DNA from: Psychrilyobacter atlanticus DSM 19335
GTDB lineage: Bacteria; Fusobacteriota; Fusobacteriia; Fusobacteriales; Fusobacteriaceae
Direction: 5' to 3'
NCBI RefSeq assembly: GCF_000426625.1
Contig: NZ_KE384547.1
Coordinates: 418,986-482,985, forward strand
Length of the DNA: 64,000 nt
Shown: positions 1 through 64,000 of the stretch, in pieces
Numbering within the stretch: the first letter of the stretch is position 1
How the letters are laid out: each line of letters opens with the position of its first letter
Position numbers and translations under genes: made by a program
The notes under the pieces: generated by a model
The model's input: the letters and a program-made list of their open reading frames with translations, nothing else
What the model was told of the DNA's origin: nothing
Database searches by the model: none

Positions 1-123
1 ACGGCGATCAACCTGTATGAAGGTCTGGGGTTTAAAAAGATCAATATCCGAAAGGGATATTATGGAGATACAGGGGAAGACGGTATAGTTTATCTGTTTG
101 AAACTTCTTTTTCTTGCAATTAA
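1..123 (+). CDS. rimI: Ribosomal-protein S18 alanine N-acetyltransferase (RimI-like), C-terminal part
   Basis: The reading frame is open from base 1 to a TAA at 121-123, so only the last 40 residues are present. The visible tail contains a 'LYEGLGF' segment followed by 'RKGYY' and an acidic 'GEDG' stretch, which is the usual end of GNAT acetyltransferases of the RimI type (the LYExLGF/RxxYY motif near the acetyl-CoA site). RimI acetylates the N-terminal alanine of ribosomal protein S18. The identification rests on this short tail only, so another GNAT family member is possible. Confidence 0.7.
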   Translation, partial: TAINLYEGLGFKKINIRKGYYGDTGEDGIVYLFETSFSCN

Positions 124-190
124 GGAAGAGAAAATGTAGTGTGTTTTAGAATTTTTTCCTGATGTAGGAAAGGTGGCAAAAGAGGGGTTT

Positions 191-634
191 ATGGAATATA
201 AATTTATTGAAGACAAAGGCATAATAGAATTTGCAGAAAAACATCTGCATCTTTCATATTCTGCCGAAAAAGAGGTAGGAGAATTTTTTAAGGAATTAAA
301 AAATATAAAGGGTATAAATTTTTTAGAATTTATAGAAAAAATGGAGATAGAATTAAACAATAACAGAAAACACGACACGATGAAATTTTTAAAAATCATA
401 AGGGAGTATAGAAATCCTGTCATGACTAAAGCTATGAACAAAGTTAAGGGATTATCAAATTCAATAAAAAATAAGGGATTGGTAGTGGGTGTTCCTAAAA
501 ATTTAGAGGGAGATACACTGACTTTAACTTGGACAATAAAATCTGCAGAAGATGTGGAAAAAATAGTATCTCATTTGGAAAAAAAGAAGGAAGATATAAA
601 GAGTTTAATAACTACCATAAAATGTGGTGGATAA
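191..634 (+). CDS. Hypothetical protein upstream of purB
   Basis: I do not recognise this protein of about 147 residues. It is soluble, Lys/Glu rich and mostly helical in appearance, with no signal peptide or membrane segment. The first half is rich in E/K/F; the second half has an 'REYRNPVM' stretch followed by a 'GDTLTLTWTIKSAEDVEKIVSHL' region split into a beta strand and a helix. That tail recalls the C-terminal dimer domain of ParB-like proteins only faintly. The ATG at 191 follows GAGGGG at 182-187 with a short gap; a GTG at 173, right after AGGAAAG, is the alternative start and would add six residues. The gene lies between rimI and purB on the same strand. Confidence 0.6.
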   Translation: MEYKFIEDKGIIEFAEKHLHLSYSAEKEVGEFFKELKNIKGINFLEFIEKMEIELNNNRKHDTMKFLKIIREYRNPVMTKAMNKVKGLSNSIKNKGLVVGVPKNLEGDTLTLTWTIKSAEDVEKIVSHLEKKKEDIKSLITTIKCGG

Positions 635-647
635 AATATATTAGGAG

Positions 648-2090
648 ATGAAGAGAATAATGATGAATGTATATTCAAACCCGTTAGTAGAGAGATATGG
701 ATCTAAAGAGATGTTAGAAAACTTTTCACCGAATAAGAAATTTTCAAGCTGGAGAAGGCTTTGGATTGCCTTGGCAGAATCAGAAAAAGAATTAGGATTG
801 AACATAACCGATGAACAAATAGCAGAGATGAAAAAATATGTGAACGATATCAACTATGATGTTGCAGCTAAGAGAGAATTAGAGGTAAGACATGATGTAA
901 TGGCTCATGTGCATGCATTTGGTGTACAAGCACCTTCAGCAGCACCAATTATCCATTTAGGAGCGACTTCTGCTTACGTTGGAGACAACACAGATTTAAT
1001 TCAAATAAAAGATGGATACGAGATCTTAAAGAAGAAATTTGTAAATGTATTTAAAAATATGTCTGATTTCGCAATGGAATACAAAGATCTTCCTACCCTT
1101 GGATTTACACATTTCCAAGCTGCACAACTTACTACAGTAGGAAAGAGAACTACATTATGGTTACAAAGTTTAATGTTAGATTTCGAAGAGTTAGAATTCA
1201 GAATGGAAAATATGAGATTTAGAGGAGTGAAGGGAACAACTGGAACTCAGGCTAGTTTCGAAGAATTATTCAACGGAGATTATGACAAGGTAAAACAGCT
1301 TGATATCATGGTTTCTAAAAAATTAGGTTTCGATAGAAGATTTATGGTAACAGGTCAAACTTACGATAGAAAGATAGATTCAGAAACATTGAATTTATTG
1401 TCTAATATAGCTCAAACGGCTCATAAATTAACTAACGATATCAGATTATTACAACACTTAAAAGAGATAGAGGAACCATTTGGAAAGAAACAAATCGGAT
1501 CTTCAGCTATGGCATATAAGAGAAACCCAATGAGAAGTGAGAGAGTATCATCACTAGCAAAATTCGTAATAGCTATGCAACAAAGTACCGCTATGACATC
1601 TGCGACTCAATGGTTTGAAAGAACATTAGATGACTCAGCAAACAAGAGATTATCTGTACCACAGGCGTTTTTAGCAGTGGATTCAATGTTAGTAATTTTA
1701 CAAAATATCTTTGATGGAATGGTAGTATATCCAAAGATGATAGAAAAAAGAATCATGTCTGAATTACCGTTCATGGCAACTGAATACGTTATCATGGAAG
1801 GTGTAAAAAATGGTGGAGATAGACAGGAATTACATGAAAGAATAAGAGAACACTCTATGGAAGCAGGAAAGCAAGTTAAGATAGAAGGTAAGGAGAATGA
1901 CCTTATTGATAGAATCTTAGCTGATGAATACTTCAATATAGATAAAGAAGAATTAGTGAAAATCTTAGATCCAAAGAGATTTGTAGGATTTGCTCCTCAA
2001 CAAACAGTGGAATTTATAGAGGAAGAGATCAATCCAATCATAAAAAAATATGAGCACTTACTTGGAATGGAAGCTGGCTTAAGAGTATAG
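648..2090 (+). CDS. purB: Adenylosuccinate lyase
   Basis: Cleaves adenylosuccinate to AMP and SAICAR to AICAR, both with release of fumarate, in purine synthesis. The roughly 480-residue product is full length and carries the fumarase/aspartase superfamily signature 'GSSAMAYKRNP' in the flexible catalytic loop, as well as the 'LGATSAYVGDN' and 'TFG/TH' type substrate-binding segments. The open frame starts at the ATG at 648, but AGGAG at 643-647 abuts that codon. ATG codons at 660 or 663 are better spaced and match the usual 'MNVYSNPL' beginning of Fusobacteriota homologues. It is followed after 2 bases by a membrane-protein gene, so the two are probably cotranscribed. Confidence 0.97.
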   Translation: MKRIMMNVYSNPLVERYGSKEMLENFSPNKKFSSWRRLWIALAESEKELGLNITDEQIAEMKKYVNDINYDVAAKRELEVRHDVMAHVHAFGVQAPSAAPIIHLGATSAYVGDNTDLIQIKDGYEILKKKFVNVFKNMSDFAMEYKDLPTLGFTHFQAAQLTTVGKRTTLWLQSLMLDFEELEFRMENMRFRGVKGTTGTQASFEELFNGDYDKVKQLDIMVSKKLGFDRRFMVTGQTYDRKIDSETLNLLSNIAQTAHKLTNDIRLLQHLKEIEEPFGKKQIGSSAMAYKRNPMRSERVSSLAKFVIAMQQSTAMTSATQWFERTLDDSANKRLSVPQAFLAVDSMLVILQNIFDGMVVYPKMIEKRIMSELPFMATEYVIMEGVKNGGDRQELHERIREHSMEAGKQVKIEGKENDLIDRILADEYFNIDKEELVKILDPKRFVGFAPQQTVEFIEEEINPIIKKYEHLLGMEAGLRV

Positions 2091-2092
2091 TT

Positions 2093-2623
2093 GTGAAAAG
2101 AAATAAAAAAAACGAAAATAAAAAAAGAGAGCTTTATTTAGTAGCCTTTGTGCTGCTAGCTCTCTATTTTTCGTTATTCGAAACTATAATTCCAAAACCC
2201 TTTCCATGGATGAAATTGGGGTTAGCTAATTTAGCTACGATAATAGTTTTAGTAAAATTTGGAAAAAAGATGGCCTTTGAGGTTTTGTTTTTAAGGATAC
2301 TCATCCAAGGGATGATGATAGGGACCCTTTTTACCCCAGGATTTTTTATAAGTTTGACATCAGGGGTAATAAGTACAGGAGCCATGTGTTTTCTATATAG
2401 TCTAAAAAAACATATAAGTCTTGTGGCAATAAGTATTTTTTCAGCCCTCACCCATAATATAGTACAATTGATAGTGGTATATTTCCTTCTATTTCGAAAT
2501 ACCGATATTATGGGAAGGTCCATATTGATATTTGTGATGATATTTTTGGGGATAGGAGTGGTATCTGGAGGAGTTATAGGAGTTATAGCCAGTAGATTGA
2601 AATTGAGACCTTCTAATTTATAG
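2093..2623 (+). CDS. Gx transporter family membrane protein (heptaprenyl diphosphate synthase component I-like)
   Basis: A 176-residue integral membrane protein with about five hydrophobic segments after a basic N-terminus. It has the family features 'FETIIPKPFPWMKLGLAN' near residues 25-42 and 'GVISTGAM' in the middle, which place it in the Gx transporter / Hpre_diP_synt_I family (often predicted as an ECF-type substrate component). The substrate is unknown; isoprenoid-quinone or flavin-related roles have been suggested for relatives. It starts with GTG two bases after the purB stop, so translation may be coupled. A function beyond membrane transport is not supported by the sequence. Confidence 0.8.
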   Translation: MKRNKKNENKKRELYLVAFVLLALYFSLFETIIPKPFPWMKLGLANLATIIVLVKFGKKMAFEVLFLRILIQGMMIGTLFTPGFFISLTSGVISTGAMCFLYSLKKHISLVAISIFSALTHNIVQLIVVYFLLFRNTDIMGRSILIFVMIFLGIGVVSGGVIGVIASRLKLRPSNL

Positions 2624-2682
2624 AGGGATATTCATAAATTACTCATATAGGAAAATAAGGGTAAAATATAGGGGGATACGAG

Positions 2683-4047
2683 ATGCAAAAGAGAAAATAT
2701 TTTGGAACAGATGGGATAAGGGGAGAAGCCAATAGGGAACTAACGGTGGATATAGCCATGAGATTGGGTTATGCCCTGGCTTATTATTTAAAGAAAAAAA
2801 ATCCTGATAAAAAAAAGATAGATGTAGTTATCGGAAGTGATACTAGAATATCTGGATACATGTTAAGATCAGCTCTGATGGCAGGGTTATCTTCAATGGG
2901 TGTTCATATTACATATGTAGGAGTGTTACCAACTCCAGGTGTAGCATATCTTACCCAGGCAAAATCAGCTGACGCAGGAATAATGATCTCAGCTTCTCAT
3001 AATCCGGCTAAAGATAACGGGATAAAGATATTTAGAAGCAATGGTACGAAATTACCAGATGAGATAGAGTTAGAATTAGAAGATTTAATGGACAGTTATG
3101 AGGAAATTTCAAAGGAATGTGTAGCAGGGGATAAAGTTGGTAAAGTTCTAATGGAAGATGACGATTATTTTTTATATAGAGATTTTTTATTGTCTACTAT
3201 AAAGGGAGATTTTTCAGGGATGAAGATAATCTTAGATTCAGCTAATGGAGCAGCATTTAAATTAGCCAGATCGATATTTTCTAGATTAGGAGCAGAGATA
3301 GTATCTATAAATGACCTGCCTAATGGAACGAATATAAACGTGAAGTGCGGATCTACTCATCCAGAAATTTTAGCTAAAGTTGTAGTTGGGTACAGTGCAG
3401 ATCTAGGACTAGCCTATGATGGAGATGCTGATAGATTGATGGCAGTAGATAAATTTGGAAATATAATAGATGGAGACAAGATCATATCTATATTAGCTTT
3501 AAATTTAAAAGAAAAAGATGAGTTAAACAATAATAAAGTAGTGACTACTGTTATGAGTAATATGGGGTTTGAAAAATATCTTGAAAACAAAGGGATTACT
3601 TTAGTGAGAGCTAATGTAGGAGACAGATATGTGATAGCTAAGATGAAAGAACAGGGATTAAATCTTGGAGGAGAACAATCAGGTCATATAATAATGTCAG
3701 ACTACAATACTACAGGAGATGGAATTTTAGTATCTCTAAAATTAGTAGAAGCACTACGTGACTGTGGAAAATCTATAGATGAATTGGTATCTGGTATAGT
3801 TGACTGGCCGCAAATTTTAATCAATGTAAGGGTAGAAAATTCTAAGAAAAATACTTGGAATGAAAATAATGCAATAAAAGAGATTATAAGGATAAAGGAA
3901 AAAGAGATGGACGGGTTAGGAAGAGTATTAGTTAGAACTTCTGGAACAGAACCGTTAGTAAGGGTAATGGTAGAAGGAAAAGATAAAACTCAAGTAGATT
4001 CAGTGGCAGCTGAGATAGCAGATGTAGTAAAAAAAGAATTAGGATAA
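2683..4047 (+). CDS. glmM: Phosphoglucosamine mutase
   Basis: Interconverts glucosamine-6-phosphate and glucosamine-1-phosphate on the way to UDP-GlcNAc, the precursor of peptidoglycan and lipid A. The 454-residue product has the typical family length. The phosphoserine loop is 'ISASHNP' at 102-108 with the catalytic serine at 105, the metal-binding loop is 'DGDAD' at 246-250, and the C-terminal phosphate-binding loop reads 'RTSGTEPLVRVMVEG'. A GGGGG ribosome binding site lies 7 bases before the ATG. The gene ends at a clear terminator hairpin. Confidence 0.97.
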   Translation: MQKRKYFGTDGIRGEANRELTVDIAMRLGYALAYYLKKKNPDKKKIDVVIGSDTRISGYMLRSALMAGLSSMGVHITYVGVLPTPGVAYLTQAKSADAGIMISASHNPAKDNGIKIFRSNGTKLPDEIELELEDLMDSYEEISKECVAGDKVGKVLMEDDDYFLYRDFLLSTIKGDFSGMKIILDSANGAAFKLARSIFSRLGAEIVSINDLPNGTNINVKCGSTHPEILAKVVVGYSADLGLAYDGDADRLMAVDKFGNIIDGDKIISILALNLKEKDELNNNKVVTTVMSNMGFEKYLENKGITLVRANVGDRYVIAKMKEQGLNLGGEQSGHIIMSDYNTTGDGILVSLKLVEALRDCGKSIDELVSGIVDWPQILINVRVENSKKNTWNENNAIKEIIRIKEKEMDGLGRVLVRTSGTEPLVRVMVEGKDKTQVDSVAAEIADVVKKELG

Positions 4048-4052
4048 TTAAA

Positions 4053-4086
4053 TAAAAAGAGGTTCTTTATAAGGGTCTCTTTTTAT
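4053..4086 (+). terminator. Rho-independent terminator after glmM
   Basis: Arms 4054-4065 and 4073-4084 pair over 12 bp with three G-U wobbles, around a 7-base loop. The right arm ends in a T tract. Confidence 0.8.
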
Positions 4087-4127
4087 CTAAAATCACCTAA
4101 AAATTATAAAAACAGAGGATGATGAGT

Positions 4128-4835
4128 ATGTATAAAAATTTTTCCAAAGTATACGATATAATGATGGAATACGCAGATTATGATGGATGGAAGAATATCA
4201 TCGAAGAAAAAATAGAACGGTATGGAGATTCTCCTAAAACTATCTTAGATTTAGGGTGTGGAACTGGAGAAGTGCTTCTTAGATTGCTTCCTGATTATGA
4301 GATGACAGGAGTAGATCTATCTAAAGAGATGGTGGAAATAGCCAACAGGAAGATAGATTCAGCATCATTTTATGTGCAGGATATGAGGGAATTAAAATTG
4401 GATAAAAAACATGATGTGGTTATCTCTCTTTTTGATACCGTAAACCATCTAATATCTTTGGAAGGGCTGAAAAAAACTTTTTCTAGTGTATGGGAAAACC
4501 TAAGTGAAGATGGACTATATATATTTGATGTAGTTACTAGAGAACTGATGGAAGAGATGTTTCCAGGAGGGAACTTTATAGATGATAGGGGAGATATAAT
4601 GATCATCTGGGAACATGAAGAAGATATAGAGGAAGGGATAGATTACGTAGATACAACTTTCTTCGTGAAACAAAAAAATGGGATGTTTAAAAAGATAACA
4701 GAGGAATATGTGAAGAAGATATTTACTGTAGATGAGATTATAAATACAGCTAAAGAAGTAGGGTTCCAAGTGGTAGAAGTAGAAGAGAACTCTGAATTAG
4801 CAGGAGAAAGAATATTCTTTACTCTTAAAAAATAA
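4128..4835 (+). CDS. Class I SAM-dependent methyltransferase (YqeM/UbiE-like)
   Basis: A 235-residue soluble methyltransferase. Motif I is 'ILDLGCGTGEVL' near residue 40, followed by an acidic residue in 'VDLSKEMVEIA' that would bind the SAM ribose, and 'ISLFDTVNHL' as motif post-II. It begins 'MYKNFSKVYD', the usual opening of the YqeM-type family found in Firmicutes and Fusobacteria; the substrate of these enzymes is not settled. The ATG at 4128 is preferred to the one at 4119 because AGAGG at 4114-4118 is well spaced only for the former. It stands alone between two other + strand genes. Confidence 0.85.
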   Translation: MYKNFSKVYDIMMEYADYDGWKNIIEEKIERYGDSPKTILDLGCGTGEVLLRLLPDYEMTGVDLSKEMVEIANRKIDSASFYVQDMRELKLDKKHDVVISLFDTVNHLISLEGLKKTFSSVWENLSEDGLYIFDVVTRELMEEMFPGGNFIDDRGDIMIIWEHEEDIEEGIDYVDTTFFVKQKNGMFKKITEEYVKKIFTVDEIINTAKEVGFQVVEVEENSELAGERIFFTLKK

Positions 4836-4917
4836 AATTATTAAAAATTGGTAAAGATTTTGGCTATTATCTGCATTATATTGTTAGGTTTTAGTCTGCA
4901 TCAAAAAGGGAGAAAAA

Positions 4918-6063
4918 ATGGAAAAGAATAGAAAAAATATCATGGTGATATCATATATCATGTTTGCGTATATGGGGATAGCTTTTTTATCTCAAGGGTC
5001 TTTAAAGTTAGAGATGGCAGAAAGTTTTGGGATAACTACCTCAAAATTACAATACTTATTCACGGTATTTTCAACGGCAAGTATGATTACAGTGATTGCC
5101 AATAAGGTGTTTTTAGATATAGTCCCATTGAAATTAGAGGTTATTTTATCTAGTTTATTTATATTGGTTGGAACATTTTTTATGATTTTAACAAAAAATG
5201 TAAATATATTTATGATGGGTTTAATACTATCAGGTTTAGGAATAGGAGTATACATATCTTTGGCTAGTTATCTGATTATAAATACGTTTACTGAAGATAG
5301 AAATGGGAAACTTAATTTTTTGCATTTTTCATATTCTATAAGTGCAGTATTGACTCCTATTATAGCAGCGACACTCATTGGAATCAGTCTGAGCTGGAAT
5401 ATGGTATACATGACTCTTCTTACTTTGGTAGCTGTAATTATTTTCTTGGCTCTAAGAACAGATTTTAGTAGCGTTACCCATGAAAAAGATGAAAAAAATG
5501 AATCTCAGCCAGCTAAATGGGATTTTAAGGTGTATTTATCGGCAGCGATGCTTTTTTTATATGTTTTTACAGAGATGATATTTTCATATTGGATAGTTGA
5601 ATACATGGTAAATAAAGGAGCATATGGAGGAGAAGCTAAGATCTCACTTTCTATATTCTGGTTATTTATAGCAGGTGGAAGACTAATAGCAGGGAAATTA
5701 GGTCATAAATTTACAGTGATTAATATGGTAATAACTCTATTATCTATAGCCTTGATATCTTATTTTACTCTGATGCTGGTTCAAGGAATTTGGGTAACCT
5801 ATATATTTGTAGGTCTTTTGGGATTTGGATTTTCAAGTTTATATCCGTCTATCATCGCTTTAGGAACTGAGGGAAGGAAAAGTATAAGCCCTAGTTTGAT
5901 GACCTTTATAATGACATCGGGGTCTGTAGGAGGGATAATATATTCTCCGATCTCTGGATGGGTAAGTAGTAACTTTAATGTAATGTTAACTATGGGAATA
6001 GGAATAATAACGACTATATTGATGCTATCTATATCACTTTTTTTAAAAATCAAGAAAAAATAA
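4918..6063 (+). CDS. MFS transporter, TsgA-like
   Basis: A 381-residue membrane protein with about 12 hydrophobic segments and a central cytoplasmic linker rich in Glu and Lys (near residues 182-198). Features shared with the TsgA branch of the major facilitator superfamily include 'FTVFSTASM' early on, 'VPLKLEV' in helix 3, and 'GFGFSSLYPSIIALGTEG' in the second half. Substrate is unknown: TsgA of enterobacteria is linked to nitrite or osmotic responses only indirectly. A GGGAG ribosome binding site precedes the ATG. Sugar transporters of the FucP group are the nearest alternative. Confidence 0.8.
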   Translation: MEKNRKNIMVISYIMFAYMGIAFLSQGSLKLEMAESFGITTSKLQYLFTVFSTASMITVIANKVFLDIVPLKLEVILSSLFILVGTFFMILTKNVNIFMMGLILSGLGIGVYISLASYLIINTFTEDRNGKLNFLHFSYSISAVLTPIIAATLIGISLSWNMVYMTLLTLVAVIIFLALRTDFSSVTHEKDEKNESQPAKWDFKVYLSAAMLFLYVFTEMIFSYWIVEYMVNKGAYGGEAKISLSIFWLFIAGGRLIAGKLGHKFTVINMVITLLSIALISYFTLMLVQGIWVTYIFVGLLGFGFSSLYPSIIALGTEGRKSISPSLMTFIMTSGSVGGIIYSPISGWVSSNFNVMLTMGIGIITTILMLSISLFLKIKKK

Positions 6064-6310
6064 CTACTGAAAATTAAGGACAATAGGTCTAAAAAAATGA
6101 GTGCAAAGAGTAAAAATGTTTACATTTTACACATTATATGATAAGATTTTTAGTGAAATTAATAACTTTGAAAATTTATATGTGTATCGAATGTAATAAA
6201 AACGTATGGAAAAGCAAAAAAAAGTATAAACTTAAGGATAAATTAAGAATACAAATGAAAAAACAATACTAATGTATTATTATATCAAGGATGGTTTAAA
6301 TATATACCCC
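6064..6310. other. Intergenic region upstream of the ATP synthase operon
   Basis: No gene is visible on either strand in the 305 bases between the MFS gene and the atp operon. A short inverted repeat at 6113-6128 (AAAATGT/ACATTTT) could be a weak terminator for the MFS gene. The rest is A-rich sequence without recognisable structure up to the promoter at 6311. Confidence 0.5.
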
Positions 6311-6340
6311 TTGACACAACCGACCAGCAGGTAGTAAAGT
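6311..6340 (+). promoter_or_regulatory. Probable promoter of the atp operon
   Basis: A perfect TTGACA at 6311-6316 is followed after 18 bases by TAAAGT at 6335-6340, just upstream of the first gene of the ATP synthase operon. The -10 is imperfect, so the exact start of transcription is uncertain. Confidence 0.6.
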
Positions 6341-6374
6341 ATTTATATGAAAATCTCAGTGGGAGGATATGGAT

Positions 6375-6584
6375 ATGGGCAGCAAAAATGACATATTTTA
6401 TTACTTATCTTTATTGACTCAATTGGGGTTCACTATAATATTTAGTATTTTGATATGTATTTTTATCTATAAAGTAATTGCAAAATTTATAGGTGAAAAT
6501 ATATTTTTATTTGTTTTTTTTATAATATTAGGTGTTGTAGGGGGATTTTATAACGCTTATAAACTGATAATGAAAAAGAAATGA
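6375..6584 (+). CDS. AtpZ/AtpI family protein
   Basis: A 69-residue protein with two hydrophobic hairpin segments (about residues 8-30 and 40-60) and a short basic tail. It has the 'LLTQLGFTIIF' opening and 'GVVGGFYNAYKLI' end of the AtpZ / ATPase_gene1 family, which precedes atpI in many atp operons. These proteins are thought to help assemble the c ring or supply divalent cations, but are not part of the finished enzyme. ATG 6375 is preferred over 6369 because GGGAGG at 6361-6366 is only 2 bases from the earlier codon. Confidence 0.8.
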   Translation: MGSKNDIFYYLSLLTQLGFTIIFSILICIFIYKVIAKFIGENIFLFVFFIILGVVGGFYNAYKLIMKKK

Positions 6585-6685
6585 CTTTGTTTTAAGTTTA
6601 ATTTGAGTGTGTAAAAGATTGACTTTATAGTAGAAAATAGAGTAAATTTATAAAAGGGAAAATAAATGAAAAACGAGGTATGATT

Positions 6686-7063
6686 ATGGGAAAAGAATTG
6701 AAGATACTCATAAGAAACAGTGTGATAACATCTGCACTGATACTTATATATGGGATAGTAACTTGGGATAAATTAGTGCTACTGGCTGTGTTTGGCGGCT
6801 CTTTAGTTTCGCTTTTGACTTTGTACATGACCATAAGGGACGCAGAAGTTTCGGTACATAGTTCAAATGCTAACAAATTAACAATATTAGGATATACCAA
6901 AAGGTATTTTATATATGGAATATTTTTATTTTTAATGGCTAAATTCATCGGGTTTAGTGGTATTGTAATGGGAGGAATGGGACTTTTAAATGTTAAGTTC
7001 AACATATTATTATTTGGTGTTAATGGATTTATAAATAAATTGAAACACAGACTAAAAAATTAA
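6686..7063 (+). CDS. atpI: ATP synthase subunit I
   Basis: A 125-residue membrane protein with about four hydrophobic segments located directly before atpB. The position, size and pattern (paired N-terminal helices, then 'KRYFIYGIFLFLMAKFIG') match AtpI, a chaperone that helps build the c ring in Na+-coupled ATP synthases of Propionigenium and relatives. GAGG at 6675-6678 is 7 bases from the ATG at 6686 but only 1 base from the alternative at 6680, so the later start is used. AtpI sequences are poorly conserved and the call leans on context. Confidence 0.8.
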   Translation: MGKELKILIRNSVITSALILIYGIVTWDKLVLLAVFGGSLVSLLTLYMTIRDAEVSVHSSNANKLTILGYTKRYFIYGIFLFLMAKFIGFSGIVMGGMGLLNVKFNILLFGVNGFINKLKHRLKN

Positions 7064-7089
7064 CTTCATGAAAGGAGGGTAGTTTTACT

Positions 7090-7965
7090 ATGAGTAAGAA
7101 ACCAATGAGTTTTAAAGTCTTTGCAGGGGTAGCAATAGTCGTAGCAGTAGTTATAAACTTTGTATTAAAAGTTGCTGTGAAAGCTGGAGCTGTAAGCGTG
7201 ATTACGCCGCCACTAGTTGAAGGACCGAAGGTAGTATTTTTTATACCGACTCCTCATAATTTTTCGTTCGCTATGGAAATGGCAAATGGGGGATATGGGA
7301 TTCCAGTAACAATTACGGTTGTAACAACATGGGCATTGATAGCTTTATTTTTCCTATTTTTCAATTGGGGATTAAAGAATCTTGAGATGGTACCAGGGAA
7401 AAAACAAGCATTTTTCGAAACATTGTATGATGTATATGATAGTTTAGTAACACAAATGTTTGGTAAAAGAGGAAAGGAATTTGTAGTTTATATATCAGCT
7501 TTAATAAGTTTTATAGCTATATCTAATATTACATCATTTTTTCCAATTCCAGGATTCAGTACAGTAAATGGACAATTTGTAATTTCACCATTACTTAGAT
7601 CTCCATCGGCAGACATCAACACTACGTTAGGACTAGCACTTATTACAACATTTATGTTTATATATGTTGCTATTAAAGAAAATGGTATAAAAGGATATGT
7701 AGGAGGATTATGTGATCCAACACCAGTTATGTTACCGATGAATATAATCGGAGAATTAGCTAAACCAACTAATATATCTATGCGTTTGTTTGGAAATGCA
7801 TTTGCAGGAATGGTTATCATGGGACTGTTATATATGGCAGCACCAGCAGTATTACCAGCACCATTACATCTATACTTTGACCTATTCCAAGGTCTGGTAC
7901 AAAGTTTCGTATTTACCATGTTAACAATGGTATATATTCAAGGGTCAATGGCAACAGAAGATTAA
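7090..7965 (+). CDS. atpB: F0F1 ATP synthase subunit a
   Basis: Stator subunit that forms the ion half-channels next to the c ring. The 291-residue product has several long hydrophobic helices. The essential arginine lies in 'MRLFGNAFAG' (Arg232), preceded by 'GELAKPTNIS', and the C-terminal helix contains the conserved 'FDLFQGLVQSFVF' with its polar residues. The coupling ion is probably Na+, judged from the c subunit next door. A strong AAGGAGGG ribosome binding site is present. Confidence 0.97.
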   Translation: MSKKPMSFKVFAGVAIVVAVVINFVLKVAVKAGAVSVITPPLVEGPKVVFFIPTPHNFSFAMEMANGGYGIPVTITVVTTWALIALFFLFFNWGLKNLEMVPGKKQAFFETLYDVYDSLVTQMFGKRGKEFVVYISALISFIAISNITSFFPIPGFSTVNGQFVISPLLRSPSADINTTLGLALITTFMFIYVAIKENGIKGYVGGLCDPTPVMLPMNIIGELAKPTNISMRLFGNAFAGMVIMGLLYMAAPAVLPAPLHLYFDLFQGLVQSFVFTMLTMVYIQGSMATED

Positions 7966-8005
7966 GCAATAACAAAAATTATTTATAAAAAATTTCAGGA
8001 GGTAA

Positions 8006-8281
<276 letters not shown>

Positions 8282-8341
8282 ACTAACCTGAATCTAATAG
8301 ATAGGTTTTAGATTAAATTTCTAAGAGAGGAGGTAGTTAGT

Positions 8342-8848
8342 TTGAACGAGACAATCATGCCAGCAGTAGGTATAGATATTAATCTATTTTGGCAAATAAT
8401 AAACTTTGTTATACTTATTTTTGTTTTCAAGAAATATTTTCATAAACCATTGAATGATTTCTTAGAAACAAGAAGAGAAAAAATAGCAGGAGAATTAACT
8501 CATGCTAAAAAGGATAGGGAATTAGCAGCTAGCTTAAATGAAGAAGCAGCTATGACAAGAAAAACAGCAAAATTAGAAGCTAACAAGATAATAACTGTGG
8601 CAGAAAAAAAGGCTGAAGAAAGAAAAGAACTTATTCTTAAGGAAACAAATGCTACTAGAGAAAAAATGATAGCAACAGCAGAAGCTGATATCGCTAAGAT
8701 GAAATCTCAAGCTAGAAAAGAATTACAAGTTGAAGCTACTAAGTTAGCAGCGACATTAGCTGAAAAGATGATCAATGAAAAGATGAATAAAGAACTAGGA
8801 GGAAACTTACTAGACCAATTCATTGATGAGGTAGGGGATACTAAATGA
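8342..8848 (+). CDS. atpF: F0F1 ATP synthase subunit b
   Basis: Peripheral stalk subunit of 168 residues: one N-terminal membrane helix (about residues 13-33, 'FWQIINFVILIFVFKKYF') then a long charged coiled coil rich in Ala, Glu and Lys. The start is a TTG at 8342, 8 bases after GAGGAGG at 8327-8333; the next in-frame ATG at 8357 would be too far from the ribosome binding site and would cut into the usual N-terminus. It overlaps atpH by 4 bases (ATGA), so translation is coupled. Confidence 0.95.
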   Translation: MNETIMPAVGIDINLFWQIINFVILIFVFKKYFHKPLNDFLETRREKIAGELTHAKKDRELAASLNEEAAMTRKTAKLEANKIITVAEKKAEERKELILKETNATREKMIATAEADIAKMKSQARKELQVEATKLAATLAEKMINEKMNKELGGNLLDQFIDEVGDTK

Positions 8849-9369
8849 TAGGAGCTAAAGTAGGAAAAAGATATGCTGTAGCAATTTATGATATTGCTGC
8901 AGGAGAAAATAAAGTAACTGAAGTCTATGATACTCTTAATTCTATTATGGAAACATATTTAGAAAACTTAGAGTTTAAAAATTTAGTAGCTCATCCGCTG
9001 ATTTCAAAAGAGGATAAGAAGAACTTTGTAAAAAAAGTATTTCCTAACTTTGATGAAGTTGAGATGGATATAGTAAATTACTTAATTGATAAAGATAGAC
9101 TATTAGACATTAGATCTATTGTAGCAGAGTTTTTAAAGATCTATTATGAGAAAAATCAAATAGTAGATGTAGAAGCTACCTTTGCACTAGAACCTAATGA
9201 AGCACAAAAAGAAAATCTAATTAAAAAATTAGAGGCAAAAACAGGTAAAAAAATAAACTTAACTGTAAAGATAGACAGCTCTATTATCGCAGGTGGAATC
9301 CTTAAAATTGGGGACGAAATCACAGACGGTAGTATCAAGAGACAACTAGAAACTTTATGGAAAAAATAG
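8845..9369 (+). CDS. atpH: F0F1 ATP synthase subunit delta
   Basis: Links the F1 head to the peripheral stalk. The 174-residue product has the helical N-terminal domain and the C-terminal 'GGILKIGDEITDGSIKRQLETL' type ending characteristic of the OSCP/delta family. It overlaps the end of atpF by four bases and is followed by atpA after 18 bases, inside the canonical order B-E-F-H-A-G-D-C. Confidence 0.95.
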   Translation: MIGAKVGKRYAVAIYDIAAGENKVTEVYDTLNSIMETYLENLEFKNLVAHPLISKEDKKNFVKKVFPNFDEVEMDIVNYLIDKDRLLDIRSIVAEFLKIYYEKNQIVDVEATFALEPNEAQKENLIKKLEAKTGKKINLTVKIDSSIIAGGILKIGDEITDGSIKRQLETLWKK

Positions 9370-9387
9370 TGGTAGGAGGTGTACTAG

Positions 9388-10890
9388 TTGAAAATTAGAC
9401 CGGAAGAGATCAGTTCTATTATAAGAACTGAGATCGAAAATTATAAAAAATCTTTAGATATAAAAACTTCAGGATCTGTAGTAGAAGTTGGAGACGGAAT
9501 TGCTAGAATATACGGTTTAAGCAATGCAAAAGCCGGAGAATTATTAGAATTTCCAAATGGTGTAAGAGGATTGGTTCAAAACCTTGAGGAAAATAACGTA
9601 GGTGCGGTACTTTTAGGAGACGCAACGGCAGTTAAAGAAGGGGATGAAGTAAGAGCTACAGGAGAAATAGCATCTGTTCCAGCAGGAGAGGCGTTATTAG
9701 GAAGAGTAGTAAATGCACTAGGAGATCCAATAGATGGTAAAGGTGAAATAAAAGCCGAAACTAGAATGAACATAGAAAAAAAAGCTACAGGTATCATTCA
9801 AAGAAAACCTGTACATGAGCCAATGCAAACTGGGATCAAGTCAATAGACGGAATGGTTCCAATCGGTAGAGGACAAAGAGAACTTATAATCGGAGATAGA
9901 CAAACTGGTAAAACAGCAGTAGCTATCGACACAATTATAAATCAAAAAGGTACTGGAGTTAAGTGTGTTTACGTAGCAATAGGTCAAAAAAGATCGACTG
10001 TAGTAAATATAGTTAAAAAGTTAGAAGATGCAGGAGCTATGGATAACACTATCGTAGTAGCAGCAACAGCATCTGAGGCAGCTTCATTACAATACATTGC
10101 ACCATATGCTGGTGTAGCAATGGCAGAATATTTCTCAGAAAAGGGAGAGCACGTTTTAATCATATATGATGATCTTACTAAACATGCCATCGCTTACAGA
10201 GAAATGTCATTACTATTAAAGAGACCACCAGGCAGAGAAGCATATCCTGGAGACGTTTTCTATCTACATAGTAGATTATTAGAGAGAGCGGCTAAGTTAT
10301 CAGATGAGATGGGAGCTGGATCAATCACAGCATTACCAATCATCGAAACTCAAGCAGGAGACGTAGCAGCATATATCCCAACAAACGTAATCTCGATTAC
10401 AGATGGGCAAATATTCTTAACTACTGACCTATTTAATGCAGGACAAAGACCAGCAGTTGACGCAGGAATATCTGTATCAAGAGTTGGGGGATCAGCTCAA
10501 ATCAAAGCGATGAAGCAAGTAGCTTCTAAAGTTAAATTAGAGTTATCTCAATATAATGAAGTATTATCTTTCTCACAATTTGGTTCTGACCTGGATAAGG
10601 CAACTAAAGCTCAGTTAGAAAGAGGACATAGAATCATGGCAATGTTAAAGCAGGCTCAATATAGACCATATAAAGTAGAGGAGCAAGTAATCTCATTCTA
10701 CGCTGTAACTAAGGGTCATTTAGATTCAGTTGCATTAGAAGATATCGGTAGATTTGAAAGTGATTTAATAGCTGATTTAAGAAATAATTCTACTGTTTTA
10801 AATGAAATAGCAGAAAAGCAAGCTTTAGACAAAGATTTAGAAGCTAAGATAGACAAGGCTATATCAGAATTTAAAGCAAATTTTAGTTAA
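9388..10890 (+). CDS. atpA: F0F1 ATP synthase subunit alpha
   Basis: The non-catalytic nucleotide-binding subunit of F1; 500 residues, full length. The P loop is 'GDRQTGKT' at 169-176, and the arginine finger region is in '[11 protein letters not shown]' near residue 375. The start codon is TTG at 9388, preceded by TAGGAGG at 9373-9379; no closer ATG exists. The N-terminus '[18 protein letters not shown]' minus its start is the family's usual delta-binding helix, which confirms the TTG start. Confidence 0.97.
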
Positions 10891-10903
10891 GTGAGGTGAG
10901 ATT

Positions 10904-11758
10904 GTGGCTGCGAATATTAAAGAAATAAAGAGCAGGATCAAAGGAGTACAATCTACCCATAAAATAACTAAGGCAATGGAAGTTGTTTCTTCTACAAAAT
11001 TTAAGAGATACTCTAAATTAGTAGGAGAATCAAGACCTTATTCAGAAGCCATGGACGGAATATTACGTAATATTGCAACCGGTATAAAGAATGAGAAAAA
11101 TTCTTTGTTTGATGGAAAAGCTGAAGTTAAGAAGATAGGAGTTGTACTTATGACTTCTGACAGAGGACTTTGTGGAGGATTTAATTCTCAAGCAAACAAA
11201 GCTCTTGAAAGACTAAAGGCAGAAAATCCAGATAAGAAAGTTTCAATAATTGCCGTGGGTAAAAAAGGTAGAGATTATTGTAAAAAAAGAGATTATGATT
11301 TAAAAGGTGAATATATCCAGTTAATTCCAGAAAGTATGTTTGATAAAGCTAAAGAGATCAGTGAGAATATTGTTGATTTTTATTTAGAAGATATATTTGA
11401 TGAAGTTTACATCATATATTCAAAATTTGTTTCAGCTGTAAGCTCAGATCTTACGACTAAAAGACTTATTCCTATTGAAAAGGTAGAGAGTGAATCTAAT
11501 GAGCCGTATATCTTTGAACCTTCAGCAGAATATATATTATCGACATTGTTACCTAAATATCTAAATATAGTATTATATCAATCTATATTGGATAATACGG
11601 CCAGTGAGCATGCAGCTAGAAAAACTGCCATGAAAAATGCAACTGACAATGCCGATGAATTAGTAGGAAGTTTAACTCTGCAATTTAACAGAGCTAGACA
11701 AGCTGCCATAACACAAGAAATTGCGGAAATCGTAAGTGGATCGTTGGCACAGCAATAA
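10904..11758 (+). CDS. atpG: F0F1 ATP synthase subunit gamma
   Basis: The central rotor shaft, 284 residues. The N-terminal '[21 protein letters not shown]' and C-terminal '[18 protein letters not shown]' helices form the coiled coil that turns inside the alpha-beta hexamer, and both are highly conserved. '[11 protein letters not shown]' marks the start of the Rossmann-like middle domain. The start codon is GTG at 10904 after GTGAGGTGA. Confidence 0.97.
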
Positions 11759-11764
11759 TAATAA

Positions 11765-13180
<1,416 letters not shown>

Positions 13181-13183
13181 TGT

Positions 13184-13585
13184 ATGGCGACTTTTAAATT
13201 AGAAGTTATAACTCCTCTGAAAAAAGTATTAGAAAGTGAAGTTGAAAGGGTAATTCTTAGAACTTCTGAAGGTGACATGGGTATATTAGCAAAACATGCT
13301 CCTTTAGTTGCAGAATTAGCTGTAGGAGAGATGAAGATAAAAACTGAAAGTGGCGAGGAGAGATTCTTCGTAGCTGGTGGTTTTTTAGAAATCTCTAAAG
13401 ATAGAACTTTAGTATTAGCTGATGAAGCTGTCAATGTCAACGATATTGATGTAGAAGTAGCTAGAAAAGAAGCAGAATTAGCTAAACAAAAATTAGCTAA
13501 GTTAAAAGAGGATAGAGATATTGCAGTAACGCAAAAAGCTCTAGAATCAGCTTTAACTAAAGTAGGAATGGTAGAAGGTAAATAA
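13184..13585 (+). CDS. atpC: F0F1 ATP synthase subunit epsilon
   Basis: The 133-residue regulatory rotor subunit. It has the beta-sandwich start 'FKLEVITPLKKVLESEVERV', the 'GDMGILAKHAPLV' motif and the C-terminal two-helix domain (about residues 88-133) that can inhibit ATP hydrolysis. It is the last gene of the operon and is followed by a long terminator hairpin. The last 17 codons have a decayed second copy at 16559-16609 (see that entry). Confidence 0.97.
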   Translation: MATFKLEVITPLKKVLESEVERVILRTSEGDMGILAKHAPLVAELAVGEMKIKTESGEERFFVAGGFLEISKDRTLVLADEAVNVNDIDVEVARKEAELAKQKLAKLKEDRDIAVTQKALESALTKVGMVEGK

Positions 13586-13597
13586 ATACCTGAAGCT

Positions 13598-13632
13598 AAA
13601 AGGAAAGGTGCCATGGCATCTTTCCTTTTTTT
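13598..13632 (+). terminator. Terminator of the atp operon
   Basis: A 15-bp stem (one G-U pair) from AAAAGG... at 13598 to the matching arm ending near 13628, closing on the palindrome TGCCATGGCA, followed by a T tract to 13632. Confidence 0.9.
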
Positions 13633-13694
13633 AATATAATCAATTAAATTATTTTTTATTCGGACTATTATATGGGTAATCAAGTTATAGATTA

Positions 13695-13729
13695 AAAAAG
13701 GTTTTCTATTTTTATTAGAAAACCTTTTT
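13695..13729. terminator. Bidirectional terminator between convergent genes
   Basis: Perfect 14-bp inverted repeat (13695-13708 with 13716-13729) around a 7-base loop, with A and T tracts at its ends. It sits between atpC (+) and the DUF4097 gene (-) and can stop transcription from both sides. Confidence 0.8.
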
Positions 13730-13753
13730 ACGTTTAGTTTTTTATAATTTCTA

Positions 13754-14677
13754 TTAATTCTTATTAATGATATTTATCTTTCTACCTTCAAGAATTATGT
13801 TCTTAGAGATATCTTGAACTTTTTCTTTGGAATAAGAATTTGAATTAAATTCTCCCTTTTTAGTTGTTAGAGTTATAAGACCGTTGGAAGTAGAGATTTT
13901 GTTGTTTCCTTCTAATTTATCGATGCTAAGTTCAATATCTCCGTTGGAAGTTTTTATATTTCCATCCTTGGAAAGGGTATCAGAATTAACAGTTATATTA
14001 CCATTACTGGTTTCAAGATTAGCGATGAATGAAGCATTTGTGAGGAGAATAGAGCTGTTACTAGTCTTTAAATTAACAGATCCATCAATTTTAAAAGCTG
14101 TAATATTACCATTACTAGTTTTAAATCTTATATCACCCTTATTATTATCAATATTGATGCTACCGTTACTAGTTTTCCCTTCTACATTCCCCGTGTTATT
14201 AATAATTGTAATATCACCGTTAGAAGAACGGAGGTTAGAGTTTCCTGTGATATCGATAATATCAATATTACCGTTGCTTGTTATTACTTTAAAGTCTAAA
14301 GCTAGATCAGAGGCATTTATAGAACCATTGCTGGATTTAATGGATAATTTCTTGTTAAAGTTTTTTGGGACTTTAACTACAATAGATATATCTTCACTCT
14401 TGGAAAAGAAGGAAAAAATATGACGTGGTGCTAATACCGCAACCTCTAATTCCTGTGAATGGATTTGTTTTTCTATTTCTAACTTTACATTACTGGTGAC
14501 AGATAAAGTTAGTTCTTTCGAATCACCAGGCAAAACTTTAATATTTGCATTTTTACTATTTAATGAGAATGAATTGATATCCTCTATATTATAAGCTCTT
14601 GTCAATTTATAAGTTTTATCGTTAGAATAAGAAAATCCAAATACAGTCAGCATCAATATTAAAATAATTTTTTTCAT
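13754..14677 (-). CDS. Secreted DUF4097 beta-repeat protein
   Basis: A 307-residue protein with an N-terminal signal peptide (MKK followed by a hydrophobic stretch to about residue 17) and a series of about nine repeats of the form [TS]SNG[SND]I spaced 18-22 residues apart between roughly residues 112 and 275. One unit reads TSNSSI instead. This is the DUF4097 / adhesin-like right-handed beta-helix fold. Such proteins are often encoded next to ABC transporters or envelope-stress sensors, and no enzymatic function is known. It is the last gene of the minus-strand operon GntR - ATPase - permease - DUF4097, with GGAGG before its ATG. A role at the envelope surface together with the ABC pair is inference. 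Confidence 0.85.
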   Translation of the reverse strand: MKKIILILMLTVFGFSYSNDKTYKLTRAYNIEDINSFSLNSKNANIKVLPGDSKELTLSVTSNVKLEIEKQIHSQELEVAVLAPRHIFSFFSKSEDISIVVKVPKNFNKKLSIKSSNGSINASDLALDFKVITSNGNIDIIDITGNSNLRSSNGDITIINNTGNVEGKTSNGSINIDNNKGDIRFKTSNGNITAFKIDGSVNLKTSNSSILLTNASFIANLETSNGNITVNSDTLSKDGNIKTSNGDIELSIDKLEGNNKISTSNGLITLTTKKGEFNSNSYSKEKVQDISKNIILEGRKINIINKN

Positions 14678-14698
14678 TATAGAACCTCCGTAAAAATC

Positions 14699-15400
14699 TT
14701 AAAAATCTGTTTTATTGTCTATCAACCATCCACTGATCCATAGCATCAAAGTGGTAATGAGAACTATAATAATAGTAGACATACTAAAATTTATTGTGCC
14801 AACTTCATTAAGGTTATCCAAGAAAACAAGGTTGAAAATCTTAGATAAAACAGACATAACAATAATAACTATAAGTGTTTTAAACTTTAACTTAGAAAGA
14901 AAAGTCTTAGTAATAATGATGCTTAAAAATACTAATGAGAAGAAACTCCCTATTGAAACATAGGTTAAGGCTAGAATCTTAAATCCACTTATAATAGCGC
15001 CATCTTGAAAAAAACCATCGATCTGGAATGAACTTTGAGGAGCAATATAATAAGCATTTGCAATGAGCCATATAATAGTTGTCAAAACTAATGCTGTTCC
15101 TGAGATGATTGTAGTTAAAAATTTAGAGGAAACTATTGTGAATCCACTGTAGGGAGTCATAAATACAAGACTTCTATCGACAGAATTAATATCCTTTGAA
15201 AAAGTAAGTAATGATGAAAATATAAATACAATATAAGTAATAAAAACCAATAAACCTCCTTTGTCAATAAGGTCGTTGTCTGTTGTAGTCAAGATGGAAG
15301 TTTTATAGATAATGAATACCTGCATCAATAGAAATAAGGTTCCTAGAATTGAAAACATTTTTTTACGTTTTAACATCTCAAATTTGATTAAATTAAACAT
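14699..15400 (-). CDS. ABC transporter permease (ABC-2 type)
   Basis: A 233-residue membrane protein with about six hydrophobic segments. It starts 'MFNLIKFEMLKRKK', a basic start typical of ABC-2 permeases, and has no extra domains. It overlaps the end of the ATP-binding gene by 8 bases, so the two form one transporter. With a YtrA-type regulator in front this resembles the Bacillus ytr and bcrA-like peptide-resistance systems; the substrate is not known. Confidence 0.8.
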   Translation of the reverse strand: MFNLIKFEMLKRKKMFSILGTLFLLMQVFIIYKTSILTTTDNDLIDKGGLLVFITYIVFIFSSLLTFSKDINSVDRSLVFMTPYSGFTIVSSKFLTTIISGTALVLTTIIWLIANAYYIAPQSSFQIDGFFQDGAIISGFKILALTYVSIGSFFSLVFLSIIITKTFLSKLKFKTLIVIIVMSVLSKIFNLVFLDNLNEVGTINFSMSTIIIVLITTLMLWISGWLIDNKTDF

Positions 15401-16088
15401 TATATACCTCCCAGTAAAGTGATTCTAAAGATTTATTTTCACTATCTCTGAATTCCTCTAAATTAATATCTCTGATAAGTGAACCTTCATTTAAAAATAA
15501 AACCTGTTCTAAAATAAACTCCATTTCATTTAAAGCGTGGGAAGAGATCACGATGGTGCTATTCTCTGTGGTCATGCTGATGATTGTATTTTTAATAAGG
15601 TCCTTTGAAATAACATCTATTCCATTTAATGGTTCGTCAAACATATAAAATTCTACATTTCTAGCAAGACATAAAGTAACCTTTAATCTCATTTTCATCC
15701 CTGTTGAAAATGTTTCTACCTTTTCATCTAGAGGTAATTTCATATTTTCGAGGATCTGGTGTGCTTTTTCCAGAGAAAAATCTTCAAAGGTATTATTATA
15801 AAAATTTAAAACATCTGAAACCATAAGATTTGACATAAAAACATCTTCTGTAGGCATAAAAGCAATATTTTTTCTGGTTTTGAATGAAATTTTGCTGCTG
15901 TTTATAGATAAGTCCCCTTTGGTTGGTTTAACTAATCCATAGATTGTTTTCATCAAAGTTGTTTTTCCGCTCCCATTGGGACCGATCAATCCGTAGACCA
16001 TCCCTCTTTTAAATGAGTATGAAAAGTTATTCAAGGCCTTTTTTTTGAAATAACCCTTAGTTAAGTTGTTTATAATTAAATTTTCCAT
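15393..16088 (-). CDS. ABC transporter ATP-binding protein
   Basis: A 231-residue ATPase subunit. Walker A is 'GPNGSGKTT' near residues 36-44; the signature motif is the variant 'FSTGMKMRL' instead of LSGGQ, and Walker B is 'EFYMFDEPLNGID', which are usual for the ABC-2 / YtrB-like group. It overlaps the regulator gene by one base (ATG within ...TAATG) and the permease by 8 bases, giving a tightly coupled operon. Confidence 0.92.
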   Translation of the reverse strand: MENLIINNLTKGYFKKKALNNFSYSFKRGMVYGLIGPNGSGKTTLMKTIYGLVKPTKGDLSINSSKISFKTRKNIAFMPTEDVFMSNLMVSDVLNFYNNTFEDFSLEKAHQILENMKLPLDEKVETFSTGMKMRLKVTLCLARNVEFYMFDEPLNGIDVISKDLIKNTIISMTTENSTIVISSHALNEMEFILEQVLFLNEGSLIRDINLEEFRDSENKSLESLYWEVYNV

Positions 16089-16444
16089 TATTCCTCCTCC
16101 ATCTCTTTTAACATTTTTATTGCTTCCGTCGATGAGATATTGAGATCTCTCATGTCACAAACAAATTTAACTATGATATCATTAGCCATCTTCTTTTTTA
16201 TATTTTCTAGGATAGTTTCGTCTTCTACAACAAATGTTCCCATCCCTCTTTTTGTAAAAACAATATTTTCTGATTCTAACTCCTTATACACCCTAGAGAC
16301 TGTATTAGGGTTAACTTTGAGTTCTACTGCCAGTTCCCGTGTAGACATCATCTTTTCTCCAGGTTTTAGTATCTTCAGGGATATATCTTGTTTTAATTTA
16401 TCCATTATCTGTAAATAAATAGGGATATTTTTTTTAAATTCCAT
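16088..16444 (-). CDS. GntR family regulator, YtrA subfamily
   Basis: A 118-residue DNA-binding protein with a winged helix ('ELAVELKVNPNTVSRVYKELE', split over residues 35-60) and only a short helical tail, as in the YtrA subfamily, which lacks a large effector domain. Such regulators generally repress their own operon and the ABC transporter encoded beside them. A good promoter with an overlapping imperfect palindrome lies directly upstream (16465-16509), supporting autoregulation. The ribosome binding site is GAGGAGG. Confidence 0.9.
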   Translation of the reverse strand: MEFKKNIPIYLQIMDKLKQDISLKILKPGEKMMSTRELAVELKVNPNTVSRVYKELESENIVFTKRGMGTFVVEDETILENIKKKMANDIIVKFVCDMRDLNISSTEAIKMLKEMEEE

Positions 16445-16464
16445 ATCTCCTCCTCTTTATCGTT

Positions 16465-16492
16465 CTAGTGTTCTAGTTAGATAGTACGCTAG
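16465..16492 (-). promoter_or_regulatory. Probable operator of the GntR/ABC operon
   Basis: A 28-base imperfect palindrome bounded by CTAG at both ends (20 of 28 positions symmetric). It covers the -10 element of the operon promoter, the expected place for a repressor. That YtrA-like regulator binds here is inference. Confidence 0.55.
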
Positions 16493-16509
16493 TTTTGAAG
16501 GGGTGTCAA
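16481..16509 (-). promoter_or_regulatory. Promoter of the GntR/ABC/DUF4097 operon
   Basis: On the minus strand: TTGACA (16504-16509), a 17-base spacer, then TACTAT (16481-16486), about 35 bases before the GntR start codon. This is close to a perfect sigma-70 promoter. Confidence 0.8.
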
Positions 16510-16552
16510 ATAATTTATAAAAATATGATATAATAAGTTCAAATTCAATATG

Positions 16553-16609
16553 ATGAAAAAAGTTTTTAAATTAGCTTTGACTAAGATAGGAATACTAGAA
16601 GGAAAATAA
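16553..16609 (+). pseudogene. Remnant of an atpC 3' end
   Basis: Read in frame, the segment 16559-16609 gives a 16-residue tail ending 'ALTKIGILEGK' and a TAA, against 'ALTKVGMVEGK' and TAA at the true end of atpC (13535-13585). About 34 of 40 bases match across the last 40 positions and the match fades upstream. Eight of the last eleven residues are identical and the other three changes are conservative. Like the real gene it is followed at once by a terminator hairpin. There is no room for a complete subunit, so it is a fragment; it may have its own short open frame from an ATG at 16553 but is not likely to be a gene. Confidence 0.7.
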
Positions 16610-16610
16610 T

Positions 16611-16642
16611 AAAGAGGAGATAGCTTAGGCTATTTTCTCTTT
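16611..16642 (+). terminator. Terminator after the atpC remnant
   Basis: A 14-bp stem (16611-16624 with 16629-16642, two G-U pairs) around TTAG, followed by a T-rich tail. Confidence 0.75.
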
Positions 16643-16675
16643 TGTTTTCAAATGATGATGATCTCTATAAAGTTA

Positions 16676-16684
16676 TGGTATAAT
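16676..16684 (+). promoter_or_regulatory. Extended -10 promoter for the HEPN gene
   Basis: TGGTATAAT, a perfect extended -10 element, lies 23 bases before the HEPN start codon. No good -35 is seen. Confidence 0.5.
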
Positions 16685-16706
16685 AAAAATAAAATGGAGT
16701 ATAATT

Positions 16707-17240
16707 ATGAAAAAACAAGAATTAAATACAAAAATTTCATTTCAAGCAATAATTGATGAGTTATTATATACTGTTGATTGTAATAGAGAAAATAAAGAGA
16801 TAACATTGAATGAAATTCTAGATAGTGTTTATAAAAAATTTGAAATTCATAATAGAAATTTTAGAAATGAGCATGTATTTTGTAATCAACATAGTATAAT
16901 ATCAGCATTATATACTTATTTAGTGTTGCCTAAAGAAAAATTATCAATGTCTGAAATAGAAAAAAATGAGCTAATAAAAAATCTTGATCCTGAATGGGGG
17001 TTAACAGAAATTAATCCAAATCTTAAATTTGGTGATTTTATCAGGCGTATGAGAAATGCTATATCTCACGGAAATGTAGAATGCTCTAAAGAATTAGTTT
17101 TTAAATTTACCGATATAAACGTTAAAAATAAAAAAGATATATTTAAAATAACTTTAGAACAAGAAAAAATATTGAAATTTAGAAAAGCAATAAGATGTTG
17201 GAGTCTAGATAGAGATATAAAATTAGGAGGCTTAAAATGA
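16707..17240 (+). CDS. HEPN family nuclease-like protein
   Basis: A 177-residue soluble helical protein. It contains the HEPN R-x4-6-H motif as 'RNAISH' with Arg116 and His121 in a 'RRMRNAISHGN' setting, as in the pEK499_p136-type HEPN family. HEPN proteins with this motif are mostly metal-independent ribonucleases found in toxin-antitoxin and antiviral systems. The gene ends in an ATGA overlap with a small downstream gene, which suggests a two-protein module. Codon use is A-richer than in the neighbouring core genes. Activity and target are not known. Confidence 0.75.
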   Translation: MKKQELNTKISFQAIIDELLYTVDCNRENKEITLNEILDSVYKKFEIHNRNFRNEHVFCNQHSIISALYTYLVLPKEKLSMSEIEKNELIKNLDPEWGLTEINPNLKFGDFIRRMRNAISHGNVECSKELVFKFTDINVKNKKDIFKITLEQEKILKFRKAIRCWSLDRDIKLGGLK

Positions 17241-17437
17241 CAAAAGACGAATTTTTAAAATCAATAGGAACAACAGAGGAAAAATTAAAGATAGAGAAGA
17301 AAGAAGTTATAAAATTTGATGATGGAGATCCTGAATGTATAGGATGGGAAGTAAGATATATAGATGAAAAACAAGCTATAGAGGTAGCTTTAGGATGCAA
17401 ATGCAGCACTAGCAACAACCTGCATGACAAATTATAA
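17237..17437 (+). CDS. Small hypothetical protein paired with the HEPN gene
   Basis: A 66-residue acidic protein starting on the ATGA overlap with the HEPN gene. It contains a 'GWEVRYIDEKQAIEVALG' stretch and a C-terminal 'CKCSTSN' with two cysteines. I do not recognise the family. Its size and the translational coupling are compatible with an antitoxin or partner of the HEPN protein, but this is inference from context only. A strong terminator follows directly. Confidence 0.6.
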   Translation: MTKDEFLKSIGTTEEKLKIEKKEVIKFDDGDPECIGWEVRYIDEKQAIEVALGCKCSTSNNLHDKL

Positions 17438-17477
17438 AATATAAAAGCCCTCAGAGATTACTGAGGGCTTTTATATT
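17438..17477 (+). terminator. Terminator after the HEPN module
   Basis: Perfect 17-bp stem (17438-17454 with 17461-17477) around AGATTA. A T-rich right arm marks it for + transcription, though it is nearly symmetrical. Confidence 0.85.
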
Positions 17478-17602
17478 GACAGAAGATAACAAAATATATT
17501 TGTTAAATTGAGGTATAATAGGATAGATGGTAATCTACAGGGATGACGAAAAATTTAGATTATACTTTGCGTCAAAGATGTGATGAAAAAGGGAGAAAAC
17601 TT

Positions 17603-18181
17603 ATGATATTAGGGCTGACAGGCGGAATAGCCAGTGGTAAAAGCACAGTGAGTAAAAAATTAAAAGAATTAGGTAGTTATATAATAGATGCAGATAAAAT
17701 TTCAAGGGAAGTTTCAGATTCTTTGGAGGTACTAAAGATATTAGAGGGGAAATTTGGTTCTGAGATAATAGATCAGGGGCACCTAGATCGGCAAAAATTA
17801 AGGGAGATAATATTTGAGAACGATGAAAAAAGGGAACTTTTAAACAATATAATGCATCCTATTATAGTGGCAAAAATTATAGAAAAAATAGAAAATAATA
17901 GGAAAGAGAATCTAATAATATTAGATATTCCCCTTCTGTACGAAACAGGGCTGGAGTACCTCTGTGATAAGGTTTTGGTGGTGTGTACAGATGAGAGTAT
18001 CCAGGTAGAAAGGATAAAAGTCAGAGATGGGATAGAGGAAGAATTAGCTAAGAAGATAATTGAGGCGCAGATGCCGTTGATGGAAAAAAGAGAAAAAGCA
18101 GAGATCCATATTGAAAATAATGGAAATTTAGAGGAATTATTAAAAAAAGTGGAACTAATATATAGTGAAATAATAAAGTGA
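17603..18181 (+). CDS. coaE: Dephospho-CoA kinase
   Basis: Last step of coenzyme A synthesis: phosphorylates the 3'-hydroxyl of dephospho-CoA. The P loop 'GGIASGKST' is at residues 7-15, and 'DADKISRE' and 'LDIPLLYETGL' are the substrate and lid regions; length 192 residues is normal. The frame is open further upstream to an ATG at 17543, but GGGAG at 17591-17595 sits 7 bases before the ATG at 17603, and the protein family begins there. Confidence 0.95.
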   Translation: MILGLTGGIASGKSTVSKKLKELGSYIIDADKISREVSDSLEVLKILEGKFGSEIIDQGHLDRQKLREIIFENDEKRELLNNIMHPIIVAKIIEKIENNRKENLIILDIPLLYETGLEYLCDKVLVVCTDESIQVERIKVRDGIEEELAKKIIEAQMPLMEKREKAEIHIENNGNLEELLKKVELIYSEIIK

Positions 18182-18227
18182 ACTCCTGTTAAGGGCAAGG
18201 GGGCTTTTAAATAAAAGGCTCTCTGCT

Positions 18228-18256
18228 TTGAGTTCAAAGTTAAAATATGTTATAAT
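18228..18256 (+). promoter_or_regulatory. Promoter of the pgpA-cinA operon
   Basis: TTGAGT (18228-18233), 17-base spacer, perfect TATAAT (18251-18256). Transcripts would start near 18263 and begin with a stem-loop at 18265-18290 (GAAAC/GTTTC and ACCC/GGGT pairs) ahead of the pgpA ribosome binding site. Confidence 0.75.
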
Positions 18257-18316
18257 AACTAGTTGAAACACCCTTACGGGGGTTAGTTTCTATATGAAAA
18301 AATGGAGGAGAAAATT

Positions 18317-18814
18317 ATGAAAAAAGAGGTTGTAAGAGGCTTAGCTACGTGGTTTGGACTAGGAGATCTACCTAAAGCTCCGGGAACGATGGGAACACTA
18401 GGTGCAATACCATTATTTTTTATGTTAAACTCATTTAGATTAGTAATAGCTGATGCTAGATTATATAACTCATTTTATTTTATATTTTTAACAGGATTTT
18501 TTGCCCTGTCAATATATGTATCGGATAGATGTGAAAGGGAGATTTTTAAAGAAAAAGACCCGCAAAAAGTAGTAATAGATGAGGTACTTGGATTTATGGT
18601 AACTATGTTTTTAGTTAATCCAGTGGGATATAAAGAAACTATAGTAGCTGTAATTTTAGGATTTTTACTGTTTAGATTTTTTGATATAACTAAGTTAGGT
18701 CCCATAGATAAGTCACAGCATTATGGTTATGGATTAGGAGTAGTATTAGATGATTTCTTAGCAGGAGTTGTGGCAAATTTCTTATTGATAATGTTGATGA
18801 CAATAATTTTCTAG
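18317..18814 (+). CDS. pgpA: Phosphatidylglycerophosphatase A
   Basis: Removes the phosphate from phosphatidylglycerophosphate to give phosphatidylglycerol. The 165-residue membrane protein has the PgpA motifs 'GLGDLPKAPGTMGTLGAIP' near the N-terminus and 'VIDEVLGFMV' in the middle, with four hydrophobic segments. ATG 18317 is 6 bases after GGAGGAG; an upstream ATG at 18302 overlaps that ribosome binding site and is less likely. It is followed by cinA after 10 bases. Confidence 0.92.
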   Translation: MKKEVVRGLATWFGLGDLPKAPGTMGTLGAIPLFFMLNSFRLVIADARLYNSFYFIFLTGFFALSIYVSDRCEREIFKEKDPQKVVIDEVLGFMVTMFLVNPVGYKETIVAVILGFLLFRFFDITKLGPIDKSQHYGYGLGVVLDDFLAGVVANFLLIMLMTIIF

Positions 18815-18824
18815 GAGAGGTAAT

Positions 18825-20021
18825 ATGGATGCAACGATTATATTGGTCGGAACAGAACTCCTAAACGGAATGACTGTGGATACCAACAGTATATACATAG
18901 CAGAGGAACTCAATAAATACGGGATAGAGATAAGACATAAATTGGTGGTCGGTGACAATATAAGAGATATTATAGAAGCTATTGAATATGGGAACTCAAA
19001 ATCAGATTTAGTCATATTGAGTGGTGGATTGGGCCCGACTATGGATGATCTGACAAAATCAGCTATCTCTGAATTTTTAAATGTAGATTTAGTAGTAGAT
19101 AGAGAAGATTATGTAGATTTAAAAGGAAAGTACGATTCTCATAAACTTGTATTGGAAGATAAAAATCTGAGGGAAGCTGAAAAACCATATGGAAGCCAAA
19201 CGATTCCTAATGATGTGGGAATGTGTAAGGGGATATATATCGACAAAATAGCAGCATTTCCTGGAGTACCCAGGGAACTCTATAATTTGTTTCCTAAGTT
19301 TTTAAAATTACTGATATCCCAAGAAAAGTTAGAGAAAAATATCTATATAAAAGATATCTTAGTATGGGGGATACCTGAATCGGTGTTAGAAACAAAAGTC
19401 ATTCATTTATTTGGGGTAAAGGGAATTCATTATGAGTTCTTGGTGAAAGATTATGGTATAATAATAAGACTACAGACAATAAGCACCAATAGACCCATTG
19501 TAGATAAAATAACATTGTGTCTGTATGAGGTGATAGGTGGAAATATAATAGGTGAAGATCATGAGAGGTTAGAAACTTCGATCTATAACTACTTAAAGGA
19601 TAAAAAGTATCATATATCCCTTGCAGAATCGTGTACAGGGGGGATGATAGCTTCTAAATTTATTGAAGTGGATGGGATATCCAGTGTATTTAAAGAAGGA
19701 ATAGTATGCTATAGCAATGAATCTAAGCAGGCTAGGTTAAGAGTAAAGAAAGAAACTTTAGATCTTTATGGAGCTGTTTCTTATGAAACTTGTGAGGAGA
19801 TGCTAGATGGATTAACTACAGATGTAAAGATAGCTGTAACAGGGATAGCGGGACCAAATGGCGGGACTGAAGAAAAACCAGTAGGAACTGTATATATCGG
19901 GGTAGTTGTAGGAGATAGAAAATACATAAAAAAATATCTCTTTAATGGGAATAGAGAAAAAATACGAAGAAATACCATGATGAGAGCAATGTTTGAAGTA
20001 CTTAAAATTTTAAAGGGGTGA
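18825..20021 (+). CDS. cinA: CinA family protein (nicotinamide-nucleotide amidase / ADP-ribose pyrophosphatase type)
   Basis: A 398-residue two-domain protein. The N-terminal MoaB-like domain carries 'ILVGTELLNG' and 'LSGGLGPTMDDLTK' (residues about 5-75). The C-terminal PncC-type domain carries 'LAESCTGGMIASKF' and 'GIAGPNGGTEEKPVGTVYI'. In related bacteria the pair recycles pyridine nucleotides by removing the amide of NMN; the name comes from competence-damage-inducible genes. It sits between pgpA and an XRE regulator in the same direction. Confidence 0.93.
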   Translation: MDATIILVGTELLNGMTVDTNSIYIAEELNKYGIEIRHKLVVGDNIRDIIEAIEYGNSKSDLVILSGGLGPTMDDLTKSAISEFLNVDLVVDREDYVDLKGKYDSHKLVLEDKNLREAEKPYGSQTIPNDVGMCKGIYIDKIAAFPGVPRELYNLFPKFLKLLISQEKLEKNIYIKDILVWGIPESVLETKVIHLFGVKGIHYEFLVKDYGIIIRLQTISTNRPIVDKITLCLYEVIGGNIIGEDHERLETSIYNYLKDKKYHISLAESCTGGMIASKFIEVDGISSVFKEGIVCYSNESKQARLRVKKETLDLYGAVSYETCEEMLDGLTTDVKIAVTGIAGPNGGTEEKPVGTVYIGVVVGDRKYIKKYLFNGNREKIRRNTMMRAMFEVLKILKG

Positions 20022-20027
20022 AGTAAG

Positions 20028-20576
20028 ATGGCATTAGGAGAAAAGATAAAAAAATGTAGAAAGGATAAGGGGTATTCTCTGAGACTGCTGGCTTCTAAAG
20101 TAGACTTATCAGCTAGTTTTTTATCTCAAATAGAGCAAAGTAAAGCATCTCCGTCTATCGAAAACTTAAAGAAAATTGCTAATGAATTGGATGTAAGGGT
20201 AAGCTCGTTGATAGAGGAAGAGGATGAGAAAAAAGATACTGATGTAGTAAGAAAAGACGAAAGAAATAAGGTAGAAAGTATAGATTCTAAAACAATGATC
20301 TCTCTATTGACTACTTCTAATATAGAAAAACATATGGAGCCAATATTGTATGAAATTGAGCCTGGAGGAGAGAGTGGCAGAGATTACTATACTCATAATG
20401 GGGAAGAGTTTATATTTGTCTTGGAAGGACAGTTAGAAGTGCAGATTGAAAGTAAGAACTATGAATTAGAAGAGGGAGATAGTTTATATTTTAAATCTAC
20501 TCAAAAGCATAAATTTAGAAACGTTGGGGATAGATTAGCGAGAGCAATATGGGTAGTAACTCCTCCAACATTTTAA
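20028..20576 (+). CDS. XRE family regulator with C-terminal cupin domain
   Basis: A 182-residue one-component regulator. Residues 1-65 form an XRE helix-turn-helix ('LRLLASKVDLSASFLSQIE' with the recognition helix in the second half). Residues about 105-180 form a cupin ('EPGGESGRDYYTHNGEEFIFVLEG'), with His and Glu metal ligands visible. Relatives include PuuR and other small-molecule sensors; the ligand here is unknown. The position between cinA and kdsC does not point to a target. Ribosome binding site GGGGTGA is present. Confidence 0.88.
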   Translation: MALGEKIKKCRKDKGYSLRLLASKVDLSASFLSQIEQSKASPSIENLKKIANELDVRVSSLIEEEDEKKDTDVVRKDERNKVESIDSKTMISLLTTSNIEKHMEPILYEIEPGGESGRDYYTHNGEEFIFVLEGQLEVQIESKNYELEEGDSLYFKSTQKHKFRNVGDRLARAIWVVTPPTF

Positions 20577-20587
20577 GGTGGTGAAAA

Positions 20588-21109
20588 ATGAAACCAAATT
20601 TAAAGGAAATAAAGATAATAATTTTAGATGTAGACGGTACCATGACCGATGGAAAGATCACATATGATAATAATGGGACAGAGACAAAGTCATTTAATGT
20701 AAAAGATGGTATGGCAATAGCTCAGGCCATAAAATATGGGATAAAAGTAGCTATAATAACTGGAAGAACCTCTAAAGTAGTGGAACATAGAGCTACAGAA
20801 TTAGGGATTTCAGATATATACCAAGGGGTAGGGAATAAAATTGCAACCCTGGATGAATTACTTGAAAAATATGATTATAACTATAAAAATGTAGCCTATA
20901 TGGGGGATGATATCAATGATATCCCTGCTATGATGAGAGCAGATTATGTGGGAATAACAGCAGATGCTGTATCAGATATAGAAGAATTTGCACATTTTAA
21001 AAGCAGATATGATGGCGGATATGGTGCTGTAAGGGAATTTATAGAGACGATATTGAAAGCCAATGGAATCTGGAGCAAGATTATAGAGGAATACAAGAGT
21101 AAAAAGTAA
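20588..21109 (+). CDS. kdsC: 3-deoxy-D-manno-octulosonate 8-phosphate phosphatase (KdsC)
   Basis: Releases Kdo from Kdo 8-phosphate for lipopolysaccharide synthesis. The 173-residue HAD-type product has the nucleophile motif 'ILDVDGTMTDG' (Asp14, Asp16), 'IITGRTS' as motif II and 'YMGDDINDIPAM' as motif IV, and the family's 'FNVKDGMAI' capping residues. It shows no extra epimerase domain. Kdo use fits a diderm with an outer membrane. Confidence 0.92.
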   Translation: MKPNLKEIKIIILDVDGTMTDGKITYDNNGTETKSFNVKDGMAIAQAIKYGIKVAIITGRTSKVVEHRATELGISDIYQGVGNKIATLDELLEKYDYNYKNVAYMGDDINDIPAMMRADYVGITADAVSDIEEFAHFKSRYDGGYGAVREFIETILKANGIWSKIIEEYKSKK

Positions 21110-21127
21110 AAAAGAAGGAGTAGAATT

Positions 21128-23632
21128 ATGAAGATAGAACACTTAAATGTTACGAGGTTAATTAAGTTATTTATCGCAGGTAGTAGATGGATGTCTAAAT
21201 ACGCCGATATATTAAATGACTTAAATGTATATCCTGTACCAGATGGAGATACAGGGACAAATATGTCCATGACCATGCAGGCTGTAGAGAATGAATTGGT
21301 AAAATTAAACCATGAGCCTACAATGCATGAATTTTGCGAATTATTATCAGAAGCAATACTATTAGGGGCCAGAGGAAACTCCGGGACTATCTTATCTCAA
21401 ATTGTTCAAGGTTTTTTAAATGGATTTGAAGATAAGGAAGAGTTGAACATAGATGATATCACAAGATCTTTTGAGGAAGCTTCTAAATTAGCTTATAAAG
21501 CTGTGAGTAATCCCGTAGAAGGAACTATGCTTACTGTAATCAGAGTTATAGCTGAAAAAGCAAAAGAATATGATGGGCCAAAAGATAACTTTATTCCATA
21601 CCTTTCATACGTGAAGGAAGCAGCTCACCAAGCTGTAGAAGAAACTCCTAATCAATTATTGAAGTTGAAGGAAGCGGGAGTTGTAGATGCAGGAGGAATG
21701 GGTGTTTTCTATCTTATTGAAGGGTTTGAAAAATCAATAACTGATCCTGAGATGCTAAAAGACTTGGAAAGAATAGTGAAGAGCCAAGCTCATAGGAAAG
21801 AAAGACTGGAAGCTACCAATATTGAGGTTGATATCGAGTTTAAATATTGTACTGAATTTATTGTTCAGGCAGGTAAATTTAATATAGAAGAACTAAAGGA
21901 AGAGATAAAAGGAATGGGAGACTCAATGGTAGTAGCCCAGAGTTCGACTAAGACTAAAACTCATATCCATACAAATAATCCAGGAGCAGTACTAGAAATA
22001 GCTATGAAGTATGGTGGATTAGATAACATTAAGATAGACAATATGGAGTTACAACATAGAAGTTTACATCTGGCAGAGGGAGATCTAATGGATCAAAATT
22101 CTGCTCATGTAATGGTTCAAAATGAGAATACAGAAAAGAAAGCTTATTTTGTAATAGCTGATACATATGAGATGGGAGAACTGTTTATTAAATCTGGAGC
22201 AACTTGTGTACTTATTGGTGGACAGGGACAGAATCCAAGTGTAGCAGATATGGAAATGGCAATAGCTAAGATAGATGCAGAGGATATAGTATTATTGCCA
22301 AACAATAAAAATATTATCTCAGCTGCCAAAATAGTAGCTGAAAGAGCCTCTAAAAATGTAGAAGTTTACGAAACTAAAACTATGTTAGAAGGTAATTTCT
22401 ATGTAAAAAATAAGTCTGAAAATTTGGAACAGGTAGTGAAAGATGCCAGAAGAAATAAATCCATTGAGATTACAAAAGCTGTAAGAGATACAAAGGTCGG
22501 AGATCTAATTATCAACGAAGGAAACTACATAGCTTTAGTAAATGGAAAGATCATGTATGAGAATAAAAATTTAACCGATTTAATATCTGATCTGTATGAA
22601 GAAAATATAGATGATAACACTCTAAATATATTTGCAGTATTAGGGAACGAAAGTACAGATGAAGGAAATCGTGCTATATTAAACACTAAAGGTATAAAAC
22701 ATGAGGAATATATAGGAAAACAGGATAATTATCACTACTATCTATATATTGAAAATAAAGATCCAAATCAGCCTGAAATAGCAATAATTACAGACTCTAC
22801 TTCAGATTTATCACCTGCACTTATCGGGGATCTGTCGGTTAATATCATTCCCCTAAAGATAAAATTTGATGGGAATAAATATTATAAAGATGGAGTAGAT
22901 ATATCTAAAACAGATTTTTGGCATAAGATTATAACTGAAGGAGTTGTACCTAAAACTTCTCAGCCTTCTCCAGCAGAATTTAAAAATTTATATCAAAGAT
23001 TGTTGAAAAGAGGATACAAAAAGATAATAACAATATTGATCTCTAGTAAATTAAGTGGGACACAGCAGGCTGCTAAAGTAGCTCGTGGGATGTTACCAGA
23101 GGAGAAAGATATAGCCATAATTGATTCAAAGAATGTGTGGCTAGGGTCTGGACACTTAGTTTTAGAAGCAGCTAAGATGGCTAAAGCAGGGGAATCTTTT
23201 GAGACCATCATAGAAAATGTAGAAGAGATGAGAAATAAAGGGAAAATATACTTTGTAGTAGATGAATTAAAATACCTTGAAAGAGGTGGAAGAATAGGAA
23301 AAGCATCTGCTAAAATTGGTGGAGTACTGAATATAAAACCTATATTAAAAGTCGAAGATGGTGAAGTTCACAATGAGAAAAAAGCTATCGGAGATAAGGG
23401 TGCTATGAAATATATGGAGAAATTACTTAAGCAGGAAGCTAAGAATGGATCGATAGTATTGTATACTGGCTGGGGTGGAACTAAACATCAGTCTGAAAAT
23501 GCAGATGAACTTAGAAAATCAGTAGAAAAATTTGATAATGTAGACTATCAATCGAGATGTGAAGTCGGATCGACTATTGGTTCTCATTCAGGACCACTAT
23601 ATGGAATGGCTATATATCCAAAAATAAAATAA
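21128..23632 (+). CDS. Fused DAK2/DegV protein (FakA-FakB-like fatty acid kinase)
   Basis: An 834-residue fusion. Residues 1-~210 are a DAK2 kinase domain with 'YPVPDGDTGTNM' at 35-46 and 'VVDAGGMGVFYL'; ~220-545 correspond to the FakA middle and C-terminal parts; from ~550 to the end is a complete DegV/FakB lipid-binding domain with 'IITDSTSDLS' and 'SSKLSGT'. In Firmicutes FakA phosphorylates fatty acids held by FakB, as separate proteins. Here both are in one chain, so exogenous fatty acid activation is the likely role. A terminator follows. Confidence 0.9.
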   Translation: MKIEHLNVTRLIKLFIAGSRWMSKYADILNDLNVYPVPDGDTGTNMSMTMQAVENELVKLNHEPTMHEFCELLSEAILLGARGNSGTILSQIVQGFLNGFEDKEELNIDDITRSFEEASKLAYKAVSNPVEGTMLTVIRVIAEKAKEYDGPKDNFIPYLSYVKEAAHQAVEETPNQLLKLKEAGVVDAGGMGVFYLIEGFEKSITDPEMLKDLERIVKSQAHRKERLEATNIEVDIEFKYCTEFIVQAGKFNIEELKEEIKGMGDSMVVAQSSTKTKTHIHTNNPGAVLEIAMKYGGLDNIKIDNMELQHRSLHLAEGDLMDQNSAHVMVQNENTEKKAYFVIADTYEMGELFIKSGATCVLIGGQGQNPSVADMEMAIAKIDAEDIVLLPNNKNIISAAKIVAERASKNVEVYETKTMLEGNFYVKNKSENLEQVVKDARRNKSIEITKAVRDTKVGDLIINEGNYIALVNGKIMYENKNLTDLISDLYEENIDDNTLNIFAVLGNESTDEGNRAILNTKGIKHEEYIGKQDNYHYYLYIENKDPNQPEIAIITDSTSDLSPALIGDLSVNIIPLKIKFDGNKYYKDGVDISKTDFWHKIITEGVVPKTSQPSPAEFKNLYQRLLKRGYKKIITILISSKLSGTQQAAKVARGMLPEEKDIAIIDSKNVWLGSGHLVLEAAKMAKAGESFETIIENVEEMRNKGKIYFVVDELKYLERGGRIGKASAKIGGVLNIKPILKVEDGEVHNEKKAIGDKGAMKYMEKLLKQEAKNGSIVLYTGWGGTKHQSENADELRKSVEKFDNVDYQSRCEVGSTIGSHSGPLYGMAIYPKIK

Positions 23633-23644
23633 AATAAAATATAG

Positions 23645-23671
23645 AGACTCAGCAGATATGCTGAGTTTTTT
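23645..23671 (+). terminator. Terminator after the DAK2/DegV gene
   Basis: ACTCAGCA/TGCTGAGT stem (23647-23654 with 23659-23666) around GATA, followed by six T. Confidence 0.9.
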
Positions 23672-23798
23672 ATTATATACAGAGTAAATTTTAAGGTGAA
23701 AACCATTTTCATGTTTATAAATTTACTTTATTTTTATATAAATTTAGGAATTAAATTGTATGTTTTCATTAAAAATCCTAAATTTTTACAAAAAAAGA

Positions 23799-23827
23799 TT
23801 GGGTAGAAGCGGTTTATTTGGTATACT
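23799..23827 (+). promoter_or_regulatory. Promoter of the hypothetical/NfeD/SPFH operon
   Basis: TTGGGT (23799-23804), 17-base spacer, TATACT (23822-23827), about 40 bases before the first start codon. Confidence 0.6.
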
Positions 23828-23865
23828 GAATTTGAGAAATAGATAATTAATAAGGGGGCAAAAAA

Positions 23866-24345
23866 ATGAGAAAAAGTTTAGACGTATTGGAATCAATGAT
23901 ATATTACTGGAATACTGTAGCAGAGAAAGAAAAGGTAAGTGAGCAGTTTATAGATTTTCTAGCTCAAGATAGAGGGATGAAAGCTACATATGATGAGAAT
24001 TTTGATGCTGAATCAGTAAGAAAAGTACTTAGTGCTATTTCAAACGTAGAACCATTTATAGGTGACACACTAAATGAAGGAAAATTCTGGACTAATAACA
24101 TGTGGATGATAGAGAAGATGGATTATATGAATAAGATAATAAATCCATTAAAAAGATTAAGTGTAGAAGATTTAGGAGAAGGACAAGTTATATTCTTACC
24201 ACTACACCTTGATTTATTCTATAAAAAAGGTAATACCTTATATATAAACTTCTTTATGGTAGAGCCAGACGAAATTAACGGAACAGATAAGCTGACTATA
24301 GAGGATGTAGAAGTAAAAGAGTGGATCAAGAAAAATATGGGGTGA
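23866..24345 (+). CDS. Hypothetical protein, first gene of an NfeD/SPFH operon
   Basis: A 159-residue soluble acidic protein that I cannot assign. It starts with a helical segment ('MRKSLDVLESMIYYWN') and has a beta-rich middle ('GEGQVIFLPLHLDLFYKKGNTLYINFF', shown in part) that may form a small barrel or sheet. There is no signal peptide. It lies 4 bases before the NfeD gene, with its own promoter, so it is likely to be expressed with the membrane-scaffold pair. Confidence 0.6.
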   Translation: MRKSLDVLESMIYYWNTVAEKEKVSEQFIDFLAQDRGMKATYDENFDAESVRKVLSAISNVEPFIGDTLNEGKFWTNNMWMIEKMDYMNKIINPLKRLSVEDLGEGQVIFLPLHLDLFYKKGNTLYINFFMVEPDEINGTDKLTIEDVEVKEWIKKNMG

Positions 24346-24349
24346 TAGG

Positions 24350-24772
24350 ATGATATGGGATAGCGGAATGATTTGGTGGTTTTTATTAACCATCGTATTT
24401 ATAGGTGTAGAGTTAGCAGCACCGGCATTGGTGAGTATATGGTTTGCCTTTGCAGCTATAATATTGACGCTGATATCAGGAATGGTAAAAAATCCTATAA
24501 ACGAATTTTATATCTTTGTAGGACTCAGTGGATTTTTTCTGATATTGACCAGGCCAATAGCTAAAAAACTTTTAGAGAAAAGAAAACCTATTGAAAGTAG
24601 AATATTCGGTCAAGATGTTGAAATTTCTAAAAAAATAGAGGCAGACCTCTATGAGGTAAAACTGGATGGGAAATATTGGAGAGCTACTTGTGACGAAAAG
24701 TTAGAAGTAGGAGATGCAGGAGTAGTAGAAAGAGTAGAAGGTAATAAACTAATACTTAAAAAGAAGATATAA
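24350..24772 (+). CDS. NfeD family membrane protein
   Basis: A 140-residue protein with two to three hydrophobic segments (about residues 5-65) followed by a small beta domain ('GKYWRATCDEKLEVGDAGVV') of the OB-fold type. This is the short NfeD / YbbK form without a protease domain, which nearly always neighbours an SPFH protein as it does here. It probably anchors or regulates membrane microdomains formed with the next gene product. Confidence 0.88.
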   Translation: MIWDSGMIWWFLLTIVFIGVELAAPALVSIWFAFAAIILTLISGMVKNPINEFYIFVGLSGFFLILTRPIAKKLLEKRKPIESRIFGQDVEISKKIEADLYEVKLDGKYWRATCDEKLEVGDAGVVERVEGNKLILKKKI

Positions 24773-24784
24773 AAGGAGGCAAAC

Positions 24785-25675
24785 ATGTTATTATTTTTTC
24801 CATTGATATTAGTAATTATATTATTAATCGTAACTAATATCAGAATTGTACCACAATCACAAGCGTATGTTATAGAGAGGTTAGGAGCCTATATGAGTAC
24901 TTGGGAAGTTGGTCTTAGATTAAAAATTCCATTTATTGATAGGATAGCTAGAAAGGTATCGTTGAAAGAACAAGTAATAGATTTTCCACCTCAACCAGTT
25001 ATCACAAAGGATAATGTAACTATGCAGATAGATACAGTAATATATTTTCAAATTACAGATCCTAAGTTATATACATATGGAGTAGAATATCCTCTAAGCG
25101 CTATCGAAAATTTATCAGCTACAACGCTTAGAAATATAATAGGTGATTTAGAATTAGATTCTACACTAACATCTAGAGATGTTGTGAATACTAAGATGAG
25201 ATCTATATTGGATGAAGCTACAGATCCATGGGGAATCAAAGTAAACAGGGTAGAATTGAAAAATATTATGCCACCTGCAGAAATTCAGGATGCTATGGAA
25301 AAGCAAATGAAAGCAGAAAGAGAGAGAAGACAAAAGATATTGATTGCAGAAGGGGAAAAAACTTCGGCAATATTAGTAGCAGAGGGAGAAAAACAATCAG
25401 CAATCTTAAGAGCGGAAGCCAACAAAGAAGCTGCGGTAAGAGTAGCAGAAGGGGAAGCGGAAGCACTTCTAGAAGTTACAAAAGCTCGTGCAGAATCATT
25501 GAAATTATTAAATGAATCTCATCCATCGAAAGAAGTTCTTTCACTTAAAGCAATGGAAGCATTTGTTAAGGTAGCAGATGGAAAAGCAACTAAGATTATA
25601 ATTCCATCGGAATTACAAAATGTAGCTAACTTAGCTACAGCTTTTACAGCAGTAGGAGAAAATAAAGGAAAATAA
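24785..25675 (+). CDS. SPFH domain / band 7 family protein (QmcA-like)
   Basis: A 296-residue membrane scaffold protein: an N-terminal membrane anchor (residues 1-18), the SPFH domain (about 20-180, with 'RIVPQSQAYVIERLGAY' and 'NIMPPAEIQDAMEKQMKAER') and an Ala/Glu-rich coiled coil of repeated 'AEGEK' units. It is the usual partner of short NfeD proteins. In other bacteria the pair organises membrane domains and modulates FtsH. AAGGAGG precedes the ATG. Confidence 0.93.
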   Translation: MLLFFPLILVIILLIVTNIRIVPQSQAYVIERLGAYMSTWEVGLRLKIPFIDRIARKVSLKEQVIDFPPQPVITKDNVTMQIDTVIYFQITDPKLYTYGVEYPLSAIENLSATTLRNIIGDLELDSTLTSRDVVNTKMRSILDEATDPWGIKVNRVELKNIMPPAEIQDAMEKQMKAERERRQKILIAEGEKTSAILVAEGEKQSAILRAEANKEAAVRVAEGEAEALLEVTKARAESLKLLNESHPSKEVLSLKAMEAFVKVADGKATKIIIPSELQNVANLATAFTAVGENKGK

Positions 25676-25689
25676 AGAATTAATTATAA

Positions 25690-25720
25690 AAGGTAATATA
25701 CATGTTTTGTATATTACCTT
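25690..25720 (+). terminator. Terminator after the SPFH gene
   Basis: 12-bp perfect stem (25690-25701 with 25709-25720). Its arms share the core AAGGTAATATAC with the terminator at 26528-26570. Confidence 0.8.
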
Positions 25721-25752
25721 CTTTAATAGTTAGGGGATTTTCCGAGTGGATG

Positions 25753-25771
25753 CAACGTCACGTTGTTTTTT
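25753..25771 (+). terminator. Small hairpin with T tract before the selenoprotein gene
   Basis: CAACG TCA CGTTG followed by six T, ending 22 bases before the peroxiredoxin start codon. It is either a second terminator of the SPFH operon or an attenuator in the leader of the next gene. Confidence 0.5.
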
Positions 25772-25793
25772 ATCAAATTTATGGAGGTTTTTA

Positions 25794-26225
25794 ATGGAGA
25801 TTATTTTAGAAAATCAGAATGGAGATATGATTGATTTATCAGCTCATAAAGGAAAAAAGATCTTGTTTTTTTATCCTAGAGCAAATACACCTGGGTGAAC
25901 AACAGAAACAAAAGGGTTCGGTGAATCCTATGGAGAGTTTAAAGGTTTAGAGATAGAAATTTTTGGAATAAGCAAAGATACTGTAAAAAAACAATCGAAC
26001 TTTGCTAAAAAATTAGAAACACCATTTAGCTTACTCAATGATATTGATGGTATAGTCTGTGAAAAATTTGGTGTTTGGCAGGAGAAAAAATTCATGGGTA
26101 AAACATCTATGGGAATAGTAAGATCTACGTTTTTATTGGATGAAAACAATGAGATTCTAAAAGAGTGGAGAAAAGTAAAGGTAAAGGGACATGTAGAGGA
26201 AGTTTTAGAAACTTGTAAGGGGTGA
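25794..26225 (+). CDS. Selenocysteine-containing peroxiredoxin (BCP/PrxQ type), in-frame TGA at 25896-25898
   Basis: Reduces hydroperoxides. Translating from the ATG at 25794 (GGAGG 5 bases upstream), the frame is open to the TGA at 26223-26225 apart from one TGA at codon 35. That codon is exactly where the peroxidatic cysteine stands in the family motif: 'FYPRANTPG-U-TTE' against the usual TPGCTTE. The downstream part continues as a normal BCP protein ('GISKDT', 'FSLLNDIDGIVCEKFGVW', 'FMGKTSMGI'). A hairpin at 25913-25929 fits a bacterial SECIS element. The usual resolving cysteine five residues after the active site is absent (Lys instead). A simple nonsense mutation of a Cys codon is the alternative; conservation of the rest of the protein and the hairpin argue against it. 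Total 143 residues with Sec. Confidence 0.85.
25913..25929 (+). promoter_or_regulatory. SECIS-like stem-loop
   Basis: Six base pairs (25913-25918 with 25924-25929, one G-U) close a 5-base loop CGGTG. The loop's GG lies 21 bases after the TGA, within the spacing known for bacterial SECIS elements, which need an exposed G near the loop start. This is a model from sequence only. Confidence 0.6.
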
Positions 26226-26230
26226 TAGCT

Positions 26231-26527
26231 ATGGAATTGGATGTTATAATAAAAATTATTGTTTATATGATAATAGTTCGGATAATTATGAGCAAGGTAA
26301 ATAAAAAGAAAAATATGAGACCTGGTAATAAAAGAAGTTCTACTCCTAGAGGAACTGAAAGACAGAGAGGGAGCAGAATGCAAGGAAAACAAGAAGAAAA
26401 AAAGAATAAAAAAAATCTAGATTTAAATAGTTTTAGAGATATTATGCCTAAATCTAATAGTCCACTTTCAGCTGAAGAGAGGATGAAAAAAAGGGAAAAG
26501 GAATTAGAAAATATGAATAAGAGATAG
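26231..26527 (+). CDS. Small membrane-anchored hypothetical protein
   Basis: A 98-residue protein with one N-terminal hydrophobic segment (residues 3-20) followed by a very basic, Lys/Arg/Gln-rich, low-complexity tail. I do not recognise a family. The ATG at 26231 is chosen because AAGGGG at the end of the selenoprotein gene is well placed for it; a GTG at 26222 is also open. It lies 5 bases after the selenoprotein stop and ends at a terminator, so it is cotranscribed with the peroxiredoxin. Confidence 0.55.
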   Translation: MELDVIIKIIVYMIIVRIIMSKVNKKKNMRPGNKRSSTPRGTERQRGSRMQGKQEEKKNKKNLDLNSFRDIMPKSNSPLSAEERMKKREKELENMNKR

Positions 26528-26570
26528 AAAAAAAGGTAATATACAATAGACTGTATATTACCTTTTTTTT
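26528..26570 (+). terminator. Terminator after the selenoprotein operon
   Basis: Perfect 18-bp stem (26528-26545 with 26552-26569) around ATAGAC and a T tract. Confidence 0.9.
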
Positions 26571-26635
26571 ATTATCTAGAAAATTATACCCGAAAGGGGG
26601 ATAACCACTATAAAAATCTAAATTGTGCATATCTG

Positions 26636-26656
26636 AAAGCAACGTGAAGTTACTTT
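26636..26656 (-). terminator. Hairpin just after the permease gene
   Basis: Eight-bp stem with one G-U pair (26636-26643 with 26649-26656) and a 5-base loop, directly after the minus-strand stop codon. The T tail is poor. Confidence 0.5.
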
Positions 26657-28072
26657 TTATTTTTCTTTGAAATTTCCATCTGCATCCCTGTTTAGAATCA
26701 ATTCGTCCAACTCTTCTTTGGTATAATGTACAACCTTAAGATCATAAAATTTATAGAATGATAATCCTATTATACCCCAAACTACTAAAACTACTATAGA
26801 TGGTAAACTAAGGGAACTGTCTAGTCCTGGTACTAATAAAAGGATTAAAAATATTATCCCTGAGATAGAACCAAAAATACTTGGTATAAATGTTTTTCCA
26901 TATTCTTCCTTATATAGTTTATAAGATGAAAGACTTGTATATAGATATCCAATAGACGCTCCTACACTGGAAGTCCCAACTATCCATAACAATACATTTC
27001 TACCAAACCAAGGAGCTATCAAAGATATACCTAAGGTAAATAAAATTGCATTTTTAGGAGTATGATATTTTTTATCCAATACTCCGAAGAATTCTGGTAA
27101 TATCTTTCCTCTAGACATGGCAAATAACAATCTACTGGCTGCCATATAAAATCCATTTATTCCAGCTACTATAGCTGATGTAAGTGCTACTATTAAAAGT
27201 ATTATTCCTATCTTTCCAAAATAATATTCTGTAGTATATCCTGTTGCCCAAGAGATTTGACCATTCATTATTTGCTCACTTGTAACTCCAAAAGAAGTAA
27301 AAAGAATGATTAGTACGTAAACAAGTCCTCCTACTAAGATAGAAATTATAGCCAACTGAGATGCCTCTTTAGCTTCAAAATCTAATTCCTCCGCAACTTG
27401 CGGAATACAATCAAATCCTACAAATAACATTGGAGCAATAGATAGTATCTTTAATATTTTAGATAAACTCACTGTTTCTGAATCTATAAATGACATGGTA
27501 TTTGGATTAGTTATTCCCGCTCTGGCGATAACTAGACTTAAAAATAAAAAGACTATTCCTACCAGTAAAATTACCATTACCTTTTGTAATTGAGAAGCTA
27601 ATTTTATTCCTTTAATATTTAAATAAGCAAATAAGCAAAGGGCAGATAGAGCTACTCCTACTTCTCCTAAGTAAATCTCAGATCCTGCAATACTATAAAG
27701 ATGTCCTACTTCTAAAATTCCCGGCATGGTGAACTTTGCAACGAGAGCTAATGCTGTAGCATTTAATGGAACAATACTTATATATGCCAGGGCTAAAAAC
27801 CAACCACATGCTAAGGCATGCTTCCATCCAAAAGCGTCGTAGGTGAAGGCATATTCTCCACCTGCTACTGGAAATTTATGGAGCAGATAACCGTAATTTT
27901 TTTCAATTCCGATCATTATTAATGCCCCTGTAATTATTGCGATAGTTGAGTTTAAAATTCCTGCTTTTAAGAATAAATCTCCTGGAAGAACAAAAGCTCC
28001 CCATCCAATGATAGCCCCTATGGCTAACGATAATATATCCAATTTGTTAATTTCTTTTTTTAACATAATCAC
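26657..28072 (-). CDS. APC family amino acid permease
   Basis: A 471-residue membrane protein with about 12 hydrophobic segments. It has the amino acid-polyamine-organocation family start 'LSLAIGAIIGWGAFVLPGD' (residues 14-32, the unwound helix 1 that binds substrate), 'AGGEYAFTYDAFGW' in helix 2-3 and 'FVGFDCIPQVAEE' in helix 6. The substrate cannot be read from sequence. It is on its own on the minus strand behind a structured leader with an attenuator (28084-28268), which suggests control by a small molecule or a charged tRNA. AAGGAGTG is the ribosome binding site. Confidence 0.9.
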   Translation of the reverse strand: MIMLKKEINKLDILSLAIGAIIGWGAFVLPGDLFLKAGILNSTIAIITGALIMIGIEKNYGYLLHKFPVAGGEYAFTYDAFGWKHALACGWFLALAYISIVPLNATALALVAKFTMPGILEVGHLYSIAGSEIYLGEVGVALSALCLFAYLNIKGIKLASQLQKVMVILLVGIVFLFLSLVIARAGITNPNTMSFIDSETVSLSKILKILSIAPMLFVGFDCIPQVAEELDFEAKEASQLAIISILVGGLVYVLIILFTSFGVTSEQIMNGQISWATGYTTEYYFGKIGIILLIVALTSAIVAGINGFYMAASRLLFAMSRGKILPEFFGVLDKKYHTPKNAILFTLGISLIAPWFGRNVLLWIVGTSSVGASIGYLYTSLSSYKLYKEEYGKTFIPSIFGSISGIIFLILLLVPGLDSSLSLPSIVVLVVWGIIGLSFYKFYDLKVVHYTKEELDELILNRDADGNFKEK

Positions 28073-28083
28073 TCCTTAAAAAA

Positions 28084-28134
28084 TAAAAAAACACCCCAAC
28101 TACACCACCATAAAGGTAGCAGAGTTAGAGTGTT
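28084..28134 (-). terminator. Attenuator in the permease leader
   Basis: On the minus strand a 20-base arm (28115-28134) pairs with 28090-28109 around a 5-base loop, with several G-U pairs and two mismatches, then a long U tract that ends at the ribosome binding site of the permease. A terminator directly in front of the start codon must be conditional. Confidence 0.8.
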
Positions 28135-28268
28135 TAAGTTTCGTCATATAGACTCACAATATGCCACATAAGTAGCATAACTCATTGCCTCAATCGAGAC
28201 CCTAAGTAAACCCCAGTTCTACAAATATTTTTCAAATTAAATTTTCCTTTTGTTCAATTAGTTCGTAT
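28132..28268 (-). promoter_or_regulatory. Structured leader RNA (candidate riboswitch)
   Basis: Between a likely transcription start near 28268 and the attenuator, the minus-strand RNA can form hairpins at 28187-28200 (GUCUC/GAGGC), 28161-28178 (7 bp, capped UUAU, extended by CAAU/AUUG) and 28143-28153, closed by a short GUUUA/UAAAC pairing (28207-28211 with 28132-28136). That closing arm overlaps the attenuator arm, as in a riboswitch. I find no T-box GGUGGNACCGCG motif and no match to the lysine, glycine or SAM cores that I know. Confidence 0.55.
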
Positions 28269-28273
28269 CTACA

Positions 28274-28302
28274 CTATTATAAAACATTGTAAATCTCGCC
28301 AA
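28274..28302 (-). promoter_or_regulatory. Possible promoter of the permease leader
   Basis: On the minus strand TTGGCG (28297-28302) precedes TATAAT (28276-28281) with a short 15-base gap, or TAATAG (28274-28279) with 17. Confidence 0.45.
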
Positions 28303-28724
28303 TTAAGTAATCATTTAATTTACTTCACATTGTATTCTTTTTCCTATTTTAACACATTATATGTATAAAATCAAAATTATCTCTAATTTCGACCGAATTA
28401 AACACCAATAGTGTGTTTTTATTGGACTATAAATTTATGCTAAATAAGAAATATTGTCAGAATTTTTTAGTATTAAGAAAAAGAATGGGGAGCTGATAAT
28501 CGATAATTAATGTGAGTAGGAGTATGTATAATATTTTCTATACTTCTTTTTTATATGGGGAGATTGGTGTATAATTTTAGAGTATAACAAAACAAATGAT
28601 ACAGATTTTTTAGATGAAAAACCTTAGTCACGAATGACACAAATTAATACAAAGGAAAATCCATTTTTTATCTCTGTTCTTTCTTTGAAAATTTTAACAA
28701 TGGATTTTAAAATAAGTGTAATTT
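28303..28724. other. Intergenic region upstream of the addB-like gene
   Basis: No gene is seen in this A+T-rich stretch. A terminator-like hairpin with T tract lies at 28518-28552 (AGGAGTAT/ATACTTCT) without any gene in front of it. A weaker one lies at 28400-28420. A perfect 10-base inverted repeat (28656-28665 with 28699-28708, AAAATCCATT/AATGGATTTT) precedes the addB-like gene and may be part of its leader. Confidence 0.5.
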
Positions 28725-28760
28725 ATGACAAAAATAAAATCTCAAAAGGAGAATGAAAAG

Positions 28761-31445
28761 ATGAATATAGAATACTGCTCCTACACCGAGGAGATAATAG
28801 AAAATATAGAATCAGGGAAGGTCCATATTTTTCCTAAGTCGGTAGATAAAAGTTTAGCGAAGGAAAGATACATGGAAAATCTCGAAAAAAATAAAAATGG
28901 TAAAGGTCCTAATATATTTTTGAAACAGCCAAAATTTATGGGGTTAGGGGAGTTTAAAACTAACTTATTTTTAAGTGATGAAATGGTATTAAGGGAAGAG
29001 AAACAGGTGATAGCCTTTTATAGATCATTGAGTGAAAAAAACAGAAAAGAATTAGGGGTAGAGAGTTATTACGATGTAATCGATATTGCTGCTAATTTTT
29101 TGAATTTTTTTAAACTGCTAAAGGAGTATAGGTTAACAGAAATTAAAGATCTCAGAAAATGGCAGAGGAAAATATATGATACATTCTTGGATATTGAAAA
29201 AAATTATATAAAATTTTTGTCGGATAAAAATTATACTGATCCTACTTTTATAATAAAGGATGAAAATTATAATCCTAAAAGTCTAGATGGATATAGGGAT
29301 ATAATTATCTACAATAAGATACATTTTACTCCGTTAGAGGAGTGGATAGTTAAAAAATTAGAGGCAGATGGGTTTACAATAACTCTGAAATTACAGATGA
29401 ATAAAGAGGATTTCTGTGAGGAAACTTTGTCGATAAAGGATGTAAATATAGGCGAGGAAGTATCTAAAATAACTAAAAAAATAGAGGTTTATACTGTAGA
29501 TGATGAATTTACAGAACTATTAAAAGTATTGGATGTACAAAAGAAAATTAGAGATACTGATGATAAAAACAGAGGTGTCAAAATTTTTGATGCAAACAAT
29601 GATAACTATAAATATAATAGTTTTTTTAATGAAACTAGGTATATATCGGACCTTCCGATCTTTTCCCTTTTGGAGGGACTGCATAAATTGTTATCTACTC
29701 TAGAGGAGATAGATGGTGAATTGGCATTGGAACTGCACACTGTTGTAGACATAATCAAAGGCGATGAGATCTTTAAATACTATAAGATCGAATCTGAAGA
29801 TTTCGATAACTTCAAGGTATTGGTAAATGAAGGTTATAAATATTTAACAAAATATGTCATAGCAGAAAGGTTGGGAGAAGAAAACTTTATCTACAGGATA
29901 TTTGAAGATATAGAGCAGATGAGAACTTATGAAAACTTAAAAAAATGGACTGAAAAACTTACTTTTTCTACTGAGCAGTTAGAGAAAATATTGGATGGAA
30001 GTGAAAATGTCGGGAAATATTTTGAGGCTCTCAGTGAGATAGAGGTTATAGAAGACCTGGATGTAGTAGATGGTTGGAAAAACTTTTTTGGATATGGAAA
30101 AACGGCAGAGGGATTGTTAAAATTGATATTAAAGTATTTAGAATTTAAGGAAATATCAGGTGAGTTTGATCCAATATCAAGAAAAGAAGGCCTTGAAGAG
30201 ATAAAGACCACAAAGAATAAAAACCTTTTATTGATGAATATTTCAGATAGTTTTATACCAAAAAATAAGCAGAATACATTTTTATTTACAGAACAGCAGA
30301 AAAAAAACTTAGGTATAAAAGGTATAGATGAGATTAGATTAGAGGAAAAGTATAATCTGTTTAGAGCTGTGATGACTAGTGAAAGCACGACTATATTAGC
30401 TATAAAAAATATGGGGTCTGATAGTTCTCTTTCACCATTTGTAGAGGAACTTCTAGGACAATTTAAAGTGAAGTCTAAACACCTGAAGCAACCTCTAGAA
30501 AACTACTTAGAATTAATAAAACCTAATTCTAAAATGAAAAATATAGAAGATGGTAAAGGAATGTTTGAGGGAAGAAAACCAAGCGAGATGAAATTTGAGA
30601 TAGAAGAGTTGAAAGATCCTTTTGGGGTAACGGCATATATGTGCGATGAGTTATTCAATTGTAAATATAAAATGTACCTCAGATATTTAGTGAAGTTGAC
30701 CAGAGAGGAACTTGAGGTGGAAAGGGATCTTACACGTCGGGAATATGGAAACCTTGCACATGAACTATTTGAGGCAGTATTGAAAAAAATAGAATTGACC
30801 AGAGATTATTCCTTACTAGAGGAAGGCGGGATAGAAATAGGGATAGTTATGGGAGTTTTAGAAGAGTTAGTAGGCAGTAGAAGATTGAAATTACCGAGGT
30901 TAAATGAAAGGTACTACAAGGAGATTATCTATAAAAATTTAGCTGACAGTGTGGGAGAATTTTTTAGAAAGATATCAAAGGAATTACGTGGAGAAAAGAT
31001 AAAAAGGCTTCTAATAGAGGAACTTTTAAAGCATGATATAAATAATAAAACTATTGATATCAAAGGTAGAGCAAAGGCAGATCTCATAATTAAAACTGAG
31101 AGAAAAGATTATATTGTTGACTTTAAAACTGGAAACCTAAATGAAAGGCAGCTTGATTTTTATAGTATTTTATATGCAGGAGAGGCAGACCTGACAGAAA
31201 AATATATATTTAATGTAGATAAGGGGAATTTGGAAAAAAGTAAAAAAATAAAATTAGTAAAGGATGAGTCTGGTAGAAATAAGATAGATCCTGAGGGAAA
31301 GGAAAGGAAACTGGGTGTTTTGGAAATAGAATTGAAAGAACTTTTGAACTCAGGAGTTTTTGAAAGAAATAAAACAAGTAAGTGTGACAGATGTGAGTAT
31401 CTAGATATCTGTAAGGTTGGTGAATTAGATGAAATCAAGGGATAA
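28761..31445 (+). CDS. AddB-like PD-(D/E)XK nuclease family protein
   Basis: An 894-residue protein that, with the next gene, would form an AddAB-type helicase-nuclease for double-strand break repair. The C-terminal nuclease shows 'GNLAHELFE' (His motif), 'ADLIIKTERKDYIVDFKTG' (acidic and Asp-x-Lys residues) and four cysteines placed as in AddB: one in 'LFNCKYKMYLRY' and three in 'CDRCEYLDIC', which hold a [4Fe-4S] cluster. The N-terminus has no Walker A motif, as in RexB-like forms. ATG 28761 follows GGAG by 9 bases; the frame is open back to 28725. It overlaps the helicase gene by 17 bases. Confidence 0.85.
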   Translation: MNIEYCSYTEEIIENIESGKVHIFPKSVDKSLAKERYMENLEKNKNGKGPNIFLKQPKFMGLGEFKTNLFLSDEMVLREEKQVIAFYRSLSEKNRKELGVESYYDVIDIAANFLNFFKLLKEYRLTEIKDLRKWQRKIYDTFLDIEKNYIKFLSDKNYTDPTFIIKDENYNPKSLDGYRDIIIYNKIHFTPLEEWIVKKLEADGFTITLKLQMNKEDFCEETLSIKDVNIGEEVSKITKKIEVYTVDDEFTELLKVLDVQKKIRDTDDKNRGVKIFDANNDNYKYNSFFNETRYISDLPIFSLLEGLHKLLSTLEEIDGELALELHTVVDIIKGDEIFKYYKIESEDFDNFKVLVNEGYKYLTKYVIAERLGEENFIYRIFEDIEQMRTYENLKKWTEKLTFSTEQLEKILDGSENVGKYFEALSEIEVIEDLDVVDGWKNFFGYGKTAEGLLKLILKYLEFKEISGEFDPISRKEGLEEIKTTKNKNLLLMNISDSFIPKNKQNTFLFTEQQKKNLGIKGIDEIRLEEKYNLFRAVMTSESTTILAIKNMGSDSSLSPFVEELLGQFKVKSKHLKQPLENYLELIKPNSKMKNIEDGKGMFEGRKPSEMKFEIEELKDPFGVTAYMCDELFNCKYKMYLRYLVKLTREELEVERDLTRREYGNLAHELFEAVLKKIELTRDYSLLEEGGIEIGIVMGVLEELVGSRRLKLPRLNERYYKEIIYKNLADSVGEFFRKISKELRGEKIKRLLIEELLKHDINNKTIDIKGRAKADLIIKTERKDYIVDFKTGNLNERQLDFYSILYAGEADLTEKYIFNVDKGNLEKSKKIKLVKDESGRNKIDPEGKERKLGVLEIELKELLNSGVFERNKTSKCDRCEYLDICKVGELDEIKG

Positions 31446-34400
31446 TAAAAATAAAAAAGTGGTGAAAGCCAGTGCAGGAACAGGGAAAACTTACAGACTT
31501 GCTATAGAATATATATCTAGAATATTATTAGGTGAGGATTACAATGAGATATTATTTATGACTTTTACTCGTGCAGCTACAGCAGAACTAAAAGTTAGAA
31601 TTTTTGAGTTTTTAGATGATTTAAGCAAGGGAAATAAAGAATTAGAAGAAAATATTAAAACATTATATCCGGAAATTGAGATAGATACAGGTAGGATAAA
31701 AAAAGTGAAAACCGAACTTTTGTTAAATAAAGATAAGATAAGGATCTACACAATAGATTCTTTTATTGCTCAGATCTTTAAAAAAGCTATTGGACCGTCA
31801 CTCAATATCTATACTTATTCTATGAGTAATACTGTTGAAGCTGAGGAGATATATGGTGAGGTATTTAGTCGTATTATAAAAGGAGAAGAGTTTTATAAGG
31901 TTAAGAAATTTTTAGAAAAAACGGCAGATAGAGAGGTGGAAAAATATATCGACCTCATAAAAAAAATATCTGAGGAGAGATGGAAGTTTGCTCTGATAGG
32001 TGAAAAAGAAATAAGTGATGATACAGAGAGCATAAAAGCGGAATTGTATAGAAATATAGTGAGAACTTTTGAATTGGTTGATGAACTGGTGACGGATCAT
32101 GGGAAGGTCTATGAAAAGGTTTTGGCCAAAGCGGGAAAGATCATAGAGGAAGAATTTCACGGTGTTATAGATGATAAGGAAAAATTAGTTACCCTTATAT
32201 TGGAGAAAAGAAAAGAATTTTTAGAAAATAAAATTATCAATGGGACTCAAATGGGAGGGAAAGCCAGGGAACATATAAAAGCCCAGGTTTTGGAAGTTCA
32301 AAATGAGATCCACAGGTTACTTGAAAGGATAATTTTTATTGAAGAAGTAGTGCCCTATGAAAAAGATATATTGGATATAGAGAAGATAACAAGATCTATC
32401 TATGATGATATAAAATTTAGGGAAAAGAAATTTACTTTTTCCGATATAACCAACTATACCAGTGAATATATGATAGAGGAAGATTTAGACCTTGTAAAGG
32501 ATGGGATAATTACAGATAATTTTTATGAGATAATCGGAGGTAAAATTTCAACTTTATTTTTGGATGAAGCACAGGATACCAGTGTATCTCAGTGGAGGAT
32601 AATTGAACCTATAGCTAAGGGATGCGATAATATAATTATTGTAGGAGATGAAAAACAAAGTATCTATTCATGGCGTGGAGGAGATAAGGGGTTATTTCTT
32701 AGTTTTGACAGAATACTAGGAGCGGGGATAGAATCTTTGCCGACAAACTATAGAAGTGAAAAGAAGATAATTGATTTTGTTAACTTATTTTTTGATCATG
32801 TTTCTAAAAATCATCATACTAAAGATGAAGATGACAGATGGGAATACAAGGAAGTTAAGTGTTGTAAAAAAGATGACAAAGGATTTATGGCAGTCATGGT
32901 AGATTCTGAAATTCATTCTGAGATTGCAATAGATATTAAAGAGCGATTTGCAGTGAGGGGGGAAGGTGGAGTACCAGACTATAGAGGAATAGGAATAGTC
33001 GGGAGGAAAAAGAAGGACCTAGGTAAGATAGGGGACAAACTGAAAGAGCTGGGAGTTCCTTATATAATGGAGAACAGTCTTTCTATTGTGCAACACCCCT
33101 GTGTGGAGGAGATACTGCGGTTATTTAACTTTTTTATTCATAATGATTTTATGTCGCTGCTGGAGTTTTTTAGGAAAACAATTGAAGTAGGAGAGGAAGA
33201 TCTTAAATACCTGCTAAATAATAGGGGAGATATACTGGGGTACCTGTTGATTGAAAGTGAAAAAACAGTGGGTGAAGATGTAGAAGAAGTTATTATAAAA
33301 GAAAATTTAAGAATAGAACTAGATAGGATTAAAAAAATAAAAAAACTTTCCTACGAAAAGATGGGAAGGGGGATAGTCGAGGAATTTAATTTTGCAAGAA
33401 TTTATAGTGCAACAAGGGATATAAAAAATATCAACTTTTTCCTGGAACTTATGGAGGAATATGACTATCTATCTGATTTTATGAGTTTTTTAAAGATGAA
33501 TAGTGATTCTAATGGGCTGAAACAAGTAGGGATATCTGAGTTAAATTCTGTAATTTTGATGACAATTCACGGATCTAAGGGGCTGGACTTTCATACAGAA
33601 TATATGTTTTTGTCAGATAAGGGATCAAGCTATAAATTAACTGGGTATTCAGATAAAGGGATGCAACACAAAGTTCAGTTGTTAGCTAAACTAGATGAAA
33701 ATTATGAATATATAGAAGACTATCTATTTACCAATTCAATCTATAATAGTGCCATAAAAAAAACAGATATATATGAGCATAGTGAACAAATATTTTTGGA
33801 TGAGGAGATAAACACCCTCTATGTAGGGATGACTAGACCACGAGCAAATTTATTTTTATGTATCGAGCCAACAAAAACCACTAAGAAGAAAGAGGAAATA
33901 TTTGTACTTAACAACGATCTTATAGTAACTCCTATTGAAAAATATTTTAATGTGTCTAGGAAGGAGTTGTTAGAAGGCGGGACCCAGATGATGGGTAAGT
34001 TTATCCCCTATGAGGAGAAAACAGAGAGTAGTAGCAGGGATGAGATTTTTTGTATAGATCCTAACTTATATATAGATGCTGTAGCTCTAAAAACTAAGGA
34101 AAAGAGAGTGGAAAAAAAAGAAGAAGAGGATGGAAAAACTAAAAAAAATAAGGGTTCTATAGAGCATAGTGTAGAAAAAGAGCTGAAAAGAAAATCTGGT
34201 CTGGCTATCCATTATTATTTAGAAAATATAGAGTATGGTGGAAAAGAAGAGGAAAAAATAGCTAAACAATTGACTCTAAATAAATATAGTAATATGCTGG
34301 GGATAGAAAGAACTCAAAAAATAATAGAGAGAGTTGAAAAATTTATACCTAAAAATCCCAGAGTTTTTGACAAGAGATGGAAGATATTTAAGGAGTTAGA

Positions 34401-34593
34401 TGTACTATATAATGGAAAAAAGAAAATAATAGATAGATTAAATGTAGATGAAAAAACGAAAGAGATAATTATCTACGATTATAAATCTGGAGAAACTATG
34501 AAGCAGAGTCAATTAGATGAATATGAAGAGATAATTAGGGAAAAGGTAGGAGTGGAATATAGTATAAAGAGTGAATTTTTAAAATTAGATTAA
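31429..34593 (+). CDS. addA: UvrD/AddA-like helicase-nuclease
   Basis: A 1054-residue superfamily 1 helicase. Motif I is 'ASAGTGKT' at 14-21, motif Ia 'FMTFTRAAT', motif II 'LFLDEAQDTS', motif III 'IIVGDEKQSIYSWRGG', motif V 'MTIHGSKGLDF' and motif VI 'YVGMTRPRANL'. The C-terminal nuclease has His in 'LAIHYYLE', Asp in 'KELDVLYNGKKKIIDRL' and 'YDYKSGE', so it looks active. Together with the AddB-like protein it should process DNA ends for recombination. RecB is the alternative name, but no recC or recD gene is near. Confidence 0.88.
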   Translation: MKSRDNKNKKVVKASAGTGKTYRLAIEYISRILLGEDYNEILFMTFTRAATAELKVRIFEFLDDLSKGNKELEENIKTLYPEIEIDTGRIKKVKTELLLNKDKIRIYTIDSFIAQIFKKAIGPSLNIYTYSMSNTVEAEEIYGEVFSRIIKGEEFYKVKKFLEKTADREVEKYIDLIKKISEERWKFALIGEKEISDDTESIKAELYRNIVRTFELVDELVTDHGKVYEKVLAKAGKIIEEEFHGVIDDKEKLVTLILEKRKEFLENKIINGTQMGGKAREHIKAQVLEVQNEIHRLLERIIFIEEVVPYEKDILDIEKITRSIYDDIKFREKKFTFSDITNYTSEYMIEEDLDLVKDGIITDNFYEIIGGKISTLFLDEAQDTSVSQWRIIEPIAKGCDNIIIVGDEKQSIYSWRGGDKGLFLSFDRILGAGIESLPTNYRSEKKIIDFVNLFFDHVSKNHHTKDEDDRWEYKEVKCCKKDDKGFMAVMVDSEIHSEIAIDIKERFAVRGEGGVPDYRGIGIVGRKKKDLGKIGDKLKELGVPYIMENSLSIVQHPCVEEILRLFNFFIHNDFMSLLEFFRKTIEVGEEDLKYLLNNRGDILGYLLIESEKTVGEDVEEVIIKENLRIELDRIKKIKKLSYEKMGRGIVEEFNFARIYSATRDIKNINFFLELMEEYDYLSDFMSFLKMNSDSNGLKQVGISELNSVILMTIHGSKGLDFHTEYMFLSDKGSSYKLTGYSDKGMQHKVQLLAKLDENYEYIEDYLFTNSIYNSAIKKTDIYEHSEQIFLDEEINTLYVGMTRPRANLFLCIEPTKTTKKKEEIFVLNNDLIVTPIEKYFNVSRKELLEGGTQMMGKFIPYEEKTESSSRDEIFCIDPNLYIDAVALKTKEKRVEKKEEEDGKTKKNKGSIEHSVEKELKRKSGLAIHYYLENIEYGGKEEEKIAKQLTLNKYSNMLGIERTQKIIERVEKFIPKNPRVFDKRWKIFKELDVLYNGKKKIIDRLNVDEKTKEIIIYDYKSGETMKQSQLDEYEEIIREKVGVEYSIKSEFLKLD

Positions 34594-34610
34594 ATAATAT
34601 AGAAAAAAGG

Positions 34611-34639
34611 TTGACTTTATATAACTTTTAAGATACTAT
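34611..34639 (+). promoter_or_regulatory. Promoter of the cold shock gene
   Basis: TTGACT (34611-34616), 17-base spacer, TACTAT (34634-34639). The transcript would have a leader of about 75 bases before the start codon, as is common for cold shock genes. Confidence 0.75.
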
Positions 34640-34720
34640 ATATATAGTAACAGGGGGCTGACAGATTTCAATTGGAAATTAGTTAGATTCGCTGTATCAA
34701 AATTTACGGAGGTAACACAC

Positions 34721-34921
34721 ATGTTAAAAGGAACAGTTAAATGGTTTAACGATGATAAAGGATTTGGATTTATTTCTGCTGAAGATGGAAATGACTACTT
34801 TGCACATTTCTCTCAAATCAACAAAGAAGGATTCAAAACTTTAAAAGAAGGCGAAGAAGTAACTTTCGAAATCACTGAAGGTGCTAAAGGTCCTCAAGCT
34901 TCAAACATCGAAACTGTATAA
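34721..34921 (+). CDS. Cold shock protein (CspA family)
   Basis: A 66-residue single cold shock domain. RNP1 is 'KGFGFI' near residues 14-19 and RNP2 is 'DYFAHF' near 26-31, both with the aromatic residues that stack on single-stranded nucleic acid. It acts as an RNA chaperone. The codon choice (GAA, AAA, TTC, AAC) suggests high expression. It has its own promoter and terminator. Confidence 0.97.
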
Positions 34922-34943
34922 TTATATATATTTGAAATGTTTA

Positions 34944-34970
34944 AAAGTGGTAGATTTTCTACCACTTTTT
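34944..34970 (+). terminator. Terminator after the cold shock gene
   Basis: 11-bp perfect stem (34944-34954 with 34958-34968) with a TTT loop and a T tract. Confidence 0.9.
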
Positions 34971-34984
34971 TTAGTTTTTGAAAA

Positions 34985-35307
34985 AAATTAAAGGAGAAAT
35001 TTTTATTAGTTTTATTTTCTTTACTAAATCAATAAGGGAATTGAAAAAAAGGGCCAAATATGATAAAATGTTATATTGTTTTAAGTATCGAAAAAAATGG
35101 TTATAAATAGAAAAAAATATTGAAAAAATACCAAAAATATAAGTAATAAATATTCAAGAATTAGTCGCAAAGAAGAGAAGTAGAAAAGTTTTTAAATAAA
35201 ATCTTAATGGTTTTTATTTTTAATTTATAAATTATGGAGTAAGTTTTTAGATACTTTGGTGATGATCTTTACGGTTACTTTATATTGAAAAAAAGTAGGA
35301 GGAAGAG
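34985..35307. other. Intergenic region upstream of DUF445
   Basis: No gene is visible. A candidate promoter (35041-35069) is the only signal I see; the remainder is A-rich sequence. If that promoter is used the DUF445 transcript has a leader of about 230 bases, without obvious hairpins. Confidence 0.45.
35041..35069 (+). promoter_or_regulatory. Possible promoter of the DUF445-ruvB cluster
   Basis: TTGAAA (35041-35046), 17-base spacer, TAAAAT (35064-35069). Confidence 0.5.
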
Positions 35308-35910
35308 ATGTTATTAAAAGCAAGTTTGATGATAGTGATAGGTGCGTTAATTGGATGGATAACAAATTATTTTGCAATTAAGATGTTATTTAGACCGTTG
35401 AAAGAGATAAATGTATTAGGATTTAAAGTTCAAGGACTTATTCCTAAAAGAAAGATGGAAATGGCGGAAAGTATAGCAGATACAATTCAAGAAGAATTGA
35501 TATCTATGAAGGATATAACTGCGAATATTGGGGATATAGAGTTAGGTGAAGAGATTGATCTGATCGTAGACAGAATTGTAGAAGATAAATTAGAAAAAGA
35601 AGTATTGGCAAAAATACCAATGGCTAGTTTATTTATAACAGACAGCATGATATTGAAGATCAAAGGTCATATAAAAGATGCTATCGATGAAAATAAAGAT
35701 GAATTTTTTACAGTGATAATAAAAAAGATGGAAGATAGTGTAGATATGAAAAACATAATTATCGAAAAAATTGAAAACTTTGAGTTGGATGAATTGGAAA
35801 AGATGGTATATAGAATAGCGAATAATGAATTGAAGCATATAGAAGTTATAGGAGCGATCTTAGGAGCTATAATAGGTGGAATACAATTTGCGATCAGTAT
35901 GTATATATAG
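35308..35910 (+). CDS. DUF445 family membrane protein
   Basis: A 200-residue protein with hydrophobic segments at both ends (residues 4-25 and 180-198) and a charged helical middle. The motif 'GALIGWITNYFAIKMLFRPL' near the start and 'GAILGAIIGGIQF' at the end define the DUF445 (YheB-like) family. No biochemical function is known; the two end segments suggest that the middle hangs on one side of the membrane. It precedes ruvB by 17 bases. Confidence 0.85.
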   Translation: MLLKASLMIVIGALIGWITNYFAIKMLFRPLKEINVLGFKVQGLIPKRKMEMAESIADTIQEELISMKDITANIGDIELGEEIDLIVDRIVEDKLEKEVLAKIPMASLFITDSMILKIKGHIKDAIDENKDEFFTVIIKKMEDSVDMKNIIIEKIENFELDELEKMVYRIANNELKHIEVIGAILGAIIGGIQFAISMYI

Positions 35911-35927
35911 ACGAATAGGGGTATTTT

Positions 35928-36938
35928 ATGGATGAAAGACTGTTGTCGGCAGCTGAATTTGGTGGTGAAATAGAAGTACAAAAAAATTTAAGGCCTAAAA
36001 CTTTGAATGAATATATAGGTCAAGATAGGTTAAAAGAAAAGATGGAAATATTTATGACTGCTTCTAAGAATAGGAATGAATCTATGGATCACACTCTTTT
36101 ATACGGACCTCCAGGACTAGGAAAAACTACCTTGGCAGGGGTCATAGCTACAGAGATGGGAACTAATCTAAAGGTAACATCTGGACCTGTTTTGGACAAA
36201 GCAGGAGACTTGGCAGCAATTTTAACATCTTTAGAGGAACAGGATATACTATTCATAGATGAAATCCATAGACTAAATACATCGGTGGAGGAGATTCTTT
36301 ACCCGGCTATGGAAGACCGTGAGATTGATATTATAATCGGTAAAGGACCTACAGCGAGATCTATCAGGATAGAATTACCGAACTTCACTTTGATAGGAGC
36401 TACAACTAGAGCGGGACTGCTCAGTGCACCTTTGAGAGACAGATTTGGTTTAGTTCATAGGATGGATTACTATTCTACCGATGACCTTTTGAAGATCATT
36501 ATGAGGGGAGCTAATATATTAGAAGTCGGAATAGAGACTGAAGGCGCTTTGGAAATAGCACTTAGAAGTAGAGGGACGCCTAGAATAGCCAATAGATTCT
36601 TAAAAAGAGTGCGAGACTATGCTGAGATCCGAGGCGATGGAATAATAACTTTAAAGATAGCTAAAGAAGCTTTGAGTTTATTAGGAGTTGATGATTATGG
36701 ATTGGATGAATTAGATCGTGAAATAATCTTAGCTATCATAGATAACTATGGTGGTGGACCAGTAGGAATTGAGACGTTAGCTCTTTTATTAGGGGAAGAC
36801 AGGAGAACTCTAGAGGAGATCTATGAACCTTACTTAGTAAAAATTGGATTTGTAAAAAGAACCCATAGGGGAAGGGTTGTAACCCCAAAAGCATATAAAC
36901 ATTTTAATAAAAAACAGAAAACGGAGGAAAACCTATGA
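35928..36938 (+). CDS. ruvB: Holliday junction branch migration helicase RuvB
   Basis: AAA+ motor that drives branch migration together with RuvA. Walker A is 'GPPGLGKT' at 60-67, Walker B 'FIDEIHRL' at 109-116, sensor and Arg finger regions are in '[18 protein letters not shown]', and the C-terminal winged helix ends the 336-residue chain. Length is normal. It overlaps the Rrf2-family gene by 4 bases. ruvA and ruvC are not in the window. Confidence 0.97.
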
Positions 36939-37354
36939 AAATAAGCACAAGAATAAGATATGGGCTAAGAGCCGTTATAAATATAGCAGAAGGAAATTTA
37001 AGTGAAAATAGACTGGTAAGAATAAAGGAAATATCTCAAGACCAGAATATATCTGTTCAGTATTTAGAGCAGATCCTTTTCAAATTGAAGAAAAAAGATA
37101 TAATTAAGGGTAAAAGAGGGCCTAATGGGGGATATAAAATTACTAGGGCACCTGAGGATATTACAGTACTTGAACTCTATGAAATATTAGATGAAGAGGT
37201 AAGGGTAGTTGATTGTAATGAAGGAAATAATCAAAGGTGTATCAAAGATGATTGTAGAACCAGCTGTTTGTGGTCGCAATTAGACAATGCATTGAAGGAG
37301 ATTTTAGGAAAAACTACTTTGGCAGATCTTATGAAAAATAAGGATATGATATAG
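36935..37354 (+). CDS. Rrf2 family transcriptional regulator with cysteine cluster
   Basis: A 139-residue winged-helix regulator. The helix-turn-helix ('[19 protein letters not shown]') is followed by 'GPNGGYKI' and, near the C-terminus, cysteines 94, 102, 107 and 111, which could bind an Fe-S cluster as in IscR, NsrR or RsrR. Spacing C-x7-C-x4-C-x3-C is not exactly that of IscR. No isc/suf genes are adjacent, so the target is unknown. It overlaps ruvB by ATGA. Confidence 0.88.
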
Positions 37355-37357
37355 TCA

Positions 37358-38065
37358 ATGATAAGTGTATTTGTAGAAAAAGAAAGAATAAAGGGAAATA
37401 TAGTTGAGATAAAAGATAAAAAAGACATCAATCACCTAAAAAATTCATTTCGTATGAGTGTAGGAGATGAAATCAGGGTAGTTGACGGTGAAAAAGAGTA
37501 TAGATGTGAGATACTTTCACTTGAAAAGAAAGAGATCTTAGGTGAAATAAAGGAAGTTTTAGAAGATAATTATTCAACTTCTGTAAAGGTGGATATTGCC
37601 TTGGGATTATTAAAAAATGATAAGATGGATCTCTCTATACAAAAATTGACAGAGATAGGGATAAATAAAATTATTCCTATGAAAACAAAAAGAACAGTTG
37701 TAAAAGTAAAGGAAAAAAAAGATAAGTGGGTTGTAGTATCTACAGAAGCATTAAAACAATGCCAAGGAGTAAGGAAAGTGGAAATAACTGAACCTACTAA
37801 TCTAAAGGATATTAATTATGATGACTATGATCTAGTATTCTTACCTTATGAAGGTGCTAATGGAAATAAGATAACTAACTATGATGGATTGGATAAATTG
37901 AAAAAAATCTTGTATCTTATAGGACCAGAGGGCGGATTTGATGATTCAGAGGTAGAATTTTTACAAAATAAAGGTGTGAAAATAATTTCTCTAGGTAGAA
38001 GAATACTGAGAGCGGAAACAGCAGCTATAGTAGCAGGAGGAGTAATTTTAAATGAAATTTGGTAA
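37358..38065 (+). CDS. rsmE: 16S rRNA (uracil(1498)-N(3))-methyltransferase
   Basis: Methylates U1498 of 16S rRNA. The 235-residue SPOUT enzyme has an N-terminal PUA-like domain ('HLKNSFRMSVGDEIRVVDG') and the C-terminal trefoil knot with 'LIGPEGGFDDSEVEFL' and 'LGRRILRAETAA'. The full set of family motifs is present. It overlaps the mtaB start by 14 bases. Confidence 0.95.
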   Translation: MISVFVEKERIKGNIVEIKDKKDINHLKNSFRMSVGDEIRVVDGEKEYRCEILSLEKKEILGEIKEVLEDNYSTSVKVDIALGLLKNDKMDLSIQKLTEIGINKIIPMKTKRTVVKVKEKKDKWVVVSTEALKQCQGVRKVEITEPTNLKDINYDDYDLVFLPYEGANGNKITNYDGLDKLKKILYLIGPEGGFDDSEVEFLQNKGVKIISLGRRILRAETAAIVAGGVILNEIW

Positions 38066-39365
38066 GAAAGTAGCTTTTTATACTCTAGGATGTAAAGTAA
38101 ATCAATATGAGACTGAGAGTATAAAAAAACAGTTTTTAGAAGAAGGGTATGAAGAGGTAAGTTTTCAAGAAAAATCAGATTATTATATAGTAAATTCATG
38201 TACTGTAACGAGTATAGCTGATAAAAAAACTAGAAATATATTAAGTCGTGCAAAAAAACTGAATGAAAACTCTGTAGTTATAGTAACAGGGTGTTATGCT
38301 CAGACTGACGGTGAGACTCTTCTAGAAAAAGATTATATAGATTACGTTGTTGGAAATACTAATAAAACTGATATTTTGAAATTAGCAAGATCGATAGACG
38401 AACAAAAGGAAACAGAAAAAGTGGTTTCTCACAATATATTTGATGATCATGAATATTGTGAATTAGAATTTGCTACAATGAGAGAGATGAGTAGAGCCTA
38501 TGTAAAAATTCAAGATGGGTGTAATGAATTTTGTTCTTATTGTAAGATCCCGTTTGCTAGAGGAAGAAGTAGAAGTAGGAAACTAGACAGCATCTTGACA
38601 GAAGTTGAAATATTAACCGGAGAAGGGTATAAGGAAATTATCTTAATAGGTATAAATATGGGTGTCTATGGCGAAGACTTAGAAGAGGGAAAAAACTTTG
38701 AAGACCTATTAGAAGCAGTTACTGTAATAGAAGGTGTAGAAAGAGTAAGGCTTGGATCTATCTATCCAGACAAGATTAATGACAGATTTATAGATATTAT
38801 GGCAAATAATTCTAAAATGATGCCACACCTGCATATATCTCTCCAGTCTTGTGATGATGAAGTTTTAAAATTAATGAAGAGAAAATATGGAACGGAGCTT
38901 GTAAAAGACAGGTTATTAGGATTGAAAGAAAAGGTGAAAGACCTAGAATTTACAGCAGATGTAATCGTAGGATTTCCACAAGAAAAAGATGAAAATTTTC
39001 AAAATACCTATAACTTGATAGGGGAAATTGGATTTTCAAATCTTCATATCTTCCCATATTCTGACAGGGAAAATACTGTAGCCAGTAGATTATCTGGTAA
39101 GGTAGATGGAAATGATAAAAAAACTAGAACTAAAAAACTAGAGAGTTTGAGAAAAGAGATGGAAGACTTATCCAAGGAAAAAAATATTGGTAAGAAAACG
39201 AAAGTATTGGTAGAAACTATAAAAGACGGTTATGCTTACGGGTATACAGAGAACTATCACAGGATAAAAATGATAGATTCTGGATATAAAGTGAGTGAGA
39301 TAGTAGAAGTAGAAATATATTTAGAAGAGGGGAAACTTTATGGCAAAGAGACAGAAAAAATCTAA
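38052..39365 (+). CDS. mtaB: tRNA t6A37 methylthiotransferase MtaB
   Basis: Converts t6A37 to ms2t6A37 in tRNAs reading ANN codons. The 437-residue radical SAM protein has the N-terminal methylthiotransferase domain with Cys14, Cys50 and Cys81, the radical SAM cluster 'CNEFCSYC' at 157-164 and a C-terminal TRAM domain. 'ALGCKVNQYE'-like opening 'TLGCKVNQYE' distinguishes MtaB from MiaB and RimO. It overlaps rsmE and the next gene, suggesting coupled translation. Confidence 0.95.
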   Translation: MKFGKKVAFYTLGCKVNQYETESIKKQFLEEGYEEVSFQEKSDYYIVNSCTVTSIADKKTRNILSRAKKLNENSVVIVTGCYAQTDGETLLEKDYIDYVVGNTNKTDILKLARSIDEQKETEKVVSHNIFDDHEYCELEFATMREMSRAYVKIQDGCNEFCSYCKIPFARGRSRSRKLDSILTEVEILTGEGYKEIILIGINMGVYGEDLEEGKNFEDLLEAVTVIEGVERVRLGSIYPDKINDRFIDIMANNSKMMPHLHISLQSCDDEVLKLMKRKYGTELVKDRLLGLKEKVKDLEFTADVIVGFPQEKDENFQNTYNLIGEIGFSNLHIFPYSDRENTVASRLSGKVDGNDKKTRTKKLESLRKEMEDLSKEKNIGKKTKVLVETIKDGYAYGYTENYHRIKMIDSGYKVSEIVEVEIYLEEGKLYGKETEKI

Positions 39366-40308
39366 ATTATTAAGCATTATAATATTTCTTGTGATAACTC
39401 TAATAGGTTTATTGTATATGAATATTAACAATAATAACAAAAGGATAATAGATCTTCCGAGATATATGGTGATAGGAAAAGAAAATGTATTTGTTGTGTA
39501 CGAAGATAAATTATCGCTCAGTATACCCTTTGATATCCAGTTAAACGGAGAGAAAACTATAGCAGATTTGAATAAGGTAGGTAACTATCGTGGGATAATG
39601 GATGGGATAAATGAACTTCTTCCAGAAAAGGTAGATAGTTTTGAAGTGGTAAAAAATGGTGAAGTTAGATTAAACGTAGCCTATAAATATAATGTTCCAG
39701 AAGTTGTGATAGAAGACAAAAGATATGTATTAACTTCTAATTTAAATTCATTATTCATGAAAAAATATTATAAATCTAATGGTGAAACTGCGGAAAATGT
39801 AATAGTGGACGTATTGAATGGTAATGGAAAATCTGGATATGCAGGCAGAACAGGAAAAAAGATAGAGGCTGCACTTTCGTACAAATATAATGCTGCTAAC
39901 TATGAAAGGGACAGTGAATATAGTTATATAATCAACAAAGACTTACAAACTCATCAAATAGAAGATTTAATCATGAGTTTAGATGAAAAGTATATCAAGA
40001 TAAAATCAGAATTAGACCTCCCGACTCTGGCTAATGCTGTGATAATTTTAGGAAAAGAAGAAAATATACAAACTAAAATTAATATCCATGGTACAGACAA
40101 GGTAACTGGATCTGCTAAAAATATTTTGGTAAAAGACGGATATAAAAATGTTTCTACAGGAACTGAAAATGGTAATCTAACTGTAGTAGAATATAGATCA
40201 GAAGACTACTATATAGCCTATAAAGTAGCTAAGAAATTAGGAATACAAAATATGGTAGAAAGCAACAGTGGAAAAAATAACATAATTAATGTCTACATAA
40301 AAGAATAG
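39340..40308 (+). CDS. LytR C-terminal domain protein, membrane anchored
   Basis: A 322-residue protein with a single N-terminal membrane anchor (residues 9-28) and a large outside part. Two segments resemble the LytR_C domain: 'VDVLNGNGKSGYAG' near residue 163, and a second, more diverged 'INIHGTDKVTGSAKNIL' near 246. LytR_C domains are found on wall polymer ligases and envelope regulators; the catalytic LytR-CpsA-Psr domain is missing. It overlaps mtaB by 26 bases and sits a little upstream of rsfS, an MreD-like gene and PBP2, so a cell-wall role is plausible but unproven. Confidence 0.75.
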   Translation: MAKRQKKSKLLSIIIFLVITLIGLLYMNINNNNKRIIDLPRYMVIGKENVFVVYEDKLSLSIPFDIQLNGEKTIADLNKVGNYRGIMDGINELLPEKVDSFEVVKNGEVRLNVAYKYNVPEVVIEDKRYVLTSNLNSLFMKKYYKSNGETAENVIVDVLNGNGKSGYAGRTGKKIEAALSYKYNAANYERDSEYSYIINKDLQTHQIEDLIMSLDEKYIKIKSELDLPTLANAVIILGKEENIQTKINIHGTDKVTGSAKNILVKDGYKNVSTGTENGNLTVVEYRSEDYYIAYKVAKKLGIQNMVESNSGKNNIINVYIKE

Positions 40309-40316
40309 GGGGAGCT

Positions 40317-40661
40317 ATGTTAGAGAAATTAGAAAAGATAGTCGAAGCTATTGAAAGCAAGAAGGGACAAGAGTTAATAATCCTTGATTTTCAAGGAAAA
40401 AACTCACTATGTGATTATGCTGTAATATGTACAGGATCATCTAATAGAAATATAAGGGCTATCTCAGAGGAAGTAGAAGTTAAATTAATGGAATTGGATG
40501 AAAGAAGACTGCATATAGAAGGACAGGATGAAGCTCATTGGGTATTGATTGATGGGGATGATGTAATGGTACATGTTCTAGATCAAGAGACAAGAGATCT
40601 TTATAGATTAGAGGAGTTATGGGGATATGCTAATGTAGTTTTCCCTAGATTAGATGCTTAA
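40317..40661 (+). CDS. rsfS: Ribosome silencing factor RsfS
   Basis: Binds ribosomal protein uL14 and blocks subunit joining in starvation. The 114-residue product is full length for the family, with 'DYAVICTGSSNRNIRAIS' and 'EGQDEAHWVLIDGDDVMVHVL' as the conserved blocks. GGGGGAG precedes the ATG. It overlaps the next gene by 8 bases. Confidence 0.95.
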   Translation: MLEKLEKIVEAIESKKGQELIILDFQGKNSLCDYAVICTGSSNRNIRAISEEVEVKLMELDERRLHIEGQDEAHWVLIDGDDVMVHVLDQETRDLYRLEELWGYANVVFPRLDA

Positions 40662-41064
40662 TTTTCTTATTCTGGTTTTAATCTTTCTAGAGAATTCTTT
40701 GGTGGTAACTTTTCCTTATAATATAATAGCTCTACCGTATTTAACATATTTAGCTTATAAAAGAGGTAAAAATGGGATATTTGAGGTTATATTAATCTGC
40801 CTGATAATATCTAAGGATAAAAATGTTTTGATAGAACTATGGATTATTTTTGTTATTATATTTATGATAAGTTATTTCTTGTCTAAGGTATTAGGATATG
40901 AAAAGATAAATATAGTTTATTATAGTTTGATACAATTTATTATTTATGGAACATATTTATATATAAAATTGCCGTATTTTTATCCCTATCAAGGGGTAAT
41001 TATGTTTGGCGGATATCTGCTATTTAACTATAGTTTTATAAAAAAATTAAGGAAAAATATATGA
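40654..41064 (+). CDS. MreD-like rod shape membrane protein
   Basis: A 136-residue integral membrane protein with about four or five hydrophobic segments and very few charged residues. Size and pattern match MreD, and the next gene, overlapping by 4 bases, encodes PBP2, the usual neighbour of mreD. MreD sequences are weakly conserved, so the call rests mainly on topology and context. mreB and mreC are not in the window. Confidence 0.55.
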   Translation: MLNFLILVLIFLENSLVVTFPYNIIALPYLTYLAYKRGKNGIFEVILICLIISKDKNVLIELWIIFVIIFMISYFLSKVLGYEKINIVYYSLIQFIIYGTYLYIKLPYFYPYQGVIMFGGYLLFNYSFIKKLRKNI

Positions 41065-42857
41065 AATTAAAAAGAAAAATGCTATCGGTAAAATTAAAAA
41101 GATCGGAAAAAGGAAGGGGAGAAAACTTCCTAATAATAGTTGCAATAATATATAGTTTGATCTTTGCACGACTTTTTTTTATGCAGATAGTAAAAGTAGA
41201 AAAATATAAAAAGATGTCTAATAAAAACAGTATTAAAGTAAAGAGAATAAACGGTTATCGTGGTAAAATATACGATTCAGAGGGAAAACTCTTAGTAAAT
41301 AATGAAGCTGGATATAGATTAGTTTATCTAAATGAAAGAAAATATGATGAAAAAAAATTAGATGAGATGTCAAAACTTTTGGGATATGACAAAGAAGTGA
41401 TAGAGAAGAAGATAAAGTATGGAGAAATCTATAATTATACTCGAGAAAATGTTATTTTTGATGATATTTCCAAAGAAAAAGCTCATAAGATAATAGAGAA
41501 AAATTCAGATTACCCATATTTAGAAGTTCAAATTTATTCTAAAAGAAAATATCTTCATGATTCCTTGGGATCTCATATTTTGGGGTATGTAAGAAACGTT
41601 TCTTCGGCTGAATATGAAAAAATGAAGGACAGCGGGTATAAAAAAGATGATATAATAGGGAAACAAGGAATTGAAAAAGAATATGAACCATATCTCAGAG
41701 GAGAAAATGGATATAGATATATTGAGGTAAACGCACATAACAGGTTTGTTAAAACTTTAGAAGAGAAAAGTCCTAAAATAGGAGATGATATCTATCTTAC
41801 TGTAGATTTTGATCTTCAACAAAAAATAACTGATTACATGAACAAAAGAAAGATGAAGGGTGCTTTCGTCGCTATAGAACCAAAAACAGGTAGAATAATA
41901 ACTATGGTAAGTAATCCTGAATATCCGCTAAATACTATAATTTCTAGAATGACAACTAAGGAATGGGACGATATCATGTTCAATAAAGATAGACCTTTAG
42001 AAAACAGAGCTATAACGGGTAGATATCCGCCAGGTTCAATATTTAAAGTTTTATCGGCCCTTGCTTTTTTAGAGGAAGGAATGAATCCTAACAAGGAATT
42101 CTTTGATCCTGGATACTACCAAATAGGTAAGTGGAAGTGGAGAAGTTGGAAAAGAGGAGGACATGGATATACAAACCTATCCAAATCTCTGATAGAATCT
42201 GTAAACTATTACTACTATAGAGCAGCAGACAAATATGGAAGAAAGAAGATGCTAGAAGTGGCGGATGCTTTTGGAATAGGTAGAAAAACAGGAGTAGATA
42301 TCCCGGGAGAAAAACCAGGACTTTTGCCAGATAACGATTGGAAAAAAAGTAAATTAAAGGAACCTTGGTATACAGGGGACTCTATAAATTTGTCGATAGG
42401 ACAGGGATACTTATTAGTAACCCCCCTTCAAATGGCAAAAGCTTATTCGATATTAGCTAATAAGGGGTATACTTATACTCCACACTTAGTTGAAAAAATA
42501 GTAACTGAAGAAGGAAAAATAAAGGAAATAAAAGGAGAGAGGGAGGAAGTAAAGTACAATAAGAGGTATATGGAAGAGATTAAAGAAGCCTTGGTACAAA
42601 CTGTAGAAGCTAAAGATGGAACTGCAAAAAGATTGAGGACAGAGGGAGTAAGGGTGGCCGCTAAAACTGGGTCAGCTCAAAACTCAAAATATAAGAAGCC
42701 TCACTCTTGGGTTTCAGGCTATTTTCCAGCTGATAAGCCAGAAATAGCATTTACAGCTTTTATAGAAGGTGGCGGGTCCGGAGGTAAAGATGCAGCCGAA
42801 GTAGCCAAAATCTTTGTAGATGCTTATTTAGAAAAGGAAAAAAAGAATAAAAAATAA
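41061..42857 (+). CDS. mrdA: Penicillin-binding protein 2
   Basis: Transpeptidase for cell elongation, working with RodA and MreBCD. The 598-residue class B PBP has a membrane anchor (22-43), a pedestal domain ('GYRGKIYDSEGKLL' start) and the transpeptidase domain with 'SIFK' (catalytic Ser326), 'SVN' in the SxN position and 'KTG' at 535-537. FtsI is the alternative, but the neighbouring MreD-like gene and pattern favour PBP2. The C-terminus ends in a Lys-rich tail. Confidence 0.93.
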   Translation: MKLKRKMLSVKLKRSEKGRGENFLIIVAIIYSLIFARLFFMQIVKVEKYKKMSNKNSIKVKRINGYRGKIYDSEGKLLVNNEAGYRLVYLNERKYDEKKLDEMSKLLGYDKEVIEKKIKYGEIYNYTRENVIFDDISKEKAHKIIEKNSDYPYLEVQIYSKRKYLHDSLGSHILGYVRNVSSAEYEKMKDSGYKKDDIIGKQGIEKEYEPYLRGENGYRYIEVNAHNRFVKTLEEKSPKIGDDIYLTVDFDLQQKITDYMNKRKMKGAFVAIEPKTGRIITMVSNPEYPLNTIISRMTTKEWDDIMFNKDRPLENRAITGRYPPGSIFKVLSALAFLEEGMNPNKEFFDPGYYQIGKWKWRSWKRGGHGYTNLSKSLIESVNYYYYRAADKYGRKKMLEVADAFGIGRKTGVDIPGEKPGLLPDNDWKKSKLKEPWYTGDSINLSIGQGYLLVTPLQMAKAYSILANKGYTYTPHLVEKIVTEEGKIKEIKGEREEVKYNKRYMEEIKEALVQTVEAKDGTAKRLRTEGVRVAAKTGSAQNSKYKKPHSWVSGYFPADKPEIAFTAFIEGGGSGGKDAAEVAKIFVDAYLEKEKKNKK

Positions 42858-42909
42858 GGCAAGATAAAGGTTACTCTTAAATTAAAAGAGTTATGTTATT
42901 GTTAAATTT

Positions 42910-42939
42910 TTGAGAGAAAGTAAAGAAGCTTTTTCTCAA
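42910..42939 (+). promoter_or_regulatory. Stem-loop in the leader of the RNase J gene
   Basis: An 11-bp stem (42910-42920 with 42929-42939, one G-U) lies immediately before the AAGGAGGAG ribosome binding site. A smaller ACTCTT/AAGAGT hairpin lies upstream near 42874-42891. These could be used in autoregulation of the ribonuclease mRNA, which is inference. Confidence 0.5.
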
Positions 42940-42957
42940 AAGTTAAGGAGGAGAAAA

Positions 42958-44910
42958 ATGAATACAACGGAAAAGGTAGAGATGAATAAATCTTTATCTG
43001 ATAATCCTGTAAAAAGAGTCAAAAGTTTTTTTAAAAGACCAAAAAAAACTGATGTTGAGACTGTGGAAAAATCAGAAAAATTAAAAAATCTAGAAAAATT
43101 AGAAAAATCAAAAATTGTAGAAGTAAAAAAAGAGACAGTAGCTAAAGATTCTATAAAGGATATAAAACATAGAAAAAAGGTTCATAAAGGACCTAAAAAA
43201 ATAGTTACAAATGAGAAAGATACTCCTAAACCTAAGAAAAAAGAGGAAAAATTATTCGTTATACCTCTAGGTGGTTTAGATGAGATTGGGAAAAATATGA
43301 CTTTATTTCAATATAGAGATGAGATCGTAATAATAGATGCAGGAATAGCATTTCCAGATGAAGCACTACCTGGAATAGATGTAGTAATTCCAGACTATAG
43401 TTATATAGCAAGTAACAAAGATAAGATCAAGGCACTTTTAATCACTCATGGTCATGAGGATCATATCGGTGGAACGCCGTATCTTTATCAAACTATTGAC
43501 CATAATGTACCTATGTATGGTGGTAAATTAGCACTGGCTTTAGCAAAATCTAAATTTGAAAAGTCATCTTTTGGTAAATTTACACCTAAGATGAAGGAAG
43601 CTCGTGGAAGAAGTAAATTTAAGATTGGAAAATATTTTGAAGTAGAATTCATAAGTGTGACTCATAGTATCGCAGATGCATACGCTATCTGTATAAAGAC
43701 ACCAGCTGGAAAAGTACTTCATACAGGAGACTTTAAAATAGACTTAACTCCAGTTGATGGTGACGGAGTAGACTTCAGTAGATTAGCTAGATTAGGAGAT
43801 GAAGGAGTAGATCTTTTACTTTCAGATAGTACAAACTCGGAATTAGAGGGATACACTCCATCTGAAAGAAGTGTAGGAGAATCTATAAGAAAGGAATTTG
43901 AAAAAGCTACTGGAAGGGTAATAATAGCTTCTTTTGCATCTCATATATATAGACTTCAGCAAATTGTAAATGAAGCTCATAGAGTTAATAGAAAGATTGC
44001 TGTAGAGGGAAGAAGTATGGTAAAGGTCTTCGATATTGCTTCTAAATTAGGATATTTAAAGTTACCAGAAGGAATAATGGTAAGTTTAAAGCAGATCGAA
44101 AAATTACCGGATGAGAAAGCAGTGCTGTTATGTACTGGAACTCAAGGTGAGCCACTAGCAGCTCTATCAAGAATAGCTAAAAACATGCATAAGCATATTA
44201 AGATCAGAAAAGGCGATACAGTAATAATATCTGCAACTCCAATTCCTGGAAATGAGAGAGCAGTTTATAATAATATAAATAATTTATTAAAAAATGATGC
44301 AGATGTTGTTTTCAAAAAAATAGCTGGTATCCATGTATCTGGACATGGAAGTCAGGATGAGCAAAAATTAATGCTTAACTTAGTTAGACCTAAAAACTTT
44401 ATGCCTGTACATGGAGACTATAAGATGCTTATAGCTCATAAAAAAACAGGGATGGAGACTGGAATACCTGAGGAAAGAATAATTATAGCTACAAACGGAA
44501 GCAGAGTAGAGGTAACTAAATCTTATGCTAAATTAGCAGGGAAGGTAACTTCTGGAATTACATTAGTAGATGGATTAGGAGTAGGAGATATCGGTAAGAT
44601 AGTTCTTAGAGACAGGCAGCAGTTAGCTGAAGATGGTGTAGTAATAATAGTGCTTACTATCGATAAAACGACTGGTAAATTATTAGCAGGACCGGATATA
44701 GTTACTAGAGGTTTTGTTTATTCTAAAGATGCAGATATCATGATCAATGAAGCTAAGGTAATTATCAGAGAAAAAATAGTAGCTTTAAAAGAAGAGGATG
44801 CTAAAAATTGGTCAACTTTAAAAACTATAACAAAAGATACAGCTAATAAATTCTTCTATGAAAAGATCAAGAGATCACCGATCATCTTACCAATAGTAAT
44901 GGAAGTTTAG
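42958..44910 (+). CDS. rnj: Ribonuclease J
   Basis: Metallo-beta-lactamase/beta-CASP ribonuclease with endo- and 5'-3' exonuclease activity in mRNA turnover. The zinc motif 'HGHEDH' is at 164-169; 'GSQGEPLAALS'-like 'GTQGEPLAALSRIA' and 'PVHGDYKML' are the beta-CASP and C-terminal ligands. Of the 650 residues the first ~97 form a Lys-rich, low-complexity extension not found in the Bacillus enzymes. ATG 42958 follows AAGGAGGAG; the frame is open to 42910 but that part is the leader hairpin. Confidence 0.95.
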   Translation: MNTTEKVEMNKSLSDNPVKRVKSFFKRPKKTDVETVEKSEKLKNLEKLEKSKIVEVKKETVAKDSIKDIKHRKKVHKGPKKIVTNEKDTPKPKKKEEKLFVIPLGGLDEIGKNMTLFQYRDEIVIIDAGIAFPDEALPGIDVVIPDYSYIASNKDKIKALLITHGHEDHIGGTPYLYQTIDHNVPMYGGKLALALAKSKFEKSSFGKFTPKMKEARGRSKFKIGKYFEVEFISVTHSIADAYAICIKTPAGKVLHTGDFKIDLTPVDGDGVDFSRLARLGDEGVDLLLSDSTNSELEGYTPSERSVGESIRKEFEKATGRVIIASFASHIYRLQQIVNEAHRVNRKIAVEGRSMVKVFDIASKLGYLKLPEGIMVSLKQIEKLPDEKAVLLCTGTQGEPLAALSRIAKNMHKHIKIRKGDTVIISATPIPGNERAVYNNINNLLKNDADVVFKKIAGIHVSGHGSQDEQKLMLNLVRPKNFMPVHGDYKMLIAHKKTGMETGIPEERIIIATNGSRVEVTKSYAKLAGKVTSGITLVDGLGVGDIGKIVLRDRQQLAEDGVVIIVLTIDKTTGKLLAGPDIVTRGFVYSKDADIMINEAKVIIREKIVALKEEDAKNWSTLKTITKDTANKFFYEKIKRSPIILPIVMEV

Positions 44911-44942
44911 TAAAAATAGGATTTTTAAAATAAAAAATATAA

Positions 44943-44963
44943 GGGCAGCATATATGACTGCCC
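44943..44963 (+). terminator. Hairpin between rnj and yhbY
   Basis: GGGCAG/CTGCCC stem with a 9-base loop. There is no T tract, so terminator activity is doubtful. Confidence 0.4.
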
Positions 44964-44990
44964 ATTAATTAAAGAAGAGGACGGTAAAAA

Positions 44991-45296
44991 ATGAAATTAA
45001 CAAGTAAAAAAAGAGCATATTTAAGAAAAGCAGCACATGACATGTCACCATTAGTAAGAGTAGGAAAAGATGGATTTAGTGAAAATATAGTAAAAAGTAT
45101 ACTAGATGCAATCGAAAAGAGAGAGTTAATCAAAGTAAAAATATTACAAAATTCAGAAGTAGATAAGAAAGAATTAGCTGCTGAATTAGCTGAAAAAAGT
45201 GGTTGTGAAGTAGTAGGAATAACAGGAAGAATTATCACTTTATACAAAGAAAATAAAGATCATCCAGTAGTATCTGAAGATCTTAGAAGAATATAA
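44991..45296 (+). CDS. yhbY: Ribosome assembly RNA-binding protein YhbY (CRM domain)
   Basis: A 101-residue single CRM-domain protein. 'LTSKKRAYLRKAAHDMSPLVRVGKDG' marks its start and the GxxG loop lies in 'GRIITLYKE' context near the end. Homologues associate with pre-50S ribosomes. GAGG precedes the ATG. It is followed by dxs after 26 bases. Confidence 0.93.
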   Translation: MKLTSKKRAYLRKAAHDMSPLVRVGKDGFSENIVKSILDAIEKRELIKVKILQNSEVDKKELAAELAEKSGCEVVGITGRIITLYKENKDHPVVSEDLRRI

Positions 45297-45322
45297 CTAA
45301 AAAGTTTAATTAGGGGTTTAAC

Positions 45323-47134
45323 ATGGATAAAAAAAAGCTGATAGAGGGGTTAACAATTAAATCTAATGAAATTAGAAAAATAATAATTGAAACAGTGAGT
45401 AAAAATGGAGGGCATATTGGCCCTAATTTAGGAATTGTGGAGTTAACCTTGGCAATCCATAGTGTTTTTAACTCACCTAAAGATAAAATATTATTTGATG
45501 TTGGGCATCAATCCTATGTACATAAATTACTGACTGGAAGAAAAGATAGGTTTTCTACCCTTCGTCAAAGACACGGGATAGGACCATTTACAGACAGGGC
45601 TGAATCTCCCCATGATCATTTTATATCTGGTCATGCAGGATCAGCTCTCTCAGCAGGGTTTGGGATAGCAACAGCTGATAAGGAGGATAAGGTCGTAGTA
45701 GTTATAGGTGATGCATCTATAGCTAATGGGCACTCTTTGGAAGCCTTAAATAATATGGATGGAAGGTGTGAAAATCTTATAGTTATTTTAAATGACAACG
45801 AGATGTCTATTGGAAACAATGTAGGAGCACTTTCGAAATTTTTTAGCCGTTTGATGGGCAGTAAATTTTATTTAGAGTTTAAAAATGAAGTTGAAGGAAT
45901 AGTTAGGCGTGGAAAAATTGGGAATAAGATAGCTGATGTAATAGGCAGAGTCGAACATGGAGTAAAAACCATGGTTGCTCCTGTTAGTATCTCAGAATCT
46001 TTAGGGTTTAAATATGTAGGACCGGTAGATGGACATAGCTTTGAGGAGCTATTGCCGGCACTGGAAAAAGCTAAAAATTTACAGGGACCTATATTCTTGC
46101 ACATAAAAACCCATAAGGGAAAGGGTTATCTTCCTGCAGAAGAAAATCCAGAAAAATTCCACGGGATATCTCCTTTTAATGTAGAAACAGGAGAAACACC
46201 TAAGGGTGGAATATCTTACTCTAAGATATTTGGGGATAAGCTGACTGAGATGGCAACAACAAATGATGACATCTATGCTCTATGCTGTGGGATGGTAAAA
46301 GGAACCGGTTTATCTGATTACTTTGCTAAATTTAAAGAACGATCCTACGATATGGGGATAGCTGAAGGACATACAGTAACCTTTGCAGGAGGACTAGCTA
46401 CCCAAGGGAAAACACCATATGTAGCTATCTACTCGACTTTTTTACAGCGTGCCTATGGTCAGCTTATTCATGATATATCTATTCAAAATCTATCTGTGAA
46501 TTTTATCTTAGATAGAGCAGGAATAGTAGGAGAGGATGGGAAAACTCATCAGGGATTATACGATATACCATACCTGCTGACAATTCCAAATATAAATATA
46601 TTGGCTCCTACAACTAAAAAAGAACTAGAAGAAGTTTTGGAATTTTCATCTACCTATAAAGGTGGACCACTGAGTATCAGGATTCCTAGAGATAGTGCTT
46701 GGGATTATAACACCCCTGCATTTGAAATTGGGAAATGGAAAGAGATTGAAAAAGGTGACGATACCTTGATATTAGCTGTTGGAAGTATGGTAAAAGAAGT
46801 GGTTAATGTCAAAGAAGAGTTAAAAACTAGAGGTATATCTCCAACTATAGTAGGAGTTTCTAGTATCAGACCTTTAGATGAAAAATATATAAAAGAACAT
46901 TTTAAAAAATATAAAAATATAATAACGTTGGAAGAAGGTCGGACAAAAAGTGGCTTTGGAAGTTTTCTCTTGGAGATGACAAATTCTATGGATATCTATA
47001 AGAAAATCTTTAGATTGGGAATAGAGTGTGATTTTATACCTCACGGTAAAAGAGGGGAACTTTTAGAAGAATTTGGACTTAGGGGGAGACCTCTTGTTAA
47101 TGATATTGAAAGGTGTGTAAATGCAAAATATTAA
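45323..47134 (+). CDS. dxs: 1-deoxy-D-xylulose-5-phosphate synthase
   Basis: Condenses pyruvate and glyceraldehyde 3-phosphate, the entry to the MEP isoprenoid pathway. The 603-residue product is slightly shorter than the E. coli enzyme. It has 'FDVGHQSYVHKLLTGR', the thiamine diphosphate motif 'GDASIANGHSLEALNN' and 'DRAGIVGEDGKTHQGLYD' in the pyrimidine-binding domain. It overlaps the downstream HD-domain gene by 14 bases. Confidence 0.95.
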   Translation: MDKKKLIEGLTIKSNEIRKIIIETVSKNGGHIGPNLGIVELTLAIHSVFNSPKDKILFDVGHQSYVHKLLTGRKDRFSTLRQRHGIGPFTDRAESPHDHFISGHAGSALSAGFGIATADKEDKVVVVIGDASIANGHSLEALNNMDGRCENLIVILNDNEMSIGNNVGALSKFFSRLMGSKFYLEFKNEVEGIVRRGKIGNKIADVIGRVEHGVKTMVAPVSISESLGFKYVGPVDGHSFEELLPALEKAKNLQGPIFLHIKTHKGKGYLPAEENPEKFHGISPFNVETGETPKGGISYSKIFGDKLTEMATTNDDIYALCCGMVKGTGLSDYFAKFKERSYDMGIAEGHTVTFAGGLATQGKTPYVAIYSTFLQRAYGQLIHDISIQNLSVNFILDRAGIVGEDGKTHQGLYDIPYLLTIPNINILAPTTKKELEEVLEFSSTYKGGPLSIRIPRDSAWDYNTPAFEIGKWKEIEKGDDTLILAVGSMVKEVVNVKEELKTRGISPTIVGVSSIRPLDEKYIKEHFKKYKNIITLEEGRTKSGFGSFLLEMTNSMDIYKKIFRLGIECDFIPHGKRGELLEEFGLRGRPLVNDIERCVNAKY

Positions 47135-47954
47135 TAGAAAAGCAAAAAGATATATAGAGATATTGTTGGAATTTCCGGTAATAGATCAATTGAAAGAGAT
47201 GGAAGATTTAGGGGTTTCTGTAACAACTCATACCTATGATGTTTTGGAGATTGCCATAAGAGATCTAAAGAAATCTTATCGTAACCTAAAAAGAGCAGGA
47301 GAAGAGTTAGACCTATTTGCTATGCTTGTGGGAATCATAATTCATGATACTTCAAAAGCAAGTTTAAGGGTAGGAGGAGATTCTATCTTATCTCATAGTC
47401 AGGTAATGTTGAAAAAGCCTGATAGGATAAGAAAAGAAGCTACAGGAATATTAAAGAAGATGGAAGAGGAAACTGGATTGATCTTGGATCCTAATACTGA
47501 GAGAAAGATAGTTCATATTGTGCTGTCTCACCATGGTAGATGGGGAAGAGTTACTCCAAGTACTAAGGAAGCTCTTATGGTTCATAAAGCTGATGAATAC
47601 TCGGCAAAATATCATAGGATAAATCCTATTGGTGCGGATAAAATAGTAGAATTAATGGCGAAAGGTCATAGTTTGGACGAAATTAAAGATAAACTGGATT
47701 GTACTAGTGGCATTATAAAAGATAGGCTTAAAAGAGCAAAGGTAGAGTTGAAATTAAAAACAAATAAGCAACTACTAAATTATTATAATGCCAACAAAAA
47801 GATTGTTATCGGGGATGAATTCTTCATAAAAAGAATCACTGAGACAAAGGACTTAATTAGAAGAGTAGATAAATTTGGATTTGAAACATTGGTAAAACAG
47901 TGTGAATTATTCAATCATTTTAACGATAATAAAATATTTGATAGAGATCTGTAA
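47121..47954 (+). CDS. HD domain protein related to YhaM-type phosphohydrolases
   Basis: A 277-residue protein with HD metal ligands visible as His37, His75-Asp76, 'LSHHGRWG' (137-138) and Asp158 in 'VHKADEYSAK'. The last group closely resembles the HD domain of the YhaM 3'-5' exoribonuclease, but the N-terminal OB fold of YhaM is missing. Residues about 183-210 look like a helix-turn-helix ('HSLDEIKDKLDCTSGIIKD'). Function is unknown: a nucleotide or RNA phosphohydrolase is likely. It lies between dxs and tlyA in one operon. Confidence 0.75.
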   Translation: MQNINRKAKRYIEILLEFPVIDQLKEMEDLGVSVTTHTYDVLEIAIRDLKKSYRNLKRAGEELDLFAMLVGIIIHDTSKASLRVGGDSILSHSQVMLKKPDRIRKEATGILKKMEEETGLILDPNTERKIVHIVLSHHGRWGRVTPSTKEALMVHKADEYSAKYHRINPIGADKIVELMAKGHSLDEIKDKLDCTSGIIKDRLKRAKVELKLKTNKQLLNYYNANKKIVIGDEFFIKRITETKDLIRRVDKFGFETLVKQCELFNHFNDNKIFDRDL

Positions 47955-47966
47955 AAGGGGTTGTAG

Positions 47967-48767
47967 ATGAAAGAAAGATTAGATGTACTTTTGGTACAAC
48001 AAGGTTTTTTTGAAACAAGGGAAAGAGCTAAAAGAGCTATTATGGCAGGAGTTGTAATAGTGGATAATAAAAAAATAGAAAAAGCAGGTACCGCGATAAA
48101 ATGGACCGATGAATTCCCTGAGATTAGGATCAAAGGGGAAGTTTTGAAATATGCCAGTCGTGGAGGGCTTAAGTTAGAAAAAGCTATAAAGATATGGAAC
48201 CTTGATTTTTCAGGGAAAAAAATACTAGATGTAGGAGCTTCTACAGGTGGATTCACAGATTGTGCACTGCAACATGGTGCAGCTTTTGCCTATTCTATGG
48301 ATGTAGGAACCAATCAATTAGACTGGAAACTTCGTAAACATGAACAGGTAAAATCTATCGAAGGTACACATATAAAAGATCTTACTTTAGAAGAAATTGA
48401 TAATAGTGAAATAGATTTTATTGTTATGGATGTGTCTTTTATCTCTATAACTAAGGTAATTCCCCATCTGATTAAATTTATGAATGAAGATACTAAATTA
48501 ATGGCTTTAATTAAGCCACAATTTGAGGTAGGACGTGAAAACATTGAAAAAGGTGGGATAGTAAAAGATCCTAAGAAGCACAAGATGGCCATAGATATGG
48601 TAGTAGAAAGTGCAGCTGAACATGGAATGAAATTACATCAATTAGACTTTTCTCCTATAACAGGCGGGAAAGGAAATATAGAATATATCTCATTATTTTC
48701 ATTGGCAGAGACTAAAAACACTATAGATATAGATAAAGTTGTAGAAGAGAGTAAAAAGTTAAGATAA
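47967..48767 (+). CDS. tlyA: TlyA family rRNA 2'-O-methyltransferase
   Basis: Methylates the ribose of cytidines in 16S and 23S rRNA. The 266-residue protein has an S4 RNA-binding domain (residues 1-60, 'RLDVLLVQQGFFETRERAKRAI') and an FtsJ-like domain with 'DVGASTGGFTDCALQHGA' as the SAM loop and 'DVSFIS', plus 'LIKPQFEVGRE'. A haemolysin name often used is historical. Confidence 0.93.
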   Translation: MKERLDVLLVQQGFFETRERAKRAIMAGVVIVDNKKIEKAGTAIKWTDEFPEIRIKGEVLKYASRGGLKLEKAIKIWNLDFSGKKILDVGASTGGFTDCALQHGAAFAYSMDVGTNQLDWKLRKHEQVKSIEGTHIKDLTLEEIDNSEIDFIVMDVSFISITKVIPHLIKFMNEDTKLMALIKPQFEVGRENIEKGGIVKDPKKHKMAIDMVVESAAEHGMKLHQLDFSPITGGKGNIEYISLFSLAETKNTIDIDKVVEESKKLR

Positions 48768-48789
48768 AATAAACTCTTTCCTTGTTGTC

Positions 48790-48814
48790 GTTTTCTCTTA
48801 ATTTAAGAGAAAAC
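48790..48814. repeat. Perfect inverted repeat after tlyA
   Basis: 11-bp arms (48790-48800 with 48804-48814) and a 3-base loop. It lacks a clear T tail on either strand, so it may be a terminator or an RNA-processing hairpin. Confidence 0.6.
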
Positions 48815-48941
48815 TATCGCTAAATCTTTTAGCTTTGGTTTCTTTTTGACATTATAATTTTTTTATAATTGTAAGAAAAATTTGTACTGATCAATTTAGA
48901 AATCATAAATTAGGAAGAGGGGAATAAGAGGAGATAAAAAA

Positions 48942-49646
48942 ATGTTATATATTGTAGCAACTCCAATAGGTAACCTAGAGGACATGACTTATAGAGGAGT
49001 AAGAATTCTAAAAGAAGCAGATTATATATTTGCTGAAGACACTAGGGTAACTAAAAAACTATTAAATCATTTCGAAATTGAAAATATAGTATACAGGTAC
49101 GATGAACATACTAAGGGACATCAAGTTGATAATATAATAAACTTGCTTTTAGAAGGAAAAGATATAGCCTTAGTTACAGATGCAGGAACACCTTGTATTT
49201 CAGACCCTGGGTATGAAGTGGTGGATGCTGCCCTTAATAAGGATATAAAAGTAGTTCCTGTAGCAGGTGTAAGTGCACTTACGGCCGCCGCTTCAGTAGC
49301 TGGAATATCTATGAAAAGGATTGCTTTTGAAGGGTTTTTACCTAAGAAAAAAGGAAGACAAACTCTGTTAAAAGAGCTGGCTAAAGAGGAAAGGGTAGTT
49401 GTGTTATATGAATCTCCCCATAGAATCTTAAAAACTGTAAAGGAAGTCAATGAATATTTTGGAGACAGATATGTAATAATAATTAGAGAAATTACAAAGA
49501 TGTATGAAGAGATAATCAGAGGGAAAACTTCAGAAATAATCGAAAGATTAGAAGCTAATCCTATAAAAGGTGAAATTGTTCTTTTGATAAAGGAAGAAGA
49601 AATAACTAAAAAAAGAGAAAAAGTAAATAAATATGCAAGAGATTAA
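48942..49646 (+). CDS. rsmI: 16S rRNA (cytidine(1402)-2'-O)-methyltransferase
   Basis: Methylates C1402 of 16S rRNA. The 234-residue tetrapyrrole-methylase fold protein starts 'LYIVATPIGNLEDMTYR' and contains 'DAGTPCISDPGYEVV', 'GFLPKKKGRQ' and 'YESPHRI', the conserved RsmI blocks. It is shorter at the C-terminus than the E. coli enzyme. Confidence 0.95.
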   Translation: MLYIVATPIGNLEDMTYRGVRILKEADYIFAEDTRVTKKLLNHFEIENIVYRYDEHTKGHQVDNIINLLLEGKDIALVTDAGTPCISDPGYEVVDAALNKDIKVVPVAGVSALTAAASVAGISMKRIAFEGFLPKKKGRQTLLKELAKEERVVVLYESPHRILKTVKEVNEYFGDRYVIIIREITKMYEEIIRGKTSEIIERLEANPIKGEIVLLIKEEEITKKREKVNKYARD

Positions 49647-49684
49647 ATCGTAGCCAAAAATAAATTTAGAAAGGATAAACAATT

Positions 49685-50560
49685 ATGTCGATGACAAAAA
49701 TAAACTGGTATCCTGGTCATATGAAAAAAACCAAGGAAATGATAGTTGAGAATATGAAGATAATAGATATCGTGTTAGATATCGTAGATGCTAGAATTCC
49801 ACTTTCAAGTAGAAATCCAGAGATAGCAAAATTTGCTAAAGGGAAAAAAAGAATAGTTCTTTTAAATAAGGCTGACTTAGTAGAAAAATATGAGTTAGCA
49901 TATTGGAAAAATTATTTTGAAGAAAATAACCTAGCTGACCATGTATTGGAGATCTCAGCTGAAACTGGATACAATATGAAAACTTTGTTTGCAATAATAG
50001 ATGAAGTAGCTAAAGAAAAACTAGAAAAAATGAAGAAAAAAGGTCTGAGAAAGGTTCAAACAAGACTTATGATTGCTGGTATTCCAAATGTTGGAAAATC
50101 TAAATTAATCAATAGAATTGTTGGTAAAAAAATAACTGGTGTAGGAAATAAACCAGGATTTACCAGAGGTAAACAATGGGTTAGAATAAAGGAAGGTTTA
50201 GAATTACTGGATACTCCTGGAATTTTATGGCCTAAATTTGAAGATCAGAGAATTGGATATAACTTAGCAATAGCAGGAGCTATAAAAGATGAGATCTTAC
50301 CAATTGAAGAGGTAGCTAGTCTATTAATAAAAAAAATGATTAGATATAAAAAATCAAAAGTTCTTCAAGATAAATATAAGTTAACAGATGAAGATATGCA
50401 AGAGATCCCTGAGATTATTTTAGATAGGATTGCCCTTAGAATGAGGATGATCTTAAGTGGTGACAGGGTAAATACAAAACAAGCAGCCTTGACATTACTA
50501 CGTGATTATAGAGCTAAAAAATTAGGTAAATTTGGATTAGACAAGGATATGTCTGAATAG
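49685..50560 (+). CDS. ylqF: Ribosome biogenesis GTPase YlqF/RbgA
   Basis: Circularly permuted GTPase that helps mature the 50S subunit. The order of motifs in the 291-residue product is G4 'LLNKADLV', G5, then G1 '[14 protein letters not shown]', and G3 'DTPGILWP', which is the permuted order. The opening '[15 protein letters not shown]' is typical for the family. nadE follows after 11 bases. Confidence 0.95.
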
Positions 50561-50571
50561 GAGATTTTTAT

Positions 50572-51405
50572 ATGAATGATATTAAATCAAAAATAAAATT
50601 AAATATGGAATTGACTGAAAAAATACTGGTAAACTTTATTAGAGAAGAGGTTAGAAGTGCTGGATTTGAAAAGGTAGTTTTAGGATTATCTGGAGGAATA
50701 GATTCAGCCATAGTAGCTTTCTTAGCTGTAAAAGCACTGGGACCTGAAAATGTATTGGGAATAATGATGCCTTATAAATCTTCTAGCCGTGAGAGTTTAG
50801 AAGATGCTCAAAGAGTAGTAGAAGCTACTGGAATGAGAGTAAAAAAGATAGAGATTACAGATATGCTAGATGCATATTTTGCTAAAGAACCTGACATCTC
50901 AGATCTGAGAAAGGGAAATAAGATGGCCCGTGAAAGAATGACGATCTTATATGATTATTCAGCCAAGGAAAAATCACTGGTATTAGGGACTTCTAATAAG
51001 ACGGAGATTTTACTCGGTTACAGTACTCAATGGGGAGATTCAGCTTCGGCAATCAATCCTATAGGTGACCTTTTAAAAACCCAGGTTTGGGAACTATCTG
51101 AATATATGGGTGTTCCAAAGGAAGTCATCGAGAAAAAACCAAGTGCCGATCTTTGGGAAGGACAATCCGATGAGGATGAATTAGGTTTTTCATATTTCTT
51201 AGCTGATGAGATCATTAATTTATTAGTGGATGAAAGGTATACAAAGGAAGAAATATTAGAAAAAGGTTACTCTGAAAAAACTATAGATTCTATCCTTTGG
51301 AGGATAAAAACCAATCAATATAAGAGAAAATTACCTCTTATAGCTAAGATCTCTAATAGAACTATGGAAAGAGAATTTAGATATCCTAGAGACTGGGGAA
51401 TATAG
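50572..51405 (+). CDS. nadE: NAD synthetase (ammonia-dependent)
   Basis: Amidates nicotinic acid adenine dinucleotide to NAD with ATP and ammonia. The PP-loop is '[16 protein letters not shown]' near residues 38-53, and '[21 protein letters not shown]' and '[18 protein letters not shown]' are the conserved substrate segments. The 277-residue length shows the form without a glutaminase domain. Confidence 0.96.
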
Positions 51406-51460
51406 TTAGATTTTTCTGATATATATAATATTTAAAAGTAGATCTTTTATAAAAGAATAT

Positions 51461-51488
51461 AGAGATAGGTTTTAATTAATCTATCTCT
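51461..51488 (+). terminator. Terminator-like hairpin after nadE
   Basis: 11-bp stem with one G-U (51461-51471 with 51478-51488). The T tail is weak. A small palindrome TCACA-CTT-TGTGA lies further on at 51515-51527. Confidence 0.5.
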
Positions 51489-51591
51489 TGTGTTATATTA
51501 TGGTATCTTACAAGTCACACTTTGTGATTAGTTTTAAGTTAGGAAGTTAATCTGGAGACAAGAAATACCATTAAAGGAAGGGTGAAGGTGG

Positions 51592-52425
51592 ATGTTAATT
51601 AATAATAAAAAATTTGATTTTAAAAATAAAACCTATACCATGGGTATATTAAACCTCACTCCTGATTCATTTTCAGATGGCGGCTCATATACAGATGTAG
51701 AAGTGGCCATAAAAAGAGCCAAGAAGATGGTGGAAGAGGGAGTAGACATAATCGATGTAGGAGCTGAATCTACTAGACCTGGAGCTACTTATATAGAGGA
51801 AGAGGAAGAGTTAAAGAGAATACTTCCTGTAATAAAGAGACTGGTTACTGAGGTGGATGTCCCTATATCTATCGATACATATAAATCTCGTGTAGCTGAG
51901 GAATGTATCAAAGTAGGAGCACACATTATAAATGATATAAAAGGATTGAAAGGGGACCCCAATATGGCTGAAATAGTAGCGAAATATGGGGTTTCTGTTA
52001 TAATTATGCATACCAAGGGAGATCCCAAAAATATGCAGGAAAACCCTGAATATGATAATATAATAGAAGACATTAAGGAAAGTTTGAAAGAAAGTTTAGA
52101 TATTGCTGTTAAAGCGGGAATATCTCCTAAAAATATAATATTAGACCCGGGAATTGGATTTGGTAAGACCTTCCATGGCAATCTGGAAATCATAAAAAAA
52201 TTATGTGAATTTAAAAAACTGGAGTATCCTATACTAATAGGTGCTTCTCGAAAAGGATTTATTGGAAATATATTAGGAACACCTCCCTTGGATAGGGTAG
52301 AAGGTAATCTAGCAATAGCGGTAATATCGGCTTATAATGGAGCTTCTATAATCAGAGTTCATGAAGTTAAGGAAACAGTGAGAGCATTAAAGGTGGCGGA
52401 TTCTGTAAAATTAATTAAGGATTGA
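51592..52425 (+). CDS. folP: Dihydropteroate synthase
   Basis: Joins p-aminobenzoate to the pterin in folate synthesis; the sulfonamide target. The 277-residue TIM barrel has 'MGILNLTPDSFSDGG' (pterin site loop 1), 'DVGAESTRPGA' (loop 2), 'INDIKG' and 'LDPGIGFGKT', plus 'RVHEVKET' near the end. No other folate genes are adjacent. A small membrane-protein gene follows after 14 bases. Confidence 0.96.
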   Translation: MLINNKKFDFKNKTYTMGILNLTPDSFSDGGSYTDVEVAIKRAKKMVEEGVDIIDVGAESTRPGATYIEEEEELKRILPVIKRLVTEVDVPISIDTYKSRVAEECIKVGAHIINDIKGLKGDPNMAEIVAKYGVSVIIMHTKGDPKNMQENPEYDNIIEDIKESLKESLDIAVKAGISPKNIILDPGIGFGKTFHGNLEIIKKLCEFKKLEYPILIGASRKGFIGNILGTPPLDRVEGNLAIAVISAYNGASIIRVHEVKETVRALKVADSVKLIKD

Positions 52426-52439
52426 AATGAGGGGGAATT

Positions 52440-52817
52440 ATGAAAGGTGAAGATCAATTAAAGCAAGAACTGAATGACTTTAAAAAAGAAAAAGATAGGA
52501 TAAGTAGTATAGTTGGACAGATTGGTGGTAGTAAAGGGAATTCAAATAATAGTTTAATAAATATAGCTTTTTTCGGGATATTGTTTGCACTTGTTATTTT
52601 TGGAGGAGTATTAAAAAAAATCTCCTTGGAAATTGAGATTGCAGCGGCGATATTACTGGTTGTATTAAAGATAGCTTGGATGATCCACGAGGCACAAAAA
52701 GTTAGTCATTTCCAATTTTGGATCTTAAATTCTTTGGAATTTAGAGTAAATGAGATGAATAAAAAAGTAAGAAATATTGAAAAAACGTTGAAAAAAATGG
52801 AAGAAAATTGCGATTAA
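52440..52817 (+). CDS. Hypothetical membrane protein with coiled-coil ends
   Basis: A 125-residue protein I cannot assign. It has a charged N-terminal helix, two hydrophobic segments (about 41-61 and 66-84), and a C-terminal coiled coil ('NEMNKKVRNIEKTLKKMEEN' region). The gene lies between folP and minC in the same direction, 14 bases after folP. A link with division-site selection is possible only by neighbourhood. Confidence 0.6.
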   Translation: MKGEDQLKQELNDFKKEKDRISSIVGQIGGSKGNSNNSLINIAFFGILFALVIFGGVLKKISLEIEIAAAILLVVLKIAWMIHEAQKVSHFQFWILNSLEFRVNEMNKKVRNIEKTLKKMEENCD

Positions 52818-52858
52818 AAGTAAAAAGCATATAAATTGTTACTAGAAGGCAGGAAAAT

Positions 52859-53530
52859 ATGGGAAATAATGTGATATTTAAGGGATCTAACGGTAAGCTG
52901 GTAATAATATTAAATCCTGAAATTTCCTTTGAGGAACTAAAGGATCATTTAGTGGAAAAACTCAAAAAATCTAAGCAACTATTGATGGGTTACGAAGCAG
53001 TTATCGAGTTTAAAGGCAGAGAGCTAAATGAAGAGGAAGAGTTAGAATTGCTAAATATCGTAGATAAAGCAGTTGATATTAATATTTTATTTGTAAGTGA
53101 TGGAGAAGAGTTAGCTTCAAAAGAAATAGAAAAGGCAGTGAATATAGTAAATGAAGGGGTAACTAAATTTCATGTAGGAACACTTCGGTCTGGAGAAATC
53201 CTAGAATATTCAGGGAATGTAGTGGTATTAGGAGATGTTAATCCAGGATCCATAGTTAAAGCTGAGGGGAACATAGTAGTTATAGGAACTTTAAATGGTG
53301 TAGCTCATGCTGGAGTAAAGGGAAATGATGAAGCATTCATCGTAGCTTCTAATATGAATCCATTTCAATTGAAGATCGATGAGGTTTTATTTAAAAATTA
53401 TAGCAGTAATATATTATTTCGTAGTAAACAGATTATAAGGAATAAAAATAATATAGCTTATTTGAGGAATAATATATTAATAATAGATAAATTAACAAGA
53501 AAATCATTGAAAAATATTGTCGCAACTTAG
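52859..53530 (+). CDS. minC: Septum site-determining protein MinC
   Basis: FtsZ assembly inhibitor of the Min system. The 223-residue product has a poorly conserved N-terminal domain and the C-terminal right-handed beta-helix domain with 'LRSGEILEYSGNVVVLGDVNPGSIVKAEGNI' (cited in part), the hallmark of MinC, and 'GTLNGVAHAG'. It is followed by minD and minE in the usual order. Confidence 0.93.
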   Translation: MGNNVIFKGSNGKLVIILNPEISFEELKDHLVEKLKKSKQLLMGYEAVIEFKGRELNEEEELELLNIVDKAVDINILFVSDGEELASKEIEKAVNIVNEGVTKFHVGTLRSGEILEYSGNVVVLGDVNPGSIVKAEGNIVVIGTLNGVAHAGVKGNDEAFIVASNMNPFQLKIDEVLFKNYSSNILFRSKQIIRNKNNIAYLRNNILIIDKLTRKSLKNIVAT

Positions 53531-53543
53531 GAGGAACTCAGAT

Positions 53544-54335
53544 ATGGGAAAAGTATATGTAGTTACATCTGGAAAAGGTGGAGTAGGAAAAACAACGACC
53601 ACAGCCAATCTAGGAGTTGGCTTGGCCAAAAATGGTAATAGTGTAGTACTTATGGATGCTGATATAGGTCTTAGAAATTTAGATGTAATATTGGGGTTAG
53701 AAAATAGAATAGTTTATAATTCTATGGATGTTATGGAGGGGACTTGCAGATTAAAGCAGGCACTGATAAAAGATAAGAGATATGATAAATTATTTTTACT
53801 GCCAGCTTCTCAAACAAATGACAAGATGGATGTTTCAACAGATATGATGCAAAAATTAGTAGCTGAGTTAAAAGAAAAGTTTGACTATGTATTGATTGAC
53901 TGTCCAGCTGGAATAGAGCAGGGATTTAAAAATGCCATAGTAGGAGCAGATGAGGCAATAATAATAACAACTCCAGAAATATCTTCTATAAGGGATGCAG
54001 ACAGGGTTATAGGACTCCTTGCAGCCAGTGAGATGGGAGAGATTAAACTTATCGTTAATAGAGTAAAGATGAAGCTTGTCAATGAAGGAAATATGCTGCA
54101 TATGGATGATATTGTAGACATATTAGGACTTGATATAGTTGGTGTAGTACCGGATGATGAGGAGATAGTGATCTCTACTAATAGAGGAGAGCCTGTTACT
54201 GTGAAAGCCTTAGCACCTTCTGGAAAAGCATATATGAATATTGCAGGTAGGATACAAGGAGAGGATATCCCATTTTTAAATATAGATGAAAAAAGAAGTT
54301 TTGCCAGTAAATTAAAAAACTTCTTTTCTAGATAG
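53544..54335 (+). CDS. minD: Septum site-determining protein MinD
   Basis: ParA-type ATPase that recruits MinC to the membrane. The deviant Walker A 'KGGVGKT' is at 11-17; 'DADIGLRNLDV' and 'DCPAGIEQGF' are further motifs, and the chain ends in an amphipathic membrane-targeting helix 'FASKLKNFFSR'. ATG 53544 is preferred: GGAGG at 53530-53534 is 9 bases upstream, and the frame open to 53517 lies within minC. Confidence 0.96.
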   Translation: MGKVYVVTSGKGGVGKTTTTANLGVGLAKNGNSVVLMDADIGLRNLDVILGLENRIVYNSMDVMEGTCRLKQALIKDKRYDKLFLLPASQTNDKMDVSTDMMQKLVAELKEKFDYVLIDCPAGIEQGFKNAIVGADEAIIITTPEISSIRDADRVIGLLAASEMGEIKLIVNRVKMKLVNEGNMLHMDDIVDILGLDIVGVVPDDEEIVISTNRGEPVTVKALAPSGKAYMNIAGRIQGEDIPFLNIDEKRSFASKLKNFFSR

Positions 54336-54349
54336 GCAGGGGGATAAAT

Positions 54350-54607
54350 ATGTTTGAAAAATTATTTGGAAGAAAAAAATCTAGTGCAGTAGCTAAAGAC
54401 AGATTAAAATTAGTTTTAATCCATGATAGAAGATTGATCTCTAATACAGTTTTAAATGAGATGAAAGATGAACTAATTGGAGTTATCTCAAAGTATATAA
54501 AGATAGAACAGGGAGAAATCAACATTCAATTTGATGTAGAGACTGAAAATAGAAATAAGGGAGCACTAATAGTAAATGTTCCTGTAAAAGATATATTAAA
54601 AAAATAA
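54350..54607 (+). CDS. minE: Cell division topological specificity factor MinE
   Basis: Drives Min oscillation by stimulating MinD ATPase. The 85-residue product has the N-terminal membrane-binding segment 'MFEKLFGRKKS', the anti-MinCD region ('AKDRLKLVLIHDRR') and a C-terminal dimer domain with 'EINIQFDVE'. It completes a minCDE operon and ends at a strong terminator. Confidence 0.95.
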   Translation: MFEKLFGRKKSSAVAKDRLKLVLIHDRRLISNTVLNEMKDELIGVISKYIKIEQGEINIQFDVETENRNKGALIVNVPVKDILKK

Positions 54608-54618
54608 ATTTTTTATAA

Positions 54619-54652
54619 AAAGAGATTCGAAGCCTAGGCTTCGAATCTCTTT
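54619..54652. terminator. Bidirectional terminator between minE and der
   Basis: Perfect 16-bp stem (54619-54634 with 54637-54652) with a 2-base centre, A tract left and T tract right, between convergent genes. Confidence 0.9.
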
Positions 54653-54657
54653 GGTTT

Positions 54658-55971
54658 TTAGTCACCTTTTTTGTTTACTACGAAGTTTAGTGGACAACCT
54701 TCGAATCCAAAGGCTTCTCTAAACTTATTCTCAATATATCTAACATATGAGAAATGTAATAATTCTGGATGGTTACAGAATATAACAAATTTAGGAGGTG
54801 CAGATGAAACTTGTGAGCAGTAGTTAACTTTGATAGCTCTACCTTTTCTAGTAGGAGGAGCATTAAGAACCATAGCTTCTTTCAATACAGTATTTAATAA
54901 TCCAGTACTGATTCTCTTATGATATTCTGCATGAATTAAGTCTACATGATCGATTAATTTTAATGTTCTTTGACCAGTTAAAGCTGATACAAATTCGATA
55001 GGAGCATAACTTAAGAATGGTAGTTCAACCCTTAAATATTCTCTCATCTTATGCATAGTTTTAGTTTCTTTTTCTACAATATCCCATTTATTTATAACAA
55101 TAACGATCGGCTTTTGTTCCTCATGGGCAATACCTGCGATTCTTTTATCTTGTTCAGTAAGACCTTCCTTACCATCTAGTAACATAAAGCAAACATCGGC
55201 TCTTTTGATACTCTTAATTGCTCTAAGTACAGAGTAATATTCTAAATCTTCTTCTATTTTTGATTTTCTTCTGATACCAGCAGTATCTATAAGTACATAT
55301 TTTTCATCATTGTGCTCAAAAGATGAGTCAATAGAATCACGAGTAGTACCAGCGATATCACTGACGATACTTCTTTCTTCTCCTAATAATCTATTAGTTA
55401 AAGATGATTTACCGGCATTTGGTCTACCGATAAGGGCAATTTTAATTCCCTCTTCCTCTTCAGGTAAATCTAACTGATTGATATGTTCTACAACTGTATC
55501 TAACATATCTCCTAAGTTTACTTTATGTTCTGCTGATACAGGAGCTAAGTCTTCAAAACCTAATCCCCAGAAATCATATGTGTCTTCTAATTGAGCTTGG
55601 AAGTTATCGATCTTATTTACACATAAGATTACATGCTTATTTTTCTTTCTAAGCAGATAAGCTACTTCTTCATCTAAAGCAGTAACTCCAGCTTTTCCAT
55701 CTACAACAAATAGAATAACGTCAGCTTCGTTCATAGCAACTTCAGCTTGTTTTTTGATGTTAGCCATCATAAAGTCATTATTTCTAGGCTCTAATCCACC
55801 TGTATCTACTAAGATGAATTCTGTTCCACACCACTCAGTTTCTCTATAAAGTCTGTCTCTTGTAACACCTGGTTGGTTATCAACGATAGCTACTCTATCT
55901 CCTACTAATTTATTAAATAGAGTAGATTTTCCAACATTTGGTCTACCAACTATGGCAACTATTGGTTTCAT
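54658..55971 (-). CDS. der: Ribosome biogenesis GTPase Der (EngA)
   Basis: Tandem GTPase for 50S assembly; 437 residues. The first G domain has 'GRPNVGKSTLFNKL' and 'DTGGLEPRNND', the second 'GRPNAGKSSLTNRL' and 'DTAGIRRKSKI', and the C-terminal KH-like domain ends the protein. All GTPase motifs are intact. It is convergent with minE and preceded by GGAGG. Confidence 0.97.
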   Translation of the reverse strand: MKPIVAIVGRPNVGKSTLFNKLVGDRVAIVDNQPGVTRDRLYRETEWCGTEFILVDTGGLEPRNNDFMMANIKKQAEVAMNEADVILFVVDGKAGVTALDEEVAYLLRKKNKHVILCVNKIDNFQAQLEDTYDFWGLGFEDLAPVSAEHKVNLGDMLDTVVEHINQLDLPEEEEGIKIALIGRPNAGKSSLTNRLLGEERSIVSDIAGTTRDSIDSSFEHNDEKYVLIDTAGIRRKSKIEEDLEYYSVLRAIKSIKRADVCFMLLDGKEGLTEQDKRIAGIAHEEQKPIVIVINKWDIVEKETKTMHKMREYLRVELPFLSYAPIEFVSALTGQRTLKLIDHVDLIHAEYHKRISTGLLNTVLKEAMVLNAPPTRKGRAIKVNYCSQVSSAPPKFVIFCNHPELLHFSYVRYIENKFREAFGFEGCPLNFVVNKKGD

Positions 55972-56157
55972 AATTTATTTCCTCCTATTAACTCCTTGAC
56001 CCTCTTTTATCTGACAGTACTTTTTTCCTTTTAGGAAGAGTGATCTGTCTAATTTTACTTTATTTCGTTCTTTGAAAAATCTAGATTTTAAATTAAGTTT
56101 TAAATATATTAAATCTCAATAATCATAGATTCTCTAGAAGGAGAGGGGAAAGAAGAA

Positions 56158-57996
56158 TTATTTTTTCTTCTTAAATTTATTTGTACCCTTGAACTTATTA
56201 TTCTTGGGTTTATTAGTTTTTTTATTTTTTCCATCACTATGGACTGTATCGTCTTTAGAGCTTTTATGGTTTTTATTATAAGAATTTCCCATATATCCAT
56301 TTTTGGCATCTTTATCGATTAAAATATCTTTTTGTTTATACTTTCTAGCTGTATCTTTTTCTACCTTCATAGATTTTCCTGTAAATGGATCTATCTCAGT
56401 ATAATACATAAGAGTAGAGTATGTCGATGGGGTAGGAGTAAAAATTTGAACTTGTTCAGGATTAACCTTTAATTCATGACTGGCAAAATTCTTTAGATCT
56501 TTCATATGTCTCTCATTGCACCCAGGATGAGCAGCAATCAGATAGTAAGTTAAAAATTGTTTCTTACCTAATCTGTCATTTATCTTATAGAATTCATCCT
56601 TAAATCTTTTTAGTACATCTTTTCCTTGTTTTCCCATAAGACCTAAGATCTCATCTTCAGTATGTTCAGGAGCTATCTTCAATTGTCCTGATACATGGTC
56701 TTTAACTAAGTTTTCTAAGTATAAAGATCCACATTTATTGTCATCCATAATAAGATCGTATCTTATTCCAGAAGCTATAAACACTTTTTTGACCCCTTCT
56801 ACTTTTTTTACTTTGTCCAGTAATTCCAATTGTTTGTTATGGTTTACATTTAAGACCTTGCAAGTTTTCGGATACATACACCTGATATCTTTACAGGCAC
56901 CTAATTTTTGTTTTTTCAGGCACTCAATTCCATACATATTAGCTGTAGGACCGCCAAGGTCAGAGATATACCCTTTAAATGATTTCATTGTGGAGATATC
57001 TTCTACTTCCTTTACGATAGAATCAACACTTCTTTCAGTGATGGTTCTGCCTTGATGAACTGCAATTGCACAGAAGTTACACTCACCATAACAACCTCTA
57101 TGGGTAGTAACTGAATGTTTGATAGTATCGAGAGCTTTTACTTCTCCCATCTTTTTATAGTATGGGTGGAGTGCTCTCTCATATTCTAATCCATAGATCT
57201 CATCCATCTCTTCAGTTGAAGGAATAATTGATGGAGGATTTTGAATCAGATATCTAGTGTCTTGTTTTTGTGATAACCCTACAGCTGTAATATGATCATT
57301 GTTTACATAAAACTTTTCAAAAGCTTCTATAAATTTGTGTTTGTCAGCCTTGCATTCATCGAAACTAGGCAGCTCTAAATATCCAGCTTTGGCTTCCTTT
57401 GCAATATAGCAAATTCCACGAATATTACTATAATCATCTCCATTTTGAATGGTGTGAGCCAGTTCTAACATAGATTTTTCACCCATTCCGTAAGAAAGGA
57501 TGTCGGCTTTTGAATTGAATAATATTGATTTACGTAATTTATTTGTCCAGAAATCATAGTGAACGGTTCTACGTAAACTAGCTTCTATCCCACCAATAAC
57601 AATTGGTTTAGGTGTTTGCTTAAAATTTCTCTTTATAAGGTTTGTATATGAAATAGTGGCTCTATCAGGACGTCTGTTATTTAACCCACCTGGAGTAAAG
57701 TCATCTTTCTGCCTTCTTTTTCTAGTAGCAGTATAGTTTGCCACCATGGAATCAACACATCCAGCAGAGATCCCCCAATATAAGTTCGGAGCTCCTAACC
57801 TTTTGATATCCTCATTACTATCTATATCTGGTTGGGCAATTATTCCCACCTTGAATCCGTATTTCGACAGATATTTCCCTATAACGGCACTTCCGTTATA
57901 TGAACTGTCTACATAGGAATCACCAGAAACCAGGATTATGTCCAAAGAATCCCAGCCTAATCTATCCATTTCTTCTCTGGTAGTTGGTAAAAACAT
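56158..57996 (-). CDS. YgiQ family radical SAM protein
   Basis: A 612-residue radical SAM protein of the UPF0313 group. The cluster motif is 'CYGECNFC' with cysteines 302, 306 and 309; the N-terminal domain resembles a B12-binding fold, starting 'FLPTTREEMDRLGWDSLD'. Function is unknown. The last ~45 residues are a Lys/Asn-rich tail that is absent from many relatives. It is divergent from the YheO-like gene. Confidence 0.9.
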   Translation of the reverse strand: MFLPTTREEMDRLGWDSLDIILVSGDSYVDSSYNGSAVIGKYLSKYGFKVGIIAQPDIDSNEDIKRLGAPNLYWGISAGCVDSMVANYTATRKRRQKDDFTPGGLNNRRPDRATISYTNLIKRNFKQTPKPIVIGGIEASLRRTVHYDFWTNKLRKSILFNSKADILSYGMGEKSMLELAHTIQNGDDYSNIRGICYIAKEAKAGYLELPSFDECKADKHKFIEAFEKFYVNNDHITAVGLSQKQDTRYLIQNPPSIIPSTEEMDEIYGLEYERALHPYYKKMGEVKALDTIKHSVTTHRGCYGECNFCAIAVHQGRTITERSVDSIVKEVEDISTMKSFKGYISDLGGPTANMYGIECLKKQKLGACKDIRCMYPKTCKVLNVNHNKQLELLDKVKKVEGVKKVFIASGIRYDLIMDDNKCGSLYLENLVKDHVSGQLKIAPEHTEDEILGLMGKQGKDVLKRFKDEFYKINDRLGKKQFLTYYLIAAHPGCNERHMKDLKNFASHELKVNPEQVQIFTPTPSTYSTLMYYTEIDPFTGKSMKVEKDTARKYKQKDILIDKDAKNGYMGNSYNKNHKSSKDDTVHSDGKNKKTNKPKNNKFKGTNKFKKKK

Positions 57997-58165
57997 ATTT
58001 ATCTCCCTCTATTACATTACACTAAAATAATCATTCTAAAATACTATATATTATATCATATATGCACTGTTATTGCACGGGGAAATCTTTTGTATAAATT
58101 AATTTCTATGGCAAAAAAATCTTTTATGGTAAAATAAATTATAATATTTAAGGGGGGAAATGATT

Positions 58166-58807
58166 ATGGTAGATTCTAAATTAAAATCTTATATACATTT
58201 GGTTAATTTCATAGCTGATTTTTTAGGACCTAATTATGAAGTTGTACTTCATGATGTGAGAAATATAAATAATTCAATAATAGCTATAAAAAATGGGCAT
58301 ATTTCTGGAAGAAAGGTAGGGGGACCATTAGCGGATCTTTCCTTTAAGCATATAAAAGAAAATAGGAATAGTGATAAAAAATATCTGCTCCTATACGGGA
58401 AAACAAAGGATGGAAGACAGCTTAAAACTTCTACATATTTCATTAGAAATGAAAAAGAAGATATCGTAGGTTTATTTGGAATAAATACCGATATTTCAAA
58501 TTTTGTAGAACTCAAGAAAAGGATGGAAAACTTTATCAACTATGGTGGAAATAATATTGTAGAGGACAGGGAAGAGGAACGGTTTGAAAGTTCCATTGAA
58601 GATATCATGGATTCTATAATAAATGAAGTTATTACAGATTCTAGGATCTCTGTAGATAGAATGGATCACCTAGAAAAAACAGAGATAACTAAAAAATTAA
58701 ATTTAAAAGGGGTATTTTTGATAAAGGGGTCGGTTGCCAAGGTAGCTGAAAAATTAAAAACCTCAGAAGCAACAATGTATAGATATATAAAACAGGTAAG
58801 TAAATAA
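58166..58807 (+). CDS. YheO-like PAS/helix-turn-helix regulator
   Basis: A 213-residue regulator. Residues 1-~115 form a YheO-like PAS domain ('FLGPNYEVVLHDVRN', 'GHISGRKVGGPLADLS', 'GLFGINTDIS') and the C-terminal ~60 residues form a helix-turn-helix ending 'TSEATMYRYIKQVSK'. Relatives include DauR, which controls D-arginine catabolism; the ligand here is unknown. ATG 58166 is favoured because GGGGGG is 8 bases upstream; 58160 is too close. Confidence 0.85.
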   Translation: MVDSKLKSYIHLVNFIADFLGPNYEVVLHDVRNINNSIIAIKNGHISGRKVGGPLADLSFKHIKENRNSDKKYLLLYGKTKDGRQLKTSTYFIRNEKEDIVGLFGINTDISNFVELKKRMENFINYGGNNIVEDREEERFESSIEDIMDSIINEVITDSRISVDRMDHLEKTEITKKLNLKGVFLIKGSVAKVAEKLKTSEATMYRYIKQVSK

Positions 58808-58850
58808 TCAGCATGGTATTGCATCTAAATGGGTAGAATTTACGACACTA

Positions 58851-58895
58851 TAGAAAAAAGGAGGAGAATTAATAAAATTCTCCTCCTTTTTTCTA
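58851..58895. terminator. Bidirectional terminator between the regulator and MATE genes
   Basis: Perfect inverted repeat of 20 bases (58851-58870 with 58876-58895) around AATAA. Its right arm includes the stop codon of the minus-strand MATE gene. Confidence 0.9.
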
Positions 58896-60206
58896 TAAAC
58901 TATAAAGCTTTAAGATTTTACATTTTTTTATGAATCTATATCCGATAATGGTTGTTAAAACTTCTGCTACAGGCATGGTAAACCATATGCCTTCTACTCC
59001 CCATATCATAGGGAATACTGTGACTCCTATGAAAACAAATATTATTCCTCTAAGAGCTGAGATAAAAGCAGAAAGTTTAGCATTTTCAATAGCGGTAAAG
59101 TATGCTGCCATTACCATATTTATGCCATTTAAAAAATAAGCAAAACAATAAATTTTAGCAGCTTTACTTGTGAATACTAAGAGTTCGTCATTAGTAGAAA
59201 AAGTTCTTATGATATCTTCGCTAAATATAAACATAGATGTAAAAGCAATACTTCCAATGATGAAAACTGTTTTCATAGCCAAAGCGAGAATACCTCTAAT
59301 TACATATCTTTCATTAGCACCTAAACTATAGCTTATAATTGGCTGTATACCTTGGGAAACTCCTAAAAGAAGGGCGAAAACAACGGTGTTGACATAGTTT
59401 ATAATACTAAACGCAGAAACGCCTATTTTCCCTATTTCTCTCATGATGATGAGGTTAAATATAAATATTATAAACCCTAAAGAGAGCTCACTTACAAATT
59501 CTGAAGAACCATTAAAAATACCTCTGAGAAGGAGGCTAAAGGAAAAATCAGGTTTTACAAATTTTAACTGACTGTCACTTCTAAAAAAATCAACAATAAG
59601 TATTAGCGTTGCTACCGTTTGAGATATTCCTGTTGCAAGAGCAGCTCCTTTTAGACCATAGTCAAACTGGATAATAAAAATGTAATCTAAAATTATATTT
59701 AAGACTCCACCTATGATCAATGCACTCATAGAGTAGGTAGGTCTACCATTTGTTCGAACAAAGATCTCTAAAAAATAAGTTCCCATAAAAAAAATATTGA
59801 AGTACATAATCATAGTCATGTATTCTATAACCATGTTTTTTAAAGTTCCAGTAGCTCCTAAAAAAATAGCAGTCTGCTCTGGAAAAGTTAGAATAAAAAA
59901 GCTTACTCCACCAGCAACCAAAATAAGGGTAAGTACAAAGAAACTAAAAATTTTACTGGCTTCATGGAGTTTTTTCTCTCCCATTTTTATAGCTACTATA
60001 GTAGCACTTCCTGTGGCAATCATTATATTCAATGCAAATGAGAACGCTATAACTGCTTCAACCATATTAACAGCAGCTAAACCATCACTTCCCACAGCCT
60101 TACCTATAAATATACCATCTACAACGACATATAATGAAGTTACCATCATTCCAACAACACCTGGAATTGTATATTTAAAAAATAATCGTCTTATATCTTT
60201 TTTCAT
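58893..60206 (-). CDS. MATE family efflux transporter
   Basis: A 437-residue membrane protein with 12 hydrophobic segments, of the NorM/DinF superfamily. It starts 'RRLFFKYTIPGVVGMMVTSLYVVVDGIFIG', the usual MATE N-terminus (helix 1 with the conserved Pro and Asp), and the second half repeats the pattern. Na+ or H+ drives drug or metabolite export in this family; substrate unknown. A possible promoter lies upstream (60281-60311). Confidence 0.9.
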   Translation of the reverse strand: MKKDIRRLFFKYTIPGVVGMMVTSLYVVVDGIFIGKAVGSDGLAAVNMVEAVIAFSFALNIMIATGSATIVAIKMGEKKLHEASKIFSFFVLTLILVAGGVSFFILTFPEQTAIFLGATGTLKNMVIEYMTMIMYFNIFFMGTYFLEIFVRTNGRPTYSMSALIIGGVLNIILDYIFIIQFDYGLKGAALATGISQTVATLILIVDFFRSDSQLKFVKPDFSFSLLLRGIFNGSSEFVSELSLGFIIFIFNLIIMREIGKIGVSAFSIINYVNTVVFALLLGVSQGIQPIISYSLGANERYVIRGILALAMKTVFIIGSIAFTSMFIFSEDIIRTFSTNDELLVFTSKAAKIYCFAYFLNGINMVMAAYFTAIENAKLSAFISALRGIIFVFIGVTVFPMIWGVEGIWFTMPVAEVLTTIIGYRFIKKCKILKLYSL

Positions 60207-60563
60207 GTATTTCTCTCCTTTTGATGTTCATACCTATAATAGAAGTTTTATGTTATTAATAAAAGCTTGACTTATAACATATTATAAACCCTAAAGGTAG
60301 TTTATGGTCAAGGATTATTTTTCTTTCGTTCTTTTATAAAAAACTATTTCGTACTCTTTTTCAGAAAAATAAATATATTAGATACTGGAATTGTGATTTT
60401 TTAGGTCTCTTTAAAAGATTGCTCATAATTCCGTTAAACGTCTTTTTTGTTTGAGGTTATGTGCTAGACTTTCTGAGGAGAATTTTTAATTTATAAATAT
60501 ATTGAAAAAATTTAGTATTATATTTATTTGATAATCTATGGTTTGTAAAAAGGAGAAAAAATT
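60207..60563. other. Intergenic region between MATE gene and envelope-protein cluster
   Basis: No gene is visible. It should hold the divergent promoters: one for the MATE gene at 60281-60311 and a possible one for the + strand cluster (TTGAAA at 60502-60507, TATTTG at 60525-60530, 17-base spacer). Confidence 0.45.
60281..60311 (-). promoter_or_regulatory. Possible promoter of the MATE gene
   Basis: On the minus strand TTGACC (60306-60311) and a perfect TATAAT (60281-60286) are separated by 19 bases, a little longer than ideal. Confidence 0.5.
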
Positions 60564-60941
60564 ATGCTAATTGTAATATATGCATTATTATCTTGTATGT
60601 CTATTTTTGATAGTGGAGATGTAAATGATGAGATTATAAAAATAAAAAAAGAGCAAAATATAGAAATTATAAATGGAGATGAAAAAAGCAGAATTATAAA
60701 TAATAGTTTTTCAAATCAAACTATAGATAGCTATGGATTAGAACTCTATTATTCTTATGATAAAACGGAAAAAAGAAAGAATTATGGTATTAATAGTATC
60801 ACTTCTCCTATAGGGTATATAAACGATACTAAAAAAAATCAAGGGGTTTTGATCGATGTTTTAGATAATACCTTTATACCTACCATTGGAATTAAATGTA
60901 AATTTAATCCATCTATAGAGTTTCAAGGTGAAAAAAATTAA
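60564..60941 (+). CDS. Small hypothetical envelope protein (possible lipoprotein)
   Basis: A 125-residue protein with a short hydrophobic start followed by 'LLSC' at residues 8-11, which resembles a lipobox, although the N-terminus lacks the basic residues of a typical signal. The rest has alternating hydrophobic residues and Tyr ('GLELYYSYDK') as in beta strands, and no cysteines except one near the end. No family is recognised. It lies 14 bases before an outer-membrane beta-barrel gene, which suggests an envelope location. Confidence 0.5.
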   Translation: MLIVIYALLSCMSIFDSGDVNDEIIKIKKEQNIEIINGDEKSRIINNSFSNQTIDSYGLELYYSYDKTEKRKNYGINSITSPIGYINDTKKNQGVLIDVLDNTFIPTIGIKCKFNPSIEFQGEKN

Positions 60942-60955
60942 GGAAAGGTGAAAAA

Positions 60956-62257
60956 ATGAAATTTAAAGAGGTATTTAATACAGTTATAGTTATTGTAGGA
61001 ATATTAGTAAGTAGTGTTATCGCAATGGGGGAAGAAATAAGTAACTCTAATTTAGAAGGTGAGTCGAGAAGTAAAATTTTATTTTTTAGTAATACTGAAT
61101 TATCCAATACCCAAAATAGCGGTCAAGGGACATCTATAAACTGGTTATCAGAGCCTAAAAGACCATTGATAGGGCAAAAATATGATCCTTTATTTACAGA
61201 TGGAGGAGATGCTATCTATGGATTAGATTTTATACCAACCCTTTCAAAACAAACCTATGATTTAATAAATCATAATAATGGAGTTATTTATAACAATATT
61301 ATTAAAAATGCTAAGTTCCTAGAAAAGGGAGAACATTCTTATTATGTTGGAGTAGATGGATCTATTTTTTCTGATGATCCCTATGATAATGTTTTGGGGT
61401 ATGGGAGTGATATTACCAGTGCCTATTTTGGGATGGACTATAAAATCCATGAACAACTTCGTTTAGGAGGAATCTTTAATATAGGGCAGTCTGAATATAA
61501 TTATGAGGATAGCAGTAGTTCTAGGGAAGATACATTTTTTCAAGGAAGTTTTTATTTAGACCATAAGAATGAAGAAAATCTAAGGTTTATCTCTATGATT
61601 TATTTTGGGAAAACTAACTCTGATTTAAAGCGATATTATAACGCAACACTTTATAATGGAAATAAACCGGGGATTTCTGTAAATGAAAATGCGACTAGTG
61701 ATATGGAAAATTATTATTTTGGAATAAATAATAATATAAGCAAAAGATATGATATAGATAAATTTAAAACTTCATTTTATTATGCACCACGATTTCAATT
61801 TAATGCTGCTTATTTAATGCAAGATAATATTGAGGAATCTACGACCTCATCTGATTTTAATGGCCTATCTATTGAAAGTGAAGATTCTTATTCATTAAAT
61901 TCTTCTGTAGGGATTGCCATAGGAAAGGATTTTCTTTTAAAAGATAATAAAAAATTTAATATTGAATTTGGAGTAGATCTTCTCGTAGAATTTGGGAACC
62001 CATATTCTGAGGTAACAAATAAAAGTAATTTTAATGACAGAGCTCCCATTAGTGGATTTCCGCCTAAAAAAGGAGAACCTATAGGAAAGAACAATACCAT
62101 TGAAGGATATGAGTCAGATTATATTACTGTTGCTACTTCCATTAGAGGCTATTATGAAATGAATGATAATTTTTCGTTTTATGGAGGTATTAATTATAAT
62201 TTTGGAGAAAATGAAAAAATTATTTTGGGGAATTTAGGAATCAATTATATTTTTTAA
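60956..62257 (+). CDS. Outer membrane beta-barrel (autotransporter barrel-like) protein
   Basis: A 433-residue protein with a signal peptide ending near residue 24 ('VIAMGEE'), a short soluble region of about 80 residues, and then about 300 residues of alternating aromatic beta strands of the autotransporter barrel type, ending 'LGNLGINYIF' with the C-terminal phenylalanine needed for Bam recognition. There is no large passenger domain. Fusobacteriota carry many type V proteins, so a reduced autotransporter is plausible. Its stop is directly followed by the next gene's leader. Confidence 0.75.
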   Translation: MKFKEVFNTVIVIVGILVSSVIAMGEEISNSNLEGESRSKILFFSNTELSNTQNSGQGTSINWLSEPKRPLIGQKYDPLFTDGGDAIYGLDFIPTLSKQTYDLINHNNGVIYNNIIKNAKFLEKGEHSYYVGVDGSIFSDDPYDNVLGYGSDITSAYFGMDYKIHEQLRLGGIFNIGQSEYNYEDSSSSREDTFFQGSFYLDHKNEENLRFISMIYFGKTNSDLKRYYNATLYNGNKPGISVNENATSDMENYYFGINNNISKRYDIDKFKTSFYYAPRFQFNAAYLMQDNIEESTTSSDFNGLSIESEDSYSLNSSVGIAIGKDFLLKDNKKFNIEFGVDLLVEFGNPYSEVTNKSNFNDRAPISGFPPKKGEPIGKNNTIEGYESDYITVATSIRGYYEMNDNFSFYGGINYNFGENEKIILGNLGINYIF

Positions 62258-62292
62258 TGAAAGTAATTGATAAAAATGAGGAGACAAAAAAC

Positions 62293-63189
62293 ATGAAAAA
62301 ATTAGTTTTAAGTTTATTTATTTTGTTTACGACGACTTTGGTTGGGATGGATTTATCCACAGAAGTAAATAACGGATCGCTTGATATAGAAGCTCCTATA
62401 GATAAAGCTTTTGATACGAATATAGATAATAAATATATTGAAAACAAAGAAGAAAGAGAGAGACTTTTCCCTCTATTTAGGGAAAACATAGAAGCTCAGA
62501 ATATACAGTTACCCCTTCCATTTGGAGTTTCTGTTATGGGGAATGTTGCAAATGTTGAAACTGGTGGTCAAGGGTTAGATATAGACTTTGGAGGAGGAAA
62601 GGAATTTACAGATATAGGGCTTAAAGTTGATGGAGATTTAACCGCTCAAGTTAGTGGATTGATGTTAGATTTTTATCCCTTACCATTTTTAAATGTTTTT
62701 GGTTATGCCGCCTATATTAGGACTAGTGGTGACTTAAAAATAGGATTTGAAAACACCAAAATGACCAGTGTAAATTTTGGAGACGATGGACAGGCCTATG
62801 GACTAGGGATGAACCTTGCAGGGGGTTATAAAAATTTCTTTACAGGGTTAAATGGGTCTTTATCATTCTCTAAAATGAATAAAACAGGAGCTTTAAAACA
62901 AACCTTTATTATTACTCCGAGGATAGGGATAAAAAATGAAAGCAATACATTTCAGCTTTGGGCAGGACTTATGTATATGAATAAAAACAGTGAATTACAG
63001 GGTGATATGCCTGCAGGCACTGTTGGATCTCTTCCTGCTTTTTCATATTCTTTGAATTTAGAAGGGCCTGAAACTTCTCCTACTATAGGATTTAGATATG
63101 AGCCTGTCGAGCATTTTGAAATTATATGTGAAGCATTTTTAGCTAGTGATTTTAATGGTGTTAATATGAGATTAGCTTATAGGTTTTAA
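62293..63189 (+). CDS. Outer membrane beta-barrel protein, hypothetical
   Basis: A 298-residue secreted protein. The signal peptide is 'MKKLVLSLFILFTTTLVGM', a helical linker rich in Glu and Arg follows, then strands with Gly-rich turns ('NVETGGQGLDIDFGGG', 'GLGMNLAGGYKNFFTG') and a C-terminal 'NMRLAYRF' ending in Phe. These features mark an outer-membrane barrel, with no better family assignment possible by eye. The start at 62293 follows GAGGAG; the frame open to 62257 would put 12 charged residues before the signal peptide. It is in line with the preceding two genes. Confidence 0.7.
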   Translation: MKKLVLSLFILFTTTLVGMDLSTEVNNGSLDIEAPIDKAFDTNIDNKYIENKEERERLFPLFRENIEAQNIQLPLPFGVSVMGNVANVETGGQGLDIDFGGGKEFTDIGLKVDGDLTAQVSGLMLDFYPLPFLNVFGYAAYIRTSGDLKIGFENTKMTSVNFGDDGQAYGLGMNLAGGYKNFFTGLNGSLSFSKMNKTGALKQTFIITPRIGIKNESNTFQLWAGLMYMNKNSELQGDMPAGTVGSLPAFSYSLNLEGPETSPTIGFRYEPVEHFEIICEAFLASDFNGVNMRLAYRF

Positions 63190-63214
63190 TGAAGTTAGAT
63201 AAAAAGGTATTGAA

Positions 63215-63304
63215 TTACTCTAGATTTTCCTTATCATAATATCTAAGAGTTTCAACTGTTATATTATGTAGTCTGGCTTCCTCTCCAATTAAATATTTTT
63301 TCAT
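63215..63304 (-). pseudogene. Truncated MerR family regulator, N-terminal fragment
   Basis: A 29-codon minus-strand frame starting at ATG 63304 (after AAGGA) and ending in TAA. It translates to a MerR-type N-terminus: 'YLIGEEARLHNITVETLRYYDK', with the helix-turn-helix and the 'TLRYYDK' signature. A MerR protein normally has 110-300 residues, so the gene is cut shortly after the first helix-turn-helix. No continuation is seen in any frame before the neighbouring barrel gene. Confidence 0.7.
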
Positions 63305-63443
63305 TGTCGTCCTTCTAGGGGAAAAAAATATTAAATAAATAATATCATGAATATTGTTTAAAATTATTATTATTTTTAGTTATTTAATGGAAGGTATCAG
63401 CAGGTTAATTTCATCCTTCTAAACCAATAAAATATAGAGTGTA

Positions 63444-63472
63444 TTTGATAACTTATTCCAAATATGATAAAA
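63444..63472 (+). promoter_or_regulatory. Promoter of yebC
   Basis: TTGATA (63444-63449), 17-base spacer, TAAAAT (63467-63472), 45 bases before the start codon. Confidence 0.65.
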
Positions 63473-63516
63473 TTGTTAGGTTATATAAAAGAAAATAATA
63501 AGCGGAGGTAATTGAG

Positions 63517-64000
63517 ATGGCAGGGCATAGTAAATGGTCTAATATTAAGCATAGAAAGGGAGCTCAAGATAAAAAGAGAGCTCAATTGTTTACAAAGTTA
63601 GCAAAAGAGGTAACAATAGCAGCAAAAGAGGGTGGGAAAGATATAAACTTTAACCCTAGATTAAGATTAGCATTAGAGAAGGCAAAAAAGCAGAGTATGC
63701 CAAAAGATAATATAGATAGAGCAATAAAAAAAGGTACTGGAGAACTAGCTGGTGTTGAATATATAGAGATCAGATATGAAGGGTATGGTCCAGGTGGAAC
63801 TGCATTTATCGTAGAAGTAGTTACTGAGAATAAGAATAGATCGGCATCATCTGTAAGATCAAATTTTGCTAAAAATGGTGGAAATATGGGGTCTGATGGT
63901 GCAGTAGCATGGATGTTTAATAAAGTAGGACAAATAATTATGAATTCTGAAGGATTAGACGCTGATGAATTTATGATGGAAGCACTAGAAATGGGTGCAG
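63517..64000 (+). CDS. yebC: YebC/PmpR family protein (partial)
   Basis: Open from ATG 63517 (after GCGGAGG) to the window edge, giving 161 residues of a protein of about 250. It starts '[20 protein letters not shown]', the invariant beginning of the family, and contains '[21 protein letters not shown]'-type (cited in part) and 'YEGYGPGG' blocks. Members act as DNA-binding regulators, and some are now known to relieve ribosome stalling at polyproline. The last part is missing. Confidence 0.97.

Follow-up and report, generated by a model that had tools for sequence, protein, structure and literature searches.

The gene at positions 25,794–26,225 (+) of a 64,000-nucleotide stretch from the genome of the marine anaerobe Psychrilyobacter atlanticus DSM 19335 (hereafter the window, meaning that whole stretch) very probably codes for a BCP/PrxQ-type peroxiredoxin (COG1225) that contains selenocysteine; its in-frame UGA would be decoded through SelB, Sec-tRNA(Sec) and a downstream hairpin, Sec35 would act as the peroxidatic residue and the reductant would be external. 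This reading is carried by homology, conservation of the UGA, purifying selection on both of its sides, the Sec machinery present in the genome and a hairpin supported by comparison among relatives. In the mechanism proposed, a ribosome reaching the UGA of codon 35 would meet SelB with Sec-tRNA(Sec), which the hairpin at 25,913–25,929 (+) would hold in place, and selenocysteine would be inserted without termination, giving the full 143-residue protein. The product would be a thioredoxin-fold peroxidase whose Sec35 attacks a hydroperoxide and becomes a selenenic acid. This would most likely be reduced by an external thiol, e.g. thioredoxin or a small thiol, as there is no cysteine at residues 40 and 71.

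Reading frame, homology and catalytic residues

The frame at 25,794–26,225 was translated into 143 residues (MEIILENQ...TPG-U-TTETK...LETCKG), and the only stop codons within it were the TGA of codon 35 (25,896–25,898, +) and the terminal TGA (26,223–26,225). A Shine-Dalgarno sequence (GGAGG, 25,783–25,787, +) lies 6 nt upstream of the ATG and is kept in relatives. Pfam AhpC-TSA (PF00578) matched over the whole frame (97.5 bits with a cut-off of 26, E 7e−28), and the Redoxin score was 50.4. The top solved structures were BCP proteins, headed by PDB 5enu (123 bits), and the PrxQ/BCP homology extended over the whole frame, before and after the TGA. Codon 35 was aligned with the cysteine in the TPGCT motif of PDB 5enu and 5iph, which is their peroxidatic residue, in agreement with the original prediction of a BCP-type frame interrupted only by a TGA at that residue, and it is from this homology that Sec35 is proposed to be peroxidatic; the TxxU motif appears as TPGU at codons 32–35. 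With C in place of U, the NCBIfam model NF006960 (thioredoxin-dependent thiol peroxidase equivalog) gave 137.1 bits, below its cut-off of 140, and thioredoxin dependence is therefore not claimed from that model. Moreover, none of the start-to-stop ORFs of at least 60 aa listed for the window covered the frame, so the gene is missed by ordinary ORF listing, as had been anticipated.

A second selenocysteine at the terminal TGA (C-K-G-U, then TAG) was also considered and rejected, since the orthologue in genome G054 ends in ...CRGL-TAA, that of G057 has TGATCATATG without the tandem TAG, and the TGA stands directly after AAGGGG (26,217–26,222, +, in codons 142–143), which likely serves the next ORF (ATG at 26,231) as its ribosome binding site. 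This downstream ORF (26,231–26,527, +) encodes 98 aa with a hydrophobic N terminus and a basic tail, gave no Pfam match and lies at the equivalent position in G059, G055 and G057; it is probably co-transcribed with the peroxiredoxin. Upstream, the gene of an SPFH/Band_7 protein (24,785–25,675, +, with an NfeD partner at 24,350–24,772) is followed by a hairpin at about 25,690–25,720 and is thus probably a separate transcription unit. Furthermore, an intergenic element whose sequence ends in GCAACGTCACGTTGCTTTTT was found dispersed through the genome, with 66 matches at two mismatches or fewer (0 for the reversed control), and in many of the 20 copies inspected a conserved stretch similar to TTATAAAAAYCTRAATTGTGCTTRTCTGGAT stood before it. 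The copies at 25,752–25,771 (for which no Rfam match was found) and 26,639–26,658 flank the peroxiredoxin and the downstream ORF.

Regarding the catalytic residues, the usual position of the resolving cysteine (CP+5) is occupied by Lys40 (25,911–25,913, +), the replacement originally predicted, and Ala71 (26,004–26,006, +) falls where the Xanthomonas BCP structures have Cys84 (NFCAK), their resolving cysteine. A 2-Cys PrxQ would have a cysteine at one of these two positions, and neither holds one here, so that a one-Sec cycle relying on an external thiol would explain the sequence most simply. Among the at least 117 distant Sec homologues listed (see below), the residue at U+5 was Cys in 54 and another in 63, so Lys40 belongs with the commoner, non-Cys state. 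The proposal of a 'one-residue Sec catalyst' is thus partly supported, by the lack of Cys at residues 40 and 71, but two further cysteines are still present, namely Cys89 (26,058–26,060, +), conserved in many Cys homologues, and Cys141 (26,214–26,216, +). Either of them is a possible partner of Sec35. A two-residue mechanism, in which Sec35 would form a selenenylsulfide with C89 or C141 and no external resolving thiol would be needed, is considered rather unlikely: Cys89 is aligned with a cysteine of 5enu and 5iph, and Cys141 was found in every clade relative covering the position, including G054, and was absent from the other homologues inspected, but both cysteines lie off the two resolving positions considered (CP+5 and Xanthomonas C84). 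Moreover, the C141 region overlaps the ribosome binding site of the next gene in Psychrilyobacter, and its conservation may in part be due to this overlap with AAGGGG; in G054, no gene directly follows the peroxiredoxin.

Conservation of the UGA and selection around it

Orthologues were searched in 98 genomes of the phylum. A TGA at the column of codon 35 was found in G059 (93% identical), G055 (87%), G060 (84%), G056 (71%) and G054 (67%), which makes six genomes including P. atlanticus; G054 belongs to another genus, and the copy of G056 is frameshifted with the TGA kept. The original prediction had pointed to an exchange of TGA and TGC among homologues as a check, and at this same column TGT was found in G057 (83% identical) and either TGT or TGC in the Cys homologues. 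As a side observation, a deletion of about 150 bases removed the Sec codon region from the copy of G061 (L041, match 1501–1716), whose frame is broken; this may be a genuine loss or a MAG error.

Downstream of the TGA, the comparison with G059 gave a dN of 0.035 and a dS of 0.307 and that with G055 a dN of 0.060 and a dS of 0.596, corresponding to a dN/dS of about 0.1, and the upstream values were similar. G056 was left out of the downstream selection tests because its copy contains frameshifts and, close to the 3′ end, what looks like a duplication. These sequence comparisons indicate that purifying selection acts on both sides of the TGA and that the protein is translated past this codon. 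A pseudogene or a sequencing error, i.e. a Cys peroxiredoxin in which TGT or TGC had become a nonsense TGA and from which no full-length product would be made, is extremely improbable: a single base change would suffice for it and two relatives do carry damaged copies (the 5′ half deleted in G061, frameshifts in G056), but five other genomes, one of them from another genus, share the TGA at that column, the frame beyond the TGA is under purifying selection and the genome has a complete Sec machinery. Hence, of the outcomes that had been named beforehand as contrary to the prediction, a decayed frame is at odds with the selection found downstream and a misread TGT or TGC with the presence of the same TGA in independent genomes.

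Selenium machinery, hairpin and cysteine congener

The genes of the selenocysteine pathway, proposed with the original prediction as a check, were all found in the 3.54-Mb genome above curated cut-offs. The tRNA-Sec scored 65.7 bits against a gathering score of 47, with the anticodon tca according to ARAGORN, while selA, selB and selD scored 590, 369 and 386 bits, respectively, and are neighbours on contig C3. Five further genes, sampled by family, were interrupted by an in-frame TGA where Sec is known or expected to occur. These were selD itself (SGGGUTSK) and four genes of the GrdB/PrdB family (L189–L192), in which the TGA lies in a UGTC motif where the PF07355 match ends, so that selenium-dependent amino acid reductases probably operate in P. 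atlanticus. On the other hand, 11 of the 55 ORFs of at least 150 residues in the window end in TGA, and UGA is therefore still a normal stop. Within the TGA clade, selA and tRNA-Sec were also found over the cut-off, with gaps in two genomes that are 76% complete each (tRNA-Sec not recovered in G060 and selA not in G058). The four family relatives tested that have Cys BCPs had best tRNA-Sec matches of 45–46.5 bits, just below the gathering score of 47, and selA matches far under the cut-off or none. Apparently, G054 has two tRNA-Sec copies above the gathering score (C7:46259–46348 and 75537–75626).

It is likewise most improbable that the UGA is read as another residue, selenium-free, through suppression by a near-cognate tRNA (Trp) or a reassigned UGA: the dN/dS ratio itself shows read-through and nothing more, but UGA terminates long ORFs in the window, the codon stands exactly at the catalytic Cys column and exchanges with TGT there, a dedicated Sec machinery is present and at least 117 distant copies have TGA at the same column. 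Judged from this evidence, the UGA of codon 35 is almost certainly read as selenocysteine.

The candidate bacterial SECIS hairpin (AGGGUUC-GGU-GAAUCCU, 25,913–25,929, +) has 7 bp and a GGU loop that starts 22 nt past the UGA. A hairpin had been predicted at this place and was found there with the same stem, but the CGGTG loop then assigned leaves the closing C-G unpaired, and the loop is GGU. Each of the six UGA copies folds into this 7-bp stem, the loop being GGU or GGG and starting 22 nt past the UGA, and 100% of the pairing cells are formed. One of the seven pairs showed a double-sided change, from G-C to A-U in G055, and a single change of this kind was reached in 102 of 500 pair-count shuffles and is not significant. 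Taken alone, the P. atlanticus hairpin folds no better than shuffles (z −0.41, 61/200), so the evidence for it is comparative; synonymous resampling of this copy gave p = 0.07, and the codon-identity test of the hairpin stretch against G054 was not significant. For the stretch after the UGA, the 115 distinct Sec homologues among the matches listed folded better than synonymous resamples, with a mean z of −1.05 compared with −0.24 in the Cys homologues of the phylum (Mann-Whitney p 0.007). No relevant Rfam match was found over 25,700–26,300, even at E 10. Overall, there is good but not decisive support, drawn from these comparisons, for the hairpin being a SECIS element.

The congener with TGT (G057) was placed in the protein tree within the UGA clade, as sister to G055 (97/94, inside a branch with 100/86). 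A constraint keeping all UGA rows together cost 19.75 log units, with a p-AU of 0.065, the gene DNA tree did not resolve the placement of G057, and the selA tree put it elsewhere inside the genus on a long branch. Considering these results, a replacement of Sec by Cys in G057 is favoured, not proven. G057 has both selA and tRNA-Sec over the cut-off, and its copy does not form the hairpin, in part owing to synonymous differences from G055; that Sec reverted to Cys (TGT) in spite of the retained selA and tRNA-Sec, with loss of the hairpin, appears moderately probable. If true, Sec would here have given way to Cys recently, where Table 1 of the 2006 survey (PMC1794560) had only Cys-to-Sec events for the family, and this would leave naturally occurring Sec and Cys versions of the enzyme that share 83% identity. 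Such a close pair (P. atlanticus, G059 or G055 versus G057) would be a test bed for the benefit of selenium to a peroxidase and would show how a SECIS decays.

Distribution and known relatives

A scan of GTDB genomes with the pattern FYP-x3-TPG-U-T gave at least 118 loci, of which 117 had an open BCP-like frame running through the TGA, while L092 was rejected as a chance match with no BCP frame. The matches listed came from Acidobacteriota, Gemmatimonadota, Myxococcota, Chloroflexota, Actinomycetota, Planctomycetota, Neomarinimicrobiota, Bacillota and others. With 117 BCP frames from many phyla among them, gene callers probably lose many such enzymes. One of the loci (L063) lies on a MAG contig titled Klebsiella pneumoniae (CAMBFS010000005.1), and its Sec-BCP grouped with Myxococcota and Binatota in the tree; the title may reflect a mislabelled bin.

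Among solved structures, the top-scoring PDB 5enu is a BCP that also lacks the CP+5 cysteine, with CTTEG replacing CTxxxC, and differs in having Cys where the P. atlanticus protein would have Sec. One-Cys BCPs related to 5enu exist. The Xanthomonas BCP (PDB 3gkk and 5iiz) shares the PrxQ fold and the TPGCTTE motif and differs at C84, the counterpart of Ala71. PrxU of Eubacterium acidaminophilum is described as a selenocysteine-containing peroxiredoxin (Sohling 2001, cited in PMC13188914). Its model (NF040737) gave only 40.9 bits against a cut-off of 270 for the P. atlanticus protein, also a peroxiredoxin, which thus belongs to a different subfamily.

Selenocysteine peroxiredoxins of COG1225 with the TxxU motif were already catalogued between 2005 and 2016. 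The Sargasso Sea survey lists in its Table 1 a Sec 'Peroxiredoxin (Prx)' of COG1225 with the motif TXXU and 43 genes (PMC1088965), and later surveys give 12 Sec-Prx, with Cys-to-Sec events counted five times and the reverse not once (PMC1794560), 253 Sec-Prx in the GOS data (PMC2398784) and 91 in 78 organisms (PMC5029168); the family was listed again in 2026 (PMC13188914). As every feature of this Prx family (COG1225, TxxU) that could be tested was found, the P. atlanticus gene is an ordinary further member of it. The fold family (PF00578), the COG and the peroxidatic Sec of TPG-U are common to both, and so are a hairpin past the UGA and the co-occurrence with the Sec machinery. In the portions of the literature covered by the search, no direct report of a selenocysteine PrxQ or of Fusobacteria with a Sec peroxiredoxin was found. 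Unlike the members described in the sections of those surveys consulted, the gene is hosted by Fusobacteriota (Psychrilyobacter and one further genus), a lineage unnamed for the family there, its clade lacks the CP+5 cysteine and one congener has Cys. Thus, Fusobacteriota is added to the groups in which a Sec peroxiredoxin is found, its gene being one that ordinary ORF calling would cut or skip, and what is new relative to these sources is the lineage, the missing CP+5 cysteine in the clade and the probable Sec-to-Cys replacement.
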